Positions 1 through 64,000 of a stretch of 64,000 nucleotides of DNA are shown one piece after another; position 1 is the stretch's first letter, and the number at the start of each line of letters is the position of its first letter. The stretch lies in NCBI GenBank assembly GCA_017542145.1, contig JAFXXQ010000047.1, positions 186,001 to 250,000 of the forward strand, in the 5' to 3' direction. The notes under the pieces were generated by a model. That model was not told the origin of the DNA. It did not search any database and worked only from the letters and a program-made list of their open reading frames with translations. The position numbers and the translations under genes are program-made. The stretch comes from Bacteroidaceae bacterium (lineage in GTDB: Bacteria > Bacteroidota > Bacteroidia > Bacteroidales > Bacteroidaceae).

Positions 1-1
1 A

Positions 2-754
2 GAAGAGGATAAGATAAAAGCTGAGGAAAAAGCCAAAGCAAAAGAAGAAGCCAAACTGAAGAAAGAAGAAAAGGCCAAGGCAAAAGAACTCGAGAAAGCA
101 AAGAAAAAAGAAGAGACAAAAACCAAGGCAGAAGAAAAAGCCAAGTCCAAGGAACAGGCAGAAATAAAGGAAAAGCCCACCAAGGGCAACACCCCTTCCG
201 CTATACCTTATTATTATAAAAAGAATCTTGCCTTCTATACTGATGCCCATTACCAGTTGGGGACACCTTCCGCAGCGGGCATCGCTCTTGGTGCCTATTT
301 CAAAGGCATTCATGCTGAGGTCGCCTATGACTTCCCGATCGCTTCCCCTGTTCCACTCTACTGGACGTTCTTCGGCGACAGCGGACTTGCATCCGACCCT
401 ATCCGTCAGGAATACAAAACCACTTCGCTCTTCTGCGGAAGCCTGGGCTACGGCTTTGTCTTTGCCCAGCGTCTGCGTCTGACACCTCGCGTTGGAGCCG
501 GGCTGCTCACCATTATCGCTGAAGCGCCCTCTTTCCCTTCCGCCCGTTATCAACAGACTTACGTCTTCTCTGGCACGGCCTCCCTACGTGCTGAATACGC
601 ACTCACACCTTATCTGAGCGTTAATCTCACTCCGACCTATACCCTCCCCATCCAACGTGGAGTAATAGCTGAGCTACTTTCTGCCCATTCGTCAACCATT
701 GAGCGTTGGAATAACGGCTTCTCACTACGTGCCGGTATCTCATTTAACTTCTAA
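2..754 (+). CDS. Outer-membrane beta-barrel-like protein, 5' end outside window
   Basis: The frame is open from base 2 to a TAA at 752-754, giving 250 visible residues; the start lies upstream. The first ~60 residues are almost entirely Lys, Glu and Ala (EEKAKAKEEAKLKKEE type), which should form a long charged helix or coiled coil. The rest alternates aromatic and small residues and ends in Phe (GISFNF), the usual last-strand signature of an outer-membrane beta-barrel. Seen: the charged helix and the terminal Phe. Inferred: outer-membrane location. It ends 13 bases before the next gene, so the two are probably co-transcribed. No function can be named. Confidence 0.7.
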   Translation, partial: EEDKIKAEEKAKAKEEAKLKKEEKAKAKELEKAKKKEETKTKAEEKAKSKEQAEIKEKPTKGNTPSAIPYYYKKNLAFYTDAHYQLGTPSAAGIALGAYFKGIHAEVAYDFPIASPVPLYWTFFGDSGLASDPIRQEYKTTSLFCGSLGYGFVFAQRLRLTPRVGAGLLTIIAEAPSFPSARYQQTYVFSGTASLRAEYALTPYLSVNLTPTYTLPIQRGVIAELLSAHSSTIERWNNGFSLRAGISFNF

Positions 755-767
755 AAGACAAAGAGCC

Positions 768-3700
768 ATGAACCGAATCTCACATATACGCTCCGCTTTC
801 TGCCTATTTGCAACCACGTTGCTGCTTGCGGCTTGTACCGAAAAGGGCCTTTACGATATCGAACGCACCACACTCACCCTTCAGCCCCATGTCCTCAAGG
901 TCAGCCCCTCGTCGTTTGTCTTCGACGGTAACAATGGAGGACGTGCTCAGTTTTCTATTGAGTCGCAGAACACCGGATGGGAGGTAGTCGGGCTGCCCGA
1001 CTGGCTGAAAGCCGACGGCACCTCGTCAGGAAACGAATCTACGGGCACAGGAACCGTCACTTTCACAGCCGCGCCCAACATCAGCGCCATAGCCCGCACC
1101 ACCGTCATCCAAGTCAAATCCACCGAGGACGACTGGGTATATGACGTGCCCATTACCCTGGTACAGTCCAGAGCTATCTTCCACATCATCCCCTCCACAT
1201 CGACAGTCACGTTCAACGGAGGGGCTTCCAGCCAGACCGTCGGTATCACTACGCTTACCAACGAATGGACGGTTACCCCTCTGGCCGACCTTACGGACTG
1301 GTGCAAGGTAACCCGTACGGACAACAGCCACATCCAAATCAGCGTTCAGCCCAACACCCACTCCGTCAGCCGCACAGGGCATATTGAGTTGGCAACAGAT
1401 ACCCGAAACGCGACCATCGCTGTCACGCAACGCCCCGCAGGCATCAAGGGGGTCATCGCCCAGGTCAACTTCGCCCAGGCAGGTGGCTCGCAGCAATTAG
1501 GAACCATCTCTGTCGAAGCGCCCTGGACGGCCCAGACCTCCGAAAGCTGGCTCTCGCTCACGCCTGCCACAGCCGAAGCAGGCGACACTAAGATTGCCAT
1601 CCACGCCCGTGCCAACGACAGCATGAACCCCCGCACAGGCTACGTCTATATCGTCGTTTCGGACGAGACCAAACAGGAAATCAAGGTCGAGCAGGAGGGC
1701 ATTTCCTTCGATGTCGAGCCCACGTCCTTCTCGTTCCCTGCCGCAGGGAGCGACGAGGAACGTGCAGCCGAGTTTACCGTCACCACCAACGCCCCCTGGA
1801 TGCTTTCCGGCACGTTGCCCGACTGGATTATCCTCAACAGAGAAAAGGGCGACGCTACGGCCAAAGTCAAGTTGATTGTCCGCAGCAATCCCTCCTCAAC
1901 ATCCCGTTCAGCCACTCTCACCCTACGTCCTACGGCCGTCAACTCCCCCCGTTATATCTCCGTCACGCAAAAGGGGATCAACGTCGATGTCTCGGGCGAC
2001 GCCTTGAAATTCTCCTCCGAGGGAGGTACACAGCAGATGAACCTCACCTGCAACGGCATGTGGTCGGCCTTGGCAAGCCCCACCGCGTGGTTCTCCGTCA
2101 CCCCCTCGTCGGGCACAGGTTCTGCCAAGCTCACGGTCAAAGCCGAGCCCTACAACGGCAGGAGCACGCGCCAGGGCAACCTCCTCGTCAGTTGTGGTGA
2201 AGTCAACGCCTCGTACCGCATCACCCAGGACGGCACCTGGATCGACCTCTCGGAAAGCGCCTTCCAGTTTACCTCCACGAGAAACTCCGAAACCTTGACG
2301 TTGCAAACGAACAAGAAATGGACTGCAACAAAGAGCGACACCTGGATAACCCTTTCCGCCACCTCAGGCGAGGGAGACTGCAACTTTACCGTCGGCGTAC
2401 TCGACAATCCCTCCGTGAATCCCCGCACAGGCACCTTCACGATCACTACCTCCGATGGCAAGACCGTCAACGCCAAAGTCAAACAAGCAGGCCGCTACCT
2501 TACAGTCGAAACGGAGTCCGTTTCCTTTATTAATGCAGGCGGCACGCAAATCGTCCAAGTCTCCACCGATGGAACGTTCAACGTCACCTCCTCTGCCAGC
2601 TGGCTCACGTTTACCAAATACGCCAGCAGCTTCGTCATTAAGGCAGCAGAGAATACAGCCCGTGAGGACCGCGAAGCCACGGTTACCGTCTCCCTCACCG
2701 GCTTGAAGGAGGGCAAGCTGGAGCATACCATCAAAGTCAAGCAGACTCTGGCCGACTTCCTTGAGGTTTCAACAGAGTCCCTATCTTTTGCCACAACTGG
2801 AGGTACAAATACCGTCAATCTAAACACCAACCTTTCGTGGACAGCCTCGCGAAACAAAACTTGGATTACCCTGTCCAGCACCTCCGGCACAGGCTCAGGC
2901 GATGTCACCATTACGGTTGCCGACAATCCCTCCGTCAACGAGCGCTCTGGTTATGTCATCTTCCGCTCAGGCACCTTCTCGAAGCGCGTGAATATCACCC
3001 AGGCGGCCCGCACCCTTACCGTTGGCGCAGAAAGCCTCTCCTTCCCTTCGGCAGCAGGCGGATGGAGCGTTTCCGTGAAAACCGAAGGAGACTATGAAGC
3101 CACCACCAATGCCGATTGGATAACCCTTGTAATACGCAAATCCCAAATCCGCATCAACGTGGCTGAAAACACACGTAATGTTGCTCGTACTGGAAATGTC
3201 ACCATTTCCGTACCTGGCCTCACCGGAGGCACCCTCTCGCACACCATCGAAGTCCAGCAGGAAGCCGCTGCCACCCAACTCTCGGCTGACGTGGAGACAC
3301 TTACGTTCCTTAACCTGCCAAACTACCAGTATGTAACCCTCACGGCCAATGGGGCATGGACGGCAAAGACCTCTCCTCTCTCCATTTTCACCGTCAGCCC
3401 CACGTCTGGCACAGGCTCGGCCACGCTGACAGTTTCGGCAAATGAAAACACTACCTCCCGAAACCGTAATGGCACCCTCACCCTTACGTGTGGTGATGAA
3501 ACCATTACCATTAAACTTGTACAAAAAGCCAAGCCGACCATTCAATTTGTTGACCTTGGCCTTCCCTCCGGCATCCAGTGGGCCACATGCAATATAGGAG
3601 CCTCCTCTCCCGAAGAGGCAGGAGACCTCTTTGCTTGGGGCGAGACCATGACAAAAGACCGTTTCGATTGGGACAACTACAAGTTTGGATGGCCCGAAAA

Positions 3701-4583
3701 CCTCACTAAATACAACTACGATAGTTCCCGAGGCGTTGTGGACGACAAGTGGAAACTTGATCTTGCCGACGATGCAGCCTATGTCATCTGGGGTGTCGGT
3801 TGCCGCATTCCCACACCAGACGAGATGAGGGAATTAGGGCTGAATTGTTCGTTCACATGGACTACGCTAAATGGTGTAGAAGGTTATGAAGTTACAAGCA
3901 ATATAAATGGCAATACAATTTTTCTTCCTACCACCGGAATGGGCGGGGACAGAAGAGTTGGATTATATTGGAGTTCAATGCTCCATAGTACAGAAGGGTC
4001 AGTAATTGGAGCGCGGATGGCTTTTACAAGCGATTGGATAGAATTCTGTTCAGGTGGAGCTTCTCGTGCTACAGAGCCACACCACATCCGTCCCGTGTAC
4101 TATCTGTACTCCAACTTCATCCCCATCGCCCCCATGACCGATGAAGCAGTATGGTCTGCCCGCGTCAACTCTACTACACAAGAGGGTTCGGATTGGGCAT
4201 CTCCAAACTACGACGACAGTAGTTGGCCCATTGAAGAAGCTGCATGGGGAACACTAGCTTCATACGATGATTACCCTCGTATCAAAACTGATTGGAGAGG
4301 CGAAAATAGCGATCTCTATATTCGACGCAATGTCACCCTCACGACCGAGGACCTTTACCGCAGACTTGAAATAAGATCCTACCATGACGATGACGTTCAC
4401 ATTTATATTAATGGAACACACGTTATTGATTGGGGCTATTCAGATCATTCAATCTTTAGGCATCAGCTTTCCGATGACCAGCGTGCTCTACTCCATGCAG
4501 GAGAGAACCTTATTGCCGTTCATTGCCATAATAATGAATTCAACGCCTACATTGATTTCGGCTTGTATGGGACATCGAATTAG
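768..4583 (+). CDS. Lipoprotein with ten BACON-type repeats, a Fib_succ-like domain and a galactose-binding-like C-terminus
   Basis: 1271 residues. I chose ATG 768 because it starts a lipoprotein signal (MNRISHIRSAF then LLLAAC, lipidated Cys); the longer open frame from 699 adds only sequence overlapping the previous gene. About ten tandem ~85-95 residue BACON-like domains fill residues ~25-920, each with a W-(T/S)A...W(I/L)(T/S)L core and a TSGxG turn. From ~925 follows a VDLGLPSGIQWATCNIGA segment typical of the Fibrobacter major paralogous domain found in Bacteroidales surface proteins. The last ~140 residues (W.SPNYDDSSWP, HIYINGTHV, ENLIAVHCHN) resemble the galactose-binding jelly-roll of GH2-type enzymes. 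Inferred role: surface-anchored glycan or mucin binding. No catalytic domain is visible. Confidence 0.85.
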   Translation: MNRISHIRSAFCLFATTLLLAACTEKGLYDIERTTLTLQPHVLKVSPSSFVFDGNNGGRAQFSIESQNTGWEVVGLPDWLKADGTSSGNESTGTGTVTFTAAPNISAIARTTVIQVKSTEDDWVYDVPITLVQSRAIFHIIPSTSTVTFNGGASSQTVGITTLTNEWTVTPLADLTDWCKVTRTDNSHIQISVQPNTHSVSRTGHIELATDTRNATIAVTQRPAGIKGVIAQVNFAQAGGSQQLGTISVEAPWTAQTSESWLSLTPATAEAGDTKIAIHARANDSMNPRTGYVYIVVSDETKQEIKVEQEGISFDVEPTSFSFPAAGSDEERAAEFTVTTNAPWMLSGTLPDWIILNREKGDATAKVKLIVRSNPSSTSRSATLTLRPTAVNSPRYISVTQKGINVDVSGDALKFSSEGGTQQMNLTCNGMWSALASPTAWFSVTPSSGTGSAKLTVKAEPYNGRSTRQGNLLVSCGEVNASYRITQDGTWIDLSESAFQFTSTRNSETLTLQTNKKWTATKSDTWITLSATSGEGDCNFTVGVLDNPSVNPRTGTFTITTSDGKTVNAKVKQAGRYLTVETESVSFINAGGTQIVQVSTDGTFNVTSSASWLTFTKYASSFVIKAAENTAREDREATVTVSLTGLKEGKLEHTIKVKQTLADFLEVSTESLSFATTGGTNTVNLNTNLSWTASRNKTWITLSSTSGTGSGDVTITVADNPSVNERSGYVIFRSGTFSKRVNITQAARTLTVGAESLSFPSAAGGWSVSVKTEGDYEATTNADWITLVIRKSQIRINVAENTRNVARTGNVTISVPGLTGGTLSHTIEVQQEAAATQLSADVETLTFLNLPNYQYVTLTANGAWTAKTSPLSIFTVSPTSGTGSATLTVSANENTTSRNRNGTLTLTCGDETITIKLVQKAKPTIQFVDLGLPSGIQWATCNIGASSPEEAGDLFAWGETMTKDRFDWDNYKFGWPENLTKYNYDSSRGVVDDKWKLDLADDAAYVIWGVGCRIPTPDEMRELGLNCSFTWTTLNGVEGYEVTSNINGNTIFLPTTGMGGDRRVGLYWSSMLHSTEGSVIGARMAFTSDWIEFCSGGASRATEPHHIRPVYYLYSNFIPIAPMTDEAVWSARVNSTTQEGSDWASPNYDDSSWPIEEAAWGTLASYDDYPRIKTDWRGENSDLYIRRNVTLTTEDLYRRLEIRSYHDDDVHIYINGTHVIDWGYSDHSIFRHQLSDDQRALLHAGENLIAVHCHNNEFNAYIDFGLYGTSN

Positions 4584-4600
4584 CAGGCAAATAAATCCAC

Positions 4601-5012
4601 AGCCCATTGGACTAATTTCTTAGCCCAGTGGGCTGAGTTGACAGCCCACTGGAATAAAATCACAACGTAGTGGGATAATCACACGCTACAAGCGGGATAA
4701 AGTCCGCCTGAACAAAGAGGTTATTTGCTTTCTCATTCCAAGCACCGGTTTATAAACACGGGCCGCGTTTATATAAAAAGGCCTTTCGTCATATTAGAAG
4801 GGCCTTCGGCTAGGTTAGAATGGCCTTTCGCCAAATCAAAAAGGCTTTCTGTTTGGGCAGCTCCGTTCAAGCGGAACATGCCCTCAGGCCAAGGAGGGGC
4901 ATTTGCCAGGCCATTGGGATAAGGTTTTAGCCCATTGGGATAAATTCGCAGCCCACTGGCCCGAGAGGACAGATTAGGGGGATAAGAGATAGGCAGGATA
5001 GAGGAGCAAGAC
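4601..5012. repeat. Degenerate array with 21-bp period, three blocks
   Basis: Three blocks keep an exact 21-bp step. AGCCCAnTGG-type units start at 4601, 4622, 4643 and 4664. GGCCTTTCG-type units start at 4780, 4801, 4822 and 4843. (A)GCCCAnTGGGATAA-type units start at ~4908, 4929, 4950, 4971 and 4992. Sequence is conserved within a block but not between blocks. No credible gene is present: the open frames here are short and have no recognisable product. Confidence 0.75.
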
Positions 5013-5043
5013 GATGTTTTCATGGATTTTGAGATGTTTGCGA

Positions 5044-5380
5044 AAAAAGTGCCAACACCTACCTTTTCCCTCGAAACGAGCTGTTCTATAGGGCGTTAAT
5101 CAAGGTAAGTGTTTCGCAAACACCTACCTAACACCTACCTTTCTCCTACCTGAACGACTGAAAAAGATGGGAAATGACTGAGATTAATAAAGAAGAGATG
5201 ATGGAATGCTGCTTCCGAAGGCCCGAAGACAACGAGAAATCATAGCCGATATCTGAACCGTTGACAACATGTCAGGTGGATGACAGGTAAGTGTTAGGTA
5301 AGTGTTAGGTAGGTGTTTGACAAACACTTACCCATCCTTATAGATTTGTTATCAACATCTTACAAGAAAACAGGTAAGTG
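5044..5380. repeat. Inverted arrays of an 11-bp unit (aggtaagtgtt / aacacctacct)
   Basis: The unit aggtaRgtgtt occurs in tandem at about 5288-5320 and its reverse complement aacacctacct at about 5112-5140, so the arms face each other across a ~130-bp core. Single copies lie at ~5055, ~5104, ~5327 and ~5370. I see no gene in 5012-5420. Confidence 0.7.
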
Positions 5381-5420
5381 TTGGGGGTAAAAAACAAATG
5401 TGCTATCACAAAAAAGATGA

Positions 5421-6062
5421 TTACGCCAAGCCGTAGAGGAAGGTGTGGTTGTGGAACGTTTCGCGTACCAGGCCAAAGCGGATGAACGCAGCCAGCAGGC
5501 TGACGGCACGATGACGGGGCACACGGGCACGACGACAAAACTGGTTGAGGGAAAGGGGACCCGAGGTAGCAAGCAAGGTGAGAAGGCTGCGCTCGGCATC
5601 GGTAAAGGAGACGAGAACGCCATCTGTCATGCCTTCGCTACGCCAGAGTTCCATCTGCACGGGCGAGGCTACGATGTTCTCGTCAGCAATACGGACAAAG
5701 GCGCGGAAGGTGCCGTCCTCGAGCTTTGCCCGCACGGGGCGTTGCATGACGGGGTCGATTTCGGCAATAACAACAGTACGCGTCTCGTGTGCCGACGAGG
5801 GCACAGGCACACGATAGGCCGTCATGTGGGGATGCACAGGCGGGTCGCACCAGACCTCGCCTGCGGCCTCTACCATATACATTTCCTCGTCGCTACGCAC
5901 GCCGGCTATGGTGCCGTTGTCCTTCACGCCTATCAGCAGCCGTCCCCCGTCCGTGTTGGCAAAGGCGGAGAGCGAGCGGGCAATCTTGCAGGCACTCGTA
6001 ATCTCGAACTTGAAGTCCTGCTGCTGGTGCTCGCCTTCGGCTATCAGGCGCTGGAGATTCAT
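5421..6062 (-). CDS. AlbA_2 (Schlafen-type) DNA-binding domain protein with C-terminal winged helix
   Basis: 213 residues starting at MNLQRLIAEGEHQQQDFKFE, ATG 6062-6060. The A of this start codon is the last base of the rseP stop (TGATG), so translation is coupled. The N-terminal half carries the AlbA_2 hallmark NTDGGRLLIGVKDNG (Schlafen AAA_4 family; putative nucleic-acid or nucleotide binding). The C-terminal ~65 residues (LSLNQFCRRARVPRHRAVSLLAAFIRFGLV) look like a winged helix. It is the last gene of the tsaB-to-rseP operon. A regulatory role is inferred; no target can be read. Confidence 0.8.
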   Translation of the reverse strand: MNLQRLIAEGEHQQQDFKFEITSACKIARSLSAFANTDGGRLLIGVKDNGTIAGVRSDEEMYMVEAAGEVWCDPPVHPHMTAYRVPVPSSAHETRTVVIAEIDPVMQRPVRAKLEDGTFRAFVRIADENIVASPVQMELWRSEGMTDGVLVSFTDAERSLLTLLATSGPLSLNQFCRRARVPRHRAVSLLAAFIRFGLVRETFHNHTFLYGLA

Positions 6063-7570
6063 CAGAACAGGAACCTCACCACGTCGTTGGCGTTGGCATA
6101 GACCATCAAGGCCATAAGGAGGATGAAGCCCACCCACTCGGCTTTCTCAAGCACCTTGTCGGAGACCTTCTTGCCCGTAATGACTTCCCACAGGAGGAAG
6201 AGCACGTGGCCGCCATCGAGGCCGGGGATGGGGATGATGTTCATAAAAGCGAGGATGATGCTAAGGAAGGCCGTCATCATCCAGAAGGCGTGCCAGTCCC
6301 ACGTAGCGGGGAAGATACTGCCGATAGTGCCGAAGCCGCCGAGGCTCTTGGCGCCCTCGCGGGTGAAGACGTACTTGAAGTCGCTCACATAGCCGCGCAG
6401 GGTGTTCCAGCCGTAGCGGATGCCAGCGGGAATGGAAGCCCAAAAGCCGTAGCGGTCGGTCTTCCACTCGAAGGGCGGCTCGGGTGAAAAGATACCTATC
6501 TGGAACGAACTACTTGCTGAGACCAGCAAAGTATCCAACGAGCCATCGCGCAAGAAGGCGATTGGCAGATCGTGGTTGATAATCTCGCCGCCCTTCTCCC
6601 GCTCAGCCAATGTGGCAAGAACGCCCCTGAATCTGTTCCAGGTATCGGTTTCCACGCCATTAATACTGACGATACGGTCGCCCTTGCGCAATCCGGCACG
6701 TGCAGCACCCATTTCAGGAGCCACGCTATCAATCTCCATCGGCATATAGAAGGAGATGAAAGGCATGCCGTCGCGATTCATGTTAAGCAAGGTCAGGTCA
6801 TCGGGGATAGAAATAGCGACCTCGCGTCCGTCGCGTAGCACAGTCACCTCGTCAGCCGCAGCAATAGCACGAAGCATGTCGGCATCGAAGCGCGTGAACG
6901 TGGTCTTGTCGGTACGCAGCAACTCGTCGTGGTCCTGGAAGCCAATCTCCTTGGCATAATCGTTGAACTCCATGCCGTACTTGCTGCCCGAAATGGGACG
7001 GTACTCGTCGCCCCAGGCGTAGAGCACCATAGAATAGACAAAGAAGGCCAGGATGAGGTTGTTGACCACGCCGCCAATCATGATGAGCAGCCGTTGCCAC
7101 GACTTCTTCGTGCGGAACTCATAGGGCTGGGGGGTACTGGCAAGATTAGAGGCGCTCTGCGTCTCGTCCACCATGCCCGTGATGCGGCAGTAACCGCCGA
7201 AGGGCACCCAGCCGATGCCAAATTCGGTATTGTCGGGGTCGCGGCGCCAGTCGCCCTTGGGGAGGGCTGCACGCTCCTCGTCGGTCATGGGACGGTAGAG
7301 GGCGTTGCCCTTGTCGTCCTTCTTCACGTTGCCTTCCTCGTCCCGCAGCTCCACGATGGGGTCTTCGACATTGGGAGCAAAGAAACGCACCCGCAGCTTA
7401 CCATCGACACGCTTGATGCGTAGGAGCGAAAACTTCGGGTTAAAGAACATATAGAACTTGTCCACGCGTGTCTTGAAAAGCTTCGACCATAGGAAATGGC
7501 CAAACTCGTGGAAGACGACCAACAAGGAGAGGGAGAGGAGTAACTGGGCGGTTTTTATCAGAGCAGTCAT
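6062..7570 (-). CDS. rseP: Site-2 metalloprotease RseP (M50)
   Basis: 502 residues from ATG 7570; the upstream ATG at 7582 is less likely because it would nearly abut dxr. HEFGH at residues 21-25 in the first membrane helix supplies the zinc ligands and catalytic Glu, and the LDGGH motif near the C-terminus (IPIPGLDGGH) supplies the third ligand. A central PDZ-like segment (AGLRKGDRIVSINGVE) and four hydrophobic segments match the family. It is somewhat longer than E. coli RseP because of an insert after the first helix, which I recall as common in Bacteroidota. Known role: intramembrane cleavage of anti-sigma factors or signal peptides. It lies 13 bases after dxr and overlaps the next gene by 1 base. 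Confidence 0.95.
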   Translation of the reverse strand: MTALIKTAQLLLSLSLLVVFHEFGHFLWSKLFKTRVDKFYMFFNPKFSLLRIKRVDGKLRVRFFAPNVEDPIVELRDEEGNVKKDDKGNALYRPMTDEERAALPKGDWRRDPDNTEFGIGWVPFGGYCRITGMVDETQSASNLASTPQPYEFRTKKSWQRLLIMIGGVVNNLILAFFVYSMVLYAWGDEYRPISGSKYGMEFNDYAKEIGFQDHDELLRTDKTTFTRFDADMLRAIAAADEVTVLRDGREVAISIPDDLTLLNMNRDGMPFISFYMPMEIDSVAPEMGAARAGLRKGDRIVSINGVETDTWNRFRGVLATLAEREKGGEIINHDLPIAFLRDGSLDTLLVSASSSFQIGIFSPEPPFEWKTDRYGFWASIPAGIRYGWNTLRGYVSDFKYVFTREGAKSLGGFGTIGSIFPATWDWHAFWMMTAFLSIILAFMNIIPIPGLDGGHVLFLLWEVITGKKVSDKVLEKAEWVGFILLMALMVYANANDVVRFLF

Positions 7571-7583
7571 GAGAATGTACAAT

Positions 7584-8750
7584 TTAGGATTTGTTGATGA
7601 TTTGATTTGCCATTTCGCGGGCTATGCGGTCGGTCTCGACGTAGTCGTCGTAACTGGGATGGGCGATGAAGGGGATGCGGCTCATTACTTCGGCGTTGAC
7701 GTCGCTCATCTGGAGGAACCCGATGCGGTCGTGCAGGAAGGCATCCACACATACCTCGTTGGCGGCGTTGAGGATGCAGGGCAGATTGCCGCCCCCACGG
7801 ATGGCCTCGAAAGCCAGATGAAGGTTGGGGAAACGCACAGGGTCGGGGGCCTCGAACGTCAGGCTGCCGAGCTGGGCGAAATCCACGCGGGGGAAGTCGG
7901 AGGGCAAACGGCTGGGATAGGAGAAGGCGTACTGGATGGGCAGGCGCATGTCGGGGCTGCCCAGCTGGGCCTTGATGGAGCCGTCGATGAACTGCACCAT
8001 GGAGTGGACAACGCTCTGCGGATGGACCACCACCTGAATATCCTCGGCCTTGACGCCAAACAGCCATTTGGCCTCCATCACTTCAAAGCCCTTGTTCATC
8101 ATGGAGGCGGAGTCGATGGTAACCTTTGCGCCCATGTCCCAGTTGGGATGACGGAGTGCCTGTGCCGGCGTAGCCTGGGCTATCTGCTCGGCAGTCCAGG
8201 TGCGGAAGGGACCGCCCGAGGCTGTAAGGATAATCTTCTCAACAGCGTTGTGGGGCTCACCAGCCAGACATTGGAAAATGGCCGAGTGTTCGCTATCGAC
8301 GGGCAGGATGGGGGCATGGTATTCAATGGCCAGACGGGTTATGAGTTCGCCTGCCACAACCAGCGTCTCCTTGTTGGCCAACGCAATATCCTTGCCGGCA
8401 CGGATGGCTTCCATGGTGGGACGCAGCCCTGCATAGCCCACCAGCGACGCCAGCACCACATCCACGTGCTCCATGGCAACCACCTGGCACAGGGCGTCGG
8501 CTCCGGCATACACCTTGATGGGCAGGTCGGCAAGCGCCTCCTTTACCTTGAGGTAATGGGCGTCGTTGGCAATAACCACCGCATCGGGCTCGAACTTCCG
8601 CGCCTGCTCAATGAGCAACGAGGCGTTGTTGTTTGCCGTCAGGGCATACACCTCGAACAGGTCGGGATGCGCTTCAACGACTTGAAGCGCCTGGGTGCCT
8701 ATGCTTCCCGTCGAGCCGAGAATGGCTATCTGTTTTTTCTTATTTTTCAT
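7584..8750 (-). CDS. dxr: 1-deoxy-D-xylulose-5-phosphate reductoisomerase
   Basis: 388 residues, full length. I chose ATG 8750 (MKNKKKQIAILGSTGSIG) because the frame upstream of it lies inside the M23 gene and shows no homology. The NADPH-binding GSTGSIG lies at residues 12-18. Family motifs include NKETLVVAG, LPVDSEHSA (metal-binding region) and LTASGGPFR. It catalyses the first committed step of the MEP isoprenoid pathway in the cytosol. The dxr-rseP neighbourhood is widespread in bacteria. Four bases separate it from the upstream M23-like gene. Confidence 0.97.
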   Translation of the reverse strand: MKNKKKQIAILGSTGSIGTQALQVVEAHPDLFEVYALTANNNASLLIEQARKFEPDAVVIANDAHYLKVKEALADLPIKVYAGADALCQVVAMEHVDVVLASLVGYAGLRPTMEAIRAGKDIALANKETLVVAGELITRLAIEYHAPILPVDSEHSAIFQCLAGEPHNAVEKIILTASGGPFRTWTAEQIAQATPAQALRHPNWDMGAKVTIDSASMMNKGFEVMEAKWLFGVKAEDIQVVVHPQSVVHSMVQFIDGSIKAQLGSPDMRLPIQYAFSYPSRLPSDFPRVDFAQLGSLTFEAPDPVRFPNLHLAFEAIRGGGNLPCILNAANEVCVDAFLHDRIGFLQMSDVNAEVMSRIPFIAHPSYDDYVETDRIAREMANQIINKS

Positions 8751-8754
8751 ATCC

Positions 8755-9531
8755 TTAGAAAGCAATATATAGTGTGGGGTCGAGTGCCGTCCCCTTATGC
8801 CAGAGTTCGAAGTGGATGGTGTTCTGATGCTGGTCGTCCGCGACCTTGGCGACAGAGGCGATGGCTTCACCTCCTCGCACTTTCTGCCCGGGCTTACAAA
8901 CAATCGTCCCGAGGTGAGAATAGACGGAAACAAGGTCGCCGTTGTGCTGAATGACAACAGAGTAGCCATTCACGGCCGTATATCCGCTCTGCACCACCGT
9001 GCCGTCAAGTACTGCTGCAACAGACGAGCGTACGGTAGGCAGCACCTCGATGCCGTAGTCATCGTGCTGAGGGTCGAACGTCCGCTGCACAACGCCCCGC
9101 ACAGGAACCATCAGGTTTAATCCCGACACACCAGCAGCCCGTGAGGCGAGGGTAATCAAGTTGTACTTTTCATTGGCTTCGTACTGACGGGCAAACTCCT
9201 TTTCTCGCTCGGTCTGCTCCATGAGGTCTGCCGCACGGAGAGCTGTCAGCGTGTCGATGGAAATAACGGTATCCACCTTGACACGTCCCCTAAGAATATC
9301 TTGCAAATTAGTGACATAAAGATTCTGACGAGCCACAGCCTCCTCCAACGAATCGACACGGAGAGCGAAATTGAGTACTTGCTCGCGCGACTGGGGGGTG
9401 AGGTAGCCAGGCTGTAGTGCCCGGAGTGGTGTAAAGCATAGTAATGCTATGCCCAGCACCACCCCACCTATGCCGCAAAGGATAGGAAGCCAGACATTCC
9501 GGTGTGGTTTATTCGATTTATTCTCTTCCAT
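8755..9531 (-). CDS. Membrane-anchored M23/LytM-like protein, zinc ligands apparently missing
   Basis: 258 residues: a short cytosolic N-terminus, one membrane helix (LPILCGIGGVVLGIALLCF), a coiled-coil-like segment at ~50-110, then an M23 fold. The first motif, normally HxGxD, reads DYGIEV, so His becomes Asp and Asp becomes Glu. The last motif, normally HLHFE, reads TIHFE, keeping only the second His. The YSHLG motif is intact. This pattern fits non-catalytic LytM proteins (EnvC/NlpD type) that activate amidases. Seen: the substitutions. Inferred: a scaffold or activator role in cell-wall remodelling. It is spaced 12 and 4 bases from rimM and dxr. Confidence 0.88.
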   Translation of the reverse strand: MEENKSNKPHRNVWLPILCGIGGVVLGIALLCFTPLRALQPGYLTPQSREQVLNFALRVDSLEEAVARQNLYVTNLQDILRGRVKVDTVISIDTLTALRAADLMEQTEREKEFARQYEANEKYNLITLASRAAGVSGLNLMVPVRGVVQRTFDPQHDDYGIEVLPTVRSSVAAVLDGTVVQSGYTAVNGYSVVIQHNGDLVSVYSHLGTIVCKPGQKVRGGEAIASVAKVADDQHQNTIHFELWHKGTALDPTLYIAF

Positions 9532-9543
9532 GATTTACATTCT

Positions 9544-10059
9544 TCAGTCTATCAGGCCTTCAGGCAAGTTGAATACTATATGACGATTTTCGTAATCGAT
9601 ATCTTCGATAAACACTTCCTGAGCAGGAATGAAGCACTCCGAGCCGTCGGGCCGCCCGACAATGAACAGGACGTTCATCGTCGAATCATCAACGTGAACA
9701 ATATTTCCCAATGCCCCACGTGTACCTTCCTCTGCCGAGAAGCCCACGAAATCGTTCCACGCAAAATCCGGTTTCTCCCCTTCGCACTCCTTGTTCAGGG
9801 CAAATGCCTCCTTGTTTGTAAACACACGCGCCTGCTCCACAGTATCCACACGCTCAAACTTCACCAACACTACGTTGTCCGTCTTATAGCGATATTCCTC
9901 CACGAAAAACGGCACGAATATGCCATCCATCGAGCAGACAAGACACGACACATCCGCACGGTCGAACACATCGTCCGTCAGCATGAGCGCCATCTCGCCT
10001 TGCACGCCGTGGGGACGGGTGAAATGGCCTATGGAATGGAGTTCTTCGCGCAAAATCAT
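9544..10059 (-). CDS. rimM: Ribosome maturation factor RimM
   Basis: 171 residues from ATG 10059, four bases after murA. The N-terminal motif GHFTRPHGVQGE is the RimM signature, followed by the beta-barrel domain and a C-terminal PRC-barrel (FIPAQEVFIEDID region). It binds ribosomal protein S19 and assists 30S head maturation. Length is normal. The earlier in-frame start at 10116 would lie inside murA. Confidence 0.95.
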   Translation of the reverse strand: MILREELHSIGHFTRPHGVQGEMALMLTDDVFDRADVSCLVCSMDGIFVPFFVEEYRYKTDNVVLVKFERVDTVEQARVFTNKEAFALNKECEGEKPDFAWNDFVGFSAEEGTRGALGNIVHVDDSTMNVLFIVGRPDGSECFIPAQEVFIEDIDYENRHIVFNLPEGLID

Positions 10060-10063
10060 GGTA

Positions 10064-11389
10064 TCAGGAATGGAAGTTCTCGCTCGGTACGCGGAGGATG
10101 TGAGCGCCGAGGGCATTCAGACGTCCGTCGATGTTCTGGTAGCCGCGGTCAACCTGGTCAATATCGCCAATGGTACTCGTTCCCTCGGCACTCATGGCAG
10201 CAATCAGCAGGGCGATACCCGCACGGATATCGGGGCTGGTCATCTTGCGGGCACGGAGGCGGAAGGCACGGTCGTGGCCGTTGACTACGGCCCGGTGCGG
10301 GTCGCAGAGGATAATCTGAGCCCCCATGTCAATCAGCTTATCCACAAAAAACAGGCGGCTCTCAAACATCTTCTGATGAATGAGCACGCTGCCCTTGGCC
10401 TGGATGGCGGTAACGAGCAATACGCTCAGTAAGTCAGGCGTCAGCCCGGGCCACGGCGCATCGGCAATAGTCATGATGCTGCCATCGATGAACGATTCTA
10501 TCTGGTAATGCTCCTGACGAGGGATGTAGATGTCGTCGCCCTGCTGCTTGACGTCGATACCCAGACGGCGGAAGCTGGCGGGGATAATACCGAGGTCGGG
10601 ATAGGAGACGTTGCGGATGGTGAGCTCGCTCTGGGTCATGGCAGCCATGCCGATAAAGCTGCCCACCTCAATCATATCGGGCAGAGCGGTATGCTCGCAG
10701 CCTTGCAAGGTGCTGACGCCGTGAATGGTCAGGCGGTTACTGGCAATACCCTCGATCTTTGCGCCCATGCGACAAAGCATCCGGCAGAGTTGCTGAACAT
10801 AAGGCTCGCATGCGGCATTGTAGATGACGGTATCGCCCTCGGCCATGACGGCCCCCATGATGATGTTGGCCGTACCTGTCACCGAGGCCTCGTCAAGCAG
10901 CATATACGTCCCTTTCAACCGCTCGGCACGCAGTTCGTAAACGCCACGTTCGTCGTCATAGACAAACGTGGCTCCCAGGTTCATGAAGCCCTGGAAATGG
11001 GTGTCGAGGCGACGGCGGCCAATCTTATCGCCGCCGGGCTTGCTGATGAACGCCTTGCCGAAACGAGCCAGCAGCGGTCCCACCAGCATCACCGAGCCGC
11101 GCAGCTTGGCGCAGAGGCGGAGGAAATCGTCACTTCCGAGGTATTGCTCATCCAGCTTGTCGGCTTGGAAACGGAAGCTGCCCTCCCCCAGGCGGTCGAT
11201 ACGCACGCCCATCAGAGTCATCATCTTCATCAGATTGTTGACGTCGAGGATGTCGGGGATGTTATGGACGGTGACAGGTTCAGACGTCAGCAAGGTAGCA
11301 CAGAGTATCTGCAGTACCTCGTTCTTGGCGCCTTGCGGAGTGATTTCCCCGTTGAGCGGACGTCCGCCTTCAATGATAAACGATGCCAT
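10064..11389 (-). CDS. murA: UDP-N-acetylglucosamine 1-carboxyvinyltransferase, Asp form
   Basis: 441 residues, full length. It transfers enolpyruvate from PEP to UDP-GlcNAc, the first committed step of peptidoglycan synthesis. The N-terminal GAKNEVLQILCATLL matches the GAKNaaLp substrate loop. The active-site loop reads SKPGGDKIG, so residue D121 stands where E. coli has Cys115. Asp at this site is known to keep activity and abolish covalent inactivation by fosfomycin. It is flanked by rimM (4 bases) and the DUF4290 gene (30 bases). Confidence 0.97.
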   Translation of the reverse strand: MASFIIEGGRPLNGEITPQGAKNEVLQILCATLLTSEPVTVHNIPDILDVNNLMKMMTLMGVRIDRLGEGSFRFQADKLDEQYLGSDDFLRLCAKLRGSVMLVGPLLARFGKAFISKPGGDKIGRRRLDTHFQGFMNLGATFVYDDERGVYELRAERLKGTYMLLDEASVTGTANIIMGAVMAEGDTVIYNAACEPYVQQLCRMLCRMGAKIEGIASNRLTIHGVSTLQGCEHTALPDMIEVGSFIGMAAMTQSELTIRNVSYPDLGIIPASFRRLGIDVKQQGDDIYIPRQEHYQIESFIDGSIMTIADAPWPGLTPDLLSVLLVTAIQAKGSVLIHQKMFESRLFFVDKLIDMGAQIILCDPHRAVVNGHDRAFRLRARKMTSPDIRAGIALLIAAMSAEGTSTIGDIDQVDRGYQNIDGRLNALGAHILRVPSENFHS

Positions 11390-11419
11390 AATGTCTGTCT
11401 TTATGGTTGTAATGAAGAA

Positions 11420-12055
11420 CTAATTTTGATTATTGTTGTTCTTTTTCTTCTTCTTTTTCTTTTTCCCCTGTGTCTGAGCAGGCTGTGCCTGTATGTTGGC
11501 AGGCAGCTTGTACAATGCCAGACCGAGGGCATTCTCATCCACCACAATCTCGCCGTCCGAGAACAAGCGAATGTCGTCAACTATTTTGCTGTCCTCCAGT
11601 CCCTCGTGGTTCCAGAGCAGATGTTCCTTCTTCATCTGGATAGCAATAAGGCGGACAAGCTCGTTGCGCAGCGGTCCCTCGGGCAGTTGGCGCGCTTCGT
11701 CAATCATGGCCATGATGTAGTGGCCATAGTGGCGATGGGAGATTCCGCCCGTGCCGTATGGGACATTATCGGGACGGCTGCGGAAGTTCTCCGGACGGAT
11801 TATTTCGTAGGGATAGTCGATGTCAAGCTTAAAATCCGCCATGATGGCCAAGTGATCCCAAAGCTTCTGCTCATAGTCGGGCATATCCTGCCCTTCGGGG
11901 AACTTCCCCTTCATGATGCGTATGATGGTCTCGGCACAGCGTTGGCGCTCGGCACGATCCTCGATGGTTACGGCAAAATCAATCATCCGCTGGATGGAGC
12001 GGCCATACTCAGGCAAGGTCAAGGGAGAGAGTTGGGTATTATATTCCATATTCAT
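11420..12055 (-). CDS. DUF4290 family protein
   Basis: 211 residues, beginning MNMEYNTQLSPLTLPEYGR, the conserved start of the Bacteroidota DUF4290 family; the ATG two codons later is also possible. It contains the conserved YGTGGISHRHYGHYI and HLLWNHEGLED stretches. The C-terminus ends in eight Lys followed by several Asn, a low-complexity tail that may be slippage-prone or bind nucleic acid. The function of the family is unknown. It sits between tsaB and murA in the operon. Confidence 0.9.
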   Translation of the reverse strand: MNMEYNTQLSPLTLPEYGRSIQRMIDFAVTIEDRAERQRCAETIIRIMKGKFPEGQDMPDYEQKLWDHLAIMADFKLDIDYPYEIIRPENFRSRPDNVPYGTGGISHRHYGHYIMAMIDEARQLPEGPLRNELVRLIAIQMKKEHLLWNHEGLEDSKIVDDIRLFSDGEIVVDENALGLALYKLPANIQAQPAQTQGKKKKKKKKNNNNQN

Positions 12056-12071
12056 TTGATTTCAAAAAAAC

Positions 12072-12773
12072 TTAGTTTTCATGGAGCAGATCGCGGGGTT
12101 TGGAGGCAACGAACTCCTTCAGATAGAAGGGTTCGAAGTAGGCGACATCCTCGAAGCGCCCGGCATTGAATGCCTTCTCGGCAAGGGGAAACATCCATCG
12201 GGCCAACGGTCTGACGCCCTCCACGAAACGGGCGTTGGGATGGGTGATGACTGTTTTGCATTTTTCGGCACCTCCACCGAAGAACCACACGGGGCCACGG
12301 TCGAGGAACGAATTGTACGTCCCTGCCTCCACCACATCCGCTGCGACATCCCGGACGGGAGTGAGGGCACGGTCATAGACAGCCGCATACACCTCCATGC
12401 GCCGGGCATCAATCATCGGGCAGAGCAAGGCCTCCTCGGGCAGGTCGTCGCGCAGCAGCACAGGCACGCACGTCACCTCCAGCGTGGACAGGGCTATCAG
12501 GGGCAGGTCGCGCCCGTAGCAGATTCCCTTTGCCATCGACGCACTTATACGGAGCCCCGTATATGACCCGGGGCCGCAACTCAGGGCTACGGCATCCAGA
12601 CGTTTCGCCGCGCTATCGGCCATCGACAAGGCCTCGTCAACCAGCAGACTGAAGGCTACCTCGTGCGACGATGTTCCACGCCCTTCCTCCTTGGCAAACA
12701 ACAGGGCACCATCCTCGCTGAGGGCCACCGAACAGACGTCCGATGAGGTTTCTAAATGCAGAATACAAGCCAT
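12072..12773 (-). CDS. tsaB: tRNA threonylcarbamoyladenosine biosynthesis protein TsaB
   Basis: 233 residues. The N-terminal ILHLETSSDVCSVAL and the GPGSYTGLRI motif are diagnostic of TsaB, the inactive ASKHA-fold partner of TsaD in the complex that makes t6A37 in tRNA. It is the first gene of the eight-gene minus-strand operon and has its own -7 element at 12808-12801. The partner ATPase TsaE is encoded at 55.1 kb in this window. Confidence 0.95.
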   Translation of the reverse strand: MACILHLETSSDVCSVALSEDGALLFAKEEGRGTSSHEVAFSLLVDEALSMADSAAKRLDAVALSCGPGSYTGLRISASMAKGICYGRDLPLIALSTLEVTCVPVLLRDDLPEEALLCPMIDARRMEVYAAVYDRALTPVRDVAADVVEAGTYNSFLDRGPVWFFGGGAEKCKTVITHPNARFVEGVRPLARWMFPLAEKAFNAGRFEDVAYFEPFYLKEFVASKPRDLLHEN

Positions 12774-12800
12774 TTTTGCCTATATTAGGATTTTCGACCG

Positions 12801-12808
12801 CAAAAGTA
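12801..12808 (-). promoter_or_regulatory. -7 element TACTTTTG for tsaB
   Basis: The minus strand reads TACTTTTG, fitting the Bacteroidota TAnnTTTG -7 consensus, 27 bases before the tsaB start. No clear -33 TTTG is seen. Confidence 0.6.
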
Positions 12809-12831
12809 AGCAAAAATAATGAGAAAATGAT

Positions 12832-12839
12832 TACTTTTG
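12832..12839 (+). promoter_or_regulatory. -7 element TACTTTTG for yicC
   Basis: The plus strand reads TACTTTTG, the same octamer as the opposing tsaB element, 25 bases before the yicC start. The two promoters face away from each other across 23 bases. Confidence 0.6.
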
Positions 12840-12864
12840 CGCAGATTTAATAAAAGGTAACACT

Positions 12865-13743
12865 ATGATTCAATCCATGACTGGCTACGGCAAGGCCGTA
12901 CGGATGTTCGGAAACAAGAAAATCTGCGCCGAGATAAAGTCGCTCAACAGTAAGCAGCTCGACCTCTCCACACGCATAGCCCCGCTCTACCGCGAGAAGG
13001 AGATGGAGGTGCGAGCGTTAATTGCCGCTGAGCTCGAGCGGGGGAAAGTCGATTTCAACCTCTGGACGGAGGAAGACGCCTCAACCGCAGCCACGCCTAT
13101 CAACACAGCGTTGGTTGCCAACTACTTCGAGCAGCTCAAGACGCTGGAGAAGGAGTGCGAGCTGCCCCTCTCGCCCATCACGCTGGCGCCCATGCTGCTG
13201 CGGATGCCCGATGTGCTGACGCGTACCGCCACCGTCGAGCTCTCGGACGACGAGTGGGCCGTGGCCTCCGAAGCCATCCGCGAAGCCATTCGTTGTCTCG
13301 TGGAGTTCCGCCGTCAGGAGGGTGCCGCGCTGGAGAAGAAGTTCCGCGAGAAGATCGACAACATCGAAGCCCTCCTCCACGCCATCGAGCCGTACGAGAA
13401 AGAGCGTGTCGAGAACATCCGCAGCCGTATCCTCGACAACCTGCAGAAGACCCTCGGCGCCGACTACGACCGCAACCGCTTCGAGCAGGAGCTCATCTAC
13501 TACATCGAGAAGCTCGACATCAACGAGGAGAAGCAGCGCCTCACCAACCACCTCAACTACTTCCGCCAGACGCTCGCCGACGGACACGGCCAGGGCAAGA
13601 AACTCGGCTTCATCGCCCAGGAGATGGGACGCGAAATCAACACCACCGGCAGCAAGTCCAACCATGCCGAGATGCAGAACATCGTCGTCCGCATGAAGGA
13701 CGAACTCGAGCAAATCAAGGAACAAGTGCTGAACGTAATGTAA
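12865..13743 (+). CDS. yicC: YicC family endoribonuclease
   Basis: 292 residues with the YicC signature MIQSMTGYGKA at the start, EIKSLNSKQLD, and a C-terminal DUF1732 region (GREINTTGSKSNHAEMQNIVV). E. coli YicC is an RNA-degrading enzyme that promotes sRNA (RyhB) decay. Here it leads a plus-strand group with gmk and nadD, an order common in Bacteroidota. Full length. Confidence 0.93.
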   Translation: MIQSMTGYGKAVRMFGNKKICAEIKSLNSKQLDLSTRIAPLYREKEMEVRALIAAELERGKVDFNLWTEEDASTAATPINTALVANYFEQLKTLEKECELPLSPITLAPMLLRMPDVLTRTATVELSDDEWAVASEAIREAIRCLVEFRRQEGAALEKKFREKIDNIEALLHAIEPYEKERVENIRSRILDNLQKTLGADYDRNRFEQELIYYIEKLDINEEKQRLTNHLNYFRQTLADGHGQGKKLGFIAQEMGREINTTGSKSNHAEMQNIVVRMKDELEQIKEQVLNVM

Positions 13744-13749
13744 TTACTT

Positions 13750-13822
13750 AGTTCATAGTTCATAATTCATAATTCATAGTTAAACCTCCGGCGAGCCGGA
13801 ACTAAACCATAAACCATTCTTA
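13750..13822 (+). repeat. 7-bp array (agttcat) plus G/C core between yicC and gmk
   Basis: About 4.5 tandem copies of agttcat/aattcat fill 13750-13781. A segment taaacctccggcg...aactaaaccataaaccatt follows, up to the gmk start. The same two ends recur around 29668-29815 before the NuoEF-like gene, so this is a composite element. Confidence 0.75.
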
Positions 13823-13823
13823 A

Positions 13824-14420
13824 ATGACCGGAAAGATTCTCATTTTCTCTGCCCCGTCAGGTTCGGGCAAGACCACCATTGTCAACTTCCTGCGCCAGCA
13901 GGAGGGGTTGAACCTCTACTTCTCCGTCTCGGCCACCAGCCGCCCCCCGCGCGGCACGGAGCAGGACGGCGTCGACTACTTCTTCGTCACCCCCGACGAG
14001 TTCCGCGCCAAGATTGCCCGAGGCGAATTCCTCGAGTACGAGGAGGTCTATCAGGACCGCTTCTACGGCACCCTCACGGCGCAGGTCGAGGCGCAGCTCG
14101 CCCTCGGCCAGAACGTCATCTTTGACGTCGACGTGAAGGGCGGCATCAACATCAAGCGCCACTACGGCGACCGCGCCCTCAGCGTCTTCATCCAGCCCCC
14201 CTCCATCGACGAGCTGCGCCGACGCCTCGAACGCCGCGGCACCGATGCCCCCGAAGTCATCGACGAACGCGTTCGCAAAGCCGCTTACGAGCTCACCTTC
14301 GCCCCCCAGTTCGACTACATCCTCATCAACGACGACCTCGACACAGCCGAAGCCGAAATCCTCGCAAAAGTCAAGGAGTTTTTAGTTCATAATTCACAAT
14401 TCATAGTTCATAATTCATAG
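13824..14420 (+). CDS. gmk: Guanylate kinase
   Basis: 198 residues. P-loop SAPSGSGKTT at residues 9-18, then the GMP-binding SATSRPPRGTEQDGVDYFF and lid region. It phosphorylates GMP to GDP. The last ~13 residues (FLVHNSQFIVHNS) are encoded by the agttcat/aattcac array that starts at 14384, so the original C-terminus appears to have been overwritten or extended by the repeat. Confidence 0.95.
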   Translation: MTGKILIFSAPSGSGKTTIVNFLRQQEGLNLYFSVSATSRPPRGTEQDGVDYFFVTPDEFRAKIARGEFLEYEEVYQDRFYGTLTAQVEAQLALGQNVIFDVDVKGGINIKRHYGDRALSVFIQPPSIDELRRRLERRGTDAPEVIDERVRKAAYELTFAPQFDYILINDDLDTAEAEILAKVKEFLVHNSQFIVHNS

Positions 14421-14436
14421 TTCATAGTTCATAGTT
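14384..14436 (+). repeat. 7-bp array (agttcat) overlapping the gmk stop
   Basis: About 7.5 units of agttcat/aattcat/aattcac run from inside gmk to past its stop codon. The array supplies both the final codons and the stop. Confidence 0.8.
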
Positions 14437-14486
14437 AACCATCCCACAGAACTGTTAATTCTTCATTTTTAATTCTTCATTTTAAA

Positions 14487-15224
14487 GTGAGAATCGGCAT
14501 ATTTGGCGGCACGTACAACCCCATCCATCTCGGCCATACCGCGTTGGCAAGCTACATCTGCAACCTCGGCCTCGTGGACGAGGTGTGGCTGATGGTCAGT
14601 CCCCAGAACCCCTTCAAGCAAGACCATCAGCTGCTCGACGAAGCCGTCCGTCTGCGTCTCGCCACCCTTGCCGTGCAGGACTTCCCCCGTCTGCGAGCCA
14701 GCGACTTCGAGTTCCATCTCCCCCGCCCCTCCTACACCTACGTCACCTTGCAGGAGCTCACGCGCACCTGTCCCGACGACACCTTCAGCCTCATCATCGG
14801 CGCCGACAACTGGGAGAAATTCCCCGGGTGGCGCAACGCCGACGACATCCTCGCCCGCTACCCCCTCATCGTCTATCCGCGCGAAACGGTTAACGATGAG
14901 CGCTTAGCGGTTAGCGACGGCCATATGCGCGAAACGGTTAACGATGAGCGCTTAGCGGTTAGCAACGGCGCTGCAACCAACGCGCCCCCCTCCCTCACGG
15001 GTTTCTGTCCCCCGATAACGGGGGAACCGAAGGGGGTGCAAAGACCATTGAGGGTTGGGGGTGGGTCTCCTATTTTCCTCTCCTCCGCTCCCCTCTACCC
15101 CATCAGCTCCACCGCCATCCGCGACGCCATAGCCGCAGGCGAGGACGTCAGCCTGTGGCTCGACCCTGCCGTCTACGACCTCATCCGCCATCTCGGCCTC
15201 TACCGACAAACGACAAGCCGTTAA
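14487..15224 (+). CDS. nadD: Nicotinate-nucleotide adenylyltransferase with an internal insertion
   Basis: 245 residues from GTG 14487 (VRIGIFGGTYNPIHLGH, the nucleotidyltransferase (H/T)xGH motif). It makes NaAD from NaMN and ATP in NAD synthesis. The C-terminal SSTAIRDAIAAGEDV and final ..LGLY match the family. Between YPLIVYPRE and APLYPISSTAIR there is an extra ~60-residue, repeat-derived segment (two copies of RETVNDERLAVS, then TNAPPSLTGFCPP). The family is normally ~190-200 residues, so the excess matches the insert. Both halves stay in frame and look intact. Confidence 0.93.
   Translation: MRIGIFGGTYNPIHLGHTALASYICNLGLVDEVWLMVSPQNPFKQDHQLLDEAVRLRLATLAVQDFPRLRASDFEFHLPRPSYTYVTLQELTRTCPDDTFSLIIGADNWEKFPGWRNADDILARYPLIVYPRETVNDERLAVSDGHMRETVNDERLAVSNGAATNAPPSLTGFCPPITGEPKGVQRPLRVGGGSPIFLSSAPLYPISSTAIRDAIAAGEDVSLWLDPAVYDLIRHLGLYRQTTSR
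14880..15083 (+). repeat. In-frame repeat and palindrome insertion in nadD
   Basis: A ~36-bp unit containing cggttaacgatgagcg and cttagcggttag is repeated at ~14880 and ~14929, followed by a C/G-rich palindromic segment ending near 15083 with gggttgggggtgggtctcc. The latter resembles the elements at 16.3, 16.5 and 19.5 kb. The whole insert is translated. Confidence 0.75.
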
Positions 15225-15226
15225 CC

Positions 15227-15330
15227 CTTGTTACCTTGTTACCTTGTTACCTTGTTACCCTGTTACCCTGTTACCCTGTTACCTTGTTACCCTGTTACCG
15301 TGTTACCCTGTTACCTGTTACCGTGTTACC
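15227..15330 (+). repeat. 8-bp array (gttacctt/gttaccct), left flank of island
   Basis: About 13 units of gttaccyt, with one 7-bp step, lie just after nadD. The inverted version is at 21779-21855. Apart from the repeats, 15225-15575 contains no gene. Confidence 0.85.
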
Positions 15331-15459
15331 GCGGGCATCGGAAGCAGGATGAGCGGCCTATTTGAGAAAAGCCCCGCTTCCCAGCGAGGCCTTTCCCACA
15401 ATTGCATTATGAAAAATAAACACCCTCTTTTTATTTCTGATTTTCAATCTTCATTTTTT

Positions 15460-15571
15460 GTTTAACGTTTAACGTTTAAGGTTTAACGAACACGTCCTTC
15501 TATTTTTCGTTTAACATTTAACGTTTAATGTTTAACGAACACGTCCTTCTATTTTTCGTTTAACGTTAAAC
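15460..15571 (+). repeat. 7-bp array (gtttaac) with 49-bp higher-order repeat
   Basis: gtttaac units are interrupted by gaacacgtccttc and tatttttc. The block starting at 15481 recurs at 15530, a 49-bp (7x7) period. It lies immediately downstream of the M15 gene stop. Confidence 0.8.
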
Positions 15572-15575
15572 CATT

Positions 15576-16070
15576 TCAATCTTTCTTGTATCCTTGTCCG
15601 TAGCCATTGTACTGCAGCATGCGCAGTCGCTGCGTACTGTAGCGTGCCGCCACGGCAACGTGGAAGAACGTGGGGTATGTGATGAACTGGTTGAACATCC
15701 CCTTGGGGATTTCCATCATCTTGTCCTCATCCCCACCATTTTCTTCCTTCCATTTCTGCCCCTCGTCGCGCCATTTCCGCACGATGGGCAGAATAAGCTG
15801 CCGCTTCTCGGGGTCGAGGGGATAGAAGTCCGCCGCCAGCCCCAACAGGTGTGCGGAGGTTTCTGCTCCGCCCACGGCGGTGTTCAGATCCTTGCAGCGG
15901 TAGCCGCTGCTGATGCAGATGGGCGAGCCGATGGCCTCGCGCAGCGGGTCGAGGAACTCTTCCACCAGCCAGTGCAGGTTCACCACCACCTCTTCGCTGG
16001 GCGTGTTGTCGTAGCCCTTTATGCTGGCGGTTATGCTACGCGTGAACTCAGCCAAAGTAAAGTGTTTCAT
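15576..16070 (-). CDS. M15-family peptidase (Peptidase_M15_3)
   Basis: 164 residues. The core SSGYRCKDLNTAVGG...SAHLLGLAADF carries the M15 zinc-binding SxHxxGxAxD pattern, and FHVAV supplies the last His. Family members cleave peptidoglycan peptides, and phage-type endolysins share this fold. No signal peptide is visible, as in many cargo or phage-type members. It is the last of three minus-strand island genes (HU-like, smalltalk, M15). That set matches a recurring Bacteroidales module in which an amidase or peptidase follows HU and smalltalk genes. Confidence 0.88.
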   Translation of the reverse strand: MKHFTLAEFTRSITASIKGYDNTPSEEVVVNLHWLVEEFLDPLREAIGSPICISSGYRCKDLNTAVGGAETSAHLLGLAADFYPLDPEKRQLILPIVRKWRDEGQKWKEENGGDEDKMMEIPKGMFNQFITYPTFFHVAVAARYSTQRLRMLQYNGYGQGYKKD

Positions 16071-16079
16071 AGTTTCCTT

Positions 16080-16137
16080 AGTTAAGAATTAAGAGTTAAT
16101 TTCCTTAGTTAAGAATTAAGAGTTAAGAGTTAAGAAA
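16080..16137 (-). repeat. 7-bp array (agttaag/aattaag) upstream of the M15 gene
   Basis: Two blocks of agttaag/aattaag units are separated by tttcctt, immediately before the M15 start codon. Confidence 0.75.
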
Positions 16138-16183
16138 AATGCTCATCCAATCAGTGCGAGCGAAGCCAGCGTGCAGGCCACAA

Positions 16184-16276
16184 TTACATACAACTTTGTA
16201 CGCTCAGCGTGCCGGCGATGGCCGTCAGAATGGCAATCAGTATTTCGATTATTCGTTTCCATGAGATAGTTTTCAT
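16184..16276 (-). CDS. Smalltalk-type small protein
   Basis: Reading the minus strand from ATG 16276 to TAA at 16184 gives a 30-residue peptide: MKTISWKRIIEILIAIL, then TAIAGTLSVQSCM. The W-K start, the single hydrophobic helix with TAIA(G/T)TL and the near-terminal QSC match the Bacteroidota 'smalltalk' family as I remember it. Members usually lie between an HU-like DNA-binding gene and a cell-wall amidase or peptidase, exactly the order here. The role is unknown; a small membrane protein or lipoprotein-like peptide is likely. Confidence 0.8.
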   Translation of the reverse strand: MKTISWKRIIEILIAILTAIAGTLSVQSCM

Positions 16277-16288
16277 ACGTGTGAAGTT

Positions 16289-16336
16289 TTAGAGACCCAC
16301 CCCCATCCCCTCCCGTAATGGAGGGGAGCAAGGGCA
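16289..16336. repeat. C/G-rich palindromic element, copy 1
   Basis: Contains agacccacccccatcccc and tcccgtaatggagggg, with a short cccctcc/ggagggg hairpin. Related copies are at 16487-16549, in the primase gene (19461-19548) and in nadD. It lies upstream of the smalltalk gene. Confidence 0.65.
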
Positions 16337-16486
16337 AACGGGTTTGTTATAGAATTAAGAGTTTAATTTTGTAGAATTTTGTTTTTAATTTTGTTGAATT
16401 TGGCCTTTGGCCTTCCTCCTTCGCACCTCGGCCATTCAAACAAGTTTGATGGCACTCGGTTTGTCGTCGGTTCTGCCCGTCAGGGC

Positions 16487-16549
16487 ACTCCCTGCCCCCC
16501 CCCTGCCCCCCTCCCTCACGGGAGGGGTTGGGGGAGGGTCTTTTAGGCC
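16487..16549 (-). repeat. C/G-rich palindromic element, copy 2, at the 3' end of the HU-like gene
   Basis: On the minus strand this reads agaccctcccccaacccc then tcccgtgagggagggg, overlapping the stop of the HU-like gene. The hairpin could slow or end transcription, though no T-run follows. Confidence 0.6.
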
Positions 16550-16959
16550 AAGAGCTCACTCGGCACTCGCTTCAGGCTGCGGTTGGCGCGGACGTACTTC
16601 AGGAGGTCGGCATCGGCACGGAAGTTGATTCCCACGCCCTTGATGTAGCTCGCGGGCTCGAAGCTCTCCACCGGGATGACGCTCTGCGCGAAGCACTTGC
16701 TCTTCAGGTTCACCTGCAGCGCGCCCAGCTCCTCCAGCACGATGCGCTGCCCCTGGAGCAGGTGCGTCTTGATGAACTCCTTCGCGGCAGTCAGCACGGC
16801 GATGACGTCAGCCTTCGTGACGGTGGTCGCAAACTGGATGTCCTCGCACAGCCCCTTGAAGTCGTAGTCACCAGTCTTGACGGCGCGGTTGGTAGCGTAA
16901 TCGACACCCTCCGCACCCCTCGGGTTGGAACAACCCACAATCTGATAAGTTACAGGCAT
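16543..16959 (-). CDS. HU-like DNA-binding protein
   Basis: 138 residues beginning MPVTYQIVGCSNPRG, followed by the HU-like core (FKGLCEDIQFATTVTKADVIAVLTAAKEFIKTHLLQGQRIVLEELGALQV). This is the longer HU-like domain typical of Bacteroidetes accessory modules, not the ~90-residue chromosomal HU. A DNA-binding or bending role is inferred. Its promoter has a TATCTTTG box at 17017-17010, and a 26-bp palindrome lies further upstream. Confidence 0.85.
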   Translation of the reverse strand: MPVTYQIVGCSNPRGAEGVDYATNRAVKTGDYDFKGLCEDIQFATTVTKADVIAVLTAAKEFIKTHLLQGQRIVLEELGALQVNLKSKCFAQSVIPVESFEPASYIKGVGINFRADADLLKYVRANRSLKRVPSELLA

Positions 16960-17009
16960 AGCTTTAGATAGTTTTAGAAGTCTGACAATAGCGTTAACTA
17001 TTCACAATG

Positions 17010-17017
17010 CAAAGATA
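17010..17017 (-). promoter_or_regulatory. -7 element TATCTTTG for the HU-like gene
   Basis: The minus strand reads TATCTTTG 50 bases before the HU-like start codon. No clear -33 element is seen. Confidence 0.55.
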
Positions 17018-17064
17018 CGACTTTTTTCCCGAAGTTGGCACTTTCGTTAACGTTATTTAGGATT

Positions 17065-17090
17065 TTTCTTTATCCTATAGGATAAAGAAA
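17065..17090. promoter_or_regulatory. 26-bp perfect palindrome, possible operator
   Basis: Each half reads TTTCTTTATCCTA toward the centre, with no mismatch over 26 bp. It lies ~50 bp upstream of the HU-like -7 box, in the region between the HU-like gene and the divergent S24 gene. The T-poor ends argue against a terminator. An operator for the S24 protein or a site used by the island is inferred. Confidence 0.55.
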
Positions 17091-17094
17091 CCCC

Positions 17095-17288
17095 ACGGTA
17101 ACACGGTAACAAGGTAACAAGGTAACAGGGTAACATCCTCCTCCTGCGTGCGGTTATATATATATTATATATTGGAAAAATTAAATATATATATATTTAA
17201 AATTATACCAGTATCTCCTTTCCAGTTAATCTCCGCGCGCACGCCCGTGAACACCTTGTTACCTTGTTACCGTGTTACCGTGTTACCC
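17095..17288. repeat. Inverted gttaccyt arrays around an AT-rich core
   Basis: Left arm 17095-17134 (ggtaacac/ggtaacaa) and right arm 17252-17288 (cttgttac/cgtgttac) are reverse complements over about 27 bp. The ~115-bp core contains strongly AT-rich stretches at 17153-17211 (ttatatatatattatat; taaatatatatatattta). The region 16960-17515 has no gene of its own. Confidence 0.7.
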
Positions 17289-17430
17289 CGGGCAGCAGCG
17301 CGCGCGGCGAAAAAGCCCGAAAAAAAAGCAAAGCACCTTCTTAAAAATTTTTCAGGCCTTTTCCGCATGGGGGAGACAAAGGGCGCTTGGAGAAATACGC
17401 TCTCATTGTGGAAAACTTTCTGCCCTTTTG

Positions 17431-17462
17431 TTTGGCGGTGCGGGGCGTTAGGATTATCTTTG
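17431..17462 (+). promoter_or_regulatory. Promoter TTTG-N20-TATCTTTG for the S24 gene
   Basis: TTTG at 17431-17434 and TATCTTTG at 17455-17462 are separated by 20 bases, the canonical Bacteroidota spacing. The ATG follows at 17516, supporting that start over the upstream in-frame ATG at 17387, which lies before the promoter. Confidence 0.75.
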
Positions 17463-17515
17463 CCTGCGAAAACGACAGACAACAGAGATATTCATTTCAA
17501 AACAACGAACAGACC

Positions 17516-18367
17516 ATGACCGACGAAGAACTGAAAGAGCTTTTCCGCGAGTTGGAGGCACAGGGGTGGAATCCGCAGCTGTGCGACACACCCGTGCCCG
17601 TGTATGATACACCCGTGCATTGTGGCGACCCCACGGAGTTGGGCGATGTGGTAAGCGACGAGGTGATGATGCCGCGGAAATGGACATCGTTGAACAGGAC
17701 GTATCTGACCACGGTGCAAGGCGACTCCATGAAAGATGCGGACATTCTGGAGGGCGACTTGGTGAAGGTGGAGGAAGTGGGCACATACAACGACGGCGAC
17801 ATCCTGCTGGTGTCGGTTGACGGAGAGTATGCGCTGAAAGCCTATTGCCGCGACGAGAACGGCACGCCCTGGCTCGTCCCGCAGAACAAGGCCTACAATT
17901 CCATTCGGTTTCACGACCATCAGGAAGTGATTGTGAAGGGCGTGGTGCGCGAAGTCGTGAAGCGGACACCGCGCATCAGCTACCGCTCATGCATCAGCGC
18001 TATAAACAAGACCAAGGCAAAGTTGGCCGAAAGGCGTGAAGTCACCCCCGACATCGTGACCGCCGCCCTGCAGCAGATTGCCCCTGACATCAAGGTGGCC
18101 CGCTGGTGGTATGCTGTGTTCCGCGTGCTGGCGGATGCAGGGGTGATGAAGGCGAAGGACTACGACGCGTTCTGCGTCCTGGTGCGCGAGGCTGTGCCCG
18201 ACCATCCCCGCCTCCCCGCAGCCGACGAGCTGCAGCGCATGGCTGTGGACAGCTTTGCGAAGCCCGTGGCCCGCTGGACGCCGACGGACGCCCCCGTCAA
18301 GGGTAAGCGGTACGACGACTACCTCACCATCGCCCAGCGGATGCAGAAACTGCTGGATGGCGACTGA
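17516..18367 (+). CDS. S24 LexA/UmuD-like self-cleaving protein with C-terminal extension
   Basis: 283 residues. QGDSM places the nucleophile at S71 and YALKAY places the general-base Lys at K108; the 37-residue spacing equals that of LexA (S119/K156) and UmuD (S60/K97). A Cys-Gly pair at 36-37 lies 35 residues before S71, about where UmuD and LexA self-cleave. There is no helix-turn-helix before it. Residues ~150-283 are an extra helical region of unknown function. Inferred: a damage-responsive switch for the island, or an UmuD-like partner. It has its own promoter and a strong terminator. Confidence 0.8.
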   Translation: MTDEELKELFRELEAQGWNPQLCDTPVPVYDTPVHCGDPTELGDVVSDEVMMPRKWTSLNRTYLTTVQGDSMKDADILEGDLVKVEEVGTYNDGDILLVSVDGEYALKAYCRDENGTPWLVPQNKAYNSIRFHDHQEVIVKGVVREVVKRTPRISYRSCISAINKTKAKLAERREVTPDIVTAALQQIAPDIKVARWWYAVFRVLADAGVMKAKDYDAFCVLVREAVPDHPRLPAADELQRMAVDSFAKPVARWTPTDAPVKGKRYDDYLTIAQRMQKLLDGD

Positions 18368-18470
18368 AAACTCCCGAAAAACTCCCGAAAACTCTACGTA
18401 AAATCGCCTTTTTTCGGCAAAAACTCCCGAAAGCACCCAAAACTCTACGTAAAACTCCCGAAAACTCTAC
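18364..18470 (+). repeat. Tandem 11-bp-like repeats (aaaactcccga / aaaactctacgt)
   Basis: The units aaaactcccga and aaaactctacgt alternate between the S24 stop and its terminator. Confidence 0.65.
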
Positions 18471-18504
18471 GCCGCTGAAGGATGACTTCGGCGGCTTTCT
18501 TTTT
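18471..18504 (+). terminator. Rho-independent terminator after the S24 gene
   Basis: A 9-bp stem (gccgctgaa / ttcggcggc) with a 7-base loop is followed by TTTCTTTTT. Confidence 0.8.
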
Positions 18505-18509
18505 GCCCG

Positions 18510-18517
18510 TACCTTTG
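18510..18517 (+). promoter_or_regulatory. -7 element TACCTTTG for the 18.6-21.7 kb operon
   Basis: TACCTTTG follows directly after the terminator, 62 bases before the ATG at 18580. The position 20 bases upstream reads TTCG, a weak -33. Confidence 0.6.
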
Positions 18518-18579
18518 CAGCGTCAGAAGTCCGGACACTGACGCAACATGCTTATTCACCGAAAAAAAGTTACAGACAA

Positions 18580-18891
18580 ATGGAAAAGAAAACCGCGGCG
18601 ATACGCCGCAAACAAAACTTCGTGCCAGGACGCCGCTACCGCGGCTCGGCCACCATCAACGAGTATGGCGAGATAGACTTCCGCGCCTACCAAAGGCAGG
18701 AAGAAAGCGCCAACGCCATGCGAAAGGTCTGCGAGGCAGACGGCGAGAGCTTCCGCTACGCCATCTACCGTTCTGAAGAAAACGTGAAAATCGCGCTCCT
18801 CGTGCCGCGTGGGGACGCCCGTGAGATTGAAAGGCGGCTTCGTGACTTATTCATCAAAACCTTATTGAAACTGAAAGAGTATGAACTTTGA
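18580..18891 (+). CDS. Unrecognised 103-residue basic protein
   Basis: Starts MEKKTAAIRRKQNFVPGRRYRGSA; it is rich in Arg/Lys/Glu, with a mixed alpha/beta pattern and no membrane segment. I cannot assign a family. It is first in an operon with the VirE/DUF3987 gene, overlapping that gene's start by 11 bases, so translational coupling is likely. An accessory role in island replication is only an inference from position. Confidence 0.75.
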   Translation: MEKKTAAIRRKQNFVPGRRYRGSATINEYGEIDFRAYQRQEESANAMRKVCEADGESFRYAIYRSEENVKIALLVPRGDAREIERRLRDLFIKTLLKLKEYEL

Positions 18892-21229
18892 CATTTTTGA
18901 AAACGCACGTTCCAACGTCGGCACCACGTGTACACGCGAGGTGTTCGACCACACGATTGACGGCTTGGGCATCCGCCAGCAATGGGACCTCATCGGCAAG
19001 GCCATTGCCGAAAACAAGCCCGACCTGTACGACCAGCGCAAGCGCAACCTCCCTGCCATCGCCTGGCAGGCCACTTTTGAGGGCGGCAAGCGCAAGGCGG
19101 CTCTCGCCCATCCCAACGGCCTCTTCATGCTGGATGTGGACCACATCAGCGACCTCGCTGCCTTCATCGAGCAGACCATCGCGCCGCTGGTGGCTGACGA
19201 TGCAGCCGTGGCGGAGCAGCTGGGCATTGTGGCCATCCACGTCACCCCCTCCCGCGCGGGTATGCGCTTCGTCTGCAAGTGCCCGGCCGGCGTGACCACC
19301 ATCGAGGGCTGCCAGAAGTGGCTGGCCGAGCAGGTGGGCATTCTCTCCTATGATGAAGTCTGCAAGGACTTTGCAAGGCTGTCGTTCCTCGCTCCGCGCG
19401 ACGCGTTCCTCTATCTTGACGAGGACGAGCTTTTCGACGGCAAACCGCGAAACATACTAAGACCCACCCCCAACCCCTCCCGTGAGGGAGGGGAGCCAAG
19501 TGGACTGGAGCCCTCCCCCTTACGGGGGACCGGGGAGGGGGTCTTCCATGCGCAGCAGCGCACTTTCACCGAGGAGCAGCGGACGTTCACCTACCGCGGC
19601 CACCTGATCAGCGACATCGCCGCCCGATGGGTAAAGGCGCACGGCGAGCCCCAGCAGGGCGAACGCCACACGTACTACTACCGCCTCTGCACCATGTTCC
19701 GCTACATTACGGACGGCGACGTGGGAGTGCTGCTGGCACAGCTGCCCGACTTCGGCATGGGCGCCAGCGAGCGCGAGAAGGAGGCCGAGCACGCCTGCCG
19801 CCGCAGCATGGGCACGCAGATTCCCTACACGTTCTACAAGTTCCTTGTGAAGGAGGGCATCATCAACGTGGAGAAGCAGACCGAGCCCATCACCATCACG
19901 CTGGACGACGAAAACCCTACTGTGGGGGTAGTCCCGAAGTGGCTGCCCCCGGTGTTCCGCGAGTTCTGCAAGAACTGCCCTGCGGACTTCGCGTACCCCT
20001 CGATTGTGGCCATCCTCCCTGTCTTGGGCACCCTGGCTACGCGGCTTCGTGCGCGCTACCTCGACGGAAGGGAGCATTCACCGAGTTTTATCAGCGTTAT
20101 ATTTGCGCCGCAGAGTGCTGGAAAGAGCTTCGCCCGCGACATCGTGCAGACGCTCACGCCCGACCTACGTCGCCACGATGAAAACAGCGTGCAGAAGGAA
20201 AGGCTCTTCAAAGCAGAGCTTCGCCAAAAGAAAAACTCCGAACATCTGCCCGAAGACCCCCACGCGCCGTACCGCCTTGTGCAGGCCGTCATCAGCGTGC
20301 CCCGTCTGCTGCAGCGGCAGGAGGATGCAGGGGGGCTGCACCAGCTCTCGTTCGTCGAGGAGATTGACACCCTCACGAAGTCCAACGCCGGGGGAAGCTA
20401 CGCGCAGAAAAGCGACCTCTACCGCCAGGCGTTTGACAATGCCGAGTACGGGCAGGACTACATCTCGATAGACACGTTCACGGGATCTGTCAGGCTCTAC
20501 TACAACATCCTGATGCTGGGTACGCCCAAGCAGCTCTACAAGTTCTTCAACGACGCCGAAAACGGCCTCGTCACCCGCTGCTGCTTTGCGGAATTGCAGA
20601 ACCAGGAGTTTGCCAGCATCCCCTACTTTGCGCCGCTCACGGAGAAGCAGCAGGAGGAAATCACGAAAATCCTCAACCGCTTCGAGGCCATGACCTACCG
20701 CCGCAAGAACGCCCAGAGCGAGGACTTCGTCGTGCTGCCCGAGCAGAACATCGACAGTCAGATGCAGCCCATTCGCGAGGCTCTTGCCGACTGGCTGGAG
20801 AAGAGCCGCGTGGAAGCCCTGAAAGCTGCCGACGTTGCCGCCGACACCTTCCGCCGCCGTGCTGCCGTGAAGGCTTTTCGCCTGGGCATGGTGTGCGTGG
20901 GGATGTACGAACGGAAAAACCTCAAGAAGGCCACCTTGCAGAAGATTGCCGACTTCTGCACCTGGTTTGCCGAGCAGGACAAACAGCAAGCCCTTCGCGC
21001 CTTCGGCACGATGTTGAACGAACAGCAGGCGCAAAAAGTCGACATCACGTCCTCGCATACGAACGACGTCTATTCCAGCCTGCCCGAAGAATTCTCCGCC
21101 GGTGACCTCCAAGCCGCGCTGCATAAGTCCGGGATGCACACTCCAGTAAAGGTCGTCGTGTACCGGTGGCGCAAGCGCGGCCTGATCAAGGTAGATGATA
21201 AAGGAACATTTGTTAAACTTAAAAAGTAA
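18881..21229 (+). CDS. BT4734-type VirE / DUF3987 primase-helicase-like protein
   Basis: 782 residues. Residues 1-~180 match the BT4734/VirE N-terminal domain (LFMLDVDH, HVTPSRAGMRFVCKCP), related to primase-polymerase folds. A repeat-derived insert occupies ~193-223 (PTPNPSREGG). A helical linker follows, then a DUF3987 ATPase core with Walker A FAPQSAGKSF near residue 410 and a Walker B-like SFVEEIDTL. Such proteins are typical of mobile or satellite elements in Bacteroidetes and are thought to act in replication. It lies in an operon with the small upstream gene and DUF3127. Confidence 0.85.
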   Translation: MNFDIFENARSNVGTTCTREVFDHTIDGLGIRQQWDLIGKAIAENKPDLYDQRKRNLPAIAWQATFEGGKRKAALAHPNGLFMLDVDHISDLAAFIEQTIAPLVADDAAVAEQLGIVAIHVTPSRAGMRFVCKCPAGVTTIEGCQKWLAEQVGILSYDEVCKDFARLSFLAPRDAFLYLDEDELFDGKPRNILRPTPNPSREGGEPSGLEPSPLRGTGEGVFHAQQRTFTEEQRTFTYRGHLISDIAARWVKAHGEPQQGERHTYYYRLCTMFRYITDGDVGVLLAQLPDFGMGASEREKEAEHACRRSMGTQIPYTFYKFLVKEGIINVEKQTEPITITLDDENPTVGVVPKWLPPVFREFCKNCPADFAYPSIVAILPVLGTLATRLRARYLDGREHSPSFISVIFAPQSAGKSFARDIVQTLTPDLRRHDENSVQKERLFKAELRQKKNSEHLPEDPHAPYRLVQAVISVPRLLQRQEDAGGLHQLSFVEEIDTLTKSNAGGSYAQKSDLYRQAFDNAEYGQDYISIDTFTGSVRLYYNILMLGTPKQLYKFFNDAENGLVTRCCFAELQNQEFASIPYFAPLTEKQQEEITKILNRFEAMTYRRKNAQSEDFVVLPEQNIDSQMQPIREALADWLEKSRVEALKAADVAADTFRRRAAVKAFRLGMVCVGMYERKNLKKATLQKIADFCTWFAEQDKQQALRAFGTMLNEQQAQKVDITSSHTNDVYSSLPEEFSAGDLQAALHKSGMHTPVKVVVYRWRKRGLIKVDDKGTFVKLKK
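19461..19548 (+). repeat. C/G-rich palindromic element in frame in the primase gene
   Basis: Outer arms agacccacccccaacccc and gaccggggagggggtctt are imperfect inverted repeats, with an inner ctcccgtgagggag hairpin. It encodes RPTPNPSREGGEPSGLEPSP. It matches the intergenic copies at 16.3 and 16.5 kb. Confidence 0.8.
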
Positions 21230-21236
21230 AGAACGT

Positions 21237-21536
21237 ATGAAAGTAACAGGAATTATTGCAGAAGTGGGCAAAGCCCGCGAAGGTGTCAGCCAATCGACTG
21301 GCAAAGCATGGCGGGCACGCCCGCTGAGTATCCTCATCCCCTATTTCAACGACAAAGGGGAGGAAAGGTATGACAACGTAGTCGCCGACTACTACGGCGA
21401 CCTCTCTGACGACGACCTGCAAGCGGCCATCGCCCAGCAGACGCGCTTCCACATGACCATCGGTTTCTCCACCTCCGTCTGGAACGGTCGCCGCTACACG
21501 AACGCCAACGTGTTTAACATCCAACTCCCCATGTAA
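21237..21536 (+). CDS. DUF3127-like OB-fold protein
   Basis: 99 residues from ATG 21237. The start (MKVTGIIAEVGKAREGVSQS) and the C-terminal STSVWNGRRYTNANVFNI resemble DUF3127, a small family with an OB-fold/SSB-like appearance. It follows the primase by 7 bases, so a single-strand DNA-binding helper is a reasonable inference. The longer start at 21195 overlaps the primase and is less likely. Confidence 0.7.
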   Translation: MKVTGIIAEVGKAREGVSQSTGKAWRARPLSILIPYFNDKGEERYDNVVADYYGDLSDDDLQAAIAQQTRFHMTIGFSTSVWNGRRYTNANVFNIQLPM

Positions 21537-21539
21537 GCC

Positions 21540-21761
21540 ATGAAAGCACCCGTAAAGAAAAAACTGAAGAAGTTTGCAGGCTGGATAGCCTACGGCAGCG
21601 TCATCATGCTCGCATGGGCCATGTTTCTCTACCTCGTCCTCTGGGCGAACGGCACAGGGCATCCGCCTTCGTCGTAAAGGTTTTTGATTGTTCCGTTGTG
21701 TTAATTGACTGTTGTTTTTGGGTTCCACTTCGTCGCGATGACGCGGTGGAACTTTTTATGA
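21540..21761 (+). CDS. Small membrane protein, 3' end uncertain
   Basis: ATG 21540 follows the DUF3127 stop by 3 bases. It encodes MKAPVKKKLKKFAGWIAYGS then a hydrophobic helix (VIMLAWAMFLYLVLW), a basic-N-terminus single-pass protein. The frame runs to a TGA at 21759-21761, 73 residues, but its last third overlaps a terminator hairpin, so the biologically relevant end is unsure. No family is recognised. Confidence 0.5.
21722..21757 (+). terminator. Terminator of the primase operon
   Basis: Stem gttccac (21722-21728) / gtggaac (21746-21752), with an inner cgtc/gacg pair, followed by TTTTT. Confidence 0.75.
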
Positions 21762-21778
21762 GCGTAGCCCGCAGGGAC

Positions 21779-21855
21779 AGGGTAACAAGGTAACAGGTAA
21801 CACGGTAACAAGGTTACAGGTAACAGGGTAACAAGGTTACAGGTAACAGGGTAAC
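21779..21855 (-). repeat. 8/7-bp array (ggtaacaa/ggtaaca), right flank of island
   Basis: About ten units, in inverted orientation relative to the gttaccyt array at 15227-15330. The spacing mixes 7 and 8 bp, and some units read ggttaca. The rest of 21762-22044 holds only the next promoter. Confidence 0.85.
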
Positions 21856-21934
21856 ATTCTTGAGATAGTCAACCCTGCACAACCCTTCCCCCCGATGCCC
21901 ACTTTTATTCATAATGTTAAATTATTATTATTTC

Positions 21935-21965
21935 TTGCAAATCCATTTTGCGCTCACTACCTTTG
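21935..21965 (+). promoter_or_regulatory. Promoter TTG-N20-TACCTTTG for the SUFU gene
   Basis: TTG(C) at 21935-21937 and TACCTTTG at 21958-21965 have canonical spacing, giving a ~70-base leader before the ATG at 22045. Confidence 0.7.
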
Positions 21966-22044
21966 TAACGTCATCTATCGGAAGATGTGAATGACAAGTT
22001 TTTTGAGAGTGTTTCTTTAAGCTTAAACCAAAATTAATGCTAAA

Positions 22045-22821
22045 ATGAAAAAAGGATTTCTATTACTGTTTTTCTTGTTGCTCACTACTTCCGTATTCGG
22101 AAAGCAGGGTTCTGATATGATGCTTCATTCAAACGGGCCTATCGCTATGGGATTGTTCGGATTATTTCATATCGGTACAGAAAAAAAGCCTAAAACGGCA
22201 ATGTATTCAGTCGAAGAGATGGATAGGATTGAAGCCTATATTGAAAAAAACTTCGGCAAGATAGACTATATCTTACATGATGAGTCGTCGAATGATGTGC
22301 ATATTGATATTTGTGTGATTCCACCAAGCGAAACACGTGACTATTACACCTTGGTGACAATGGGCATGGGAGCCAAAAAGATGAAGGTACCCTACTTTTT
22401 GGCAGAACAGCGCCTTCATCGTGCGGAATTAGTGCTCTTCCTGCCCTCAACCTGGCAAATGACAGACGAAGCTTTTTCAGATGAAAAATGGTATTGGCCT
22501 ATTCGTATGATTAAGACACTTTCTGTTTTGCCATTTTATGAGAAGAATTGGCTGGGAAAGGGTCATACCGTTGGATCTGAAAATGCTTTTGCTGAAAACA
22601 CGGAATTGTGCGGAGTTATTCTTGACACTCCTAAGGCCATCGCTCAACAACCAGAAAGATTCTGCTTATCAAAAGGAAAGCCTGTCAATTTCTATCAAAT
22701 AATACCTGTATATCAAAATGAAATTGATTACAAAGAAAAGAACAGGGCTGAAGCATTACTGACGTTATTGAGAGAGATTAGCCCCGTCATTGATGTACAG
22801 CGAAAAAGCGTTTGCCCATAA
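22045..22821 (+). CDS. SUFU (suppressor-of-fused-like) domain protein with signal peptide
   Basis: 258 residues. MKKGFLLLFFLLLTTSVFG is a signal-peptide-like start. The body has the SUFU pattern: HDESSNDVHIDICVIPPSE, YYTLVTMGMGAKKM, ELVLFLPSTW. Bacterial SUFU proteins are commonly immunity proteins of polymorphic toxin systems (established by comparative genomics). An exported version is less usual, and no adjacent toxin gene is seen. Codon use is AT-richer than the neighbours, suggesting transfer. The next gene follows after 25 bases. Confidence 0.75.
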   Translation: MKKGFLLLFFLLLTTSVFGKQGSDMMLHSNGPIAMGLFGLFHIGTEKKPKTAMYSVEEMDRIEAYIEKNFGKIDYILHDESSNDVHIDICVIPPSETRDYYTLVTMGMGAKKMKVPYFLAEQRLHRAELVLFLPSTWQMTDEAFSDEKWYWPIRMIKTLSVLPFYEKNWLGKGHTVGSENAFAENTELCGVILDTPKAIAQQPERFCLSKGKPVNFYQIIPVYQNEIDYKEKNRAEALLTLLREISPVIDVQRKSVCP

Positions 22822-22846
22822 TCAGCCGTATGCAACATCTCCCGTA

Positions 22847-23263
22847 ATGGAAAAAAATCCAACCGAAAACGCTTACGTAAAAGAGGGTAAGCGCGTGGCG
22901 GCGGAGCGGATAAGCAAGCTGAAGGAGGGGGAAATCTTTGTCTTCGGCAGCAACAAGAGCGGCTGTCATGGAGGCGGAGCGGCTTACTTTGCCTACAGGC
23001 AGTTCGGCGCCGTGTGGGGCGAGGGCGAAGGGCTGTTCGGGCAGAGCTATGCTCTGCCGACGATGGAGGGCAAGGCGTCGATGGCTGATGCCGTCGGACG
23101 GTTTATCGACTTTGCGCGGCAACATACGGAGTACACCTTCCTGGTGACGGCTATCGGCTGCGGCATCGCCGGCTACACGCCTGCCGAGGTCGCACCCCTT
23201 TTCGCTGAGGCTGTCCCGTTGGAAAACGTCTATCTCCCCGAAAGCTTCTGGAAATATTTATGA
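22847..23263 (+). CDS. Macro-domain-like protein (A1S_2505 type)
   Basis: 138 residues from ATG 22847. The motif IFVFGSNKSGCHGGGAAYFA, with GQSYALPT and TAIGCGIAGYTPAEVAPLF, is the pattern of the small A1S_2505-like family related to macrodomains (ADP-ribose or nucleotide binding). The upstream in-frame start at 22790 lies inside the SUFU gene and is less likely. It is probably co-transcribed with the SUFU gene. The function is unknown; ADP-ribose processing is an inference from the fold. Confidence 0.75.
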   Translation: MEKNPTENAYVKEGKRVAAERISKLKEGEIFVFGSNKSGCHGGGAAYFAYRQFGAVWGEGEGLFGQSYALPTMEGKASMADAVGRFIDFARQHTEYTFLVTAIGCGIAGYTPAEVAPLFAEAVPLENVYLPESFWKYL

Positions 23264-23268
23264 AAGTT

Positions 23269-23297
23269 AGTTCATAGCTCATAATTCATAGTTCATA
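23269..23297 (+). repeat. 7-bp array (agttcat)
   Basis: Four units of agttcat/agctcat/aattcat lie just after the macro-like gene. Confidence 0.7.
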
Positions 23298-23354
23298 TTA
23301 CTCCTTTCATCATTCGCCTATGTGCGTCATCTTGCATTTTTTAACGCTTTTTTC

Positions 23355-23385
23355 TTGTAATTTATAAGCTGGAAGTGTATTTTTG
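23355..23385 (+). promoter_or_regulatory. Promoter TTG-N20-TATTTTTG at the head of the redox cluster
   Basis: TTG at 23355-23357 and TATTTTTG at 23378-23385 have canonical spacing, 29 bases before the ATG at 23415. This is the only strong promoter I see before the long plus-strand cluster. Confidence 0.7.
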
Positions 23386-23414
23386 CACCCGAATGATAAT
23401 TAAAAGGTAAAAAC

Positions 23415-24857
23415 ATGAGCCGACGTGCCACGACCCTTGCCACGCTGGCTACCGCTATCCTCTGGGTGGCGGTGGTGGTATGGTGGCACGTGGATAACCC
23501 TTCGCGGAGCTTTAGGACTTCTGAACCAGGCGCAGACATGCGTCCTGAGGGTACGGCACGCAAGGCGGACGACGTGAGAATCGGCGAATTCTTCATGGCG
23601 CACGAGGGCGTGGCGCAGCCATCCGCTTCGCTTGCCGACGCGTGGGCGGGCTTCCGCGGCCCCGACAGGACGGGCATCGTGACGCACACATCGCCCATCC
23701 GCTTGAAGGAGGGCGACTTCGAAACGCTTTGGACGGTGGAGACGGGCGAAGGGCATGCGGCACCTGCCGTATGGCACGGACGGGTGTACGTGCTGGATTA
23801 CGACGAGCATCTGTCGAGCGACGCCCTTCGTTGCTTGAACCTGGCGACGGGCGAGGAGCTGTGGCGACGCTGGTATCGCGTCCCCATGAAGCGCAACCAC
23901 GGCTTCAGCCGCACCATACCCGCCATATCGTCCGACGGGCAGGTGGTGACCATAGGGCCGGAGGGTCACGTGATGGTGTGCGACGCCACCACGGGCAACC
24001 TGCTATGGACAAAGGACATGAAGAAACAATACGGTTCGGAGGTGCCCTTCTGGTATGCGGGCCAATGCCCGCTGATCAACGGCGACGAACTCATCCTGGC
24101 TCCGGCAGGAAAGGACACCCTGATGGTGGGCATCGACGTGAAGACGGGGAAGACGTGCTGGTGGACGCCCAACGAGGCGGGGCTGAAGATGTCCCACTCG
24201 TCGGTCATGCCCATGACGCTGGGCGGCACACGTACCTACGTCTATGCTGGCGTGGGAGGCGTGTGCGGCATAGCTGCCGAGGGCGAAGGACGCGGACGTA
24301 TGCTTTGGAAGACAGGGGGCTGGCAGCCTTCGGTCATCGCCCCGTCGCCCATGCAGATTGACGACCACCGTGTGCTGCTCGTGGCTGGCTACGGAGCAGG
24401 TGGCGCCTTGCTTGAGGTGGGGCGCACGGGAACGACGTGGACGGCCAGGATAGCCGATCAGTATAAGGCGGAACAGGGACTCAGCAGCGAACAGCAGACG
24501 CCCATCCTCTACGGGGGCGACATGATCCTGACCATCCTGCCGAAGAACGGAGGCGGCATGCGCGAACGCATCTGCATCTACAAGCCGACAGACCTCCACC
24601 ATGTGGTGTGGAACTCGGCCAGCGACGAGCGTTTCGGCCTCGGCCCGTATGTGGTGATCGACGGAAAACTGTTCGTACTGAAAGAGAGCGGCGAGCTCTA
24701 TGTCTATCAGCTGGGTAAGGAGTCGATGACGCTTCTGCGCCACCAGACGATAATCCCCGACGGCGCCGATGCCTGGGGCCCGATGGCGTATGCCGACGGC
24801 ATGTTGCTGCTGCGCGACGCGACGAAGATTAAATGCTTGAAAATAACAGATGATTAA
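23415..24857 (+). CDS. PQQ-like beta-propeller protein 1
   Basis: 480 residues: an N-terminal membrane or signal helix (TTLATLATAILWVAVVVWW), then a PQQ_2/BamB-like propeller. It opens with WAGFRGPDRTGIV, the FRGPxxxG entry motif of these propellers, and repeats blades such as ALRCLNLATGEELWRRW, MVCDATTGNLLWTKD and MVGIDVKTGKTCWW. No PQQ-dehydrogenase disulfide pair or catalytic Asp is obvious, so real PQQ binding is unproven. First gene of the redox cluster; an extracytoplasmic location is inferred. Confidence 0.85.
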   Translation: MSRRATTLATLATAILWVAVVVWWHVDNPSRSFRTSEPGADMRPEGTARKADDVRIGEFFMAHEGVAQPSASLADAWAGFRGPDRTGIVTHTSPIRLKEGDFETLWTVETGEGHAAPAVWHGRVYVLDYDEHLSSDALRCLNLATGEELWRRWYRVPMKRNHGFSRTIPAISSDGQVVTIGPEGHVMVCDATTGNLLWTKDMKKQYGSEVPFWYAGQCPLINGDELILAPAGKDTLMVGIDVKTGKTCWWTPNEAGLKMSHSSVMPMTLGGTRTYVYAGVGGVCGIAAEGEGRGRMLWKTGGWQPSVIAPSPMQIDDHRVLLVAGYGAGGALLEVGRTGTTWTARIADQYKAEQGLSSEQQTPILYGGDMILTILPKNGGGMRERICIYKPTDLHHVVWNSASDERFGLGPYVVIDGKLFVLKESGELYVYQLGKESMTLLRHQTIIPDGADAWGPMAYADGMLLLRDATKIKCLKITDD

Positions 24858-24870
24858 GCGCTTTTGGCGC

Positions 24871-24903
24871 AATTGATAATTGATAATTGACAATTGATAA
24901 TTA
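24871..24903 (+). repeat. 7-bp array (aattgat)
   Basis: 4.5 units of aattgat, one reading aattgac, lie between two redox-cluster genes. Confidence 0.75.
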
Positions 24904-24921
24904 TCCATTAACGAAGTTATC

Positions 24922-25977
24922 ATGGAAGAAGAGAAAGAAAAAAAACAGACTTCACGCAGAAAGTTCCTGAAGATTGGAGGCTCGGTGGTGGTAGGTGCTG
25001 CCATAGCGGGAGCTGCCGGACGCAGCCTCTGGAAGATGGTTACCGACCCGGGCAAGCTGTTCTATGGGGGGTCAACGGGTCAACAGGCGGGCGGGTCAAC
25101 AAGTCAACGGGATGGCGGGTCAACGGGCTGGCAGCAGACGGGAGGCTTCGCAACCGAGGAGGAGATAACGGCCTTCGAGGTGGACGAAACCCGTCAGCTC
25201 ATCCTCGCGGCCTCGGAAGGCTCGGTGGCACTCTACTCCACCAAAGGTGCCCTCACACTCCGTTTTCCCCTTCCTTCCGAACGCGGGACGGTACGCGACA
25301 TGGCTGTCGGTGATGGCCTCATCTATGTGCTCCACCCCACGTGCATAGGGGTTTATGACTTCGACGGCAGGGAGGTGAGGTCATGGGAGGCATGTAGCGA
25401 AACGGCCGACCATTGCGGCATCGCCGTCACCCGCAACGGCGTGTTCGTTACCGACGCCGGAGCAAAGAACATCTGCCTCTATGGACACGACGGCTCGATG
25501 AAACGCTTCATCAACAGCCCCAAGGGCTTCGTGGTGCCGAGCTATTCGTTCGGCATAGCTCATCTGGGCGACGACATCTATTGCTCGAATCCCGGACGTC
25601 ACCTCGTGGAGCATTACTCGGCCGAGGGGGACTTTGTCGGCTCGTTCGGGCAGGCGGGTACCGCCGACGGAGCCTTCTGCGGATGCTGCAACCCCGTCCA
25701 CATCGCCTTCACCCCGACAGGCGACATGCTGACAAGCGAGAAGGGACGTCCCCGCATCAGCTGCTTTGCTGCTGACGGGACATTCCGCAGCACCCTGCTG
25801 AATGCCCCTGAGCTGGGTGGTGGGCACGACGCATACGACATCAAGGTCATCGGAAGCCGTCTGGCTGTAGCGAAAGGAAAGAATGTTGCGTTCTACCAGT
25901 ATGGCGGCCCTCATACTGCGGCAACAGGGCTCTGCGGCAAGTGCACGGCACCATGCCCGCTGAAAGTAACCATTTAG
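24922..25977 (+). CDS. Tat-exported NHL/six-bladed-type propeller protein
   Basis: 351 residues. The N-terminus has the twin-arginine motif SRRKFLKIGG and a hydrophobic segment (VVVGAAIAGAAG), implying folded export by Tat. A Gly/Gln/Thr-rich linker at ~50-72 is encoded by gtcaacrg repeats. The body repeats NHL-like blades (GVFVTDAGAKNICLYGHDG, DDIYCSNPGRHLVEHY, SFGQAGTADGAF). The C-terminus CGKCTAPCPL could hold a metal or Fe-S centre. Tat export with Cys motifs and Fe-S neighbours suggest a periplasmic redox role (inference). Confidence 0.82.
   Translation: MEEEKEKKQTSRRKFLKIGGSVVVGAAIAGAAGRSLWKMVTDPGKLFYGGSTGQQAGGSTSQRDGGSTGWQQTGGFATEEEITAFEVDETRQLILAASEGSVALYSTKGALTLRFPLPSERGTVRDMAVGDGLIYVLHPTCIGVYDFDGREVRSWEACSETADHCGIAVTRNGVFVTDAGAKNICLYGHDGSMKRFINSPKGFVVPSYSFGIAHLGDDIYCSNPGRHLVEHYSAEGDFVGSFGQAGTADGAFCGCCNPVHIAFTPTGDMLTSEKGRPRISCFAADGTFRSTLLNAPELGGGHDAYDIKVIGSRLAVAKGKNVAFYQYGGPHTAATGLCGKCTAPCPLKVTI
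25070..25130 (+). repeat. In-frame gtcaacrg-type repeats in the Tat propeller gene
   Basis: gtcaacgg/gtcaacag/gtcaacaa units separated by G-rich spacers encode GGSTGQQAGGSTSQRDGGST, just after the signal region. Confidence 0.7.
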
Positions 25978-26007
25978 TTCATAGTTCACAATTCATAATT
26001 CATAGTT
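25975..26007 (+). repeat. 7-bp array (agttcat) at a gene junction
   Basis: It starts inside the stop codon region of the preceding gene and ends two bases before the next ATG (26009). Confidence 0.7.
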
Positions 26008-26008
26008 G

Positions 26009-26584
26009 ATGAAGAAGGAAAAACGTTTACATAGTCCGATGGAGCGGCGGGAGTTCCTGCGCACCTGCGGAAGCCTGATTGCCGGCGGCAGCCTGGTGGG
26101 TCTGGGCGGCGTGCTGGGCAGCAAGGCATCGGCCGTCGAAGGCGAGATGATGTGGCAGATTGACCCCGAACGTTGCCTCCAATGCGGGCGATGCGAGACG
26201 GAATGCGTGATGAGGGTATCGGCCGTGAAGTGCTTCCACGCCAACCAGGTATGTGGCTATTGCGACCTCTGCGGAGGCTACTACCGCGAGGGAGTGAAGG
26301 AACTCAACACGGCGGCCGAGAACATGATGTGCCCCACGGGCGCCATCAAGCGACGTTTCATCGAAGAGCCCTACTTCGAATACACCATCGACGAGGCTCT
26401 CTGCACCGGCTGCGGAAAGTGTGTGAAGGGTTGTTCGTCGTTCGGCAACGGCTCGCTATTCCTGCAGATTCAGCAGGAACTTTGCCTGCAATGCAACGAA
26501 TGTGCCATCGCGAAGGTTTGCGTGTCGGGTGCCATCCAGCGTGTACCTGTCGGAACCGCCTATAAATTGAAAGACCATGCCTGA
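26009..26584 (+). CDS. Tat-exported polyferredoxin (HycB/NrfC type)
   Basis: 191 residues from ATG 26009. A twin-arginine motif MERREFLRT precedes a hydrophobic h-region (GSLIAGGSLVGLGGVLG). Cys groups CLQCGRCETEC, CGYCDLCG, CTGCGKCVKGC and CLQCNECAIAKVC suggest several [4Fe-4S] clusters. Proteins of this family carry electrons on the outer face of the inner membrane. It overlaps the next gene, a membrane ferredoxin, by 8 bases, so the two likely form one electron path. Confidence 0.87.
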   Translation: MKKEKRLHSPMERREFLRTCGSLIAGGSLVGLGGVLGSKASAVEGEMMWQIDPERCLQCGRCETECVMRVSAVKCFHANQVCGYCDLCGGYYREGVKELNTAAENMMCPTGAIKRRFIEEPYFEYTIDEALCTGCGKCVKGCSSFGNGSLFLQIQQELCLQCNECAIAKVCVSGAIQRVPVGTAYKLKDHA

Positions 26585-27809
26585 GATCTCCTTTGCCGCC
26601 ACCATCCTTCCGGCCGTGGCACGATTCCCCAAGCCGGACTTTACGTCGGGATACCAATACCCCACGATTGTCCATAGCGTTCCGTGGGAGACGTTCTGGT
26701 CGTGGGTGGACATCGGGCTCCTTGTGGTCATGATGAGCCTTGTGGCCTGGGCCGTACATCGTCGGCGGAGCCGTGGCGTGGTGGTGGGCGTCAGCATCGT
26801 CTCGGTACTCTATTTCGGTTTTTTCCGTACGGGCTGTGTGTGTAGTGTGGGCTCCATTCAGAATGTGGTGCTTGCTCTTACGGATAGTGGCTACAGGCTG
26901 CCAATCACAGTATTGCTGATTTTCCTGCTGCCGCTCATATTTGCCTTGTTCTTCGGTCGCGTATTCTGTGCGGGTGTCTGCCCCATGGGAGCGTTGCAAG
27001 AGCTGGTGAACGTCCGGGGGTGGCGTCTTTCGCGAGCTGTGAGCTGGGCGCTGGGCTTCATCCCGTGGGTGTATCTGGCTTTTGCCATCCTCTATGCCGC
27101 TACGCGGAGTCAGTTCATCATCTGCCGCTTTGACCCCTTCGTGGGCATCTTCAGGATGGGGGGCGACATGGGAATAATCATCTTCGGCGTGCTGCTGCTC
27201 ATCCTGTCGGTATTCGTGGGACGTCCGTTCTGTCGCTTCCTCTGCCCCTATGGGGTATTGCTGGGGGTGGTGAGCCGTGTGGCGCGACGGAAGGTGGAAG
27301 TGACCGACAGTAAGTGTATCAACTGCCGGCTCTGCCACCATGCCTGTCCCGTCGATGCCATCCGCCAGCCGAACGAGGCCAAGGTGGCCGAGCGTCGAAC
27401 AACGGGTGCCCGTCGTGTGGCGCTCTACCTGCTGTTGCTGCCCCTGCTCACCGTGGGCGGAGGACTGCTGCTGCAGTCGCAGAGCGATACGCTCAGCATG
27501 GCCCATCGCGACGTCTGGCTCTATGCGCAGCTCACAGCCGATGAGCAGCCCGACGTCCTGACGGCCGAGGTAGAGGCCTTTCACGAGATGGGGCGTTCGA
27601 TGGACGAGCTGGAGGCATCGGTCCAGGAGGTCAAGAAGAGCTATCGTCTTTGGTCGGCCCTGGCCGGAGGGCTCATCGGCTTCGTGCTGGGATGCAAGCT
27701 CATACGGCTCTCACTCAAGCGTACACGCAATACGTATGAGGTAGAGCCGTCAGCCTGCGTGGCCTGCGGAAAGTGTTTCAACTATTGTCCCTTGAAAAGT
27801 CAACTATAA
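26577..27809 (+). CDS. NapH/NosR-like membrane Fe-S protein
   Basis: 410 residues with about six membrane helices. Paired CxxxCP-type motifs follow the helices (FCAGVCPMGALQE, FCRFLCPYGVLLG), as in NapH/NosR, then a ferredoxin motif CINCRLCHHACP and a C-terminal CVACGKCFNYCP. An RTGCVCS motif sits near the first helices. In the known families such proteins pass electrons between quinol or cytosolic donors and periplasmic acceptors. Here it sits between an exported ferredoxin and a propeller protein. Confidence 0.87.
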   Translation: MPEISFAATILPAVARFPKPDFTSGYQYPTIVHSVPWETFWSWVDIGLLVVMMSLVAWAVHRRRSRGVVVGVSIVSVLYFGFFRTGCVCSVGSIQNVVLALTDSGYRLPITVLLIFLLPLIFALFFGRVFCAGVCPMGALQELVNVRGWRLSRAVSWALGFIPWVYLAFAILYAATRSQFIICRFDPFVGIFRMGGDMGIIIFGVLLLILSVFVGRPFCRFLCPYGVLLGVVSRVARRKVEVTDSKCINCRLCHHACPVDAIRQPNEAKVAERRTTGARRVALYLLLLPLLTVGGGLLLQSQSDTLSMAHRDVWLYAQLTADEQPDVLTAEVEAFHEMGRSMDELEASVQEVKKSYRLWSALAGGLIGFVLGCKLIRLSLKRTRNTYEVEPSACVACGKCFNYCPLKSQL

Positions 27810-27816
27810 GCAACAC

Positions 27817-29631
27817 ATGAAAAAAGGCATCTATAGGAACATAGCTTTGGTGACTACCGCCTTTGCCGTAGCTGTCATCACCATGATGGGTGTCAGCTGG
27901 TGGCAGATGCGTAAGGCCACACCACTCAAGACCGAGGTGATGGAGACGCTCAGGCAGCTGAGCGACACGAATGCCGACAACGAAACGCTGGCCGAGCAAG
28001 TCCGCGAGCTCGACCTGCTGTCGCGAAAGGCTTACTTCACCCAGGAGAGTCAGCTGAAGAAAGGTGGCTGGATACTCTGTGCCATGGCGGCCGTGATAGC
28101 GTTCAGCCTGCGGATGTATTATAAGGATACGAAGCAACTGCCCGACAAAGACCTCGACCCCATCGACGAATGGCTGACCAAGAGCCGTGCCCGCCGCTAT
28201 CTCGGATGGGGGGTAGGCGCTATCGTGGCCATAGGACTGATAGTCGTGACCATGAACGGAGTGAAAGAGAGGAAACTGGCGGAAGTCAACAGGTCAACAG
28301 GTCAACAGGTCAACAAGCTGGCGGATGATAGTCCTGAATCAGAGCCGACGACGGAGCTTTCATCTGATAGCCTGGAAGGCGACAGGTCAACAGATCAACA
28401 GGCTGGCAGGCTGGCAGATCAACAGAAATCTGACAGCCTGGAAGAGAAGTCTGACAGCCTGAAAGTCCCTGCTCCGCCCCCTCTGCCCAAGCTCACGTGG
28501 AACGGCTTCCGTGGCACGGGCAGCACGGGACGCTCGGCTGCCCGCGGCCTCCCCACCTCGTGGAATCTGGGTAACGGCAAAAACATCCTCTGGCAAACAC
28601 CCGTTCCTCGACATGGCTATAACTCACCCGTCATCCACGGACGCAACATCTTCATCACGGGTGCCGACAGCGAGAAACGCGAACTCTACTGCTTCGACCT
28701 CTGGACGGGCGAACTGCTGTGGACCGTAGCTGCCACCGGCATCACAGGGTCGCCAGCCCAGATGCCCGACGTCTCCGCCGACACAGGCCTGGCCGCCTCT
28801 ACCGTAGCCACCAACGGCAAGCAGGTTTGCGCCATCTTCGCGACTGGCGACATCCTCTGTACCGATATGGAGGGCAGACGCCTCTGGGCCAAGAACCTCG
28901 GCGTCCCCGACAACCACTATGGCTTTGCCTCGTCGCCGCTGATGTATGGAAACACGTTGATTATCCAGTACGACAACAACGATGCCTCGCGGCTCATCGC
29001 CCTTAGTGCATCGTCGGGGCGTGAGCTATGGAGCAAGAGCCGCAAGGACAAGATTGCCTGGAGTTCGCCCATCCTTGCCAAGGTGGGCAGCCAGCAGGCC
29101 GTCATCGTCATGGGCAATCCCGCCGTAACCGCCTACAAGGTGTCCGACGGCGAGGAGCTCTGGCGTGTGGAGTGTCTGAGCGGCGAGGTGGGCGCCAGCC
29201 CCTGCACGGCCGACGGCATCATCTATGCCGCCAGCGAATATGCCACCTGCGTGGCCATCCGTGCTGCCGACGGCGAGACGCTTTGGGAGGCTGGCGACTG
29301 TCTGCCCGAGTGCTCCAGCCCCGTGGCAACGAAGGACAAGCTCTACGTGGCCACCAGCTATGGTGCTGTCTGTGCCTACGATGCCGCTACCGGCGAGGTC
29401 GTCAAACAGCACGAGCTGACCACACCCTTCTACTCATCGCCCGTCATCGCCGACGGCAAGGTGTGGATTTTCAGCAACAGCGGCAAGTGCTACATCTTCT
29501 CTGCCGGCAAGGACTTCCGTCTCATCACCAGTTTCGACACCGGTGAACAGACCTTCGCCACCCCAGCTTTTTCGGACAGCATGATGGTTGTCCGTTCCGA
29601 CAAGAGCCTATATGCAATCAAGAAGAAATAA
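27817..29631 (+). CDS. Membrane-anchored PQQ-like beta-propeller protein 2
   Basis: 604 residues. Three hydrophobic segments lie in the first ~150 residues (ALVTTAFAVAVITMMGVSWW; WILCAMAAVIAFSL; GWGVGAIVAIGLIVV), which should place the C-terminal propeller outside. A ~60-residue repeat-derived linker follows (STGQQVNK, LADDSPES). The propeller then opens with WNGFRGTGSTGRSA and has six or more blades of the type LYCFDLWTGELLWTV. A paralogue of the propellers at 23.4, 33.3 and 38.4 kb. It follows the NapH-like gene by 7 bases. Confidence 0.85.
   Translation: MKKGIYRNIALVTTAFAVAVITMMGVSWWQMRKATPLKTEVMETLRQLSDTNADNETLAEQVRELDLLSRKAYFTQESQLKKGGWILCAMAAVIAFSLRMYYKDTKQLPDKDLDPIDEWLTKSRARRYLGWGVGAIVAIGLIVVTMNGVKERKLAEVNRSTGQQVNKLADDSPESEPTTELSSDSLEGDRSTDQQAGRLADQQKSDSLEEKSDSLKVPAPPPLPKLTWNGFRGTGSTGRSAARGLPTSWNLGNGKNILWQTPVPRHGYNSPVIHGRNIFITGADSEKRELYCFDLWTGELLWTVAATGITGSPAQMPDVSADTGLAASTVATNGKQVCAIFATGDILCTDMEGRRLWAKNLGVPDNHYGFASSPLMYGNTLIIQYDNNDASRLIALSASSGRELWSKSRKDKIAWSSPILAKVGSQQAVIVMGNPAVTAYKVSDGEELWRVECLSGEVGASPCTADGIIYAASEYATCVAIRAADGETLWEAGDCLPECSSPVATKDKLYVATSYGAVCAYDAATGEVVKQHELTTPFYSSPVIADGKVWIFSNSGKCYIFSAGKDFRLITSFDTGEQTFATPAFSDSMMVVRSDKSLYAIKKK
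28283..28468 (+). repeat. Coding copy of a repeat element with a shared core
   Basis: rgtcaaca units (28286-28317) are followed by a core at 28318-28376 that is ~80% identical to 39655-39713, then by gacagcctggaa-type repeats. All are translated as the linker of the propeller protein. Confidence 0.8.
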
Positions 29632-29816
29632 TTCACAATTCATAGTTCATAATTCATAATGCATAATTAAACCTCCGGCGCAGTTGGAAATAAACCTCGG
29701 CTACAAGCCGAACGTTTTCATTAAGCCAAATGACCAAAGCAAAGTTTGCTTTAGCTTTGGCATGGCGAGAAAACGAAGGATGAAATCCAACTAAACCTAT
29801 AAACCATTTTTCTAAA
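29630..29816 (+). repeat. 7-bp array (agttcat) plus composite core before the NuoEF-like gene
   Basis: Array at 29630-29668, then taaacctccggcg, inner palindromes (ctcggctacaagccgaacg; ccaaagcaaagtttgctttagctttgg) and ccaactaaacctataaacc. The ends match the element upstream of gmk. No gene is seen here. Confidence 0.7.
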
Positions 29817-32210
29817 GTGTCCTGTGAGAATTGTAAGATAACGTCGCCCGACGAGGCACGCCAGTCCATCCGCCTACGGACGGACGCCCTCATCGAGCGT
29901 GTGGGGCGTCGCCGCGATTGCATCATCCCCCTGCTGCAGGCCATACAGGGAGAGTTCAACTATCTGCCTGCCGATGCCCTCGAACGTGTCTATGAAACCA
30001 CAGCCATCGACCGTGCTCAGGCCATCTCCGTCGCCACGTTCTACGGCCAGTTCCGTATGATGCCCTACGGCCGCCACACCATCCGTGTCTGCTGCGGTAC
30101 TGCCTGCCATGTAAAAGGGGCTAATACCGTCTATGACGCTTTCCGGCGCGAGCTCTCCATGACCGACGACACCATCACCACCTCCGACGGACGCTACTCC
30201 GTCGAAAAGATAGCCTGTCTGGGCTGCTGCGCTCTGGCGCCTGTCGTACAGATCGATAACCGCATCTTCGGACATGTCCAGCCTGGGCGGGTGCGCGAGG
30301 TGCTGAATGCCTTTGAGGAGGCAGAGCAGCAAGCCGACGATAGCCGACATGCCCGCCGTCCAGCCCAGGAGCCACAGGGCGAGATACGCCTGGGTATGGA
30401 AAACTGCTGTCAAGCCAGCGGGACAGCCGAAATCCGTGAGGCCGTCGAACGTGCCTGTCGTGAACTAGGCATCCACGTCACCCTCAAACCCGTGTCGTGT
30501 GTGGGTGCATGCGGCCAGGTACCGCTCATCGACGTCGCCACACCCGACGGACACATCACCCGCTATCCCAACCTGCAGCCCGACCAGGTCAAGGAAATCC
30601 TCCTCCACCACTTCCGTCCCGCTTCGCCCCTGCGCCGTCTGTTCAGCATCGCTATGAACAGCGTCGACAATCTCCATACCGACCAGACGTGGGACAACAT
30701 CCTCTACCTTCCTGAGGAGCTACGCACAGGACGTCTGCGTCCCTTCTTCGACGGTCAGCCCCTGCGCATCTCCACCGAAGGCTACGGCCTGATGAATCCC
30801 CTCGACATCGATGAATATATCCACCGCGGGGGCTTTGAAGCCCTGCGCCGGGTGCTCTCCACCGAGCCTCAGACCGTCATCGACGAGGTGCTGCGCAGCG
30901 GCATCCGCGGCAGGGGCGGCGGCGGATTCTGGGCAGGGCGAAAATGGCAGCTCGTGGCCGATGCCGACGACGACGAGAAGTACGTCATATGCAACGGCGA
31001 CGAAGGCGACCCCGGGGCATTTATGGACCGCATCCTGCTGGAGAGCTACCCCCTGCGTGTCATCGAGGGATTGCTCATTGCGGCTCATGCTGTGGGAGCA
31101 CGCCGCGCAATCCTTTACATTCGCGCCGAATATCCGCAGGCCGTCATCCGCGTGCGCCGCGCACTCGAGCTGTGCCGCCAGCGCGGCTTGGTCGAAATTG
31201 GGTCAGAAGTTAGAAGTGAGAAGGTAGAGGTATCCATTTTCGAGGGTGCCGGAGCCTTCGTCTGTGGCGAAGAAACTGCCCTCATCGCCTCCATCGAGGG
31301 GCGACGCGGCTTCCCCAGCCTACGTCCGCCCTACCCCGCCGAGAAAGGGCTGTTCGGCCATCCCACGCTCATCAACAACGTCGAGACGCTCAGCCAGATT
31401 CCCCACATCATCCTAAACGGTGCCGACAGCTATGCCAGCGTGGGCACCCCGCGCAGCACGGGGACGAAAGTCTTTGCCCTTGCCGGGAAAGTGCGCCGTG
31501 GGGGACTCATAGAAGTGCCCATGGGAACCACGCTCCGTCAGATTGTCGATCAGATTGGTGGCGGCATGGAGGGCAACGTCCTGCTCAAGGCTGTGCAGAC
31601 GGGCGGTCCTTCAGGTGGCTGTATCCCCGCCGAACTATGCGACGCCCCCGTCGATTTTGATGCGTTGGCTAGCATGGGCACCATCATGGGCTCCGGCGGA
31701 CTAGTGGTGCTTAGCGCCGACGACTGCATGGTTGACGTGGCGCGCTATTTCGTCCGTTTCGTCTCTGGCGAGAGCTGCGGCAAGTGCACCTTCTGTCGTG
31801 TGGGCGTCAAACGTATGCTCGACATCCTCGACCGTCTGGCCACAGGCCAGGGAACGATGGACGACATCAACCGACTCGAGGAACTCGCCCGTGACATCAG
31901 CCGTGCCTCCCTCTGTGGTCTGGGCCGTTCCGCCCCCAACCCCGTGCTCTCCACCCTGCGCTACTTCCGCCACGAATACGAGCAGCATGCCCAAGGCAAA
32001 TGCCCCACCGGCTCATGCCGGCAGATGGTCCATCTTGCCGTTACCGATGACTGCATCGGCTGCACCAAGTGTGCTCAAGTATGCCCTGCCGACGCCGTAC
32101 CCTTCACCCCCTACCAACGCCCCACCATCGACACCACCCGCTGCACCCTCTGTGGACTTTGTCTGGAGGCGTGCGACCTCAATGCCATCCGATATGAAAA
32201 TAACCGTTAA
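29817..32210 (+). CDS. NuoE-thioredoxin-NuoF fusion: NADH-oxidising Fe-S flavoprotein
   Basis: 797 residues from GTG 29817. Domains in order: NuoE-like [2Fe-2S] (CCGTACHVKGA, CLGCCALAP; ~30-165); a second thioredoxin-like [2Fe-2S] (NCCQASG, SCVGACG; ~195-280), as at the start of HydB; the NuoF core with NADH/FMN loops (RGRGGGGFWAGRKW, CNGDEGDPGAFMDR); SLBB; the N3-type site SCGKCTFC; and a two-cluster ferredoxin (CIGCTKCAQVCP, CTLCGLCLEAC). This is the architecture of HydC plus HydB of NAD-dependent hydrogenases, fused. It should oxidise NADH in the cytosol. It overlaps the next gene by 17 bases. Confidence 0.9.
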   Translation: MSCENCKITSPDEARQSIRLRTDALIERVGRRRDCIIPLLQAIQGEFNYLPADALERVYETTAIDRAQAISVATFYGQFRMMPYGRHTIRVCCGTACHVKGANTVYDAFRRELSMTDDTITTSDGRYSVEKIACLGCCALAPVVQIDNRIFGHVQPGRVREVLNAFEEAEQQADDSRHARRPAQEPQGEIRLGMENCCQASGTAEIREAVERACRELGIHVTLKPVSCVGACGQVPLIDVATPDGHITRYPNLQPDQVKEILLHHFRPASPLRRLFSIAMNSVDNLHTDQTWDNILYLPEELRTGRLRPFFDGQPLRISTEGYGLMNPLDIDEYIHRGGFEALRRVLSTEPQTVIDEVLRSGIRGRGGGGFWAGRKWQLVADADDDEKYVICNGDEGDPGAFMDRILLESYPLRVIEGLLIAAHAVGARRAILYIRAEYPQAVIRVRRALELCRQRGLVEIGSEVRSEKVEVSIFEGAGAFVCGEETALIASIEGRRGFPSLRPPYPAEKGLFGHPTLINNVETLSQIPHIILNGADSYASVGTPRSTGTKVFALAGKVRRGGLIEVPMGTTLRQIVDQIGGGMEGNVLLKAVQTGGPSGGCIPAELCDAPVDFDALASMGTIMGSGGLVVLSADDCMVDVARYFVRFVSGESCGKCTFCRVGVKRMLDILDRLATGQGTMDDINRLEELARDISRASLCGLGRSAPNPVLSTLRYFRHEYEQHAQGKCPTGSCRQMVHLAVTDDCIGCTKCAQVCPADAVPFTPYQRPTIDTTRCTLCGLCLEACDLNAIRYENNR

Positions 32211-34338
32211 CCAACAACCCCTCGACGTATCGCCTCACCGTCCTCTTATCGAATCCCTGCGTGCCGCGGGATACGACATCCCCTCGATGTGCTACGCCTC
32301 AGACCGGCGCCACCAGCCGTCGTGTATGGTCTGCATGGTCAAGGACGTCCACACGGGGCAGATGATACCCTCCTGCTCCACCCTTCCCCGCGAAGGGATG
32401 GAGATTGAGGCCGACACCGAGGAGGTCCTCGGCATGCGACGTCAGGCGCTTGAGCTGCTCCTCAGCGACCATCGTGCCGACTGCGAAGCCCCCTGTACGA
32501 TTGTCTGTCCACAAAGTATCGACGTGGCGCGCGTCCTGCTCCACTACGACCGCGGCGAGCTGTCCGCAGCCGCTGCCGAGCTGGGCGACAAGTCGTGCGA
32601 CGGATGCAAGGCTCCCTGCGAACGGGCCTGCCGACGCCGCACGGTGGATGCGGCTGTCAGCATCCGCTCTCTTCTGGATGAAGTGAGGAGGGAAGGTCAA
32701 CAAGTGAGCAGGTCAACAAGTCAACAAGACAACAGGTCAACAAGTCATCAAGACAGCCTCTCCCAGCGTGTTGACCTGTTGACTTGTGGGCCTGTTGACC
32801 TTTTCAACAGCCGTTTGGGTCGTTTCACCGATGCTGAGAAAGAGCGCATGAAGCAGCTCTACACCCAACCCTCACGTTGCTTGCATTGTGCCTGCGAGGG
32901 AAACGAAAAATGCCGCCTCCGCGAGCTAGCCACCAAGGCTGGCATACGGATGCCGAAATATGGCGTACAGTCGTCGCTACCCGTCAAGGAACGCATCAAA
33001 GTCACAGAACGTCTCGTCTATGAACCTGCAAAATGCATCCGTTGCGGGCTCTGTGTCTATAACACCGACGATGGCTTTACCTTCGAACGCCGCGGCTTCG
33101 ACATGCGGGTCGTCATTCCCGAAGAGAGCAAGTCGCACGTCGGCGACGAGGTTGCCCGGCTGTGTCCTACGGGGGCACTCCATCTGCGTGTTCTGACACT
33201 ACTGCTCCCCCTGCTTATGTTGTTTTCAGGATGCGGGCAGGGAGGACAAAACTCCTCAAAAAGGGAGAACAGCAACATGGGAACTCACGAATGGACTTCC
33301 TTCCGCGGGGGCACATCCCTTGCCGGATACACATCCAACCCGCTCCCCGACAGCCCCCGTCTGCTTTGGGAGTACCGTCATGGGGTACGCACCGTGGCTG
33401 CACCCATCGTCAGCCAGGGAACGGTTTACATGTGTGACAAGCACGGACAGCTGCGTGGCTTTTCCATCGCCGACGGGACACCCACGTATTCGCTCGACCT
33501 GGGCGGCGACGTAGAAGCGCCCTTTGTCACGGCCGACACCTTATTATATATAGGACAGATGGATGGCCAAGTGCGTGCCCTCTCGCTCACCGATGGCGCA
33601 GAGCTGTGGCACTTTGAGACGGAGGGACAAATCCTAGCCTCACCCACCCTCCTGCCTCGTGGAGTACTCGTCGTGGGCAGCTATGACAACACGATGTACA
33701 CCCTCGATTCCCGCACGGGCAACGCTGTGGGACGAGCCTCCACGGGCTATTACATCAATGGTGCAGCAGCCATCTGGCGGGACACCTTCGCCCTCTTCGG
33801 AGGCTGTGATGCCTGGCTACGCGTCAGCGACCTCAGGACAGGACTTGTCACCGACTCCATCCGCCTTGATGCCTATCTGCCCGCATCGCCTGCCCTCGAA
33901 GGTGACTTTGCCTACGTGAACGACTATCAGGGCAATCTGTACGAGATACGTTTTACCAAGGACGGCCACATCGGCGGGCATCGCAAGATGCTCGCTGCCG
34001 AGGGTGATGAAGGCGGCACGACGTCCATGCCGGCTGTCACAGCCGATGCTGTCTTTGTGCTTGCCGAAGGACGTTTTCTCGTCTGTATCGACCGTGCCGA
34101 CGCCCATGTCCGCTGGAAGCAGATGCTGAGAGGCGACGTAGGCGAGTGCTCGCCGCTCGTATGCGCCGACCGCGTGCTTGTCTGCACACGCACGGGCATC
34201 ATCTCCATCCACGACGTCCGCACAGGGCGCTGCCTCTGGACATACGAGACAGGTGAACAGATTGTTGCCTCCCCCGCGGTGGCCGCAGGGAAGATATTTG
34301 TCCTCACAGCTCGCGGCACACTACTCTGCTTTTCATAA
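32194..34338 (+). CDS. NuoG/HydA-like Fe-S module fused to an extracytoplasmic PQQ-like propeller
   Basis: 714 residues from ATG 32194; the frame is open further upstream, but that part is antisense-free shadow of the previous gene. Residues 1-~335 hold a [2Fe-2S] ferredoxin (CYASDRRHQPSCMVC), the NuoG-type Cys region (CEAPCTIVCPQSIDVAR, CDGCKAPCERAC, CLHCACEGNEKC) and CIRCGLCV. Directly after ARLCPTGAL comes LTLLLPLLMLFSGC, a membrane or lipobox-like segment. A propeller opening WTSFRGGTSLAGY follows. No ATG, GTG or TTG start precedes the hydrophobic segment in frame, so one polypeptide is likely. A ~35-residue repeat-derived insert lies at ~168-203. Inferred: transfer of electrons from the NuoEF-like partner across or to the membrane. 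Confidence 0.85.
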   Translation: MKITVNQQPLDVSPHRPLIESLRAAGYDIPSMCYASDRRHQPSCMVCMVKDVHTGQMIPSCSTLPREGMEIEADTEEVLGMRRQALELLLSDHRADCEAPCTIVCPQSIDVARVLLHYDRGELSAAAAELGDKSCDGCKAPCERACRRRTVDAAVSIRSLLDEVRREGQQVSRSTSQQDNRSTSHQDSLSQRVDLLTCGPVDLFNSRLGRFTDAEKERMKQLYTQPSRCLHCACEGNEKCRLRELATKAGIRMPKYGVQSSLPVKERIKVTERLVYEPAKCIRCGLCVYNTDDGFTFERRGFDMRVVIPEESKSHVGDEVARLCPTGALHLRVLTLLLPLLMLFSGCGQGGQNSSKRENSNMGTHEWTSFRGGTSLAGYTSNPLPDSPRLLWEYRHGVRTVAAPIVSQGTVYMCDKHGQLRGFSIADGTPTYSLDLGGDVEAPFVTADTLLYIGQMDGQVRALSLTDGAELWHFETEGQILASPTLLPRGVLVVGSYDNTMYTLDSRTGNAVGRASTGYYINGAAAIWRDTFALFGGCDAWLRVSDLRTGLVTDSIRLDAYLPASPALEGDFAYVNDYQGNLYEIRFTKDGHIGGHRKMLAAEGDEGGTTSMPAVTADAVFVLAEGRFLVCIDRADAHVRWKQMLRGDVGECSPLVCADRVLVCTRTGIISIHDVRTGRCLWTYETGEQIVASPAVAAGKIFVLTARGTLLCFS
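32695..32800 (+). repeat. In-frame palindromic element (rgtcaaca ... ctgttgac) in the NuoG-like gene
   Basis: Left arm of rgtcaaca units, a core ending cccagcgtgttgac, and a right arm of tgttgacc/tgttgact units. It shares the core with both insertions in aroA. It encodes STSQQDNRSTS...SQRVDLLTCGPVD. Confidence 0.85.
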
Positions 34339-34368
34339 TTCATTATTCATAATTCAAAGTTCATAGTT
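34333..34368 (+). repeat. 7-bp array (agttcat), left of the ABC ATPase gene
   Basis: Five units of aattcat/agttcat and variants. The inverted array lies at 35048-35081 on the other side of the ATPase gene. Confidence 0.7.
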
Positions 34369-34376
34369 GTCCATTC

Positions 34377-35069
34377 ATGAAATACATCTCGTTGAACAAC
34401 ATCCGCAAACGTTTCAACGACGGCACCGGCGGACAGCGGACGGTGTTGGACGGACTTTGCCTTGACGTGGAGAAGGGCGATCACATAGCCATCACAGGGG
34501 TATCGGGAACAGGAAAAACCACCCTACTTCGTATCCTCGGCACCCTCACGGCTCCTGACGAAGGGACGTATCTGCTCGACGGCATAAACGTTGATTACTC
34601 CGATGAACGGCAGCTCAGGCAGTTGCGAAACGGATGCATAGGCTTTGTATTCCAGGACTGCCCTTTGCTGCCTTGGCTGACGGCGTGGCAGAACATCCTG
34701 CTGCCGGCACAGGCTGCTGGTGGCCATCCCTCTTCCGACACCGTGGAATGGGCAGAGGAACTGGTGAGGCTGATGGACATTAGCCACGTGAGAGAGCAGA
34801 TGCCGCAGTCGCTGTCGGGTGGGGAGAGGTGCCGAGTAGGGCTATGCCGTGCCTTGGTGATGCGTCCCTCGCTACTGCTTGCCGACGAACCGACGGGACA
34901 GCTCGACGCGGAGCACGCCCACGAGGTGGCCGAGCTGCTGACGATGGTGAACAACCGACTGGGGATGACTGTTGTGACGGTGACACACTCCGACAGCCTG
35001 GCACAGACGGCAAGGCGAGTATACAGGCTCGAAAATGGACAATTGACAACTATGAACTATGAACTGTAA
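34377..35069 (+). CDS. LolD/MacB-type ABC transporter ATPase
   Basis: 230 residues. Walker A GVSGTGKTTLL, signature LSGGERCRVGLCRAL, Walker B LLLADEPTGQLD and the H-loop VTHSDS all match the LolD/MacB/FtsE class, which drives mechanotransmission rather than substrate channels. The C-terminal residues LTTMNYEL come from the inverted agttcat array. It is paired with the permease 3 bases downstream. The position inside the redox cluster suggests it handles a component or product of that system (inference). Confidence 0.92.
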   Translation: MKYISLNNIRKRFNDGTGGQRTVLDGLCLDVEKGDHIAITGVSGTGKTTLLRILGTLTAPDEGTYLLDGINVDYSDERQLRQLRNGCIGFVFQDCPLLPWLTAWQNILLPAQAAGGHPSSDTVEWAEELVRLMDISHVREQMPQSLSGGERCRVGLCRALVMRPSLLLADEPTGQLDAEHAHEVAELLTMVNNRLGMTVVTVTHSDSLAQTARRVYRLENGQLTTMNYEL

Positions 35070-35081
35070 ACTATGAACTAT
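35048..35081 (-). repeat. 7-bp array (agttcat, inverted) at the ATPase-permease junction
   Basis: Five units read atgaact on the plus strand. The array supplies the ATPase C-terminus and stop and the permease start codon. Confidence 0.8.
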
Positions 35082-38000
35082 AACAAGCAGAGTCTGACGT
35101 ATTACCGCCGATTCTATCGCCTGGCAGCTGCCAGCGTGGTGGTGATGATGGCTACCCTCGCAGGTAGCATCGTACTGGGCGACTCGGTACGCGGCTCGTT
35201 GGCTGACAGGGTGGACGAACGGCTGGGCGAAACGCAAACGTTGGTACAGACTGGCGCAGGGTATATCGACGACAGCGTGATGAGCCATCCGCTCCTCGCC
35301 TCGGCACAGGGGTATCTGCTTTGCGAAGGGTTCGTGTCGGTGCCGGGCTCGGGGCAAGGGATGACGCCCGTCAGCGTGTGGGGTACAGACGCCCGTTCGC
35401 TTGCGTGGGGCGAGGCACTCTTTGGTGAACAGCTGGCGAGGCTACTGGGGACGGCGGACAGAGTTGTGCTTCATCTGCCTGCCCGTGGATTGATGCCCGC
35501 AGGGTCGCTGTTCGTGTCACAGGAAACAACCACACAGCTCAGCCTCTCCGTGAAAGGTATGAAGACAGCGGCGCAGGGAGGTAACATGCTATTGCATGGC
35601 GAACAGATGAGGCCGAATAACATCTTCGTCAATCGCCATGAACTGGCCGTAATGCTGGGTGTAAACGAGGACGAAGACGAAGTCAACGGACGGAGCAGCG
35701 AGAGCCATCAAGTTTATTTGGATGGCCGAGTCGCGACGGACGAAGGCGTAGCCAACGTCATTCTTTCGCCAGAAATAATTCAGGCAGCTGACTTTGCTCA
35801 GGTCTGGTGTCCCGAGGCTTCGGGCATCCGCTGGAAAGATGGTGTGGTGACCACCCAGCGGCTGTTTCTGCCATCGGGCGTGACCGACGTGTTGCAACCC
35901 CAGAACCGCTATCTGGCTTATTTCGTTAACAAAATACAGGGCACGGACGACAAAACGCTAGCCTACTCCTTCGTCACCGCCACGGACAGACTACATGGCG
36001 ACGAGGCCGTACTGACGGACTACGCTGCCCGCCGTCTGGGTGCCGCCGTAGGCGATACGGTAGAGATGGAATACTACGTACAAACCCCGGGGCTGAAACA
36101 GCTGACAACGCGAAACCGCCGATTCGTGGTGGCAAGCATCGTATCCGTGGAGTCGTTGGCGGGCGACAGCCTGGTCAAGGCATCGTTCCCCGGACTAACG
36201 GGGGTGGCGCGCTGTACCGACTGGGACAGCGACCTGCCCATCGACATGAGCCGCATCACACCCGACGACGAGGAGTATTGGCGTCTGTATCGTCAGACGC
36301 CGAAGGCTCTCGTCAGCTACGAAGCCGTGAAAGACCACTGGGCTGCTCCGGGCATCGGCGCTGCCACCTTGGTAACGGGTGTGACGGCCGAGCGCATGGT
36401 GCTTCTAACACCCGATGACGTAGGTATCTCTGTGGTGCATCCGCGCGATGCTGCCATCCAGGCCGCCCTTCACGGCACAGACTTCACCGGGCTATTCCTG
36501 GCCTTGGGATTCTTCATCATGCTGGCAGCAGCATTGTTGATGGCCAGTCCCCTGACGGAGATGTATGCCCTGCGACAAAGCGAGACGGAACTGCTCGGCG
36601 TGCTGGGCTTCGCCCCCCGTCAGGTGCGCCGGCGACTGTTCAGCGAGGCGGCACCGGTGCTTCTGGCCTGCACACCCATAGGGGTGGTGGCGGGTTTTGC
36701 ATACGCAGCCCTAATGCTCGGTCTGTTGGCCGGAGCTTGGAACGGAGCTACACACACCGACGGCTTCACGCTCCACGTCCATGCCGCCTCGCTGATTATC
36801 GGCTGGGCAGCAGGGGCAGCGGCGTGCATGGCGATTCTCGCCTGGTGCATACGACGCAGCATACAAAAATCCGAAAATACGGAATTACGGAAATACGGAA
36901 TTACGGAATCACGGAATTACGGAAATATAGAATCACGGGATTACGGAAATACGGAATCACGGAATTACGTCTTCTTCATTTCACTCGCTGTCGTGACGGT
37001 GGGGCTTGTGGTGCTTAACTTCACGCTTTTCCACAGCCTGGCACTCTTTGTCGTGTGCGGACTGTTGTGGATGGCGTGTGCGGCCATGGCAGCATCTATA
37101 AAATTAGGAATTAGGAATGAGGAATTAGGAATTAGGGGGAAATTATCAATTAAATTAGGAATTAGGAATGAGGAATTAGGAATTAGAGGGAAATTATCAA
37201 TTGTCAATTATCAATTATCAATTATTTACTACCGCCGTCAGCATATGCTGACGTTCTGGACGTTGGCCGCGGGCGTATTCACCGTCTTTGCCGTGGGCCT
37301 CAACCGTCCGGACGTCCGCCACGCTGCGCCAGAGATGACAGGCGGCTACGACCTCTTCACCGAAATGGTCGTACCGCTGAGCTACGACTTGACGGGCCTC
37401 GAAGCACGACGCCATCTCGCCTTAGGCGACATGCCCGGGGAGACACGTTTCCTGCAGCTGGCACGGCACACCGAGGACGAGGCAAGCTGCTGGAACCTCA
37501 ACAAGGTGACCACACCAAGCGTGCTCGCCATGCCGACAGAGGCCATGGCGTCGTTTGGCATCGACAGGACAAAGATGGAGAAGGCCACCGATGACGGACT
37601 TATACCCGTGGCTGTAGATAAGGAGGCGTTGCTGTGGAGTATGATGATGAAGGTGGGCGACACACTCGTCTATCGTGCGGCCGACGGACGTGAGATGAAG
37701 GCACTCATCGTCGCCTCGTACCCCACAGGGGTTCTCCACGGCCATGCCATCATGGCGGACGAATGGTTCCGGCACTTGTGGCCTGAGGAAACAGGGAGTC
37801 GCGTGATGCTGGTAGGTAGCGAGGACACCGACAAAGCTGCCGACATGCTTTCCACAGCCCTCGCCGACTATGGCATTACCGTGACCACCACCGCCGAACG
37901 GCTAAAACGTTTCTATGAGGTCACGGATGCCTACCTCAGCATCTTCCTCTCGCTGGGAGGACTGGGGTGCTTGCTGGGGCTTGCCAGCCTCGTCATCGTC

Positions 38001-38291
38001 ATACGCAAGAACCTCGCGGCGCGCAGCAGCGAGATTGGGCTTTACCACGTACTGGGGTTCAAGCCCGACGACATCGTCGGCAGGCTGAGACGCGAGCAGC
38101 GCATGGTCATCTACTACGCCATCGCCACGGGGGTGACGGGCAGCCTCATCAGCATCAGCGGAGGCACCGGCGCCGTCTCACCCGCCGTCTGGGCAGAGGC
38201 TGCAGTACTGTTGGTGGCATTCGTCGCCCTGACGGAACTGATTATCCACACCACCATTCGAGCCTCATCGATCGGTTATCGTTCATTTTAA
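35073..38291 (+). CDS. FtsX/MacB-type ABC permease with two repeat insertions
   Basis: 1072 residues from ATG 35073, itself inside an agttcat array. There is a first membrane helix at ~20-40 (VVVMMATLAGSIVLG), a large extracytoplasmic domain, an FtsX helix group at ~475-605, a second half with another extracytoplasmic domain, and final helices ~960-1065. The long form resembles two-FtsX-domain permeases. Two repeat-derived stretches are in frame in a polar linker: ~600-632 (ggaattac units) and ~677-718 (aattagg and aattgat units). Both lie between membrane helices where inserts would be tolerated. Confidence 0.88.
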   Translation: MNYNKQSLTYYRRFYRLAAASVVVMMATLAGSIVLGDSVRGSLADRVDERLGETQTLVQTGAGYIDDSVMSHPLLASAQGYLLCEGFVSVPGSGQGMTPVSVWGTDARSLAWGEALFGEQLARLLGTADRVVLHLPARGLMPAGSLFVSQETTTQLSLSVKGMKTAAQGGNMLLHGEQMRPNNIFVNRHELAVMLGVNEDEDEVNGRSSESHQVYLDGRVATDEGVANVILSPEIIQAADFAQVWCPEASGIRWKDGVVTTQRLFLPSGVTDVLQPQNRYLAYFVNKIQGTDDKTLAYSFVTATDRLHGDEAVLTDYAARRLGAAVGDTVEMEYYVQTPGLKQLTTRNRRFVVASIVSVESLAGDSLVKASFPGLTGVARCTDWDSDLPIDMSRITPDDEEYWRLYRQTPKALVSYEAVKDHWAAPGIGAATLVTGVTAERMVLLTPDDVGISVVHPRDAAIQAALHGTDFTGLFLALGFFIMLAAALLMASPLTEMYALRQSETELLGVLGFAPRQVRRRLFSEAAPVLLACTPIGVVAGFAYAALMLGLLAGAWNGATHTDGFTLHVHAASLIIGWAAGAAACMAILAWCIRRSIQKSENTELRKYGITESRNYGNIESRDYGNTESRNYVFFISLAVVTVGLVVLNFTLFHSLALFVVCGLLWMACAAMAASIKLGIRNEELGIRGKLSIKLGIRNEELGIRGKLSIVNYQLSIIYYRRQHMLTFWTLAAGVFTVFAVGLNRPDVRHAAPEMTGGYDLFTEMVVPLSYDLTGLEARRHLALGDMPGETRFLQLARHTEDEASCWNLNKVTTPSVLAMPTEAMASFGIDRTKMEKATDDGLIPVAVDKEALLWSMMMKVGDTLVYRAADGREMKALIVASYPTGVLHGHAIMADEWFRHLWPEETGSRVMLVGSEDTDKAADMLSTALADYGITVTTTAERLKRFYEVTDAYLSIFLSLGGLGCLLGLASLVIVIRKNLAARSSEIGLYHVLGFKPDDIVGRLRREQRMVIYYAIATGVTGSLISISGGTGAVSPAVWAEAAVLLVAFVALTELIIHTTIRASSIGYRSF
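36871..36969 (+). repeat. 8-bp array (ggaattac) in frame in the permease
   Basis: About 12 units of ggaattac/ggaaatac/ggaatcac, encoding an 8-residue period (YGITESRN, YGNIESRD, YGNTESRN). Because 8 is not a multiple of 3, unit gain or loss shifts the frame unless three units change. Confidence 0.85.
37101..37226 (+). repeat. 7-bp arrays (aattagg, then aattgat inverted) in frame in the permease
   Basis: A ~51-bp block of five aattagg units plus aaattatcaatt is present twice, followed by four inverted aattgat units. It encodes two copies of KLGIRNEELGIRGKLSI. Confidence 0.85.
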
Positions 38292-38354
38292 ACCTTTTCC
38301 TACCTTCTATAGTCAAATAACCATAAGAAATTATACTTAATCCTTAAAACAACA

Positions 38355-39632
38355 ATGAAAAGAATGCTCATTAGCATGGTGCTTGTCGCCATCTGCAGCA
38401 TCGGTCTGGCTCAGACGGTGACGCAGGGTGCCAGCCAATACGGTTGGCGTGGTCCACAGAACAATGGTCTATATCCCGACACGGGGCTCCTCAACACATG
38501 GCCTGAAGGAGGGCCTGCGCTGGTGTTCGAGGTGGAGGATGCTGGCAAAGGCTACTCCAGCGCACAGGTCGTGGGCGACCGCATCTATCTGACCGGGCTG
38601 AACGACCAGGAGGATCAGGAAATCCTTAGTTGCTATACCCTCGACGGGAAGAAACTCTACGAGACCCCCTACGGCCGTCCGTGGAAGGGTTCCTACCCCG
38701 AGACACGCACCACAGCAACCTACAGCGACGGACGCGTGTACGTCATCAGCGGCATGGGCGAAGTGGTCTGCATGAATGCCGAGGACGGAGCCATCGTCTG
38801 GAAAGTCGATGGCGGAGAGAAGTACGGCCGCAAGACCGGCAACTGGGGCACCAGCGAGTGCCCACTGGTGTACGATGACAAGGTGGTCTATACCCCTTGC
38901 GGCGACCAGACCACCATCGTCGCCCTCAATAAGCAGACGGGCGAGGAGGTGTGGAAGAGCCGTGGCCTCGGTGATAAGAGTGCCTACGTCTCGCCCATCC
39001 TCATTGAATACAAAGGCAAGCGCCAGATTGTGGGCTCGACAGCCCTCAATGCTTTCGGCGTCAATCCTGACACGGGCGAAATTGAGTGGACGTTCGACAA
39101 CTGGGGACCGAAGTTCTATGGCAACAGCTCGCGCTGGGACAACATCGCGCCCAACTCTGCCCTCTACCGCGATGGCAAGATCTTCTTCTGTCACGGCTAC
39201 GACATCAACGGCTTCCAGCTTCAGTTGGCCGACGACCTGAAGAGTGTTAGCCTCACCTGGCGCACCGAGGTCCTCGACACCCACCACGGCGGCTACGTCC
39301 TCGTCGGCGACTACATCTACGGCTCCAACTGGATCAACAACAACGCCGGCAACTGGTGCTGCCTCGACTGGAACACAGGCGAGGTGAAATACGAAACCGC
39401 TTGGGAGGGCAAAGGCAAGGGCTCCATCATCGCCGCCGACGGCAAACTCATCTGCTACGACGAGCGTCGCGGCACCGTGGGCCTCGTCAAGGCTACGCCC
39501 GAGAAGTTTGACGTCGTCAGCGAATTCCGCATCACCAAGGGAAGCGGCCCCTACTGGGCTCATCCTGCATTGGCCGACGGCGTCCTCTACCTGCGTCACG
39601 CCGGAGCTTTCTACGCCTATAAAATCAAGTGA
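38355..39632 (+). CDS. Secreted PQQ-like beta-propeller protein 4
   Basis: 425 residues with a cleavable signal peptide (MKRMLISMVLVAICSIGLAQ). The propeller opens with YGWRGPQNNGLYPDTGLLNTWPEGG, the classic WRGPxxxG...WPxxGP entry of this family, and has blades such as VVCMNAEDGAIVWKVDGG and TTIVALNKQTGEEVWKS. It is a soluble extracytoplasmic paralogue of the cluster's other propellers. A perfect inverted repeat follows its stop codon directly. Confidence 0.9.
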   Translation: MKRMLISMVLVAICSIGLAQTVTQGASQYGWRGPQNNGLYPDTGLLNTWPEGGPALVFEVEDAGKGYSSAQVVGDRIYLTGLNDQEDQEILSCYTLDGKKLYETPYGRPWKGSYPETRTTATYSDGRVYVISGMGEVVCMNAEDGAIVWKVDGGEKYGRKTGNWGTSECPLVYDDKVVYTPCGDQTTIVALNKQTGEEVWKSRGLGDKSAYVSPILIEYKGKRQIVGSTALNAFGVNPDTGEIEWTFDNWGPKFYGNSSRWDNIAPNSALYRDGKIFFCHGYDINGFQLQLADDLKSVSLTWRTEVLDTHHGGYVLVGDYIYGSNWINNNAGNWCCLDWNTGEVKYETAWEGKGKGSIIAADGKLICYDERRGTVGLVKATPEKFDVVSEFRITKGSGPYWAHPALADGVLYLRHAGAFYAYKIK

Positions 39633-39731
39633 TTTCAGACTTTCAGACTAACAGACTGGCAGATGATAGTCCTGAGTCCGAACCGCTAACGGAGCATTCA
39701 TCTGCCAGTCTGTTAGTCTGAAAGTCTGAAA
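39633..39731. repeat. 34-bp perfect inverted repeat of cagactnn units around a 31-nt core
   Basis: Left arm 39633-39666 (cagacttt, cagactaa, cagactgg, cagatga) and right arm 39698-39731 are exact reverse complements. The loop and flanks match the coding element at 28318-28376. There is no T-run after it, so it is not a standard terminator. Confidence 0.9.
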
Positions 39732-39737
39732 GAGGCC

Positions 39738-39774
39738 CTTAACCTCTAACCCATCCTCTAACCTCTAACCCTTA
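39738..39774 (-). repeat. 7-bp array (ggttaga, inverted) before the glycosyltransferase gene
   Basis: Units read cctctaa/tctaacc on the plus strand, ending just before ATG 39780. The same unit recurs in plus orientation after aroA. Confidence 0.7.
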
Positions 39775-39779
39775 CCCAC

Positions 39780-41066
39780 ATGAAAATCCTTTTCATCTCG
39801 CCAGGTTCAGGTGACGGATATTTCTGCGGTAACTGCTACCGCGACAACCTCTTGGCACAGGCTATGCATCGTGCAGGCCATGATGTGACGGTGGTGCCGC
39901 TCTACCTGCCGCTTAAGTACCTCGACCAGCTTAGCGAAGATGTTCCTGTCTTCTTCCCTGCCACCACGTTCTACATCGAACAGAAAACCCGTCACACCAT
40001 GCCGCGGTGGGTGCGCCGTCTCCTCGACTCGGCACCAGCGCTACGTTTAGCTGCATCCCGCTCCGGCACCACCTCTGCTGCGGGCATGGAAGAGATGACG
40101 ATGAGCATGATAGACGGAAACGACGACACCTTCCAGCGCCACGTCGGCGAGCTCATCCAGTGGGTGCGTCAGGGTCCCCTGCCGGATGTCATCCACCTCT
40201 CGTCCACCTTGCTGCTCGGCGTTGCACGCCCCCTGAAGGAGGCTCTCGGCATCCCCGTCGTCTGCTCGCTTCAGGATGAGGAAGTGTGGATCGACACGCT
40301 CGACCCACACTATGCCCGTCGCGCCTGGCAGGCTATCGCCGACGGCGCAGGGTGGATAGACCATTTCGTCGTCTCCAGCCACTACTATGCCGACGTAGTG
40401 CGGCGCCGCTTCCCTCTGCTACCTCCCCCGACGGTCATCTATCCGGGTGTCGATATCGCTCGCTATCAGCCGAAGGGCGACGAGCCCGACGGTCCCGATG
40501 CGCCCACCATCGGCTTTTTCTACCGCATGAACGAACTCGACGGGCTGGACGTGCTGGCCGAGGCGTTCGTGACGCTGAAGCAACGCGGCACCATCCCCGG
40601 CCTACGGCTACGCATCGGAGGAGGATACATGTCCACAGAGCGCAAATTCCTTGCCGGCATCCGCAAGACGCTGCACCCCTATGCCGACGACGTCATCTTC
40701 GACCACGACTACACCTGGAACCGCCATGCCGACTTCTACCGTCACATCTCCGTCCTTGCCGTCCCCCTCCGTTTCCAAGAGGGCATCGGACTCTATGTCT
40801 GCGAAGCCTTCGCCGCCGGACGTCCTGTGGTTGAGCCTGCCACCGGCTCCTTCCCCGAGATTGTGGGCAATGGTGGTCTCACCTACCAGCCCGATACGGC
40901 CTCCGTCCTTGCCGACACCCTCGAACGATTGCTCACCGATAGCGAACTGCTTGGACGCTGCTCGTACAACGCCCGCAGACTCGGTCGCGAACGCTACAAC
41001 GACGCACTTACCGCACAGGCCCTCGAACAGTTATATAACGAGGTGATAAAGAAGGAAAAAAAGTGA
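39780..41066 (+). CDS. Glycosyltransferase family 4 protein
   Basis: 428 residues. GT-B fold: an N-terminal Rossmann half (MKILFISPGSGDGYFCGNCYRDNLLAQAMHRAGHDVTVV) and a C-terminal GT1 half with the donor-binding FQEGIGLYVCEAFAAGRPVV and GSFPEIVGNGG (E-x7-E pattern). The start loop GSGDGYFCGNCYRD is unusual for the family. Acceptor and donor are unknown. It ends the plus-strand cluster and may glycosylate a cluster component, but that rests on position only. Confidence 0.88.
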   Translation: MKILFISPGSGDGYFCGNCYRDNLLAQAMHRAGHDVTVVPLYLPLKYLDQLSEDVPVFFPATTFYIEQKTRHTMPRWVRRLLDSAPALRLAASRSGTTSAAGMEEMTMSMIDGNDDTFQRHVGELIQWVRQGPLPDVIHLSSTLLLGVARPLKEALGIPVVCSLQDEEVWIDTLDPHYARRAWQAIADGAGWIDHFVVSSHYYADVVRRRFPLLPPPTVIYPGVDIARYQPKGDEPDGPDAPTIGFFYRMNELDGLDVLAEAFVTLKQRGTIPGLRLRIGGGYMSTERKFLAGIRKTLHPYADDVIFDHDYTWNRHADFYRHISVLAVPLRFQEGIGLYVCEAFAAGRPVVEPATGSFPEIVGNGGLTYQPDTASVLADTLERLLTDSELLGRCSYNARRLGRERYNDALTAQALEQLYNEVIKKEKK

Positions 41067-41091
41067 GTCCAAAAAGATGACAAAAATAACG

Positions 41092-42378
41092 CTATGCGGT
41101 ATTCTGCCATCCTTTGACTTTGTCTAATCTTGTCTTCCGGCGGCGCTTGAGGAAGCGGAAGATGACGTCGGTGGTGAAGACGATGCCGAAGATGATGGCT
41201 ATGACAACCTTGATGGCGGTGAAGCCTGCCGTCAGAGCGCCATGGAGCTGGCCGGAGATAACATAGTAGGACGTCCAGTAGATGCCGGCACCAGGTACCA
41301 GGGGGAAGATGCCGCAGATGAGGAACACCGTCATAGGGCAGCGCTGCCACACAGCCAGCTCGCGGGCGGTGAGCGCCACGGCGATGGTTGCCACGCCCGA
41401 TGCCTCCACTACACTCCCGCCTGCCCAGCGCAGTATGACAAGATAGACGATCCACCCTATCATTCCACACACGCCGCCGTGCCAGTAATACTTACGTGGC
41501 ACTCCAAACAGCACGGCAAAGGCTGCTGACCCCACCAGCGCCGCAACTAACTGAATGGGGAACAACGCCGTCAGGTTGTCCACGCCCATTCCTTCCAAGG
41601 CTATCACACCGCCCGAAATCCGTCCGTCTATCAGAAAGACAAGGCTGACGCCGAGGGCGATGCAAAAAAAGACCATCGTGGCATCCAACAAGCGCGTGAT
41701 GCCTGCAATATAGTCCTCGTTGGCGATGTCGCGGATGCCGTTTGTAAAAGGTACTCCGGGGATGAGGGGGATGACGGCTCCAATGATGATATTGCTCAGA
41801 TTGTCGCCAATGCCTGCTCGATAGACCAACAAACAGAAAAGCGTAACGAATGCCGCACCGCAGATGTTGCTGAATATCTTCGACAGATAGGGTGCCGTAG
41901 CCTTCAGCACAAATATATACAGCAGAAAGCCTGCCACGAAAGCCACCATACTATCGATAAACGAGCCGCCGAAAATAATGCAGAAACCTGCGCTGCCGAG
42001 TGCCGATGCTATCACCTGCTCCCAAAACGGCTTGGGCGGTATGGTGCGCACTTTGTGCAAAGCCTTCTTCGCCTCATCAAGTGTATAACGTCCTTTTTCT
42101 ATATCGCGCGAAATCTGGTTCACCGCCACTACTTTGTCCAACTGCGTTCCCTTGAAGGGGATGTACTCCACGTTGGCGAAGTTACGCCCCGTCGTGAAGA
42201 TGCCGTTGCTCAGCACAAAGAAGTTCTCGCTATCCACGTCGTAGTGCGACGCGATGCGCTCCATAGTCTCCTCGACGCGCGAAATCTCTGCGCCGTTCTC
42301 GAGCAGGATATGCCCTGCCTCGGTAGCCACTTCCAACGCCTGTTGCTCTATGACTGTTTTCCCTTGCTCGTTCTCCAT
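41092..42378 (-). CDS. Threonine/serine exporter-like protein (ThrE type, fused halves)
   Basis: 428 residues. The N-terminal half matches DUF1212/ThrE (ILLENGAEISRVEETMERIASHY, LSNGIFTT) with several membrane helices (VPFTNGIRDIANEDYIAGITRLLDA), and the C-terminal half matches the DUF3815 membrane part (CGIFPLVPGAGIYWT). In many bacteria these are two genes; here they are one polypeptide. Inner-membrane export of threonine or serine is the family role; substrate is unproven here. It is convergent with the glycosyltransferase gene. Confidence 0.9.
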   Translation of the reverse strand: MENEQGKTVIEQQALEVATEAGHILLENGAEISRVEETMERIASHYDVDSENFFVLSNGIFTTGRNFANVEYIPFKGTQLDKVVAVNQISRDIEKGRYTLDEAKKALHKVRTIPPKPFWEQVIASALGSAGFCIIFGGSFIDSMVAFVAGFLLYIFVLKATAPYLSKIFSNICGAAFVTLFCLLVYRAGIGDNLSNIIIGAVIPLIPGVPFTNGIRDIANEDYIAGITRLLDATMVFFCIALGVSLVFLIDGRISGGVIALEGMGVDNLTALFPIQLVAALVGSAAFAVLFGVPRKYYWHGGVCGMIGWIVYLVILRWAGGSVVEASGVATIAVALTARELAVWQRCPMTVFLICGIFPLVPGAGIYWTSYYVISGQLHGALTAGFTAIKVVIAIIFGIVFTTDVIFRFLKRRRKTRLDKVKGWQNTA

Positions 42379-42419
42379 GAAAAAAAATGCTATCAGGCTG
42401 CAAAATTACAACTTTTTTC

Positions 42420-42450
42420 TTGCATTTCATCACGGCTCGCGCTATCTTTG
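42420..42450 (+). promoter_or_regulatory. Promoter TTG-N20-TATCTTTG for the mannosidase
   Basis: TTG(C) at 42420-42422 and TATCTTTG at 42443-42450, with a ~40-base leader to ATG 42498. Confidence 0.75.
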
Positions 42451-42497
42451 CAGAAAATACGTGAAAAAGCAAAACATCAACCCTTAAATTATAGATT

Positions 42498-45400
42498 ATG
42501 AAAAGAACCCGTATTCTTCTGACACTTGCCGCGCTGACGTTTGCAGCCACACTGACGCTTTCAGCCCAAGACGAACCCAGAACGGCCTACATGGTCGCCG
42601 ATGCCCACCTCGACACGCAATGGAACTGGGACATCCAGACCACCATCCGCGAGTACATCCCCAAGACCATCCGGCAAAATCTTCATCTGCTGCGCAACTA
42701 CCCTGACTATATCTTCAATTTCGAAGGAGCCATCAAGTACTCGTGGATGAAGGAGTACTACCCCACCGAGTATGAAGAAGTGAAGAAGTACATTGCCCAG
42801 GGGCGCTGGCACCTCACCGGTGCCAGCTGGGACGCCAACGAGACGGTCATTGTCTCGCCCGAATCGTGGCTGCGTAACACGCTCCTCGGTCAGACCTTCT
42901 ACCGCAACGAATATGGTCAGGAGAGTACGGACATCTTTCTGCCCGACTGTTTCGGCTTTGCCTATACACTGCCTACGCTGGCAGCCCATTGCGGCCTCAT
43001 CGGCTTCTCGTCGCAGAAGCTGGGCTGGCGTACCAACCGCTTCTTCGAAGGCCAGCTGGCACGCTACCCCTTCTCCGTCGGACTCTGGCAGGGCATTGAC
43101 GGCAGCCGCATCATGATGGCTCATGGCTATAGCTACGGACAAACTTACCCCGACAGCGATCTCAGCGAAAACACACGTCTACTGCGCGAGATGAACGAGA
43201 GCACCGTCCCCGTCGGCTACCGCTACTATGGTACGGGCGACACAGGCGGCTCGCCCACCATCGAATCCGTCCGTGCCGTCATGAAGGGTATGAAGGGCAA
43301 CGGCCCTGTGACTATCAAGAGCGCCACCAGTGACCAGCTCTACAAGGACTATCTGCCCTTCTCAGCTCATCCCGAGCTACCCGTCTTTGATGGCGAGCTG
43401 TATATGGACGTTCACGGCACGGGCTGCTACACCTCGCAGGCTGCCATGAAGTTCTACAATCGTCAGAACGAGCATCTGGCTGATGCTGCCGAGCGTGCTT
43501 CTGTTGTCAGCGAGTGGCTAGGCACCGCCGCCTATCCCTCCGAGCGCATCACCGATGCCTGGCACCGCGTCATCCTCCATCAGTTCCACGACGACCTGCC
43601 CGGCACCAGCATACCGCGTGCCTACGAATTCTCATGGAACGATGAACTTATTGCCCTCAGCCAGTATGCGTCTGTGCTGACACATGCCGTCAGCGGTGTG
43701 GCTTCGCAACTAAACACCGATGTCAGCGGCATCCCCGTCGTCCTCCACAACACCGAGGCTTTCGCCCAAAAGGCCATTGCCGACATGGTAATGCCTGACG
43801 GAGCCGCTGCCTATACTGTCACAGGCCCCGATGGCAAGCGTGCCCTCTCGCAAGTGGTCACCGACAGCCAGGGGAAGAAACATCTGCTCGTTGACGCCAA
43901 CGTCCCCGGTGTGGGCTTCGCTGTCTATGGCGTCAAGCCCGCCTCGGCAGGCAAGGCATTCGTTGAGCGTGATGTCCGCGAGGTGGAGAACAGCGTCTAT
44001 AGCCTCCGCTTCGATGCCAACGGCGACATCAGTTCGCTCATCGACAAGCGTACAGGCCGTGAGCTCGTCCGTCAGGGCGAAGCCATCGGTCTCGTCATCT
44101 TCGACGACTGCCGAAGCGAGGCGTGGCCCGCATGGGAGATTCTGAAGCACACCGTTGACAAGGCTCCGCTGAAGATTACCGACGGCGTCAGCGTCCGCCT
44201 CGTCGAGGATGGCGCCATCCGCACCACCGTCCGCGTCACCAAGCAGTACGGCAAGAGCACCTTCAACCAGTACATCCACCTCTACAAAGGCACGCAGGCC
44301 GAGCGCATCGACTTCCAATGTGAAGTTGATTGGCACTCCACCCACAGCCTGCTCAAGGCCAACTTCCCCCTCGCCATCAGCAACCCCGACGCCACCTACG
44401 ATCTCGGCCTCGGCAGCGTGAAGCGCGGCAACAACCGCGACAACCAGTACGAAGTCTATTCGCACGAATGGACCGACCTTACCGACAGCAGCGGTGCCTA
44501 TGGCGTCACCATCTACAACAACTGCAAGTATGGCTGGGACAAGCCCAACGACAACACCATCCGCCTCTCCCTCCTCTGGGCTCCACAACCTGGAGGCGGC
44601 TACCGCTATCAGGAGAATCAGGATATGGGGTGGCACACCTTCACCTACTGTCTGGAAGGCCATAGCGGAGACGTCAACAAGGCTGACGCCGTCGCCCATT
44701 CCACAATGGTCAATAGCCCGCTGCGTGCCTTTACCGCCCCCAAGCACAAAGGAACGCTGGGACGCTCATTCGGATTTGCCTCGTCCGACAACGCCAACAT
44801 CACCGTCCGCGCCCTTAAGAAAGCCGAGATGGGCAATGAGTATGTTGTCCGCGTCTATGAAAATAGTGGCAAGGGCAGCCAGCAGGGAACCATCACCTTC
44901 GGTGCTCCCATTGCCAAGGCCGTCGAGGCCGATGGTACGGAGAAGCCCCTCGGCGCCGCCTCTTTCAGCGGCAATGGCTTGAACGTCAATATCGGCGCCT
45001 TCAGCGTCAAGACCTATCGCATCACCTTCGCAGGTCAGCCCACCCTCACCGAACTGCCGCAGCAGCCCCTCGCCCTCCCCTTCAACAAACGCTGCTTCAG
45101 TTTCAACGAGTTCCGTCGCGGTGCCTCCTTCGAGGGCAGTAATAGCTATGCTGCCGAACTACTCCCTGCTGATGGCATCATCACCTCGGGCGACGTCCGC
45201 TTCGTTCTCGGCGAGAAGGACGGCTTCAACGGTTTCTCCCTCGGTGACACCATCGCCCTGCCTGCAGGTATTTATAATAAGGTATATCTCCTTGCCGCTT
45301 CCGTGAGAGGCGACAGTCAGTACAAAGTTGGCATCCTCAGCCAAAAGGGAAAGAAAGAAGTACTGAGCGAAGTCGAAGTCAGCGTACCCAACTACACCGG

Positions 45401-46193
45401 CTTCATCGGACAGTGGGGACACGACGGCCACACCCAACCGTTCTTCAAAGATGCTGACATCGCCTATATCGGCACCCACCGCCACAGCAGCACGGAAGAC
45501 GAGCCCTTCGAATACACCTACATGTTCCGCGTCGGCATCGATCTTCCCGCTGGTGCCAAGGCCATCATCCTGCCGGGAGGGCCGAAGATTGAGCCGACAG
45601 CTGAACCCACACAGCAGATTCCCACCCGTTTCGGACGGAGAGCCATGCCGCGCGAGAGCAACGTAGTCGTTTTCGCTGCTACAGCTGTCAACGAAGGTGC
45701 CCCCGTCGTCCCCGCCGGATCCCTCTTCAACACAGGCAGCAAGACCAACGAAGCAACCGTCGCCCGCGTCCAGAAACCCAACCTCCTCAGCGGAGCAACA
45801 ATCCTTGCCACCACAGGCGAAGTGAACGAGCGTGAGAAGGCCTCCAACCTCATCGACGGCAACCTCAACACCAAGTGGTGCGACACGAACGATGCTCCCA
45901 ACTTTACCTCCTTCGACCTCGGAACAGCTAAGACCATTGCCGCTTGGCGCCTCGTCAATGCCGGCAAAGAGAGCAACTCGTACATCACCCGCAGTTGTCT
46001 CCTGCAAGGACGCAACAGCCTCACCGAGGAGTGGAAAACCCTCGACCTGCTTGACGGCAATAAGTCTGACGACGTGGATCGCTCCTTCACCCCCACCAGC
46101 GTCCGCTACCTCCGCATCTTCGTCACAGGCCCCACTCAAGATGTCGGCGACGACACCGTCCGCATCTACGAGCTGGAAGTGTACGGAGAGTAA
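42498..46193 (+). CDS. Secreted GH38 alpha-mannosidase with F5/8-type C domain
   Basis: 1231 residues with a signal peptide (LLTLAALTFAATLTLSAQ). The GH38 zinc site starts at H37 and D39 (ADAHLDTQW), and the nucleophile is D150 in FLPDCFGF. The central and C-terminal beta domains of GH38 follow. Residues ~1090-1231 form a galactose-binding-like F5/8 C module (ASNLIDGNLNTKWCDT, FDLGTAKTIAAWRLVNAG, VRYLRIFV). It likely trims mannose from N-glycans in the periplasm or at the surface. It has its own promoter, and the small repeat protein follows 4 bases downstream. Confidence 0.95.
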   Translation: MKRTRILLTLAALTFAATLTLSAQDEPRTAYMVADAHLDTQWNWDIQTTIREYIPKTIRQNLHLLRNYPDYIFNFEGAIKYSWMKEYYPTEYEEVKKYIAQGRWHLTGASWDANETVIVSPESWLRNTLLGQTFYRNEYGQESTDIFLPDCFGFAYTLPTLAAHCGLIGFSSQKLGWRTNRFFEGQLARYPFSVGLWQGIDGSRIMMAHGYSYGQTYPDSDLSENTRLLREMNESTVPVGYRYYGTGDTGGSPTIESVRAVMKGMKGNGPVTIKSATSDQLYKDYLPFSAHPELPVFDGELYMDVHGTGCYTSQAAMKFYNRQNEHLADAAERASVVSEWLGTAAYPSERITDAWHRVILHQFHDDLPGTSIPRAYEFSWNDELIALSQYASVLTHAVSGVASQLNTDVSGIPVVLHNTEAFAQKAIADMVMPDGAAAYTVTGPDGKRALSQVVTDSQGKKHLLVDANVPGVGFAVYGVKPASAGKAFVERDVREVENSVYSLRFDANGDISSLIDKRTGRELVRQGEAIGLVIFDDCRSEAWPAWEILKHTVDKAPLKITDGVSVRLVEDGAIRTTVRVTKQYGKSTFNQYIHLYKGTQAERIDFQCEVDWHSTHSLLKANFPLAISNPDATYDLGLGSVKRGNNRDNQYEVYSHEWTDLTDSSGAYGVTIYNNCKYGWDKPNDNTIRLSLLWAPQPGGGYRYQENQDMGWHTFTYCLEGHSGDVNKADAVAHSTMVNSPLRAFTAPKHKGTLGRSFGFASSDNANITVRALKKAEMGNEYVVRVYENSGKGSQQGTITFGAPIAKAVEADGTEKPLGAASFSGNGLNVNIGAFSVKTYRITFAGQPTLTELPQQPLALPFNKRCFSFNEFRRGASFEGSNSYAAELLPADGIITSGDVRFVLGEKDGFNGFSLGDTIALPAGIYNKVYLLAASVRGDSQYKVGILSQKGKKEVLSEVEVSVPNYTGFIGQWGHDGHTQPFFKDADIAYIGTHRHSSTEDEPFEYTYMFRVGIDLPAGAKAIILPGGPKIEPTAEPTQQIPTRFGRRAMPRESNVVVFAATAVNEGAPVVPAGSLFNTGSKTNEATVARVQKPNLLSGATILATTGEVNEREKASNLIDGNLNTKWCDTNDAPNFTSFDLGTAKTIAAWRLVNAGKESNSYITRSCLLQGRNSLTEEWKTLDLLDGNKSDDVDRSFTPTSVRYLRIFVTGPTQDVGDDTVRIYELEVYGE

Positions 46194-46197
46194 CGTC

Positions 46198-46605
46198 ATG
46201 GCCAGATATTTCAAGTATATCCTGACTTTCATCTTGCTCATATCCTCCTTGGGGGGATATGGGCAACAGATGTACGACGGCTCCGGCTCGCTTCTCGGAC
46301 GCTACGACAACGGGAAACTCTACAACCGTTCGGGTGCCTACGAAGGGCAAATCAACTCCCAAAGGTTCTACAGCCGTTCGGGCAGTTACCTCGGGAACGA
46401 GAGCAACGGGAAATACTATGACTACTCCGGTGCCTACATTGGCTATACCGATAGCGGGCGCTACTACGACAAGAGTGGAAGCCTCATCGGATACATCCGG
46501 GGCGACTTTGTGTACAGCCGCTCAGGCTCCCTGATAGGAAGATTCTCCCGCGTCCCTTCCTTTGTTATTGCATTAGTCTATTTCTATAGAATTTTTAACC
46601 TATAG
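46198..46605 (+). CDS. Small secreted repeat protein (4-fold beta-flower type)
   Basis: 135 residues: signal peptide (YILTFILLISSLGGYGQ), then eight or so short units of the form YxxSGxxxG (YNRSGAYEG, YSRSGSYLG, YDYSGAYIG, YDKSGSLIG), and a hydrophobic C-terminal tail (VIALVYFYRIFNL). The repeats resemble what I know as 4-fold beta-flower proteins, of unknown function. A decayed copy of the tail lies after the next gene. Confidence 0.75.
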   Translation: MARYFKYILTFILLISSLGGYGQQMYDGSGSLLGRYDNGKLYNRSGAYEGQINSQRFYSRSGSYLGNESNGKYYDYSGAYIGYTDSGRYYDKSGSLIGYIRGDFVYSRSGSLIGRFSRVPSFVIALVYFYRIFNL

Positions 46606-46648
46606 CCAAAGGCTACGATGCAACAGACGTGACGCTTAAATTTCAATC

Positions 46649-47623
46649 ATGAAAAGAAGGCAGTTTCTGAAAATCGCAGCCGTTACCCCCCTAGCGGCTG
46701 CTGCCTTAGGTTCTTTCGCCCAGAACCCGTCCCAAGAGCCTCTGACCCCGCCTTCCGGAGGTGTGTCTGGAGGCGATTTTCCGCCTATAGACCTCGGACC
46801 GACGGAGTACGTGCCCACAGGGAAAGGCATCCATGTAAGATTTCTCGGAACAGGTGCTGCAGACTGGCAGGGACCTTCCGAGAACGGAGAACTGAGGAGG
46901 CTTTCCAGCGTGCTGCTCGACTGGAAGGTCCTCATCGACTTTACGGATACGGCACTTGATATGCTACCCGAGGGAGTCCATCCCGAAGTCATATTCTACA
47001 CCCATTCCCATAGTGACCACTACCGCCCCAAGGCCGCCTTGCAGTTGGGAATCAAGACCGTCTATCTTGGCGAGACCTGGATTGAAAGAGCCAAGGAAGA
47101 TTTCCAGAAGGCTTCAAGCGAGACAGGTATTCCCGTGCCCGAGATCATACCATTAGCTGTTGGTCAATCCGTCGAATGCGAGGGGCTTACGTTAACCGCC
47201 CTTCCTGCCAACCATGCCACCAGCTATCTGGACGAGCAGACTCTCATCTATCTCATAGAGAAGAATTCGACGAGACTTCTTTATGCTACGGATACAGGAG
47301 GGATTACCGCCATCGCCGCACAGAGGGGAGGATTCGACATGCACGTGAGGGGGGACAAGTTCCTGACTGGAATAATCATGGAGGCAACGATGGGCTTCGG
47401 TCATGAGGAGGATTATCGCATATTCACCCATTCCAGCATCGGTACTGTCCACAAGACGGTCAAGGTGCTCTCCCAGACCCGCAAGTACCTTCCCGTCGAA
47501 GGACAGAAGGTCTATCTGACCCACATGGCGAAGACCCTGCACGGGAGTCAGGCCGAACTGGACAAAGGGCTTCCTGAACCCCTATGTGCCGCATACGACG
47601 GCCTAGAGGTGACCTTCATGTAA
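46649..47623 (+). CDS. Exported MBL-fold metallo-hydrolase
   Basis: 324 residues. A Tat-like N-terminus (MKRRQFLKIAAVTPLAAAALG) is followed by a Pro/Gly-rich linker (PLTPPSGGVSGGDFPP) that looks repeat-derived. The metallo-beta-lactamase core has the zinc motif HSHSDH and later DTGG and TH signatures. It resembles PhnP- or lipoate-ester-type hydrolases more than beta-lactamases, but the substrate is unknown. The surroundings (mannosidase, repeat protein) give no clear lead. Confidence 0.88.
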   Translation: MKRRQFLKIAAVTPLAAAALGSFAQNPSQEPLTPPSGGVSGGDFPPIDLGPTEYVPTGKGIHVRFLGTGAADWQGPSENGELRRLSSVLLDWKVLIDFTDTALDMLPEGVHPEVIFYTHSHSDHYRPKAALQLGIKTVYLGETWIERAKEDFQKASSETGIPVPEIIPLAVGQSVECEGLTLTALPANHATSYLDEQTLIYLIEKNSTRLLYATDTGGITAIAAQRGGFDMHVRGDKFLTGIIMEATMGFGHEEDYRIFTHSSIGTVHKTVKVLSQTRKYLPVEGQKVYLTHMAKTLHGSQAELDKGLPEPLCAAYDGLEVTFM

Positions 47624-47633
47624 TACGGCATCC

Positions 47634-47681
47634 TCCCTCGTCGTGGCATTAGTGTATTTCTATCGCATCTTCAGACAATAG
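47634..47681 (+). pseudogene. Remnant of a second beta-flower-type gene (3' end only)
   Basis: This frame reads SLVVALVYFYRIFRQ then stop, against SFVIALVYFYRIFNL then stop at the end of the gene at 46198-46605. Both are followed by atagcc and aaagg. The rest of this second copy is absent; the MBL gene lies where it would have been. Confidence 0.75.
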
Positions 47682-47807
47682 CCCCAAAGGAAAAGAGTTC
47701 AAAGAAAAAAGTTGTTCGTTTTCTTGCAATTCCATTTTTATAGCACTTTTTTTGCAACGAAGTTCGGAGAAAAAGCAATAAAAAATGGGAACAATATGCC
47801 CTGAACG

Positions 47808-48045
47808 TAGTGCGAATTGTCCGAGAACGCACTACTTCTGCGTCTGAATGTACTGCGTCCGCATATAGGCACTACGCCGTGTTCGTGGCGTAGTGCGCTG
47901 TGCGCTCAGAGCAAAGGGCTGGCGTCACAGCCCAAGCATCTGACGTCATAGCCCCTTGATCTGGCAATGCAGATAAAGCTTCTGACAAAATAGAAGCTGA
48001 TTCTGCGAAAACAGAGGCTGATTCTAACTGCAAAAAAGGTTACAA
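47808..48045. repeat. Degenerate array with 21-bp period
   Basis: ctg(g/a)c-type units start at 47919, 47940, 47961, 47982, 48003 and 48024, exactly 21 bp apart. Upstream, gtagtgc/gcactac units start at 47808, 47829, 47850, then 47869 and 47890. Beyond it, to 48350, I see no gene; ggttacaatctgtaag (48038) and agttacaatttgtaaag (48270) are a related pair. Confidence 0.8.
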
Positions 48046-48349
48046 TCTGTAAGTTCTCAATGCGAAAATCTCCCCAGCGAATGACAACCGACGAACGAAG
48101 CAAGAGCAGAGCCAAACATGTTTGAGCTATGCCTTGCGAGGAGGAGGAAGTCAACTGACAACCCCAAAAGATAACTGCGCAGCAGGCGGCACTTCTATAG
48201 TGGAATCGAGGGTGCAGAGGTTGTCAGCCATTACGCCAAATGAAATAGATGACGGCTCTTTTATCCGTAAAGTTACAATTTGTAAAGCTAACCCCAAAGT
48301 CAACTTTTTACAGAGATAAGAGCGGTCTATATCCTCAAAACGGCTAAAC

Positions 48350-48377
48350 AAAAAAGATGAAGGAGGCGATAACCTCC
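48350..48377 (-). terminator. Terminator of tRNA-Pro
   Basis: The minus strand reads ggagg-ttatcg-cctcc, then ttcat and a run of six T. Confidence 0.7.
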
Positions 48378-48390
48378 CTCTCTCTTTGTG

Positions 48391-48464
48391 TCGGGGTGAC
48401 TGGACTCGAACCAGCGACCTCGCGCCCCCCAGACGTGTGCGCTAACCAACTGCGCTACACCCCG
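48391..48464 (-). tRNA. tRNA-Pro (GGG anticodon)
   Basis: The minus strand folds as a cloverleaf: acceptor CGGGGTG/CACCCCG, D-stem GCGC/GCGC, anticodon loop CTGGGGG (anticodon GGG), T-loop TTCGAGT with stem GCTGG/CCAGT, discriminator A. No CCA is encoded. The anticodon stem CACGT/GCGCG contains one A-C mismatch at 28-42 and two G-T/G-U type pairs overall. Identity Pro follows from the anticodon. Confidence 0.92.
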
Positions 48465-48619
48465 AACACTAGGGCTTACTCTCATAAGCGGGTGCAAATG
48501 TACGGCAATTTTCGTTCATAGCAAACTTTTTTCGGACTTTTTTGAAGATTTTGCTGCTTTTTTCATAATAATCCTCATTCTGCAATCCTAATTCTCCATT
48601 TTTATTGTAACTTCGCAGC

Positions 48620-49972
48620 ATGATTCGACTGAGCATAGCCAATAGAGCCCTTGGATTGCGAGGGAGCATCGTATTGCCGGCATCCAAAAGCATCAGCAAC
48701 CGTGCCCTGCTGCTGAGCCAGCTATGTGTCGACGGCCCTGCCCATCTGAGCAATCTGGCTGACTGCGAGGATACGAGGGTGATGCGGGAAGCCTTGTTTG
48801 GGTCAACAGGTCAACAGGTCAACAGGTCAACAAGTCGCTTTGTGGACCGAACCCAGCGTGTTGACTCTTTGACCTGTGGACTTGTTGACCCCCAAATCAT
48901 CAACGTCCAAGGGGCAGGAACGGCGATGCGGTTCCTGACAGCTTACTTCGCTCAATGCAAAGGAGCGAATGTCGTCCTCACGGGTATTGAGCGGATGAAG
49001 CAGCGTCCTATTGCTCCACTCGTTGACGCGCTTCGGCAACTCGGCGCAGACATCAGCTATCAAGAAAAGGAAGGCTTCCCTCCGCTCGTCATTCGGGGGC
49101 GTCGGCTACAGGGAGAGAGCATTTCGATTGACGGTAGCCTCAGCTCACAGTATGTTTCGGCCTTACTGATGATTGCCCCTTTGGCTGGCGCACGTAGGCT
49201 GACGCTGACGGGGCGTATTGTCTCGCGGCCTTACATCGAAATGACGCGTGCGCTGATGGCCCGCTTCGGAGTACAAACCACATGGGAAGACGAACATACG
49301 CTACTCATCCCCTCCTCCACCTATCACGCCAAGCCCCTTGCCATTGAAGGCGACTGGAGTGCTGCCTCCTACTGGTTGGCTTTTGAAGCTCTTGCACGGC
49401 AGCAAGGTATCTCCTACGACATTACGCTCAACGGCCTCACTACGCCCTCCCTGCAAGGGGACAGCGTTTGTGCGGAGTTTTTTAATGAGTCAACAAGTCA
49501 ACAAGTCAACAAGTCAACAAGTCGCTTTGCAGACCGCACCCAGCGTGTTGACTCGTTGACTTGTGGACTTGTTGACCCCATAATAGTTGACTTTACCGAC
49601 TGCCCCGATTTGGTGCAGACGATGGCTGTAGCGTATTGTCTTTTGGGCAAGCAGTTTGTCTTTACGGGAACAGAATCGCTGCGCATCAAAGAAACGGACC
49701 GCATTGCAGCATTGATTACGGAATTAGGAAAGCTTGGGTATGAACTGCACTACGAAGATGGAACGCTGAAGTGGGATGGGAACAGAAGTCCACAAGTTCC
49801 CCATAGCATTGCCACTTACAACGACCATCGGATGGCTATGGCATTCGCGCTTGCGGCTATGACGCACGATTCTGTTCTGATAGAAAGCCCCGAAGTTGTC
49901 AGCAAATCCTATCCAAGTTTCTGGGACGACCTCAGCAGAGTAGGATTCAAGGTGGAAGAAATAAAGGGTTAA
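48620..49972 (+). CDS. aroA: 3-phosphoshikimate 1-carboxyvinyltransferase with two repeat insertions
   Basis: 450 residues. It makes EPSP from shikimate-3-phosphate and PEP in the aromatic amino-acid pathway. Core motifs: LPASKSISNRALLLSQL (N-terminal), GAGTAMRFLTAY, SSQYVSALLM, and RIKETDRIAAL near the C-terminus. Two inserts of ~30 residues are in frame: residues ~60-92 (STGQQVNRSTSRF...RVDSLTCGLVD) and ~289-320 (STSQQVNKSTSRF...RVDSLTCGLVD). They fall at loops between conserved blocks, and the reading frame and catalytic residues are intact. Without them the length matches the ~410-residue family size. Confidence 0.95.
   Translation: MIRLSIANRALGLRGSIVLPASKSISNRALLLSQLCVDGPAHLSNLADCEDTRVMREALFGSTGQQVNRSTSRFVDRTQRVDSLTCGLVDPQIINVQGAGTAMRFLTAYFAQCKGANVVLTGIERMKQRPIAPLVDALRQLGADISYQEKEGFPPLVIRGRRLQGESISIDGSLSSQYVSALLMIAPLAGARRLTLTGRIVSRPYIEMTRALMARFGVQTTWEDEHTLLIPSSTYHAKPLAIEGDWSAASYWLAFEALARQQGISYDITLNGLTTPSLQGDSVCAEFFNESTSQQVNKSTSRFADRTQRVDSLTCGLVDPIIVDFTDCPDLVQTMAVAYCLLGKQFVFTGTESLRIKETDRIAALITELGKLGYELHYEDGTLKWDGNRSPQVPHSIATYNDHRMAMAFALAAMTHDSVLIESPEVVSKSYPSFWDDLSRVGFKVEEIKG
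48801..48891 (+). repeat. In-frame palindromic element, aroA copy 1
   Basis: Four ggtcaaca units, the core tcgctttgtggaccgaac then ccagcgtg, and an inverted arm of ttgactct/ttgacctg/cttgttgac units. Confidence 0.9.
49488..49577 (+). repeat. In-frame palindromic element, aroA copy 2
   Basis: Four agtcaaca units, the core tcgctttgcagaccgcac then ccagcgtg, and an inverted arm. The arms pair over ~30 bp with two mismatches. It encodes nearly the same peptide as copy 1. Confidence 0.9.
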
Positions 49973-50007
49973 TGGTTAGAGGTTATTGGTTAGAGGTTAG
50001 AGTTAAG
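49966..50007 (+). repeat. 7-bp array (ggttaga) after aroA
   Basis: Five units of ggttaga/ggttatt/agttaag begin in the last aroA codons and end 11 bases before the next gene. Confidence 0.7.
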
Positions 50008-50018
50008 ATCTAAGAATT

Positions 50019-50489
50019 ATGACGCTGATATTGGTTTGTGCTGTGGCGCTTGTGGGGCTTTGCCTCTTTGACCTTTTCGCAGGAAAAAGGAAGAAAAGCC
50101 GCCCCGATGGGAAAAAGGTGCAAAAGGCTGATCATTCCCACATCTCCTTGGACGTAACCAATCACGAGGAGTACGATGCCCGCATGAGGGAACTGGAAGA
50201 CAGCGAATGCTGCGGCGCTCACGATGTGTGCGAGAAGGAGCAGATGATTCGTGCCCTAAGGCAAAAAATCGAGTACTTCAACGACGAGGAACTGGATGCT
50301 TACCAAGGCATTGGCGAGGACGATTATACCGATGAGCAAATAGAGGAATTCCGCGAAGTGCTCTACACCATGCAGACCAACGAAATCGAGGATTGGCTCA
50401 AGAGCCTCAGTCTGCGTGGCGTTACCCTTCCTATTCTCCTCAAGGACGAAGCCTGTCAGCTCATCGCAAGCGGAAGGAATTTTGGTTAG
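50019..50489 (+). CDS. Unrecognised 156-residue protein with N-terminal membrane helix
   Basis: Residues 1-22 form one hydrophobic helix (TLILVCAVALVGLCLFDLFA), then a basic stretch (GKRKKSRPDGKK), so the acidic body is probably cytosolic. The body has a Cys-rich SECCGAHDVCEK motif and an acidic helical region (FNDEELDAYQGIGEDDYTDEQIEEF). I cannot name a family, though the CCGxHxVC motif could bind a metal. It lies between aroA and porW. Confidence 0.8.
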   Translation: MTLILVCAVALVGLCLFDLFAGKRKKSRPDGKKVQKADHSHISLDVTNHEEYDARMRELEDSECCGAHDVCEKEQMIRALRQKIEYFNDEELDAYQGIGEDDYTDEQIEEFREVLYTMQTNEIEDWLKSLSLRGVTLPILLKDEACQLIASGRNFG

Positions 50490-50580
50490 GGGTCAAAGAT
50501 TAGAGTTTTTGGATAGTTGCATACGAAAAGACAATATTCTTCGTTATAGATAATATATTATAATAAGGAGATAAAACGCC

Positions 50581-53409
50581 GTGCAGAAGATTCGTTCCAT
50601 TCTTGTTTCGCTAACTCGCGCACTCATTTGCGCAGCATGCGTCAGCTGTGGAAGCACGAAGGACAACACGGCGCAGTCGCGTTTCTACCAATCATTTGTC
50701 ACCCGCTTCAACGTCTATCACAACGGCAACCAAGCCTACAAGGATGGCGTTCAAGCACAGGAGAAGGGCCACAAGGACAACTACATGGAGCTTATTCCGC
50801 TCTATGTCATCAGCAGCCCTACCACCCGCAAAATGGGTTCGTCGAACTTCGACAAAGCCATTGAGAAAGCGCAGAAAGCCTCGAAACTCCACTCCATCAA
50901 AGCCAAGCCCAAGCGGAAGACGGGAACACTTTCAGAAAAAGACAAGCAATGGTACGCCAAGAAGGAGTATAATCCCTTCATGCATAACGTCTGGCTGTTG
51001 ATGGCCAAGGCACAGTTCCAGAAGGGCGAATTCCTTGAAGCTGCCACAACTTTCGCCTACACTGCCCGTCTTTTCAGCGACAATCCGCGCGTGGTGGCTG
51101 AATGCCGTATGCGCATGGCGCAATGCTATGCCGAGCTCGACTGGAACTACGAGGCCGACAACCTGTTCAACCAGACCAAGCGCGACAGCATCCCCTATCA
51201 GTTGGCAGACGAATACGAGGCGCTCTACGCCTCCTACCTGCTTCAGCACGAGCGTTTCGAGGAGGCGCTGCCCCATCTGCAGGAAGCCGTCAAGCGACGC
51301 GGACGCACCCAGAAGCAGAAGGCACGCGAATACTATCTGCTTGGGCAAGTCTATGCCATGCAGGGACAGGATGCGCAGGCCTACCGTGCTTTTCAGAAAG
51401 TCATTGCCCAGAATCCGCCCTACGAAATGGAGTTCAACGCCCACATCCGCCAGACGGAGGTAGTCCCTGCCTCAAAGGCTCCAGGTATGATTAAGACGCT
51501 GACACGCATGGCCAAGAACCCCAACAACAAGGAATACCTCGACCAAGTCTACTATGCCATCGGCAACATCTGGCTGGCGCAGCAGGACACGCTAAAAGCC
51601 ATCGAAAACTACGAAAAAGGTGCCGAGGAAAGCACCCGAAACGGCGTGGAGAAAGGCATCCTCCTGCTCCACCTCGGCAACATCTATTGGGACCGTGCCA
51701 AGTATTCCGACGCCCAACGCTGCTACGGCGAAGCCGTCGGTTTGATTGACAAGGACAGCAAGGACTATCCGCAACTCAACAAACGCTCGTCCATCCTCGA
51801 CGAACTGGTGGAGCATACCGAAGCCATCGAATTGCAAGACAGCCTCCAGCACCTTGCCACGCTGCCCGAAGAAGAACTTTTTGCCGTCATCGACAAGATT
51901 ATCGAGGATGTCAAGAAGAAGGAAGAGGAGGAGAAGAAGAAAGCCGAGGAGGAAGCACGCATGGCACGCCGCGAGGAGGCGCTGAGCAATGCCCGCGCCA
52001 ACCAGCCCACCATGAACACGCCGCAGATGACAGGTGGCGACAACTCGTGGTATTTCTACAACACGCAGTTGGTGGCCCAGGGCAAAAAGGACTTCCAGCA
52101 GAAGTGGGGCCGCCGCAAGCTGGAAGACAACTGGCGCCGCTCCAACAAGAGCGTGCTGGCGGAAACAACGTTCGAGGAATACAACTACGATGACGCGGCC
52201 AACGAAATGCCCGCCGACAGCCTTGCCTCAGACAGCACGGGCATGGCGCTGGCTGACAGCGTTGTCACCGACATCCACGACCGCATGTACTACATCCAGC
52301 AAATCCCCTTCAGCGAAGAGCAGAAGATGGAGTCGGACGACATCCTCATGGAAGCACTCTTCAACGCTGGCATCATCTACAAGGACAAGCTGGAGGACTT
52401 CGGCCTGGCGGAGAAGACACTCCGCCGCCTCACCGACCAATACCCCGACTACAGCGGCATGGACCTGGTTTACTACAACCTCTACCTGATGTACTCCCGC
52501 TGGAAAAAGCCCGAGCAAGCCGAGCTCTACAAAAATAAGCTCATCGAGGAATTCCCCTATAGCGACTACACCGTCACCGTCAGCGACCCCGACTATGCCG
52601 ACAACGCCCTCTACGGCAAACATCGCGAGGATTCGCTCTATGCTGCCACCTACGCCGCCTACAACGACGGCCTCTACTTGCAAGTCATCCTCAACGACAG
52701 CATCTCAGCCAACAAGTATGCATTGGGTGCTCACCGTCCGAAGTTCATGTTCCTCCACGCCATGAGCAGTCTGCAGGAGGGTGACACGTCAGAGTTCCTC
52801 GAGCGGCTCAAGGAGATTGTGAGCAAATACCCGAAGAACGAAATCAGCGAGCTGGCCGGACTCATTGCGCAGGGGCTGAGCGAGGGACGCCTGCTGACGT
52901 CGGGCTCGCTGGGCAGTATCTGGCAGCGGCGTCTGTCGGGCAGCGGAGCCGAAGGAGGAGCCGTTGACTCGGCCTCTATCAAACCTTTCAACGAAGAGCG
53001 TGCCGTGCCCTTCATCTTCATGCTCGCCTACGAGGACGGCACGGTCAACGACAACCAGCTGCTCTTCGAGATAGCCCGCTACAACTTCACCAACTTCATG
53101 GTGCGCAATTTCGAGATGACCATGCCCCGTCAGGGCGGCATCACCATGCTACAGGTAAGCGGCTTCATGAACTTCGATGAAGCATGGAGCTACCGCCAGC
53201 GCCTCTACGCGGCACCTGACATGGCCACGCGGCTCTCGGGCATCCGTTCCTACCTCATCTCTGAGGAGAACCTCAAGCTGCTGTTCGAAGGACACAGTTT
53301 CGACGAGTATCAGCAGTTCTTCGACGAGCACTTCACCACCCTGCCCCTGCCCGACGACGACCAGCCATCCACATTGGACGAACTACTTTTTGACGACGAA
53401 GAACAATGA
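50581..53409 (+). CDS. porW: Type IX secretion lipoprotein PorW/SprE
   Basis: 942 residues from GTG 50581, preceded by aaggag. A lipoprotein signal ends ACVSC. The conserved start of the mature protein (RFYQSFVTRFNVYHNGNQAYKDG) and many TPR-like helical repeats are typical of PorW/SprE. A highly charged coiled coil lies at ~440-465. PorW is needed for T9SS function and links the outer-membrane machinery to the energising complex. It overlaps porX by 4 bases (ATGA), so both are made together. Confidence 0.9.
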   Translation: MQKIRSILVSLTRALICAACVSCGSTKDNTAQSRFYQSFVTRFNVYHNGNQAYKDGVQAQEKGHKDNYMELIPLYVISSPTTRKMGSSNFDKAIEKAQKASKLHSIKAKPKRKTGTLSEKDKQWYAKKEYNPFMHNVWLLMAKAQFQKGEFLEAATTFAYTARLFSDNPRVVAECRMRMAQCYAELDWNYEADNLFNQTKRDSIPYQLADEYEALYASYLLQHERFEEALPHLQEAVKRRGRTQKQKAREYYLLGQVYAMQGQDAQAYRAFQKVIAQNPPYEMEFNAHIRQTEVVPASKAPGMIKTLTRMAKNPNNKEYLDQVYYAIGNIWLAQQDTLKAIENYEKGAEESTRNGVEKGILLLHLGNIYWDRAKYSDAQRCYGEAVGLIDKDSKDYPQLNKRSSILDELVEHTEAIELQDSLQHLATLPEEELFAVIDKIIEDVKKKEEEEKKKAEEEARMARREEALSNARANQPTMNTPQMTGGDNSWYFYNTQLVAQGKKDFQQKWGRRKLEDNWRRSNKSVLAETTFEEYNYDDAANEMPADSLASDSTGMALADSVVTDIHDRMYYIQQIPFSEEQKMESDDILMEALFNAGIIYKDKLEDFGLAEKTLRRLTDQYPDYSGMDLVYYNLYLMYSRWKKPEQAELYKNKLIEEFPYSDYTVTVSDPDYADNALYGKHREDSLYAATYAAYNDGLYLQVILNDSISANKYALGAHRPKFMFLHAMSSLQEGDTSEFLERLKEIVSKYPKNEISELAGLIAQGLSEGRLLTSGSLGSIWQRRLSGSGAEGGAVDSASIKPFNEERAVPFIFMLAYEDGTVNDNQLLFEIARYNFTNFMVRNFEMTMPRQGGITMLQVSGFMNFDEAWSYRQRLYAAPDMATRLSGIRSYLISEENLKLLFEGHSFDEYQQFFDEHFTTLPLPDDDQPSTLDELLFDDEEQ

Positions 53410-54962
53410 AAAACGGAACCCTTCTCTGGATAGACGACGAAATAGAGCTCCTGCGCCCTCACATCCTTTTCCTCGAAAGCAAGGACTACGCCATTGACAC
53501 CGTCACGAACGGCCGCGATGCCATCGACCGTTGCCGCGAGACCACCTACGACCTCATCCTGCTCGACGAGAACATGCCCGGCCTCAGCGGGCTTGAGACG
53601 CTCAACCTCATCAAGGAGGTCTCGCCAGGCACACCCGTCGTCATGGTCACCAAGAGCGAGGAGGAGAACATCATGAACCAGGCCATCGGCGCCAAGATCG
53701 CCGACTACCTCATCAAGCCCGTCAACCCCAGCCAAATACTGCTGACGCTGAAGAAGAACATCCACCAGCGCGAAATCGTCACCGAGGCGACCACCACCGG
53801 CTATCAGCAGCAGTTCGGCCGCATCACCATGCTCATCAACGAGGCCGAGACGGTGGACGACTGGAAGGAGGTCTACCGCAACCTCGTCCGCTGGGAACTT
53901 GAGCTCGAGCACACCGAGGGCAGCATGAGCGACATGCTGCGCATGCAGAAGAAGGAGGCCAACCTGGAGTTCGCCCGCTTCGTACGCCGCAACTACGAGG
54001 GCTGGATGACCCACCCCGACGAGCGCCCGCTGATGAGCCCCGACGTCTTCAAGACGCGCATCTTCCCTGCCCTCGACAAGGGCGAGAAGGTCTTCCTCAT
54101 CGTGCTCGACAACTTCCGCTTCGACCAATGGCGCGTGCTTGCCGACGAACTGACGGAGTTCTTCTCCATCGACGAGGAGCTCTACATGAGCATCCTGCCC
54201 ACCGCCACGCAGTATGCCCGCAACGCCATCTTCTCCGGCCTCATGCCCAACAAGATTGCCGAGATGTTCCCCGAACTGTGGGTGGACGAGGACGAGGAGG
54301 AGGGCAAAAACCTCAACGAAAAGCCGCTCATCCAGACGCAGATCGACCGCTATCGCCGCCGCAACACCTTCTCCTATAATAAGATTAACGATGCCGCCGC
54401 AGCCGACAAGCTGATAGCCCACTTCAACGAGTTCGGGGGCAACGACCTGAACGTCGTGGTGTTCAACTTCATCGACATGCTGTCGCACGCCCGCACCGAG
54501 TCGCGTACCATCCGTGAGCTGGCAGCCGACGAGGCCGCCTACCGCTCGCTCACCCTCTCGTGGTTCCGCCACACCCCCCTCAGCGAGCTCATGCGCCGCC
54601 TGGCCGACACCGACTACCGCGTCATCATCACCACCGACCACGGCAGCATCCGCGTCAGCAATCCCGTAAAGGTCGTGGGCGACCGCGCCGTCAACACCAA
54701 TCTCCGCTACAAGCTGGGCAAGAGCCTTGCCTACAATCCCAAGGAGGTCTATGAAATCAAGGAGCCACGCCGCGTGTTCCTTCCCAAGCCCAACATCAGC
54801 ACAGCCTACATCTTCGCCTGGGGCGACAACTTCTTCGCCTACCCCAACAACTACAACTACTACGTCACCTACTACCGCGACACCTTCCAGCACGGCGGCA
54901 TCTCGCTCGAGGAAATGCTCATCCCCCTCATCACCCTACGCTCAAAAAAAGCCAAGAGCTAA
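53406..54962 (+). CDS. porX: PglZ-domain response regulator PorX
   Basis: 518 residues. The N-terminal receiver domain has DD at 10-11, phospho-acceptor D54 (LILLDENMPG) and the VTKS motif. The C-terminal PglZ domain, an alkaline-phosphatase-superfamily fold, includes LDNFRFDQW, DMLSHARTES and TTDHGS, supplying metal ligands. PorX regulates type IX secretion, and its PglZ domain hydrolyses phosphodiesters in studied cases. The porW-porX overlap supports joint function. Confidence 0.95.
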   Translation: MKNGTLLWIDDEIELLRPHILFLESKDYAIDTVTNGRDAIDRCRETTYDLILLDENMPGLSGLETLNLIKEVSPGTPVVMVTKSEEENIMNQAIGAKIADYLIKPVNPSQILLTLKKNIHQREIVTEATTTGYQQQFGRITMLINEAETVDDWKEVYRNLVRWELELEHTEGSMSDMLRMQKKEANLEFARFVRRNYEGWMTHPDERPLMSPDVFKTRIFPALDKGEKVFLIVLDNFRFDQWRVLADELTEFFSIDEELYMSILPTATQYARNAIFSGLMPNKIAEMFPELWVDEDEEEGKNLNEKPLIQTQIDRYRRRNTFSYNKINDAAAADKLIAHFNEFGGNDLNVVVFNFIDMLSHARTESRTIRELAADEAAYRSLTLSWFRHTPLSELMRRLADTDYRVIITTDHGSIRVSNPVKVVGDRAVNTNLRYKLGKSLAYNPKEVYEIKEPRRVFLPKPNISTAYIFAWGDNFFAYPNNYNYYVTYYRDTFQHGGISLEEMLIPLITLRSKKAKS

Positions 54963-55106
54963 GAGCTAAGAATTACGTGCTTCGCACAATGAAAAATGAA
55001 AAATGAAGAATGAAGAATAAATTGCTTCGTACGCGGAACACAGCAAGCGGGACATTTTTTTTTAACTCTTAACTCGTAACTAATAAAAGACTATGAACTA
55101 TGAACT
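54960..55106 (+). repeat. 7-bp arrays (tgaaaaa/tgaagaa; agttcat inverted) between porX and tsaE
   Basis: taagagc/taagaat units overlap the porX stop, tgaaaaa/tgaagaa units lie at ~54988-55018, and ctatgaactatgaact at 55091-55106 supplies the tsaE start codon. Confidence 0.7.
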
Positions 55107-55497
55107 AAAAAACATAGATGCTGCCGCCCGCAAGTTTGTGGACGCCATGGGCGAGCGCCGCCTCTTCGCCTTCTACGGCCCCATGGGTGCCGGCAAGACC
55201 ACCTTCATCCGCGCCGTCTGCGAAGCCCTCGGCACCACCGACGTCGTCACCTCGCCCACCTTCGCCATCGTCAACGAATACTCCACCCCCTCCGGCCGCC
55301 CCATCTACCACTTCGATTTCTACCGCATCCGCCGCCTCGCCGAAGTCTATGACATCGGCTACGAGGACTACTTCTACGGCTCCGACGGCATCTGCCTGAT
55401 GGAATGGCCCGAGCTCATCGAGCCCCTCCTCCCCCCCGACACCGTCCGCGTCACCATCGCCGTCTGCCCCGACGGCTCCCGCGAAATCAGTTATTAA
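55093..55497 (+). CDS. tsaE: tRNA threonylcarbamoyladenosine ATPase TsaE
   Basis: 134 residues. P-loop FYGPMGAGKTTFIRA, then SPTFAIVNEY and the HFDFYRI motif, all diagnostic. TsaE supplies ATP hydrolysis to the TsaB-TsaD complex that makes t6A. The start MNYELKN is encoded by the inverted agttcat array, so the true ancestral start may have been replaced. Confidence 0.95.
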   Translation: MNYELKNIDAAARKFVDAMGERRLFAFYGPMGAGKTTFIRAVCEALGTTDVVTSPTFAIVNEYSTPSGRPIYHFDFYRIRRLAEVYDIGYEDYFYGSDGICLMEWPELIEPLLPPDTVRVTIAVCPDGSREISY

Positions 55498-55525
55498 TGC
55501 CCGGTCAGCCTTCCAAGCCCGAATT

Positions 55526-55582
55526 CCAAGTGCTTGGATTTGCAGTTTCAAGCGCTTGGAATGTAACTTTCAAGCGCTTGAA
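55526..55582. repeat. Palindromic CAAGYGCTTG units at 22-bp spacing
   Basis: Units start at 55527, 55549 and 55571. Each is a near-perfect decamer palindrome, the last two flanked by TTT upstream. Confidence 0.75.
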
Positions 55583-55698
55583 ACTCATTTTTACTCCTAC
55601 GTTTTTTCAACTTATTCCTTAAACCGCCAGGCCTGCATGCGTGTTTTTTTCAAGATAAGCCGCACTTTTCCTGCGAAAACACCCCAATTCAATCCTTT

Positions 55699-56409
55699 TT
55701 ACTGCAGGACGACGTCAGTCGTCCTGTTCTTTTTTGGACCCCAACCATTTCTATACTCAATGATATCGCCGAGTTCCTCTTCGAAAACCGAACGGAAATT
55801 GATAGAACCTTTTCCTTCAATGATTCCCCTTGAAGTCATATTGCCATATTTATCTATTTCATAGGCACGAAATGTAATCACACCCGTATAATTGGGTATA
55901 ATAGTGCCGAAATGACGTTCTTCTATCTCTTTCGCATAAGCAGGATTATAAGCCAGCACCTCGTCCAGTAAGAAACACCCAATAATGTCTTCACTACCGA
56001 TAAAATCCAATATCTTGTTCTCATCGTCTACCAGCACGGTGTGAAAGACATCTCCAAAAGCATAGCATAACGCATTTTTACAACCCAATTTATCAAGACT
56101 TTTATTTTGGGCAAAATCTTTCCAATACGTTTCCCAGACTTCTGTTGATAACACAAAGTCAACAGGCTCAACGATGATAATATCCTTGCCATCCACCCGC
56201 ATTTCTCCCGTCCAAATAGGTGTAAGCTCGGACAAGTCCTTTGTAGCATGCTGAGTGGTCAACGTGTCGTTTACAGTATTCGCATTTTCTGACACGACCA
56301 TGTTAGCGTTTGTTTTCTGACGCTTCATCTTCACTCTTATCCAAAAGCGAGACACAACAATAGTCAACAATAACATGCACCCACACACAACCCAATGAGG
56401 AATAGTCAT
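55699..56409 (-). CDS. Unrecognised membrane-anchored protein
   Basis: 236 residues from ATG 56409 (MTIPHWVVCGCMLLLTIVV). I chose this start because a TATCTTTG box at 56444-56437 lies inside the longer frame from 56505. One N-terminal membrane helix, a short basic/polar linker, then a soluble domain (TPIWTGEMRVDGKDIIIVEP, LCYAFGDVFHTVLVDDENK, TGVITFRAYEIDKYGN). No family is recognised. Base composition is AT-richer than the neighbours, suggesting acquisition. Confidence 0.75.
   Translation of the reverse strand: MTIPHWVVCGCMLLLTIVVSRFWIRVKMKRQKTNANMVVSENANTVNDTLTTQHATKDLSELTPIWTGEMRVDGKDIIIVEPVDFVLSTEVWETYWKDFAQNKSLDKLGCKNALCYAFGDVFHTVLVDDENKILDFIGSEDIIGCFLLDEVLAYNPAYAKEIEERHFGTIIPNYTGVITFRAYEIDKYGNMTSRGIIEGKGSINFRSVFEEELGDIIEYRNGWGPKKNRTTDVVLQ
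55706..55735 (+). terminator. Terminator of tsaE
   Basis: An 8-bp stem aggacgac/gtcgtcct with loop gtca is followed by gttcttttttt-like T-rich sequence. It overlaps the 3' end of the convergent gene. Confidence 0.7.
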
Positions 56410-56436
56410 ATCTTTTACACAATTAGAAAGCGACGG

Positions 56437-56444
56437 CAAAGATA
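56437..56444 (-). promoter_or_regulatory. -7 element TATCTTTG
   Basis: On the minus strand, 28 bases before ATG 56409. It decides the start of that gene. Confidence 0.55.
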
Positions 56445-56656
56445 CAAAAAAAAACAAAAACATGTAAAAAAAGCGGAGATTATTCTCTTCATCTAATAAG
56501 TCCATTCGATTCTTTTGTTATTGTACCAAAGTCGTCAGAACAGGTGGAAGGCAGACAGGAAAGTCCATACATTTTTTCAAAGCAGTTGCCAGCCACTCAA
56601 ATACTGGAACGGAATGTTAAAAAAGAATAGTTTTTTAAACTTTTTGTCAAGTCAGC

Positions 56657-56687
56657 TTGCATGAATGTAAATTATACTTTACCTTTG
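56657..56687 (+). promoter_or_regulatory. Promoter TTG-N20-TACCTTTG
   Basis: TTG at 56657-56659 and TACCTTTG at 56680-56687, 24 bases before ATG 56712. Confidence 0.75.
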
Positions 56688-56711
56688 CAGCGGATTTAAT
56701 TAAACAAAAGT

Positions 56712-57164
56712 ATGAAAAAACAACATCTTCTTCCCCACGCATGGCAGTGGGTTGGCCTCGTGGCCCTAGTTGCAGGACTTGTCCTGGGTTTTACATTCTT
56801 TGTCCCCTCCGTCATCAGAGGTGACTACGGAACGGGTGAAGGAATTGAGATTCTTGGCGAATTGAGCTATCTCTTGCTACTACCCTTGTCCGCCATCATC
56901 CTTTGTTTCTCGCGCGAGAACATCGAAGATGAGCGCATTGACGAACTAAGGAAGAAAAGTCTCGTCACTACGGCAATCATCTTTGTTATCCTTCTTATTA
57001 TTGGACCTTTGAAAGGCTTTTTCATGGGAAGGTTGTGTTCACCTACGTTTATGGGCAAATATCATTTGATATTAGGGCATAGCTGGTGGATGCTTTTCGT
57101 CTACTTGCTTATCTTCAAAATCTCCTACTGGGTACAGAACAAACGTTACAGCGATGAAAAATAA
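56712..57164 (+). CDS. Four-helix membrane protein paired with an XRE regulator
   Basis: 150 residues with four hydrophobic segments (WVGLVALVAGLVLGFTFFV; LSYLLLLPLSAIIL; SLVTTAIIFVILLIIGPL; WWMLFVYLLIFKISYW) and a charged loop RENIEDERIDELRKKS. The combination of a small membrane protein with that loop and an overlapping helix-turn-helix gene recalls DUF2178-like/YozG-type pairs in Bacteroidota. Inferred: the membrane protein may modulate the regulator. The next gene overlaps its end by 11 bases. Confidence 0.8.
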   Translation: MKKQHLLPHAWQWVGLVALVAGLVLGFTFFVPSVIRGDYGTGEGIEILGELSYLLLLPLSAIILCFSRENIEDERIDELRKKSLVTTAIIFVILLIIGPLKGFFMGRLCSPTFMGKYHLILGHSWWMLFVYLLIFKISYWVQNKRYSDEK

Positions 57165-57354
57165 TATCCGCGTAGAGCGTGCACGGCAGCGCATGACACA
57201 ACAGGAACTGGCTGAGCGCACAGGCGTCAGCCGCCAGACCATCAACGCCATCGAGCAGGGCAAATTCAACCCCTCCACTGTCCTCGCTTTGAAGATGTCG
57301 CTCGTCTTCGGCATCCCCGTCAACGAAATCTTCGAACTGGAAGAAGGCGACTAA
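57154..57354 (+). CDS. XRE-family transcriptional regulator (YozG-like)
   Basis: 66 residues, almost entirely one HTH_3 domain: VERARQRMTQQELAERTGVSRQTINAIEQGKFNPS, then VLALKMSLVFGIPVNEIFEL. DNA-binding regulator, likely of its own operon. Full length for this minimal class. A strong terminator follows. Confidence 0.9.
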   Translation: MKNNIRVERARQRMTQQELAERTGVSRQTINAIEQGKFNPSTVLALKMSLVFGIPVNEIFELEEGD

Positions 57355-57386
57355 TCACCACCCTAATTCCACGCTTTCCTCCCCTG

Positions 57387-57413
57387 CGGCCAACCCAAAG
57401 TTGGCCGTTTTTT
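57387..57413 (+). terminator. Terminator of the membrane protein-XRE operon
   Basis: Stem cggccaa/ttggccg with a 7-base loop, followed by TTTTTT. Confidence 0.85.
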
Positions 57414-57498
57414 CGTCTATTGGGGCAATTTTTGTTAAAATTTCGGCCAAAACTAAACATTTAACTTGAATGTACGGGAATATGGTACATGTTGCGCT

Positions 57499-57506
57499 TA
57501 TCTTTG
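57499..57506 (+). promoter_or_regulatory. -7 element TATCTTTG before two tiny ORFs
   Basis: TATCTTTG is 43 bases upstream of ATG 57550. No clear -33 element is seen. Confidence 0.5.
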
Positions 57507-57549
57507 CATCGTCAAAGAAAAATACTCACCCTAAAAACGAAAAAACAGC

Positions 57550-57660
57550 ATGAGAGAGCAAACCATCACCCCGAAGGCCAAGCGCCTTACCATCCACTAC
57601 TACGCCACCGAGTTCATCGCCGGCCAGCGCCGTTTCGTCCGTCGTCCCGCCATAGCCTGA
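57550..57660 (+). CDS. Possible 36-residue basic peptide
   Basis: MREQTITPKAKRLTIHYYAT continues to FIAGQRRFVRRPAIA and a stop. It is Arg/Lys-rich with no membrane segment. The upstream -7 box and reasonable codon use support it; there is no family match. It may instead be a leader. Confidence 0.4.
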   Translation: MREQTITPKAKRLTIHYYATEFIAGQRRFVRRPAIA

Positions 57661-57699
57661 CGGAATTCAGTTAAGAGAATTAAGTAAAGAAAAAAACTT

Positions 57700-57786
57700 A
57701 TGATTATGACAGTCATCATCATTCTTTTCAGCCTTTTCATAGGAGCCATGATTGTGGGCGATACAGAAGAAATCGTCAATGATTAA
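57700..57786 (+). CDS. Possible 28-residue single-pass membrane peptide
   Basis: Encodes MIMTVIIILFSLFIGAMIVG then DTEEIVND: one hydrophobic helix and an acidic tail. It lies 39 bases after the preceding tiny ORF and may be co-transcribed. No family is recognised. Confidence 0.45.
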   Translation: MIMTVIIILFSLFIGAMIVGDTEEIVND

Positions 57787-57866
57787 TGTTATCGCCAAAC
57801 TTTTTCCTACCCTTAAAGGCCTACAGCCTTTTTCGGTTGGGTTCATCTCGGAAAAAACAACAATAA

Positions 57867-57898
57867 TTTGTTTTTTCGCTCGGCTCGCCCTACCTTTG
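57867..57898 (+). promoter_or_regulatory. Promoter TTTG-N20-TACCTTTG for the WYL gene
   Basis: TTTG at 57867-57870 and TACCTTTG at 57891-57898. It rules out the in-frame ATG at 57868 and supports ATG 57925. Confidence 0.8.
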
Positions 57899-57924
57899 CA
57901 TCGGAATCATATAAAGAATACACG

Positions 57925-58854
57925 ATGCAAAAGGCCGAGGAACTATTTGGACGGTACATCTGGTTTGTCAACACTATGTTGCAAGCGGGAAGCGAAGGAA
58001 TCACGCTACGCGAGCTGAACGAGAAATGGAGCGAAACCCCCTTCAGCGACGGCTCGCCCCTCAGCCGCACCACCTTCAACCGCTACCGCGACGTCATCCT
58101 GGAGACGTTCGGCATCATCACCGACTGCCATCGCGACACGTACTGCTATTACATCAGCAACCCCGAGATTCTGCGCGAAGCAGGTGTCCACACATGGATG
58201 CTCCGTTCGCTCACCGTAGCCGGCGTCCTCCAGTCGTGCGCCGACCTCCACGACCGAATCGTACTCGAGACCATGCCCTCAGGGCAGGAATTCCTCCAGC
58301 CCATCATCGACGCCATGACGCACAGCCACATGGTGCAGATGAAATACCTGCGCTCGTTCGCACTCATCCAGACGTTCACGCTGATGCCCTACTGCCTGAA
58401 AGTTTTCAAGCAACGCTGGTACCTCGTGGGGCGCAACACCGCCTACCAGCACGACGATATCCGCGTCTATGCCCTTGACCGCATCCTGGGGTTGCAAGAG
58501 ACGACTAAGGCGTTCACCATGCCTCCCGAATTCGACCCTCAGACTTTCTTTGCTGATGATTTCGGCGTCTATACGGGCGGCGACACGCCTGTGGAGGACA
58601 TCGTCATCCGCGCCTACGGCCGCCTGCCCAACTACCTGCGCTCGCTGCCCCTACACCACAGCCAACGGGAGATTGATACCGCACCGCGCCATGCCGACTT
58701 CAGCCTGCGCCTGCGCCCCACCTACGACTTCATGCAGGAGCTCCTCTCGCAGGCCGACGAACTGGAAATCCTCGCGCCCTCATCCCTTCGCGAAGCCTTT
58801 GCCCGCACCCTCCGCAAAGCCGCCCGCCGCAACAGGAAAAAGAAAGAGGGCTAA
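57925..58854 (+). CDS. WYL-domain transcriptional regulator
   Basis: 309 residues. An N-terminal winged-helix region (GITLRELNEKWSET...LSRTTFNRYRDVILETFGI) is followed by the WYL domain with RWYLVG at ~164-169 and DRILGL, and a C-terminal WCX-like region. WYL proteins bind nucleic-acid-derived or nucleotide ligands and often regulate defence or DNA-damage genes. No defence gene is adjacent here. Confidence 0.9.
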   Translation: MQKAEELFGRYIWFVNTMLQAGSEGITLRELNEKWSETPFSDGSPLSRTTFNRYRDVILETFGIITDCHRDTYCYYISNPEILREAGVHTWMLRSLTVAGVLQSCADLHDRIVLETMPSGQEFLQPIIDAMTHSHMVQMKYLRSFALIQTFTLMPYCLKVFKQRWYLVGRNTAYQHDDIRVYALDRILGLQETTKAFTMPPEFDPQTFFADDFGVYTGGDTPVEDIVIRAYGRLPNYLRSLPLHHSQREIDTAPRHADFSLRLRPTYDFMQELLSQADELEILAPSSLREAFARTLRKAARRNRKKKEG

Positions 58855-58863
58855 AAATGTGCC

Positions 58864-59661
58864 TTACTTCTTGTAATACTTCTGGGCATCGGGAAGGTAT
58901 TTCTCGATGGCGACAATGCGCTTGGCATCCGAGGGGTGGCTGCTCATGAAGGGAGGTATGGCTGTGGGGTTGGCTGCCGCCATCTTCTGCCAGAAAGCAA
59001 CCGCTTTCGAGGGGTCATAGCCTGCCATGGCCATAAAGATAAGGCCCATGTGGTCGGCCTCCAGCTCGTGCTTGCGGCTGTAGGGGAGCATGACGCCGTA
59101 GTTGGCACCAAGGCCATAGACCGTCTGCCCCAACTGACGCGCGGCTTCGCTACGGGTGCTGAGAGCGGCATCGAGGATAGCCGAGCCGTAGGCAGCCAGC
59201 ATCTGCTGCGAGAGGCGCTCGTTCGAGTGCTTGGCGACGGCGTGAGCCACCTCATGCCCGATGATGACGGCAAGGTCGTCGTCGCTCTGGCAAATCGGCA
59301 GAATACCCTCATAGACCACAATCTTTCCGCCCGGCATGCAGAAGGCGTTCATCTCATTGTCCTTCACGAGGTTGAACTCCCACTGGTACTGCGCCACCTC
59401 GGCGCCGAGGCCGTTGTCGGTAAGGAACTTCTCGGTGGCAGCGGCAATCTTCTTGCCCACGCGCTGCACCATGGCCGTCTGCGCCGCATTGGTGCTGCGC
59501 ACGGCTGTAGTCATGTATTCGTTGTACTGGGTAAGGCTCGACGACAGCACTTCGTTGTCTGAGACGAGCATGATTCGGTTACGTCCCGTAAGGGGCACAC
59601 TGGCACAGCTGACAAACAGCACGGCCACAAAAGCGAGAACGATTAAAATGTACTTTTTCAT
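58864..59661 (-). CDS. M48-family lipoprotein metallopeptidase
   Basis: 265 residues. Lipoprotein signal MKKYILIVLAFVAVLFVSC. Zinc motif HEVAH in GHEVAHAVAKHSNE, with the downstream Glu in HELEADHMGLIFMAMAGYDP. Resembles LoiP/YcaL and BepA-type periplasmic proteases that degrade misfolded outer-membrane proteins. It is 33 bases downstream of the GH28 gene and probably co-transcribed. Confidence 0.92.
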   Translation of the reverse strand: MKKYILIVLAFVAVLFVSCASVPLTGRNRIMLVSDNEVLSSSLTQYNEYMTTAVRSTNAAQTAMVQRVGKKIAAATEKFLTDNGLGAEVAQYQWEFNLVKDNEMNAFCMPGGKIVVYEGILPICQSDDDLAVIIGHEVAHAVAKHSNERLSQQMLAAYGSAILDAALSTRSEAARQLGQTVYGLGANYGVMLPYSRKHELEADHMGLIFMAMAGYDPSKAVAFWQKMAAANPTAIPPFMSSHPSDAKRIVAIEKYLPDAQKYYKK

Positions 59662-59694
59662 ACTATTTAGGATTAAAGTAATGGGCTATTGGGT

Positions 59695-60990
59695 TCATTG
59701 GGAAATGGTTTCGCCGTTGATTACACAATTCTCGATGGCGATGGGCTCAACGCTATATTGGTCGGGACGCTCCTCCATGTCGAGGAACGTGCGGCACGTC
59801 ATGTTGAGGTTGCGCAGGGTGACGTTGGCAGAGGTGCTGTAGGGAATGTCCTCGCGCCCCTTGAGGTCGAAGAACTGCGTCCAAGGATGGACGAAGACGA
59901 TGCGTGTGGCGCTGCCCGTGATGTCCTCCACGCGGATGTATTCGTAGCGCTGGGGCGTATCGGGACGCATCTTCAGCCAGAGGATGCGGTCGGCGCCCTC
60001 GACGTGGCAGCGGCGCAGGATGACGTTGTGGTTCAGCAGGCTCTCCGAGCCGCACGTGAGCGCCCCGTGGCAGAAGCCGTAGGAGCAGTTTTCGATGAGA
60101 ATGTTGCGGTTGGGGCCGTTGCCGATGGTGTCCTTGTCGGCGTAGGGCCCCTTGCCGCCCTTCAGGGCTACGGCATCGTCGTTGACGTCCATGTAGCAGC
60201 CGTGGATGAGCACGTTGGTGCAGACATCCACGTCGAAAGCGTCGCACGACGGGGCTTTCACGGGGCCTTTGCTGGGGGCGTAGGTGTGGAGATAGAGTGC
60301 CTTGACGTTCTCGCAACGGTAGAGATGGCACGTCCAGAAGGGGCTGTTGAGGAAATGGGCCTCCTGCAGAGTGACATTACGACAATCCTGAATGAAGACA
60401 AGGCGTGGACGCATTTCCTCGAGGTTGGTACACTGGCGGTTGTATTCTCTCCTCAACCAGAACGAGCGCCAGTAGCGTTCACCGTTGCCGTTGAGGGTAC
60501 CCGTACCGCTGATGGTGAAACCATCCAGCCCGATGGCGTTGACGAGCGCCATGAAGTAGTGGATATTCTGTCCCTCCAGACGAGTGTCCATCAAGGCGAA
60601 ATCGCCGATGAAGTCGCTACCTTTCAGGACGGCACCCTCGCTGAGGTGGAGGTGAGTGCCCTGCCGGAAGAAGAGCGAGCCGCTGAGGAACGTCCCTCGC
60701 GGAACTACTATCACTCCCCCGCCCTCGCGGGCTGCACGGTCGATGACGGCCTGGATGGCCTCCGTCTGTAGCAGCGTGCTGTCGCGCCGGACGCCGTAGT
60801 CCGTCAGGACATACTGGTGCCCGAGTGTGCTGACATCCACGCGTGCCGTATCGCTGAACCACGCGGCTATAGGTGTGCCGTCAGGCCACAAGTCAACGGG
60901 TTTGCGCCGTTTCGGTGCCCGGGCATCCACGCCCAGACAAATCAACACAGCCGCAGCAACGGCTATCGTTCTCAGTAATGTGCTCTTCAT
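59695..60990 (-). CDS. Secreted GH28 (polygalacturonase-like) glycosidase
   Basis: 431 residues with a signal peptide (LLRTIAVAAAVLICLGVDA). Right-handed beta-helix pattern; conserved catalytic region SCDAFDVD, NDDAVALKGG (Asp pair) and CHGALTCGSE. It hydrolyses galacturonan-type or related pectic side chains; the exact linkage is unknown. The start abuts the stop of the TfoX-like gene with no gap. Confidence 0.92.
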   Translation of the reverse strand: MKSTLLRTIAVAAAVLICLGVDARAPKRRKPVDLWPDGTPIAAWFSDTARVDVSTLGHQYVLTDYGVRRDSTLLQTEAIQAVIDRAAREGGGVIVVPRGTFLSGSLFFRQGTHLHLSEGAVLKGSDFIGDFALMDTRLEGQNIHYFMALVNAIGLDGFTISGTGTLNGNGERYWRSFWLRREYNRQCTNLEEMRPRLVFIQDCRNVTLQEAHFLNSPFWTCHLYRCENVKALYLHTYAPSKGPVKAPSCDAFDVDVCTNVLIHGCYMDVNDDAVALKGGKGPYADKDTIGNGPNRNILIENCSYGFCHGALTCGSESLLNHNVILRRCHVEGADRILWLKMRPDTPQRYEYIRVEDITGSATRIVFVHPWTQFFDLKGREDIPYSTSANVTLRNLNMTCRTFLDMEERPDQYSVEPIAIENCVINGETISQ

Positions 60991-61311
60991 TTATTTCTTC
61001 TTTTTAGGTTTAGGCCAGAGGAGTTCTTTGCAGGTTTCGCGTACGAGGGCAGAGAGGTAGTCCCTGTCGTCGACGTCGGCAATATAGAAGTAGTCCTTCG
61101 CCCCTTCATAGGGCGGACGGAGTTCCACAGAGCGAAGCCTGATGCGCCCGCCTTCCGTAGGCTTCACGTAGAGTCGGTCGTCGCAGATTAGGCCGAAGAT
61201 TTTCCCGTCGCAGTAGATGCCGTACTCGCCGAACATCTTCTTGACCGTCACCTCACCTGCTCCGCCACACTGGTCCACAATATATTGTGCGAAATCACTT
61301 GTGCTTGCCAT
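60991..61311 (-). CDS. TfoX N-terminal-domain protein
   Basis: 106 residues: FAQYIVDQCGGAGEVTVKKMFGEYGIYCDGKIFGLICDDRLYVKP is the TfoX/Sxy N-terminal fold; the C-terminal domain of the competence regulator is missing. The tail is Lys-rich (PKPKKKK). Single-domain versions are common and of unclear function. Probably the first gene of an operon with GH28 and M48. Confidence 0.9.
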   Translation of the reverse strand: MASTSDFAQYIVDQCGGAGEVTVKKMFGEYGIYCDGKIFGLICDDRLYVKPTEGGRIRLRSVELRPPYEGAKDYFYIADVDDRDYLSALVRETCKELLWPKPKKKK

Positions 61312-61357
61312 AAACTGTGTTTTTTACTTGTTTTCAAAAGGGCTCCTTGGTAGAAAA

Positions 61358-61567
61358 CTAATGGGGAGTATATTTCATACGAAGATACTCAAGCAGAGCG
61401 TCCGTGCCTCCTGGGAATTCAGGCATAACTTCTGCAACGGTATTTGCATCTGTCCAAGGCTGTTCTTCTATAACAGTAGGCTGCACGTCATCCCGCTTTC
61501 GTCCCATGCAAACCACAAGCACCACAAGGGAAAGCGCTACGGCGAAGAAAAGAAACGACCTCTTCAT
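61358..61567 (-). pseudogene. Truncated TonB C-terminal-domain protein
   Basis: 69 residues: a signal or membrane segment (SFLFFAVALSLVVLVVC), a short linker, then VMPEFPGGTDALLEYLRMK, which is the first helix of the TonB C-terminal domain. The frame then stops (YTPH, TAG), where intact proteins continue for ~60 residues with the (N/K)IKYP...G.V.V.F strand. No continuation is seen in other frames. It has a good promoter, so a short product may still be made. Confidence 0.7.
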
Positions 61568-61599
61568 AACCTACTCCTTTCAGAAACTTTTTGACGCTG

Positions 61600-61630
61600 C
61601 AAATATAGAGAAAGGAATTCATACTTCAAA
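61600..61630 (-). promoter_or_regulatory. Promoter TTTG-N19-TATATTTG
   Basis: On the minus strand, TTTG at 61630-61627 and TATATTTG at 61607-61600, 32 bases before ATG 61567. Confidence 0.7.
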
Positions 61631-61684
61631 GAAAAAAGCTGATTAAAACACAAGACTGACGTAAAGGGCCCTCAATAATAGAAT

Positions 61685-61747
61685 AGGCGAATAATTTCTC
61701 AGAGCAGGCAAATAAAAAAATAGCGTAGGCGAATAAAAAGACAGGAT
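61685..61747. repeat. Array with 21-bp period downstream of feoB
   Basis: aggcgaataa-type units start at 61685, 61706 and 61727, exactly 21 bp apart, with weaker units on both sides. It lies between the feoB stop and the truncated TonB gene. Confidence 0.7.
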
Positions 61748-61760
61748 AAGCTGTTGGCTG

Positions 61761-64000
61761 CTATAGGAACCATCCGGCAACGAGATAGCCAAGGAAGGCA
61801 ATTATCCAAGCAACGGCACACTGGAAGCCGACAACGAATAACGCCCAGCGGGGGCCAAGCTCACGCCGAATGCTGGCAATGGCTGCTACACAGGGGGTAT
61901 AGAGCAGGCAGAACAACAGCATCGGGATGGCCGTTAATGCCGTCAGAGAAGCCGTCACATTCAGCACCTCCATCGTTGCCACCACGCTCTCCTTGGCCAG
62001 GAAGCCGCTGATGAGGGAGGTGACGACGCGCCAGTCGTCCAGCCCGAGGGGACGAAACAAGGGAGCAACGATGCCTGCCACCCATGCCAGCATGCTGCCC
62101 TCGCCATTCTCCACCAGACGCAGGCGGAAGTCGAACGACTGGAGAAACCAGATGACGATGGTAGCCAGGAAGATAACCGTGAACGCGCGCTGGCAGAAGT
62201 CCTTCGTCTTATCCCACAGCAGATGGCCCACGTTCCTCAGTCGTGGCAGACGGTAGTTGGGCAGCTCCATGACAAACGGCGCAGCCTCGCCCCTGCCCCC
62301 AAGACGCTTGCCGCATAGCGCTACCACGATGCCCACAAGGATGCTCAGCAGATAGAGCCCGATAAGCACCAAACCGCCCTTACCCGGGAAGAAGGCTGCC
62401 GTAAAGAAGCCGTAAATGGGAATCTTCGCCGAGCAGCTCATGAATGGCGTCAAAAGAATGGTTTTCAGACGATCGCGTGCTGAAGGAAGCGTTCTCGTGG
62501 CCATGATGGCTGGCACGGAGCAGCCGAAGCCGATAAGCAAAGGCACGATGGAACGGCCCGAGAGCCCCAGCCGGCGCAGCAGCTTGTCCGTCACGAAAGC
62601 AATACGGGCCATATAGCCGCTATCCTCGATAATACTGAGGAAGAAGAACAGTATAATAATAATAGGTATGAAGCTGAGCACGCTACCCACGCCGCCGAAG
62701 ATGGCATCGGTGACGAGCGACACGACAGCAGGACTGACGTCGGCAGCCTCAAGCCCCCGTTGGCAGAGGGTGCCAAGGGCGCTGATACCGCTGTCGAGCC
62801 AGCCTTGCAAGGGAGCGCCCAGCACGTCGATGCTGAGCCATATGACAAGGCACATGACGGCCACAAAAATGGGAAGCGCCGTCCAACGCCCCGTGAGGAT
62901 ACCGTCTATACGCTTGCTACGACGATACTCGATGCTTTCGCGTGGCTTGACTACCGTCTCGCGGCACAGCCTATGGATGAACGCGAAGCGCATGTCGGCC
63001 ATGGCTGCAGCACGGTCGAGGCCGCGTTCCTCCTCCATCTGAAGGACGATGTGCTCCACCATCTCACGCTCGTTCTGCGTCAGCTGCAGGGCATTTGCCA
63101 CGGCCTCGTCACCCTCCACGAGTTTTCCAGCAGCAAAGCGCAAGGGCATCCCGGCACGCTCAGCGTGGTCCTCGATGAGGTGCATGATGCTGTGGAGGCA
63201 GCGATGTACGGCTCCGCCATGATCGTCCTTGCTGCAGAAGTCCTGCCGTGCAGGTACCTCCTGATAGTACGCCACGTGGACGGCATGTTCCACAAGCTCG
63301 TCGATGCCCTCGTTCCTGGCAGCGGAGATAGCCACGACGGGGATGCCGAGGATGCGCTCCATGTCGTTCAGGCGGATGGAGCCTCCGTTGCCCGTCACTT
63401 CATCCATCATGTTCAAGGCCAATACCATCGGAACGCCCAACTCCATGAGCTGTACCGTCAGATAGAGGTGTCGCTCGATGTTCGAGGCATCAACGACGTT
63501 GATAAGGCCATGAGGCTTTTCTTTGAGGATGAAATCTCGGCTGACAATCTCCTCAGCGGTATAGGCGGAAAGGCTGTAGATGCCAGGGAGGTCGATGACG
63601 TGAGCGGAGGTCCTCTCGTCGCCCTTGCGAGAGAAAAAAGCGTCCTTGATCTGTCCTTCCTTACGGTCGACGGTGACGCCGGGGAAGTTGCCCACGTGCT
63701 GGTTCGAGCCCGTGAGCTGGTTGAAGAGCGTGGTCTTGCCGCTGTTCTGCTGCCCCGCCAGGGCGAAGGTGAGCGTGGTACCCTTGGGCAGCGGACGCTC
63801 CGTGTCGTGGTTGTGGTATTTGCCCGCTTCACCAATACCGGGGTGGGCATTATGATCATGGAGCGACTCTATGTAAGGACGGTCATCAGAAACTGCGACG
63901 CGGCTTGTAGGCGTAACACGTTCATACGTAGCCGTCTGCAGGGGTTCAACTTCTATCTTTTCAGCATCTGCCAGACGGAGCGTCAGCACATAGCCCTGCA
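61761..64000 (-). CDS. feoB: Ferrous iron transporter FeoAB fusion, 5' end outside window
   Basis: At least 745 residues; the frame is open to the window edge. The visible start (QGYVLTLRLADAEKIEVEP) looks like the last strand of a FeoA SH3-like domain, so this is the FeoA-FeoB fusion common in Bacteroidales. The G-protein domain has G1 GQQNSGKTTLFNQL, G2 GVTVDRKEG, G3 DLPGIYSL, G4 NMMD and G5 SAARNEG. The transport part has two Gate motifs and ~8-10 helices (LLIGFGCSVPAIMATRTL, TPFMSCSAKIPIYGF). It imports Fe(II) across the inner membrane. Confidence 0.95.
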   Translation of the reverse strand, partial: QGYVLTLRLADAEKIEVEPLQTATYERVTPTSRVAVSDDRPYIESLHDHNAHPGIGEAGKYHNHDTERPLPKGTTLTFALAGQQNSGKTTLFNQLTGSNQHVGNFPGVTVDRKEGQIKDAFFSRKGDERTSAHVIDLPGIYSLSAYTAEEIVSRDFILKEKPHGLINVVDASNIERHLYLTVQLMELGVPMVLALNMMDEVTGNGGSIRLNDMERILGIPVVAISAARNEGIDELVEHAVHVAYYQEVPARQDFCSKDDHGGAVHRCLHSIMHLIEDHAERAGMPLRFAAGKLVEGDEAVANALQLTQNEREMVEHIVLQMEEERGLDRAAAMADMRFAFIHRLCRETVVKPRESIEYRRSKRIDGILTGRWTALPIFVAVMCLVIWLSIDVLGAPLQGWLDSGISALGTLCQRGLEAADVSPAVVSLVTDAIFGGVGSVLSFIPIIIILFFFLSIIEDSGYMARIAFVTDKLLRRLGLSGRSIVPLLIGFGCSVPAIMATRTLPSARDRLKTILLTPFMSCSAKIPIYGFFTAAFFPGKGGLVLIGLYLLSILVGIVVALCGKRLGGRGEAAPFVMELPNYRLPRLRNVGHLLWDKTKDFCQRAFTVIFLATIVIWFLQSFDFRLRLVENGEGSMLAWVAGIVAPLFRPLGLDDWRVVTSLISGFLAKESVVATMEVLNVTASLTALTAIPMLLFCLLYTPCVAAIASIRRELGPRWALFVVGFQCAVAWIIAFLGYLVAGWFL

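Follow-up and report, generated by a model that had tools for sequence, protein, structure and literature searches.

Short intergenic arrays of dyad-symmetric 21-bp units in a Bacteroidaceae lineage

We analysed a stretch of 64,000 nucleotides from the genome of a Bacteroidaceae bacterium, referred to here as the window. The gap between a 324-aa open reading frame and a tRNA gene holds an array of 21-bp units, and further arrays lie elsewhere in the window. The features are as follows, with no strand assigned to the arrays.

46649..47623, plus strand: open reading frame of 324 aa, left neighbour; the array starts about 180 bp beyond its stop.
47802..48035: 21-bp array of eleven units on a single grid.
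From 47802: left part of this array, five units whose cores are ACGTAGTGC/GCACTACG and whose YAG/CTR ends have decayed.
47907..48032: six intact YAG-N9-CTR-N6 units, starting at 47907, 47928, 47949, 47970, 47991 and 48012.
48390..48464, minus strand: tRNA-Pro(GGG), right neighbour, by Rfam match.
4600..4704: first array of the window, with units CAG CCCATTGGA CTA, TAG CCCAGTGGG CTG and CAG CCCACTGGA ATA, and more 21-bp units to about 4990.
55515..55590 (limits approximate): 22-bp array of TTCCAAG/CAAGCGCTTG palindromes; the same gap in the sister genome G003 holds an unrelated 21-bp array.
61679..61762: third array, YAG-N9-ATA-N6 units at 61679, 61700, 61721 and 61742, the last ending in TTG.

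The left neighbour looks, by eye, like a metallo-beta-lactamase-fold protein. The tRNA was the sole match of an Rfam search of the window, and has its own hairpin-T terminator at 48380-48359, outside the array. The array itself extends from 47802 to about 48035 as eleven units on one 21-bp grid. An earlier sequence-only reading had described six units 21 bp apart, and their starts confirm it: CTG lies at 47919, 47940, 47961, 47982 and 48003, and CTA at 48024, at a spacing of exactly 21 bp. On the grid 47907-48032 all six units are intact as YAG-N9-CTR with a free N6 linker, and the unit at 48033 is decayed. The same reading had seen 21-bp steps in the GTAGTGC/GCACTAC words to the left. Counted from their first bases (47807, 47829, 47850, 47869 and 47890) the steps are in fact 22, 21, 19 and 21, but read as dyad cores the words do fall on the same 21-bp grid from 47802. 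These five left units keep a dyad core akin to CGTAGTGCG and have lost most of their ends. Lag-21 self-match is 0.562 in 47919-48044 (z 7.4 versus shuffles) and 0.470 in 47808-48045; neither value was reached by any of 1000 dinucleotide shuffles, even when the test also allowed the best of all 65 lags (5 to 69). Because the form YAG-N9-CTR reads the same on both strands, a dyad axis is met every 10.5 bp.

A common layout, YAG-N9-(CTR or ATA)-N6, underlies all three arrays of the window, with CTR relaxed to ATA in places. The second array had been called unrelated in sequence to the first; this is right only in part, since the first and third arrays keep to its grammar, either unchanged or slightly relaxed. 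Third-array units read TAG-AATAGGCGA-ATA, CAG-AGCAGGCAA-ATA and TAG-CGTAGGCGA-ATA. The lag-21 signal of the first array has p below 0.001 over all lags. That of the third is weaker (p 0.037 over all lags), and a sister genome has a longer counterpart; this array, noticed earlier at 61685/61706/61727, is thus real but weaker, with starts a few bases off and the same steps. The idea that the three arrays are of one kind is supported by the common layout and by a blind motif fit. This cyclic fit, with free phase and strand, was made on 41 arrays gathered by lag 21 alone, part of them from loci fetched for matching the window array, and it recovers CTR-N6-YAG. Its held-out log-likelihood was 610; over 10 runs each, letter-shuffled controls gave 144-156 and controls with the columns of every array permuted gave 255-294.

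Other repeats share the neighbourhood. A different repeat, about 60-66 bp long and dispersed through the genome, lies just right of the array at window 48085-48150; three of its other copies follow one another at C36:15951-16155, spaced by about 71 bp. Within the aroA frame, 8-bp tandem repeats (GGTCAACA / AGTCAACA) at 48801-48836 and 49488-49576 encode near-identical in-frame inserts at two places; the relative L038 has neither and L039 only the first. Many gaps of the window carry 7-bp or 8-bp intergenic tandem repeats (TAGTTCA, GTCAACA, ACCCTGTT, TACGGAAT), which are very frequent genome-wide and distinct from the 21-bp arrays. The 11-bp repeats AGGTAAGTGTT / AACACCTACCT occur in both orientations at 5119-5390, with a related set in sister G016 (L201). 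Several more families of dispersed intergenic repeats, at L099 9898-9949, 12176-12326 and 15980-16140, are present in many copies in four sister genomes.

Across the 3.14 Mb of its own genome the two-unit pattern was found at 106 sites, versus 24 for the pattern read backward. Among the matches listed for the window array in this genome there are nine others, all of them other 21-bp arrays. A grammar-blind periodicity scan over lags 12 to 40 gave, at z 5.5 or more, 26 places for lag 21 and 3 each for lag 22 and for the other 27 lags combined. The scan covered 444 kb of stretches, 46.5 kb of it intergenic by our own gene calls (greedy longest-ORF with a minimum of 100 aa, in part 80 aa, and no trained caller), and the resulting array density may be high because contig C36 was sampled for bearing matches. 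A heptad origin (21 = 3 x 7) was ruled out: in 25 own-genome arrays the match at lags 7 and 14 was 0.24 and 0.25, versus 0.25 at other lags. Coding repeats were dismissed by reasoning: 22 does not divide by three, and TAG or TGA stops lie inside units.

The pattern is abundant in only part of the genus. Five of its 19 genomes (the own genome G000, and G003, G011, G016 and G017) are rich in the two-unit pattern, with 82-131 sites, and the other 14 are poor, with 1-9. The backward control is itself raised in the rich genomes (18-24 sites versus 5-17 in the others), which is a point against the reading that we prefer below. A longer form of the pattern gave 23+32 in G000, 29+22 in G003 and 20+38 in G016; none of the 148 further genomes of this family-wide draw, which did not include G011 or G017, exceeded 2. 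Distribution of the period is wider than that of the YAG/CTR grammar. Comparison of lags 21/22 with all 27 other lags gave 15 versus 4 places in four sisters and 9 versus 5 in the remaining genus (z 5.5 or more), 3 versus 1 in the family's other genera (the single place being at lag 23), 7 versus 0 in the named relatives L040-L048 and 1 versus 2 in Prevotella/Marseilla loci. Intergenic DNA of the order's other families, 26 kb in all, had no periodic place at any lag (z 5.5 or more). The period is 21 bp in the own clade and mostly 22 in relatives, among which the array letters differ (GTCACCGCGGTGAC, TTTCATYGCRATGAAA, CACATATGTG, CGACCTAGGTCG, GGGTATACCC, TTCCAnnnnnTGGAA) but usually retain dyad symmetry. 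A strong 23-bp periodic place (z 10.8) lies near 18063 of L138, from another genus of the family; its period is the same as that of the BrickBuilt element discussed below.

We examined where the arrays lie relative to genes. Convergent gaps hold 0.72 arrays per kb, tandem gaps 0.49 and divergent gaps 0.26 (convergent versus divergent, p 0.014). By count, 21 of 72 arrays are in convergent, 36 in tandem and 8 in divergent gaps, and for the remaining 7 a single neighbour was called. Of the 36 arrays in tandem gaps, 21 are nearer the upstream gene's end. Arrays thus favour sites beside gene 3-prime ends, as a tendency and not as a rule. The earlier claim that they lie in 3' intergenic space survives as this bias, but not as a rule: the eight arrays in divergent gaps, among the 65 with two called neighbours, are also a point against our preferred reading.

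Symmetry was tested by column permutation on 61 arrays taken automatically, without picking. Dyad symmetry reached p<=0.05 in 30 of them and p<=0.01 in 22, whereas the mirror-symmetry control on the same arrays gave 3 and 0. At p<=0.01 the signal was weaker among 21-bp arrays (7/36) than among 22-bp arrays (15/25). Half-sites are of 32 kinds in 58 elements, with 7 homotypic pairs where 4.2 are expected, a variety not easily explained by a single protein whose specificity is fixed beyond YAG/CTR. Both this variety and the weaker symmetry of 21-bp arrays speak against the reading that we prefer.

Arrays mostly persist in orthologous gaps, although their units are gained, lost or replaced. When gaps with an array in the own genome were set against their counterparts in one or two relatives, 11 of 12 had an array in both, and the L102 7343 gap, with no array in G016, was the sole exception. 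Three gaps were left out of the 12: L096 5154, which offered a single anchor, L097 14368, where the sequence compared had no joint anchors, and window 54951, with short heptad-like repeats. The arrays at L102 17451, L104 4779 and L096 15796 are nearly letter-identical in at least one sister, and the last has exactly one extra 21-bp unit in G016. At L104 14154 the unit cores differ throughout, being CGCACTACG-like in sisters and CCCAGTGGG-like in the own genome, and G016 has more whole units than the own genome. Indels of whole 21-bp units comprise one more unit in G016 at one locus and more units in G003 and G016 at another. At L099 (1684-1849) unit identities are kept between species, and the same T/C difference occurs in 3 of 3 units. 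Arrays with unrelated letters occupy the same gap at window 55.5 kb, compared with G003, and at L097 2684. The counterpart of the window array in the close relative L038 is a 21-bp array with another unit set and one shared type, TAGAAGCTGATTCTR, in a gap of 2.45 kb that holds further sequence besides the array. Left of the tRNA, G003 has other sequence, with no such array in the 1.6 kb inspected. The sequence-only reading had staked its case on a period that does not vary freely between strains; compared here between species, the period stays at 21 or 22 while the units change.

Together our data show that the window array is one member of a lineage-wide class of short intergenic arrays that have in common a period, dyad symmetry, a grammar and turnover of units in 21-bp steps. 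We suspect, tentatively and at somewhat less than an even chance, that the arrays are double-stranded-DNA sites for a candidate dimeric protein on one face of the helix, BIME-like and with minisatellite-like evolution. Small dyad-symmetric elements would then recur every two turns of B-DNA, with linkers free, and a putative dimeric DNA-binding protein would dock on each YAG-N9-CTR element. Because the elements lie two turns apart, all dimers would sit on the same side and be able to touch, and over roughly 60-250 bp they may build up a cooperative nucleoprotein patch. Such a patch would probably serve as an extragenic boundary mark, commoner beside the 3-prime ends of genes, which might absorb supercoils or separate transcription units in the manner proposed for BIMEs. 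Units would come and go as in a minisatellite, with the helical phase held by selection. If selection acts on the phase, the arrays mark a layer of chromosome organisation or of transcription-unit separation that is new for a major group of gut bacteria. They would moreover be an uncommon natural example of fixed spacing combined with free sequence, from which rules of cooperative phased binding could be read in genomes.

Alternatively, the arrays may be neutral intergenic minisatellites, made by slippage duplications with a lineage-specific copying step near two turns, and shaped by drift and homogenisation without function. This is a serious possibility, although we lean against it. Whole-unit indels between species, arrays replaced or lost between close species, the concerted core change in one array and the known 23-nt intergenic minisatellite of Porphyromonas, as presented in PMC4596501, all agree with it, and gain and loss of units and likeness within arrays would be equally expected from it. 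However, YAG and CTR are conserved while linkers vary, dyad symmetry prevails over mirror symmetry (22 versus 0 of 61), unrelated-unit arrays occupy the same gap in two cases, and convergent gaps are favoured over divergent ones. Neutral arrays would point to a copying process that prefers a step of two helical turns, itself new. We also consider, as an unlikely variant, that chromosome-wide in this family only the two-turn dyad placing at particular gene boundaries is conserved and the letters are rewritten per lineage and array, with the elements read by a protein that responds to phase and dyads more than to letters, or written by a two-turn copying machinery.

An RNA-level element, in which rows of transcribed hairpins end transcription or guard mRNA 3-prime ends, appears improbable. 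The plus strand of region 47800-48050 folds at -100.2 kcal/mol (z -6.3, 0/200 shuffles as low), 22-bp arrays fold with a mean z of -5.0 in a set of 21 hand-picked by eye, some families have T-runs between stems (TCCCAnnnnnTGGGA), and the gene 3-prime bias would suit such a role. One terminator-like match lies inside the array (47933-47916, minus strand), among 3 in the region versus 1.0 +/- 1.2 in shuffles. A good fold is, however, as expected from palindromes in a row; 21-bp arrays fold modestly (mean z -1.8), the halves of most elements are unlike, and hairpins need no exact helical period. Furthermore, RNA hairpins should give an excess of G-T among paired-arm mismatches, whereas the mRNA-sense strand has 41 G-T and 39 A-C and so no wobble bias. 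This balance, and the neighbouring tRNA's own terminator outside the array, lead us to infer that the arrays act as double-stranded DNA.

It is very unlikely that the arrays form the interior of a transposase-driven mobile repeat of the MITE or REP type. Array chunks are found again at other loci, and BrickBuilt is a case of such a kind as described in PMC4596501. However, 82 flanks of 41 arrays have no common leader, tail or terminal repeat: their comparison gave 21 matching pairs, many of them same-locus overlaps and the rest scattered and short, with no common end. The own genome lacks the Y1 transposase (PF01797), which occurs in 1 of the 5 array-rich genomes versus 6 of the 14 others. Membership of REP/RAYT was ruled out on its lack in the own genome and in four of the five array-rich genomes, and that of a BrickBuilt-type MITE on the lack of shared flanks and of a single 23-nt unit family. 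A guide-like or CRISPR-like memory array, the first of which the sequence-only reading had raised, shares only the regular spacing and was rejected as next to inconceivable: the units are near-copies with no unique spacers, there was no match in 50,697 phage or 72,556 plasmid records, and the own-genome matches listed lead to other arrays.

Several known systems resemble the arrays in part. Plasmid iterons are direct repeats of about two helical turns that set protein sites on one face; the likeness lies in the two-turn repeats, but iterons belong to replication origins and are accompanied by a Rep gene, whereas the arrays are scattered over the chromosome. REP/BIME elements bind gyrase, IHF or Pol I. 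The nearest known element is BrickBuilt of Porphyromonas gingivalis, a species of the same order as the source bacterium. As described in PMC4596501, BrickBuilt is a 23-nt intergenic minisatellite/MITE of 19 copies with a leader, a tail and terminal inverted repeats, whose unit number differs between strains and whose unit has conserved and variable sites. Likewise, the arrays are intergenic, with spacerless tandem units of about two helical turns and conserved and variable sites, and in the manner of a minisatellite or VNTR their unit number varies between species in whole units. In our searches of open-access literature, we recognised no description of such arrays beyond BrickBuilt. BrickBuilt is one sequence family with a leader, tail and terminal inverted repeats, whereas the arrays comprise many families of one period (21 or 22), in higher number and without shared flanks (82 flanks, 41 arrays).

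In proposed work the REP/BIME elements of enterobacteria and the GTAG/CGTC palindromes are nearest. PMC3733652 describes REPs as stem-loops of 20-40 bp with a GTAG or CGTC tag, often in dimers at loose distances, and gives supercoiling, termination and mRNA stability as hypothesised roles of REP/BIME. The arrays are also extragenic, palindromic and present in many copies, but they are exactly phased and built of shorter elements, and no Y1 transposase was found in their own genome. We regard them as a variant of intergenic repeat arrays that stands outside both the BrickBuilt and the REP/BIME families.

Follow-up and report, generated by a model that had tools for sequence, protein, structure and literature searches.

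In-frame palindromic repeats with octamer arms in aroA and other genes of a Bacteroidaceae genome: a family that probably works like the Rickettsia palindromic elements

The window, by which we mean the whole 64-kb stretch of Bacteroidaceae DNA that was analysed, carries an aroA gene whose product scores 283.6 bits against PF00275 in a Pfam profile search and whose reading frame is open from end to end across two palindromic inserts. The gene and the parts of its inserts are as follows.

48620..49972, + strand: aroA, EPSP synthase of 450 aa, the host gene (ORF; PF00275 E=3e-84; PDB EPSPS match E=4e-69; fold match)
48801..48890, + strand: palindromic element 1, in frame, with inverted arms; repeats element 2 in direct orientation (hairpin -49.8 kcal/mol, z -6.95)
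48801..48832, + strand: element 1 left arm, 4 x RGTCAACA (repeat scan, palindrome alignment)
48833..48858, + strand: element 1 core, AGTCGCTTTGTGGACCGAACCCAGCG (from the sequence; related core at other loci)
48859..48890, + strand: right arm of element 1, made of inverted octamers; its third unit reads TGTGGACT, whereas TGTTGACT would make an in-frame TGA
49488..49577, + strand: palindromic element 2, in frame (hairpin -51.0 kcal/mol, z -8.97); present at this aroA site in the window genome only
49488..49519, + strand: element 2 left arm, 4 x AGTCAACA (repeat scan)
49520..49545, + strand: element 2 core, AGTCGCTTTGCAGACCGCACCCAGCG; near-identical core in the extragenic copy C19
49546..49577, + strand: right arm of element 2, with GGA in place of TGA in the third unit

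Each element comprises four head-to-tail octamers, a 26-nt middle and four inverted octamers, with arm complementarity of 85% over arms of 33 nt and 87% over arms of 38 nt; in the direct array of element 2, 4.5 units match at 100%. In register the two elements, the starts of which lie 687 apart, are 89% identical over 99 nt, and within the 26-nt middle they have in common the core GTCGCTTTG..GACCG.ACCCAGCG. They encode nearly the same 29-aa peptide, STGQQVNRSTSRFVDRTQRVDSLTCGLVD and STSQQVNKSTSRFADRTQRVDSLTCGLVD. The proposal of the first-pass annotation, that two in-frame palindromes of ~90 bp with octamer arms, a shared core and inverted arms interrupt aroA and yield nearly the same peptide, was confirmed at 48801-48890 and 49488-49577 and is borne out by the translations; both are short palindromes with a strong hairpin, as would be expected of elements of the type of the Rickettsia palindromic elements (RPEs).

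The same annotation held that the frame and the conserved blocks of aroA are intact, and this stands as well. In the AlphaFold model of AroA (mean pLDDT 86.3), segments below 50 occur only at residues 64-88 and 292-317, which are the two inserts, while the remainder of the model matches EPSP synthases in a fold comparison; in an alignment of 22 AroA sequences, every invariant column falls outside both inserts. Judging by the AroA model alone, the inserts lie in loops without disturbing the fold, which is again a mark of RPE-type elements.

As to the genome at large, the arm pattern was found 26 times in the window, with 0.03 matches expected, and 163 times genome-wide (two octamers and a half, one mismatch allowed), compared with none for a reversed control pattern. 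The window genome, of ~3 Mb, is a fragmented assembly of 54 contigs; the loci were surveyed with a simple ORF caller in 1.198 Mb, amounting to 38% of this one MAG. Among the 42 octamer-array loci in this survey, 26 lie inside genes, 8 are intergenic and 8 are at gene edges; some dozen of them form palindromes around a related core, and many of the genic copies are direct octamer arrays without a palindrome, an aspect that goes beyond the first-pass annotation. The octamer is also the commonest tandem family with a 6-10-bp unit in the surveyed DNA (46 arrays, 27 of them genic). Assigned by Pfam or by sequence, its hosts include UvrA, class III fructose-bisphosphatase, a GltD-like protein, an Fe-alcohol dehydrogenase, glycosyltransferases, a SpoU methylase, GH67, GH18, SusD, a TonB receptor, DUF5686 and DUF6029. 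Palindromes are read in the same frame in UvrA, the GltD-like protein, the class III fructose-bisphosphatase, the Fe-alcohol dehydrogenase, a glycosyltransferase and a protein that we take, from family knowledge of its sequence, to be DusB; in all, about ten or more housekeeping genes besides aroA carry the repeat with the frame unbroken. The insert peptide itself has 14-20 matches in each of the window genome (G000) and three related genomes, G003, G011 and G016, in which counts one palindrome may figure on both strands. Arms, core and peptide thus recur throughout the genome, the copies being scattered between genes and, in frame, within conserved genes that are unrelated to one another, and the conserved peptide being encoded in a single frame, both as in RPE-type elements. 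Three of the further copies lie in the window.

32695..32800, + strand: further palindromic element in ORF 31732-34338 (2Fe-2S/PQQ-type ORF); TGA changed to GGG
28284..28315, + strand: array of direct octamers, read in frame within the PQQ_2/BamB-like ORF 27817-29631
25070..25125, + strand: octamer array, diverged, read in frame within ORF 24922-25977, which has no Pfam match

Two other kinds of repeat were noticed in this genome. A second palindromic coding module ("core 2", GGAGCAGCGAGCGGAGAA..CCGAGTCGCGACAGAGGTCGAGCG), with octamer ends and often located beside octamers, occurs at C20:10750, C20:45056, C52:34620, C53:3837, C29:46438 and C36:125224 and is read in at least two frames, differing between genes. 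The window also harbors other tandem families of 7-8 bp, namely TAGTTCA, ACCCTGTT/GGTAACAA, TACGGAAT and AATTAGG, at 13749-13781, 14383-14436, 15224-15330, 21777-21856, 23268-23297, 25975-26007, 36878-36969 and 37102-37186.

The sequence of the octamer bears on how such a repeat could be accommodated in genes. An array of (RGTCAACA)n is stop-free in all frames, whereas on the complementary strand each frame meets a TGA once per 24 bp; lacking a stop in any frame, the octamer would help the element to persist in genes, and the TGA carried per frame by the inverted arm would limit genic survival to copies without that codon. In keeping with this, the in-frame TGA has been lost in all eight genic palindromes that were sampled, being replaced by GGA in four (aroA twice, uvrA and gltD) and by GGG, AGA, AGT (fbp) and CAC in the others, but is kept in all four full-length extragenic copies (the C19 copy, counted as extragenic, overlaps an opposite-strand ORF of 169 aa without a Pfam match). 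Fisher's exact test gives p ~0.002 (1/495) for this difference on the assumption of independent copies, an assumption that may fail for the four with GGA; the five different replacement codons argue against a single inherited change as the only cause. Tandem families that have stops on both strands (AACTATG, AACTCTT and AAACGTT) are genic in 0 of 29 arrays as compared with 27 of 46 for the octamer. The contrast between coding copies, in which the stop was lost in several ways, and extragenic copies, in which it was kept, provides a clean test of a selfish repeat surviving by being translated, an idea already put forward in the first-pass annotation and supported here, the in-frame stop being lost only in coding copies. 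Strand bias of the arrays within ORFs was dropped as a main argument, being partly built in (an opposite-strand array would itself end the ORF), and an apparent insert in reverse orientation turned out to be the palindrome matching itself, with the usual frame as the open one.

Four close species, averaging 92% (G003), 93% (G016), 84% (G011) and 81% (G017) identity to G000 over 15 host proteins, make gain, loss and replacement of inserts directly readable. At aroA site 1, the window genome has its element and G003 and G011 have a related one, with none in G016 and G017; site 2 is filled in the window genome only and is empty in all four relatives, so that the inserts are not common to aroA in these species. 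The cleanest empty site 2 is that of G011 (..TTTTTTAAAAAGTC/CCCCATAATAGTTGAC..), in comparison to which the window has 84 bp extra between AGTC and CCCC, with no clear target-site duplication at this site; flanks at most sites have diverged. Site 2 of G003 holds one and a half octamers, GGTCAACAAGTCAA. Because site 2 is filled only in G000 and empty in G003 and G016 as well as in G011, the simplest history is one in which the element was gained on the branch leading to G000. At site 1, the left arm in G011 (L063) has 7 octamers vs. 4 in the window, a difference of exactly 24 bp that keeps the aroA frame and suggests frame-keeping slippage in an essential gene. Fifteen further host families likewise have sites that are empty, filled or replaced among relatives, and the insert in uvrA is kept in three species; presence or absence at a given site is thus variable here as among RPE-type elements. 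Octamer arrays were absent from the other 14 genomes of the genus, and family-wide they have a patchy spread, occurring in 9 of 399 genomes belonging to four genera, namely G000, G003, G011, G016, G017, G128, G154, G167 and G377. Outside the close species, right-arm sequence codes for VDSLTCGLVD/VDSLTCGPVD in two genes of G128, from another genus, and a QueG-like protein of G167 has SQQVNKSTGQQV; in G154, also of another genus, the C-terminus of a topoisomerase IV/gyrase A-like protein (L339) has SQQVNESTSQQVNESTSQQVDESTSQQ, derived from a ten-unit octamer array.

In aggregate, the repeat is dispersed, is sited both between and within genes, is present or absent between close species and, in the genic palindromes sampled, lies in frame and is stop-free in one fixed frame. 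We consider it likely, with a probability of roughly 0.75, that these repeats form a non-autonomous, translation-tolerant family that works in the manner of RPEs. According to this reading, short repeats comprising RGTCAACA octamer arms, a core of ~26 nt and inverted arms would be copied around the genome and would insert more or less indiscriminately, with selection on the host genes probably purging frame-breaking copies, those with a stop and those that land in a structured region; the survivors would be copies in flexible loops of tolerant proteins, and their arms may later grow or shrink by three octamers (24 bp) at a time, as at site 1 of G011. Movement between loci and tolerance of the inserts are what we surmise here. 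Several origins for the repeat were considered and rejected. A Y1 transposase (PF01797) had no match in G000, G003, G016 and G017 (84-89% complete) and one in G011, completeness of all five being 84-93%, and a RAYT/Y1 transposase was set aside as the mover since four of the five array-bearing genomes in the clade have no match to it; phage origin was discounted with no DNA or peptide match among 50,697 phage records, and a structured RNA family with tRNA as the sole match in the window.

Loops that hold the octamer element in the window genome often harbor a different repeat family in relatives, a second aspect that extends the first-pass annotation. In tonB of G003 and G016 (L292, L295), we found a palindrome coding for SPQPSPKGKGVRSPLLQEG and related to one in fbp of G003 (L254); in the glycosyltransferase of G016 and G003, heptamer arrays code for KGEGLKVK; and in G017, the loop of spoU holds KTSDKTSDKTSD and that of GT2 holds NPSPLTSNLTSNPS. 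The palindrome family of tonB and fbp in G003 and G016 (CCTCCTTCAGGAGGGG) was observed to code for SPxPSPKGKG..SPLLQEG. The reuse of one loop by several repeat families is a tangible argument that new protein sequence can come from repeats. We only tentatively entertain the broader notion that loops of conserved proteins serve as docking slots common to several unrelated repeat families (octamer palindromes, GAAGGG..CTTCAGGAGGGG palindromes and heptamer arrays), one of which might replace another through a common, as yet undescribed insertion or conversion process, with the loops turning over along with the repeats of the genome.

The foremost rival to a dispersing family is that each array was born locally, by slippage from chance octamers in permissive loops, with the inverted arms arising by template switching in the hairpin and nothing moving between loci. 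Slippage could indeed produce the many genic arrays that consist of direct octamers alone, site 1 of G011 differs in unit number by three octamers, and the one and a half octamers at site 2 of G003 could be a seed or a remnant. We nevertheless regard local birth as rather improbable, given that slippage cannot produce a core of ~26 nt common to unlinked genes and intergenic copies, that the octamer family is confined to 9 of 399 genomes in four genera, and that a joint gain of arms and core at a new site is already partly seen at aroA site 2.

Alternatively, the inserts might serve their hosts as linkers, with disordered loops rich in Ser/Thr/Gln/Asn aiding host proteins and repeats supplying such loops; recurrent filling of the same loops by different repeats in different species, as well as retention of the uvrA insert in three species, would fit this notion. 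However, other relatives have short or empty loops at these places, and amino-acid constraint is much weaker on the inserts than on their hosts, as evidenced by a pN/pS of 0.54 (50 nonsynonymous and 24 synonymous changes) in pooled orthologous inserts vs. 0.08 (127 and 452) in host flanks, with the pooled species pairs not being independent. We thus find a linker function unlikely; the translated peptide appears to be an unstructured loop under little constraint, which the host would simply tolerate.

Very unlikely, in our judgment, is that the arrays are contingency loci in which the gain or loss of a single 8-bp unit shifts the frame as a phase-variation switch. Although the unit length is not a multiple of three and arrays can be perfect, as exemplified by aroA element 2, the hosts are mostly housekeeping enzymes rather than surface or modification genes, arrays are found in intergenic DNA too, and a switch has no need of a palindrome with a core; phase variation may still arise as a side effect, and octamer arrays predict essential genes that are prone to frameshift. 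Removal of the insert from the mature product, whether cut from the RNA or skipped by the ribosome as with the bypass elements of mitochondria, would be in accord with the strong mRNA hairpin, but genic copies that are stop-free in one frame, with TGA lost by several routes, would be needless if the insert were skipped, and we hold this explanation to be highly improbable. An artefact of assembly or binning of the MAG, for which its fragmentation into 54 contigs might speak, is scarcely credible, since species that were assembled separately have related elements, always in frame, at matching positions of aroA and uvrA.

Returning to the reading of a translation-tolerant repeat family, its closest parallel is with RPEs, which are short palindromes (~100-150 bp) in many copies, found in intergenic DNA and in frame in conserved genes with a conserved peptide, with a given host gene harboring different groups from species to species and with one assayed host enzyme, Gmk, that is active with its insert (PMC10969869, PMC3767692, PMC2229807). 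Short dispersed palindromes, in-frame genic copies, a conserved peptide and different repeats at one host gene across species are found in both systems. What sets the present repeats apart is that their arms are built of tandem octamers, which are found as simple direct arrays too, that they reside in a member of the Bacteroidales with a 3-Mb genome, and that other short-repeat families also take up the loops. The likeness to RPEs drawn in the first-pass annotation is a fair description of behaviour; it concerns the way of working rather than relatedness by sequence.

Among other repeats, there are MITEs with fused reading frames, such as ERIC and the 107-bp form of Correia/NEMIS; for Correia elements, a stop-free form in genes and a stop-bearing form confined to intergenic DNA have been described (PMC2229807). 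Small hairpins and this same split are features of the octamer element as well, but target-site duplications and TA ends, which those MITEs have, were not seen in it. REP/REPIN-RAYT systems resemble it as dispersed short palindromes and differ in that REPs are extragenic by name and that the window genome has no Y1/RAYT match. The STRR heptamer arrays of cyanobacteria are known as non-coding arrays; they too are tandem-array families of 7-8 bp, several of which exist in the window genome, whereas the octamer belongs to a palindrome and lies largely in genes. PARCEL is likewise a palindromic coding repeat of patchy distribution, but one that forms a tandem 25-aa domain mostly of membrane proteins (PMC2996958), in contrast to the single inserts in housekeeping enzymes described here. 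Judging from the work cited in PMC2996958, the palindromic elements of Wolbachia and the coding palindromes of Methanocaldococcus jannaschii are protein-coding and in frame in assorted genes, as the octamer element is, in other lineages. The open-licence literature yielded no match to the octamer array or its peptide and no description of such inserts in Bacteroidetes; as far as that literature goes, there is apparently no account for Bacteroidales of octamer arms, of simple direct arrays or of one repeat family replacing another within a loop. To our knowledge, octamer arms are not a feature of the Wolbachia and M. jannaschii elements either. In-frame coding palindromes, described in the cited papers for Rickettsia, Wolbachia and one archaeon, are thus placed by the octamer element in a Bacteroidales lineage.
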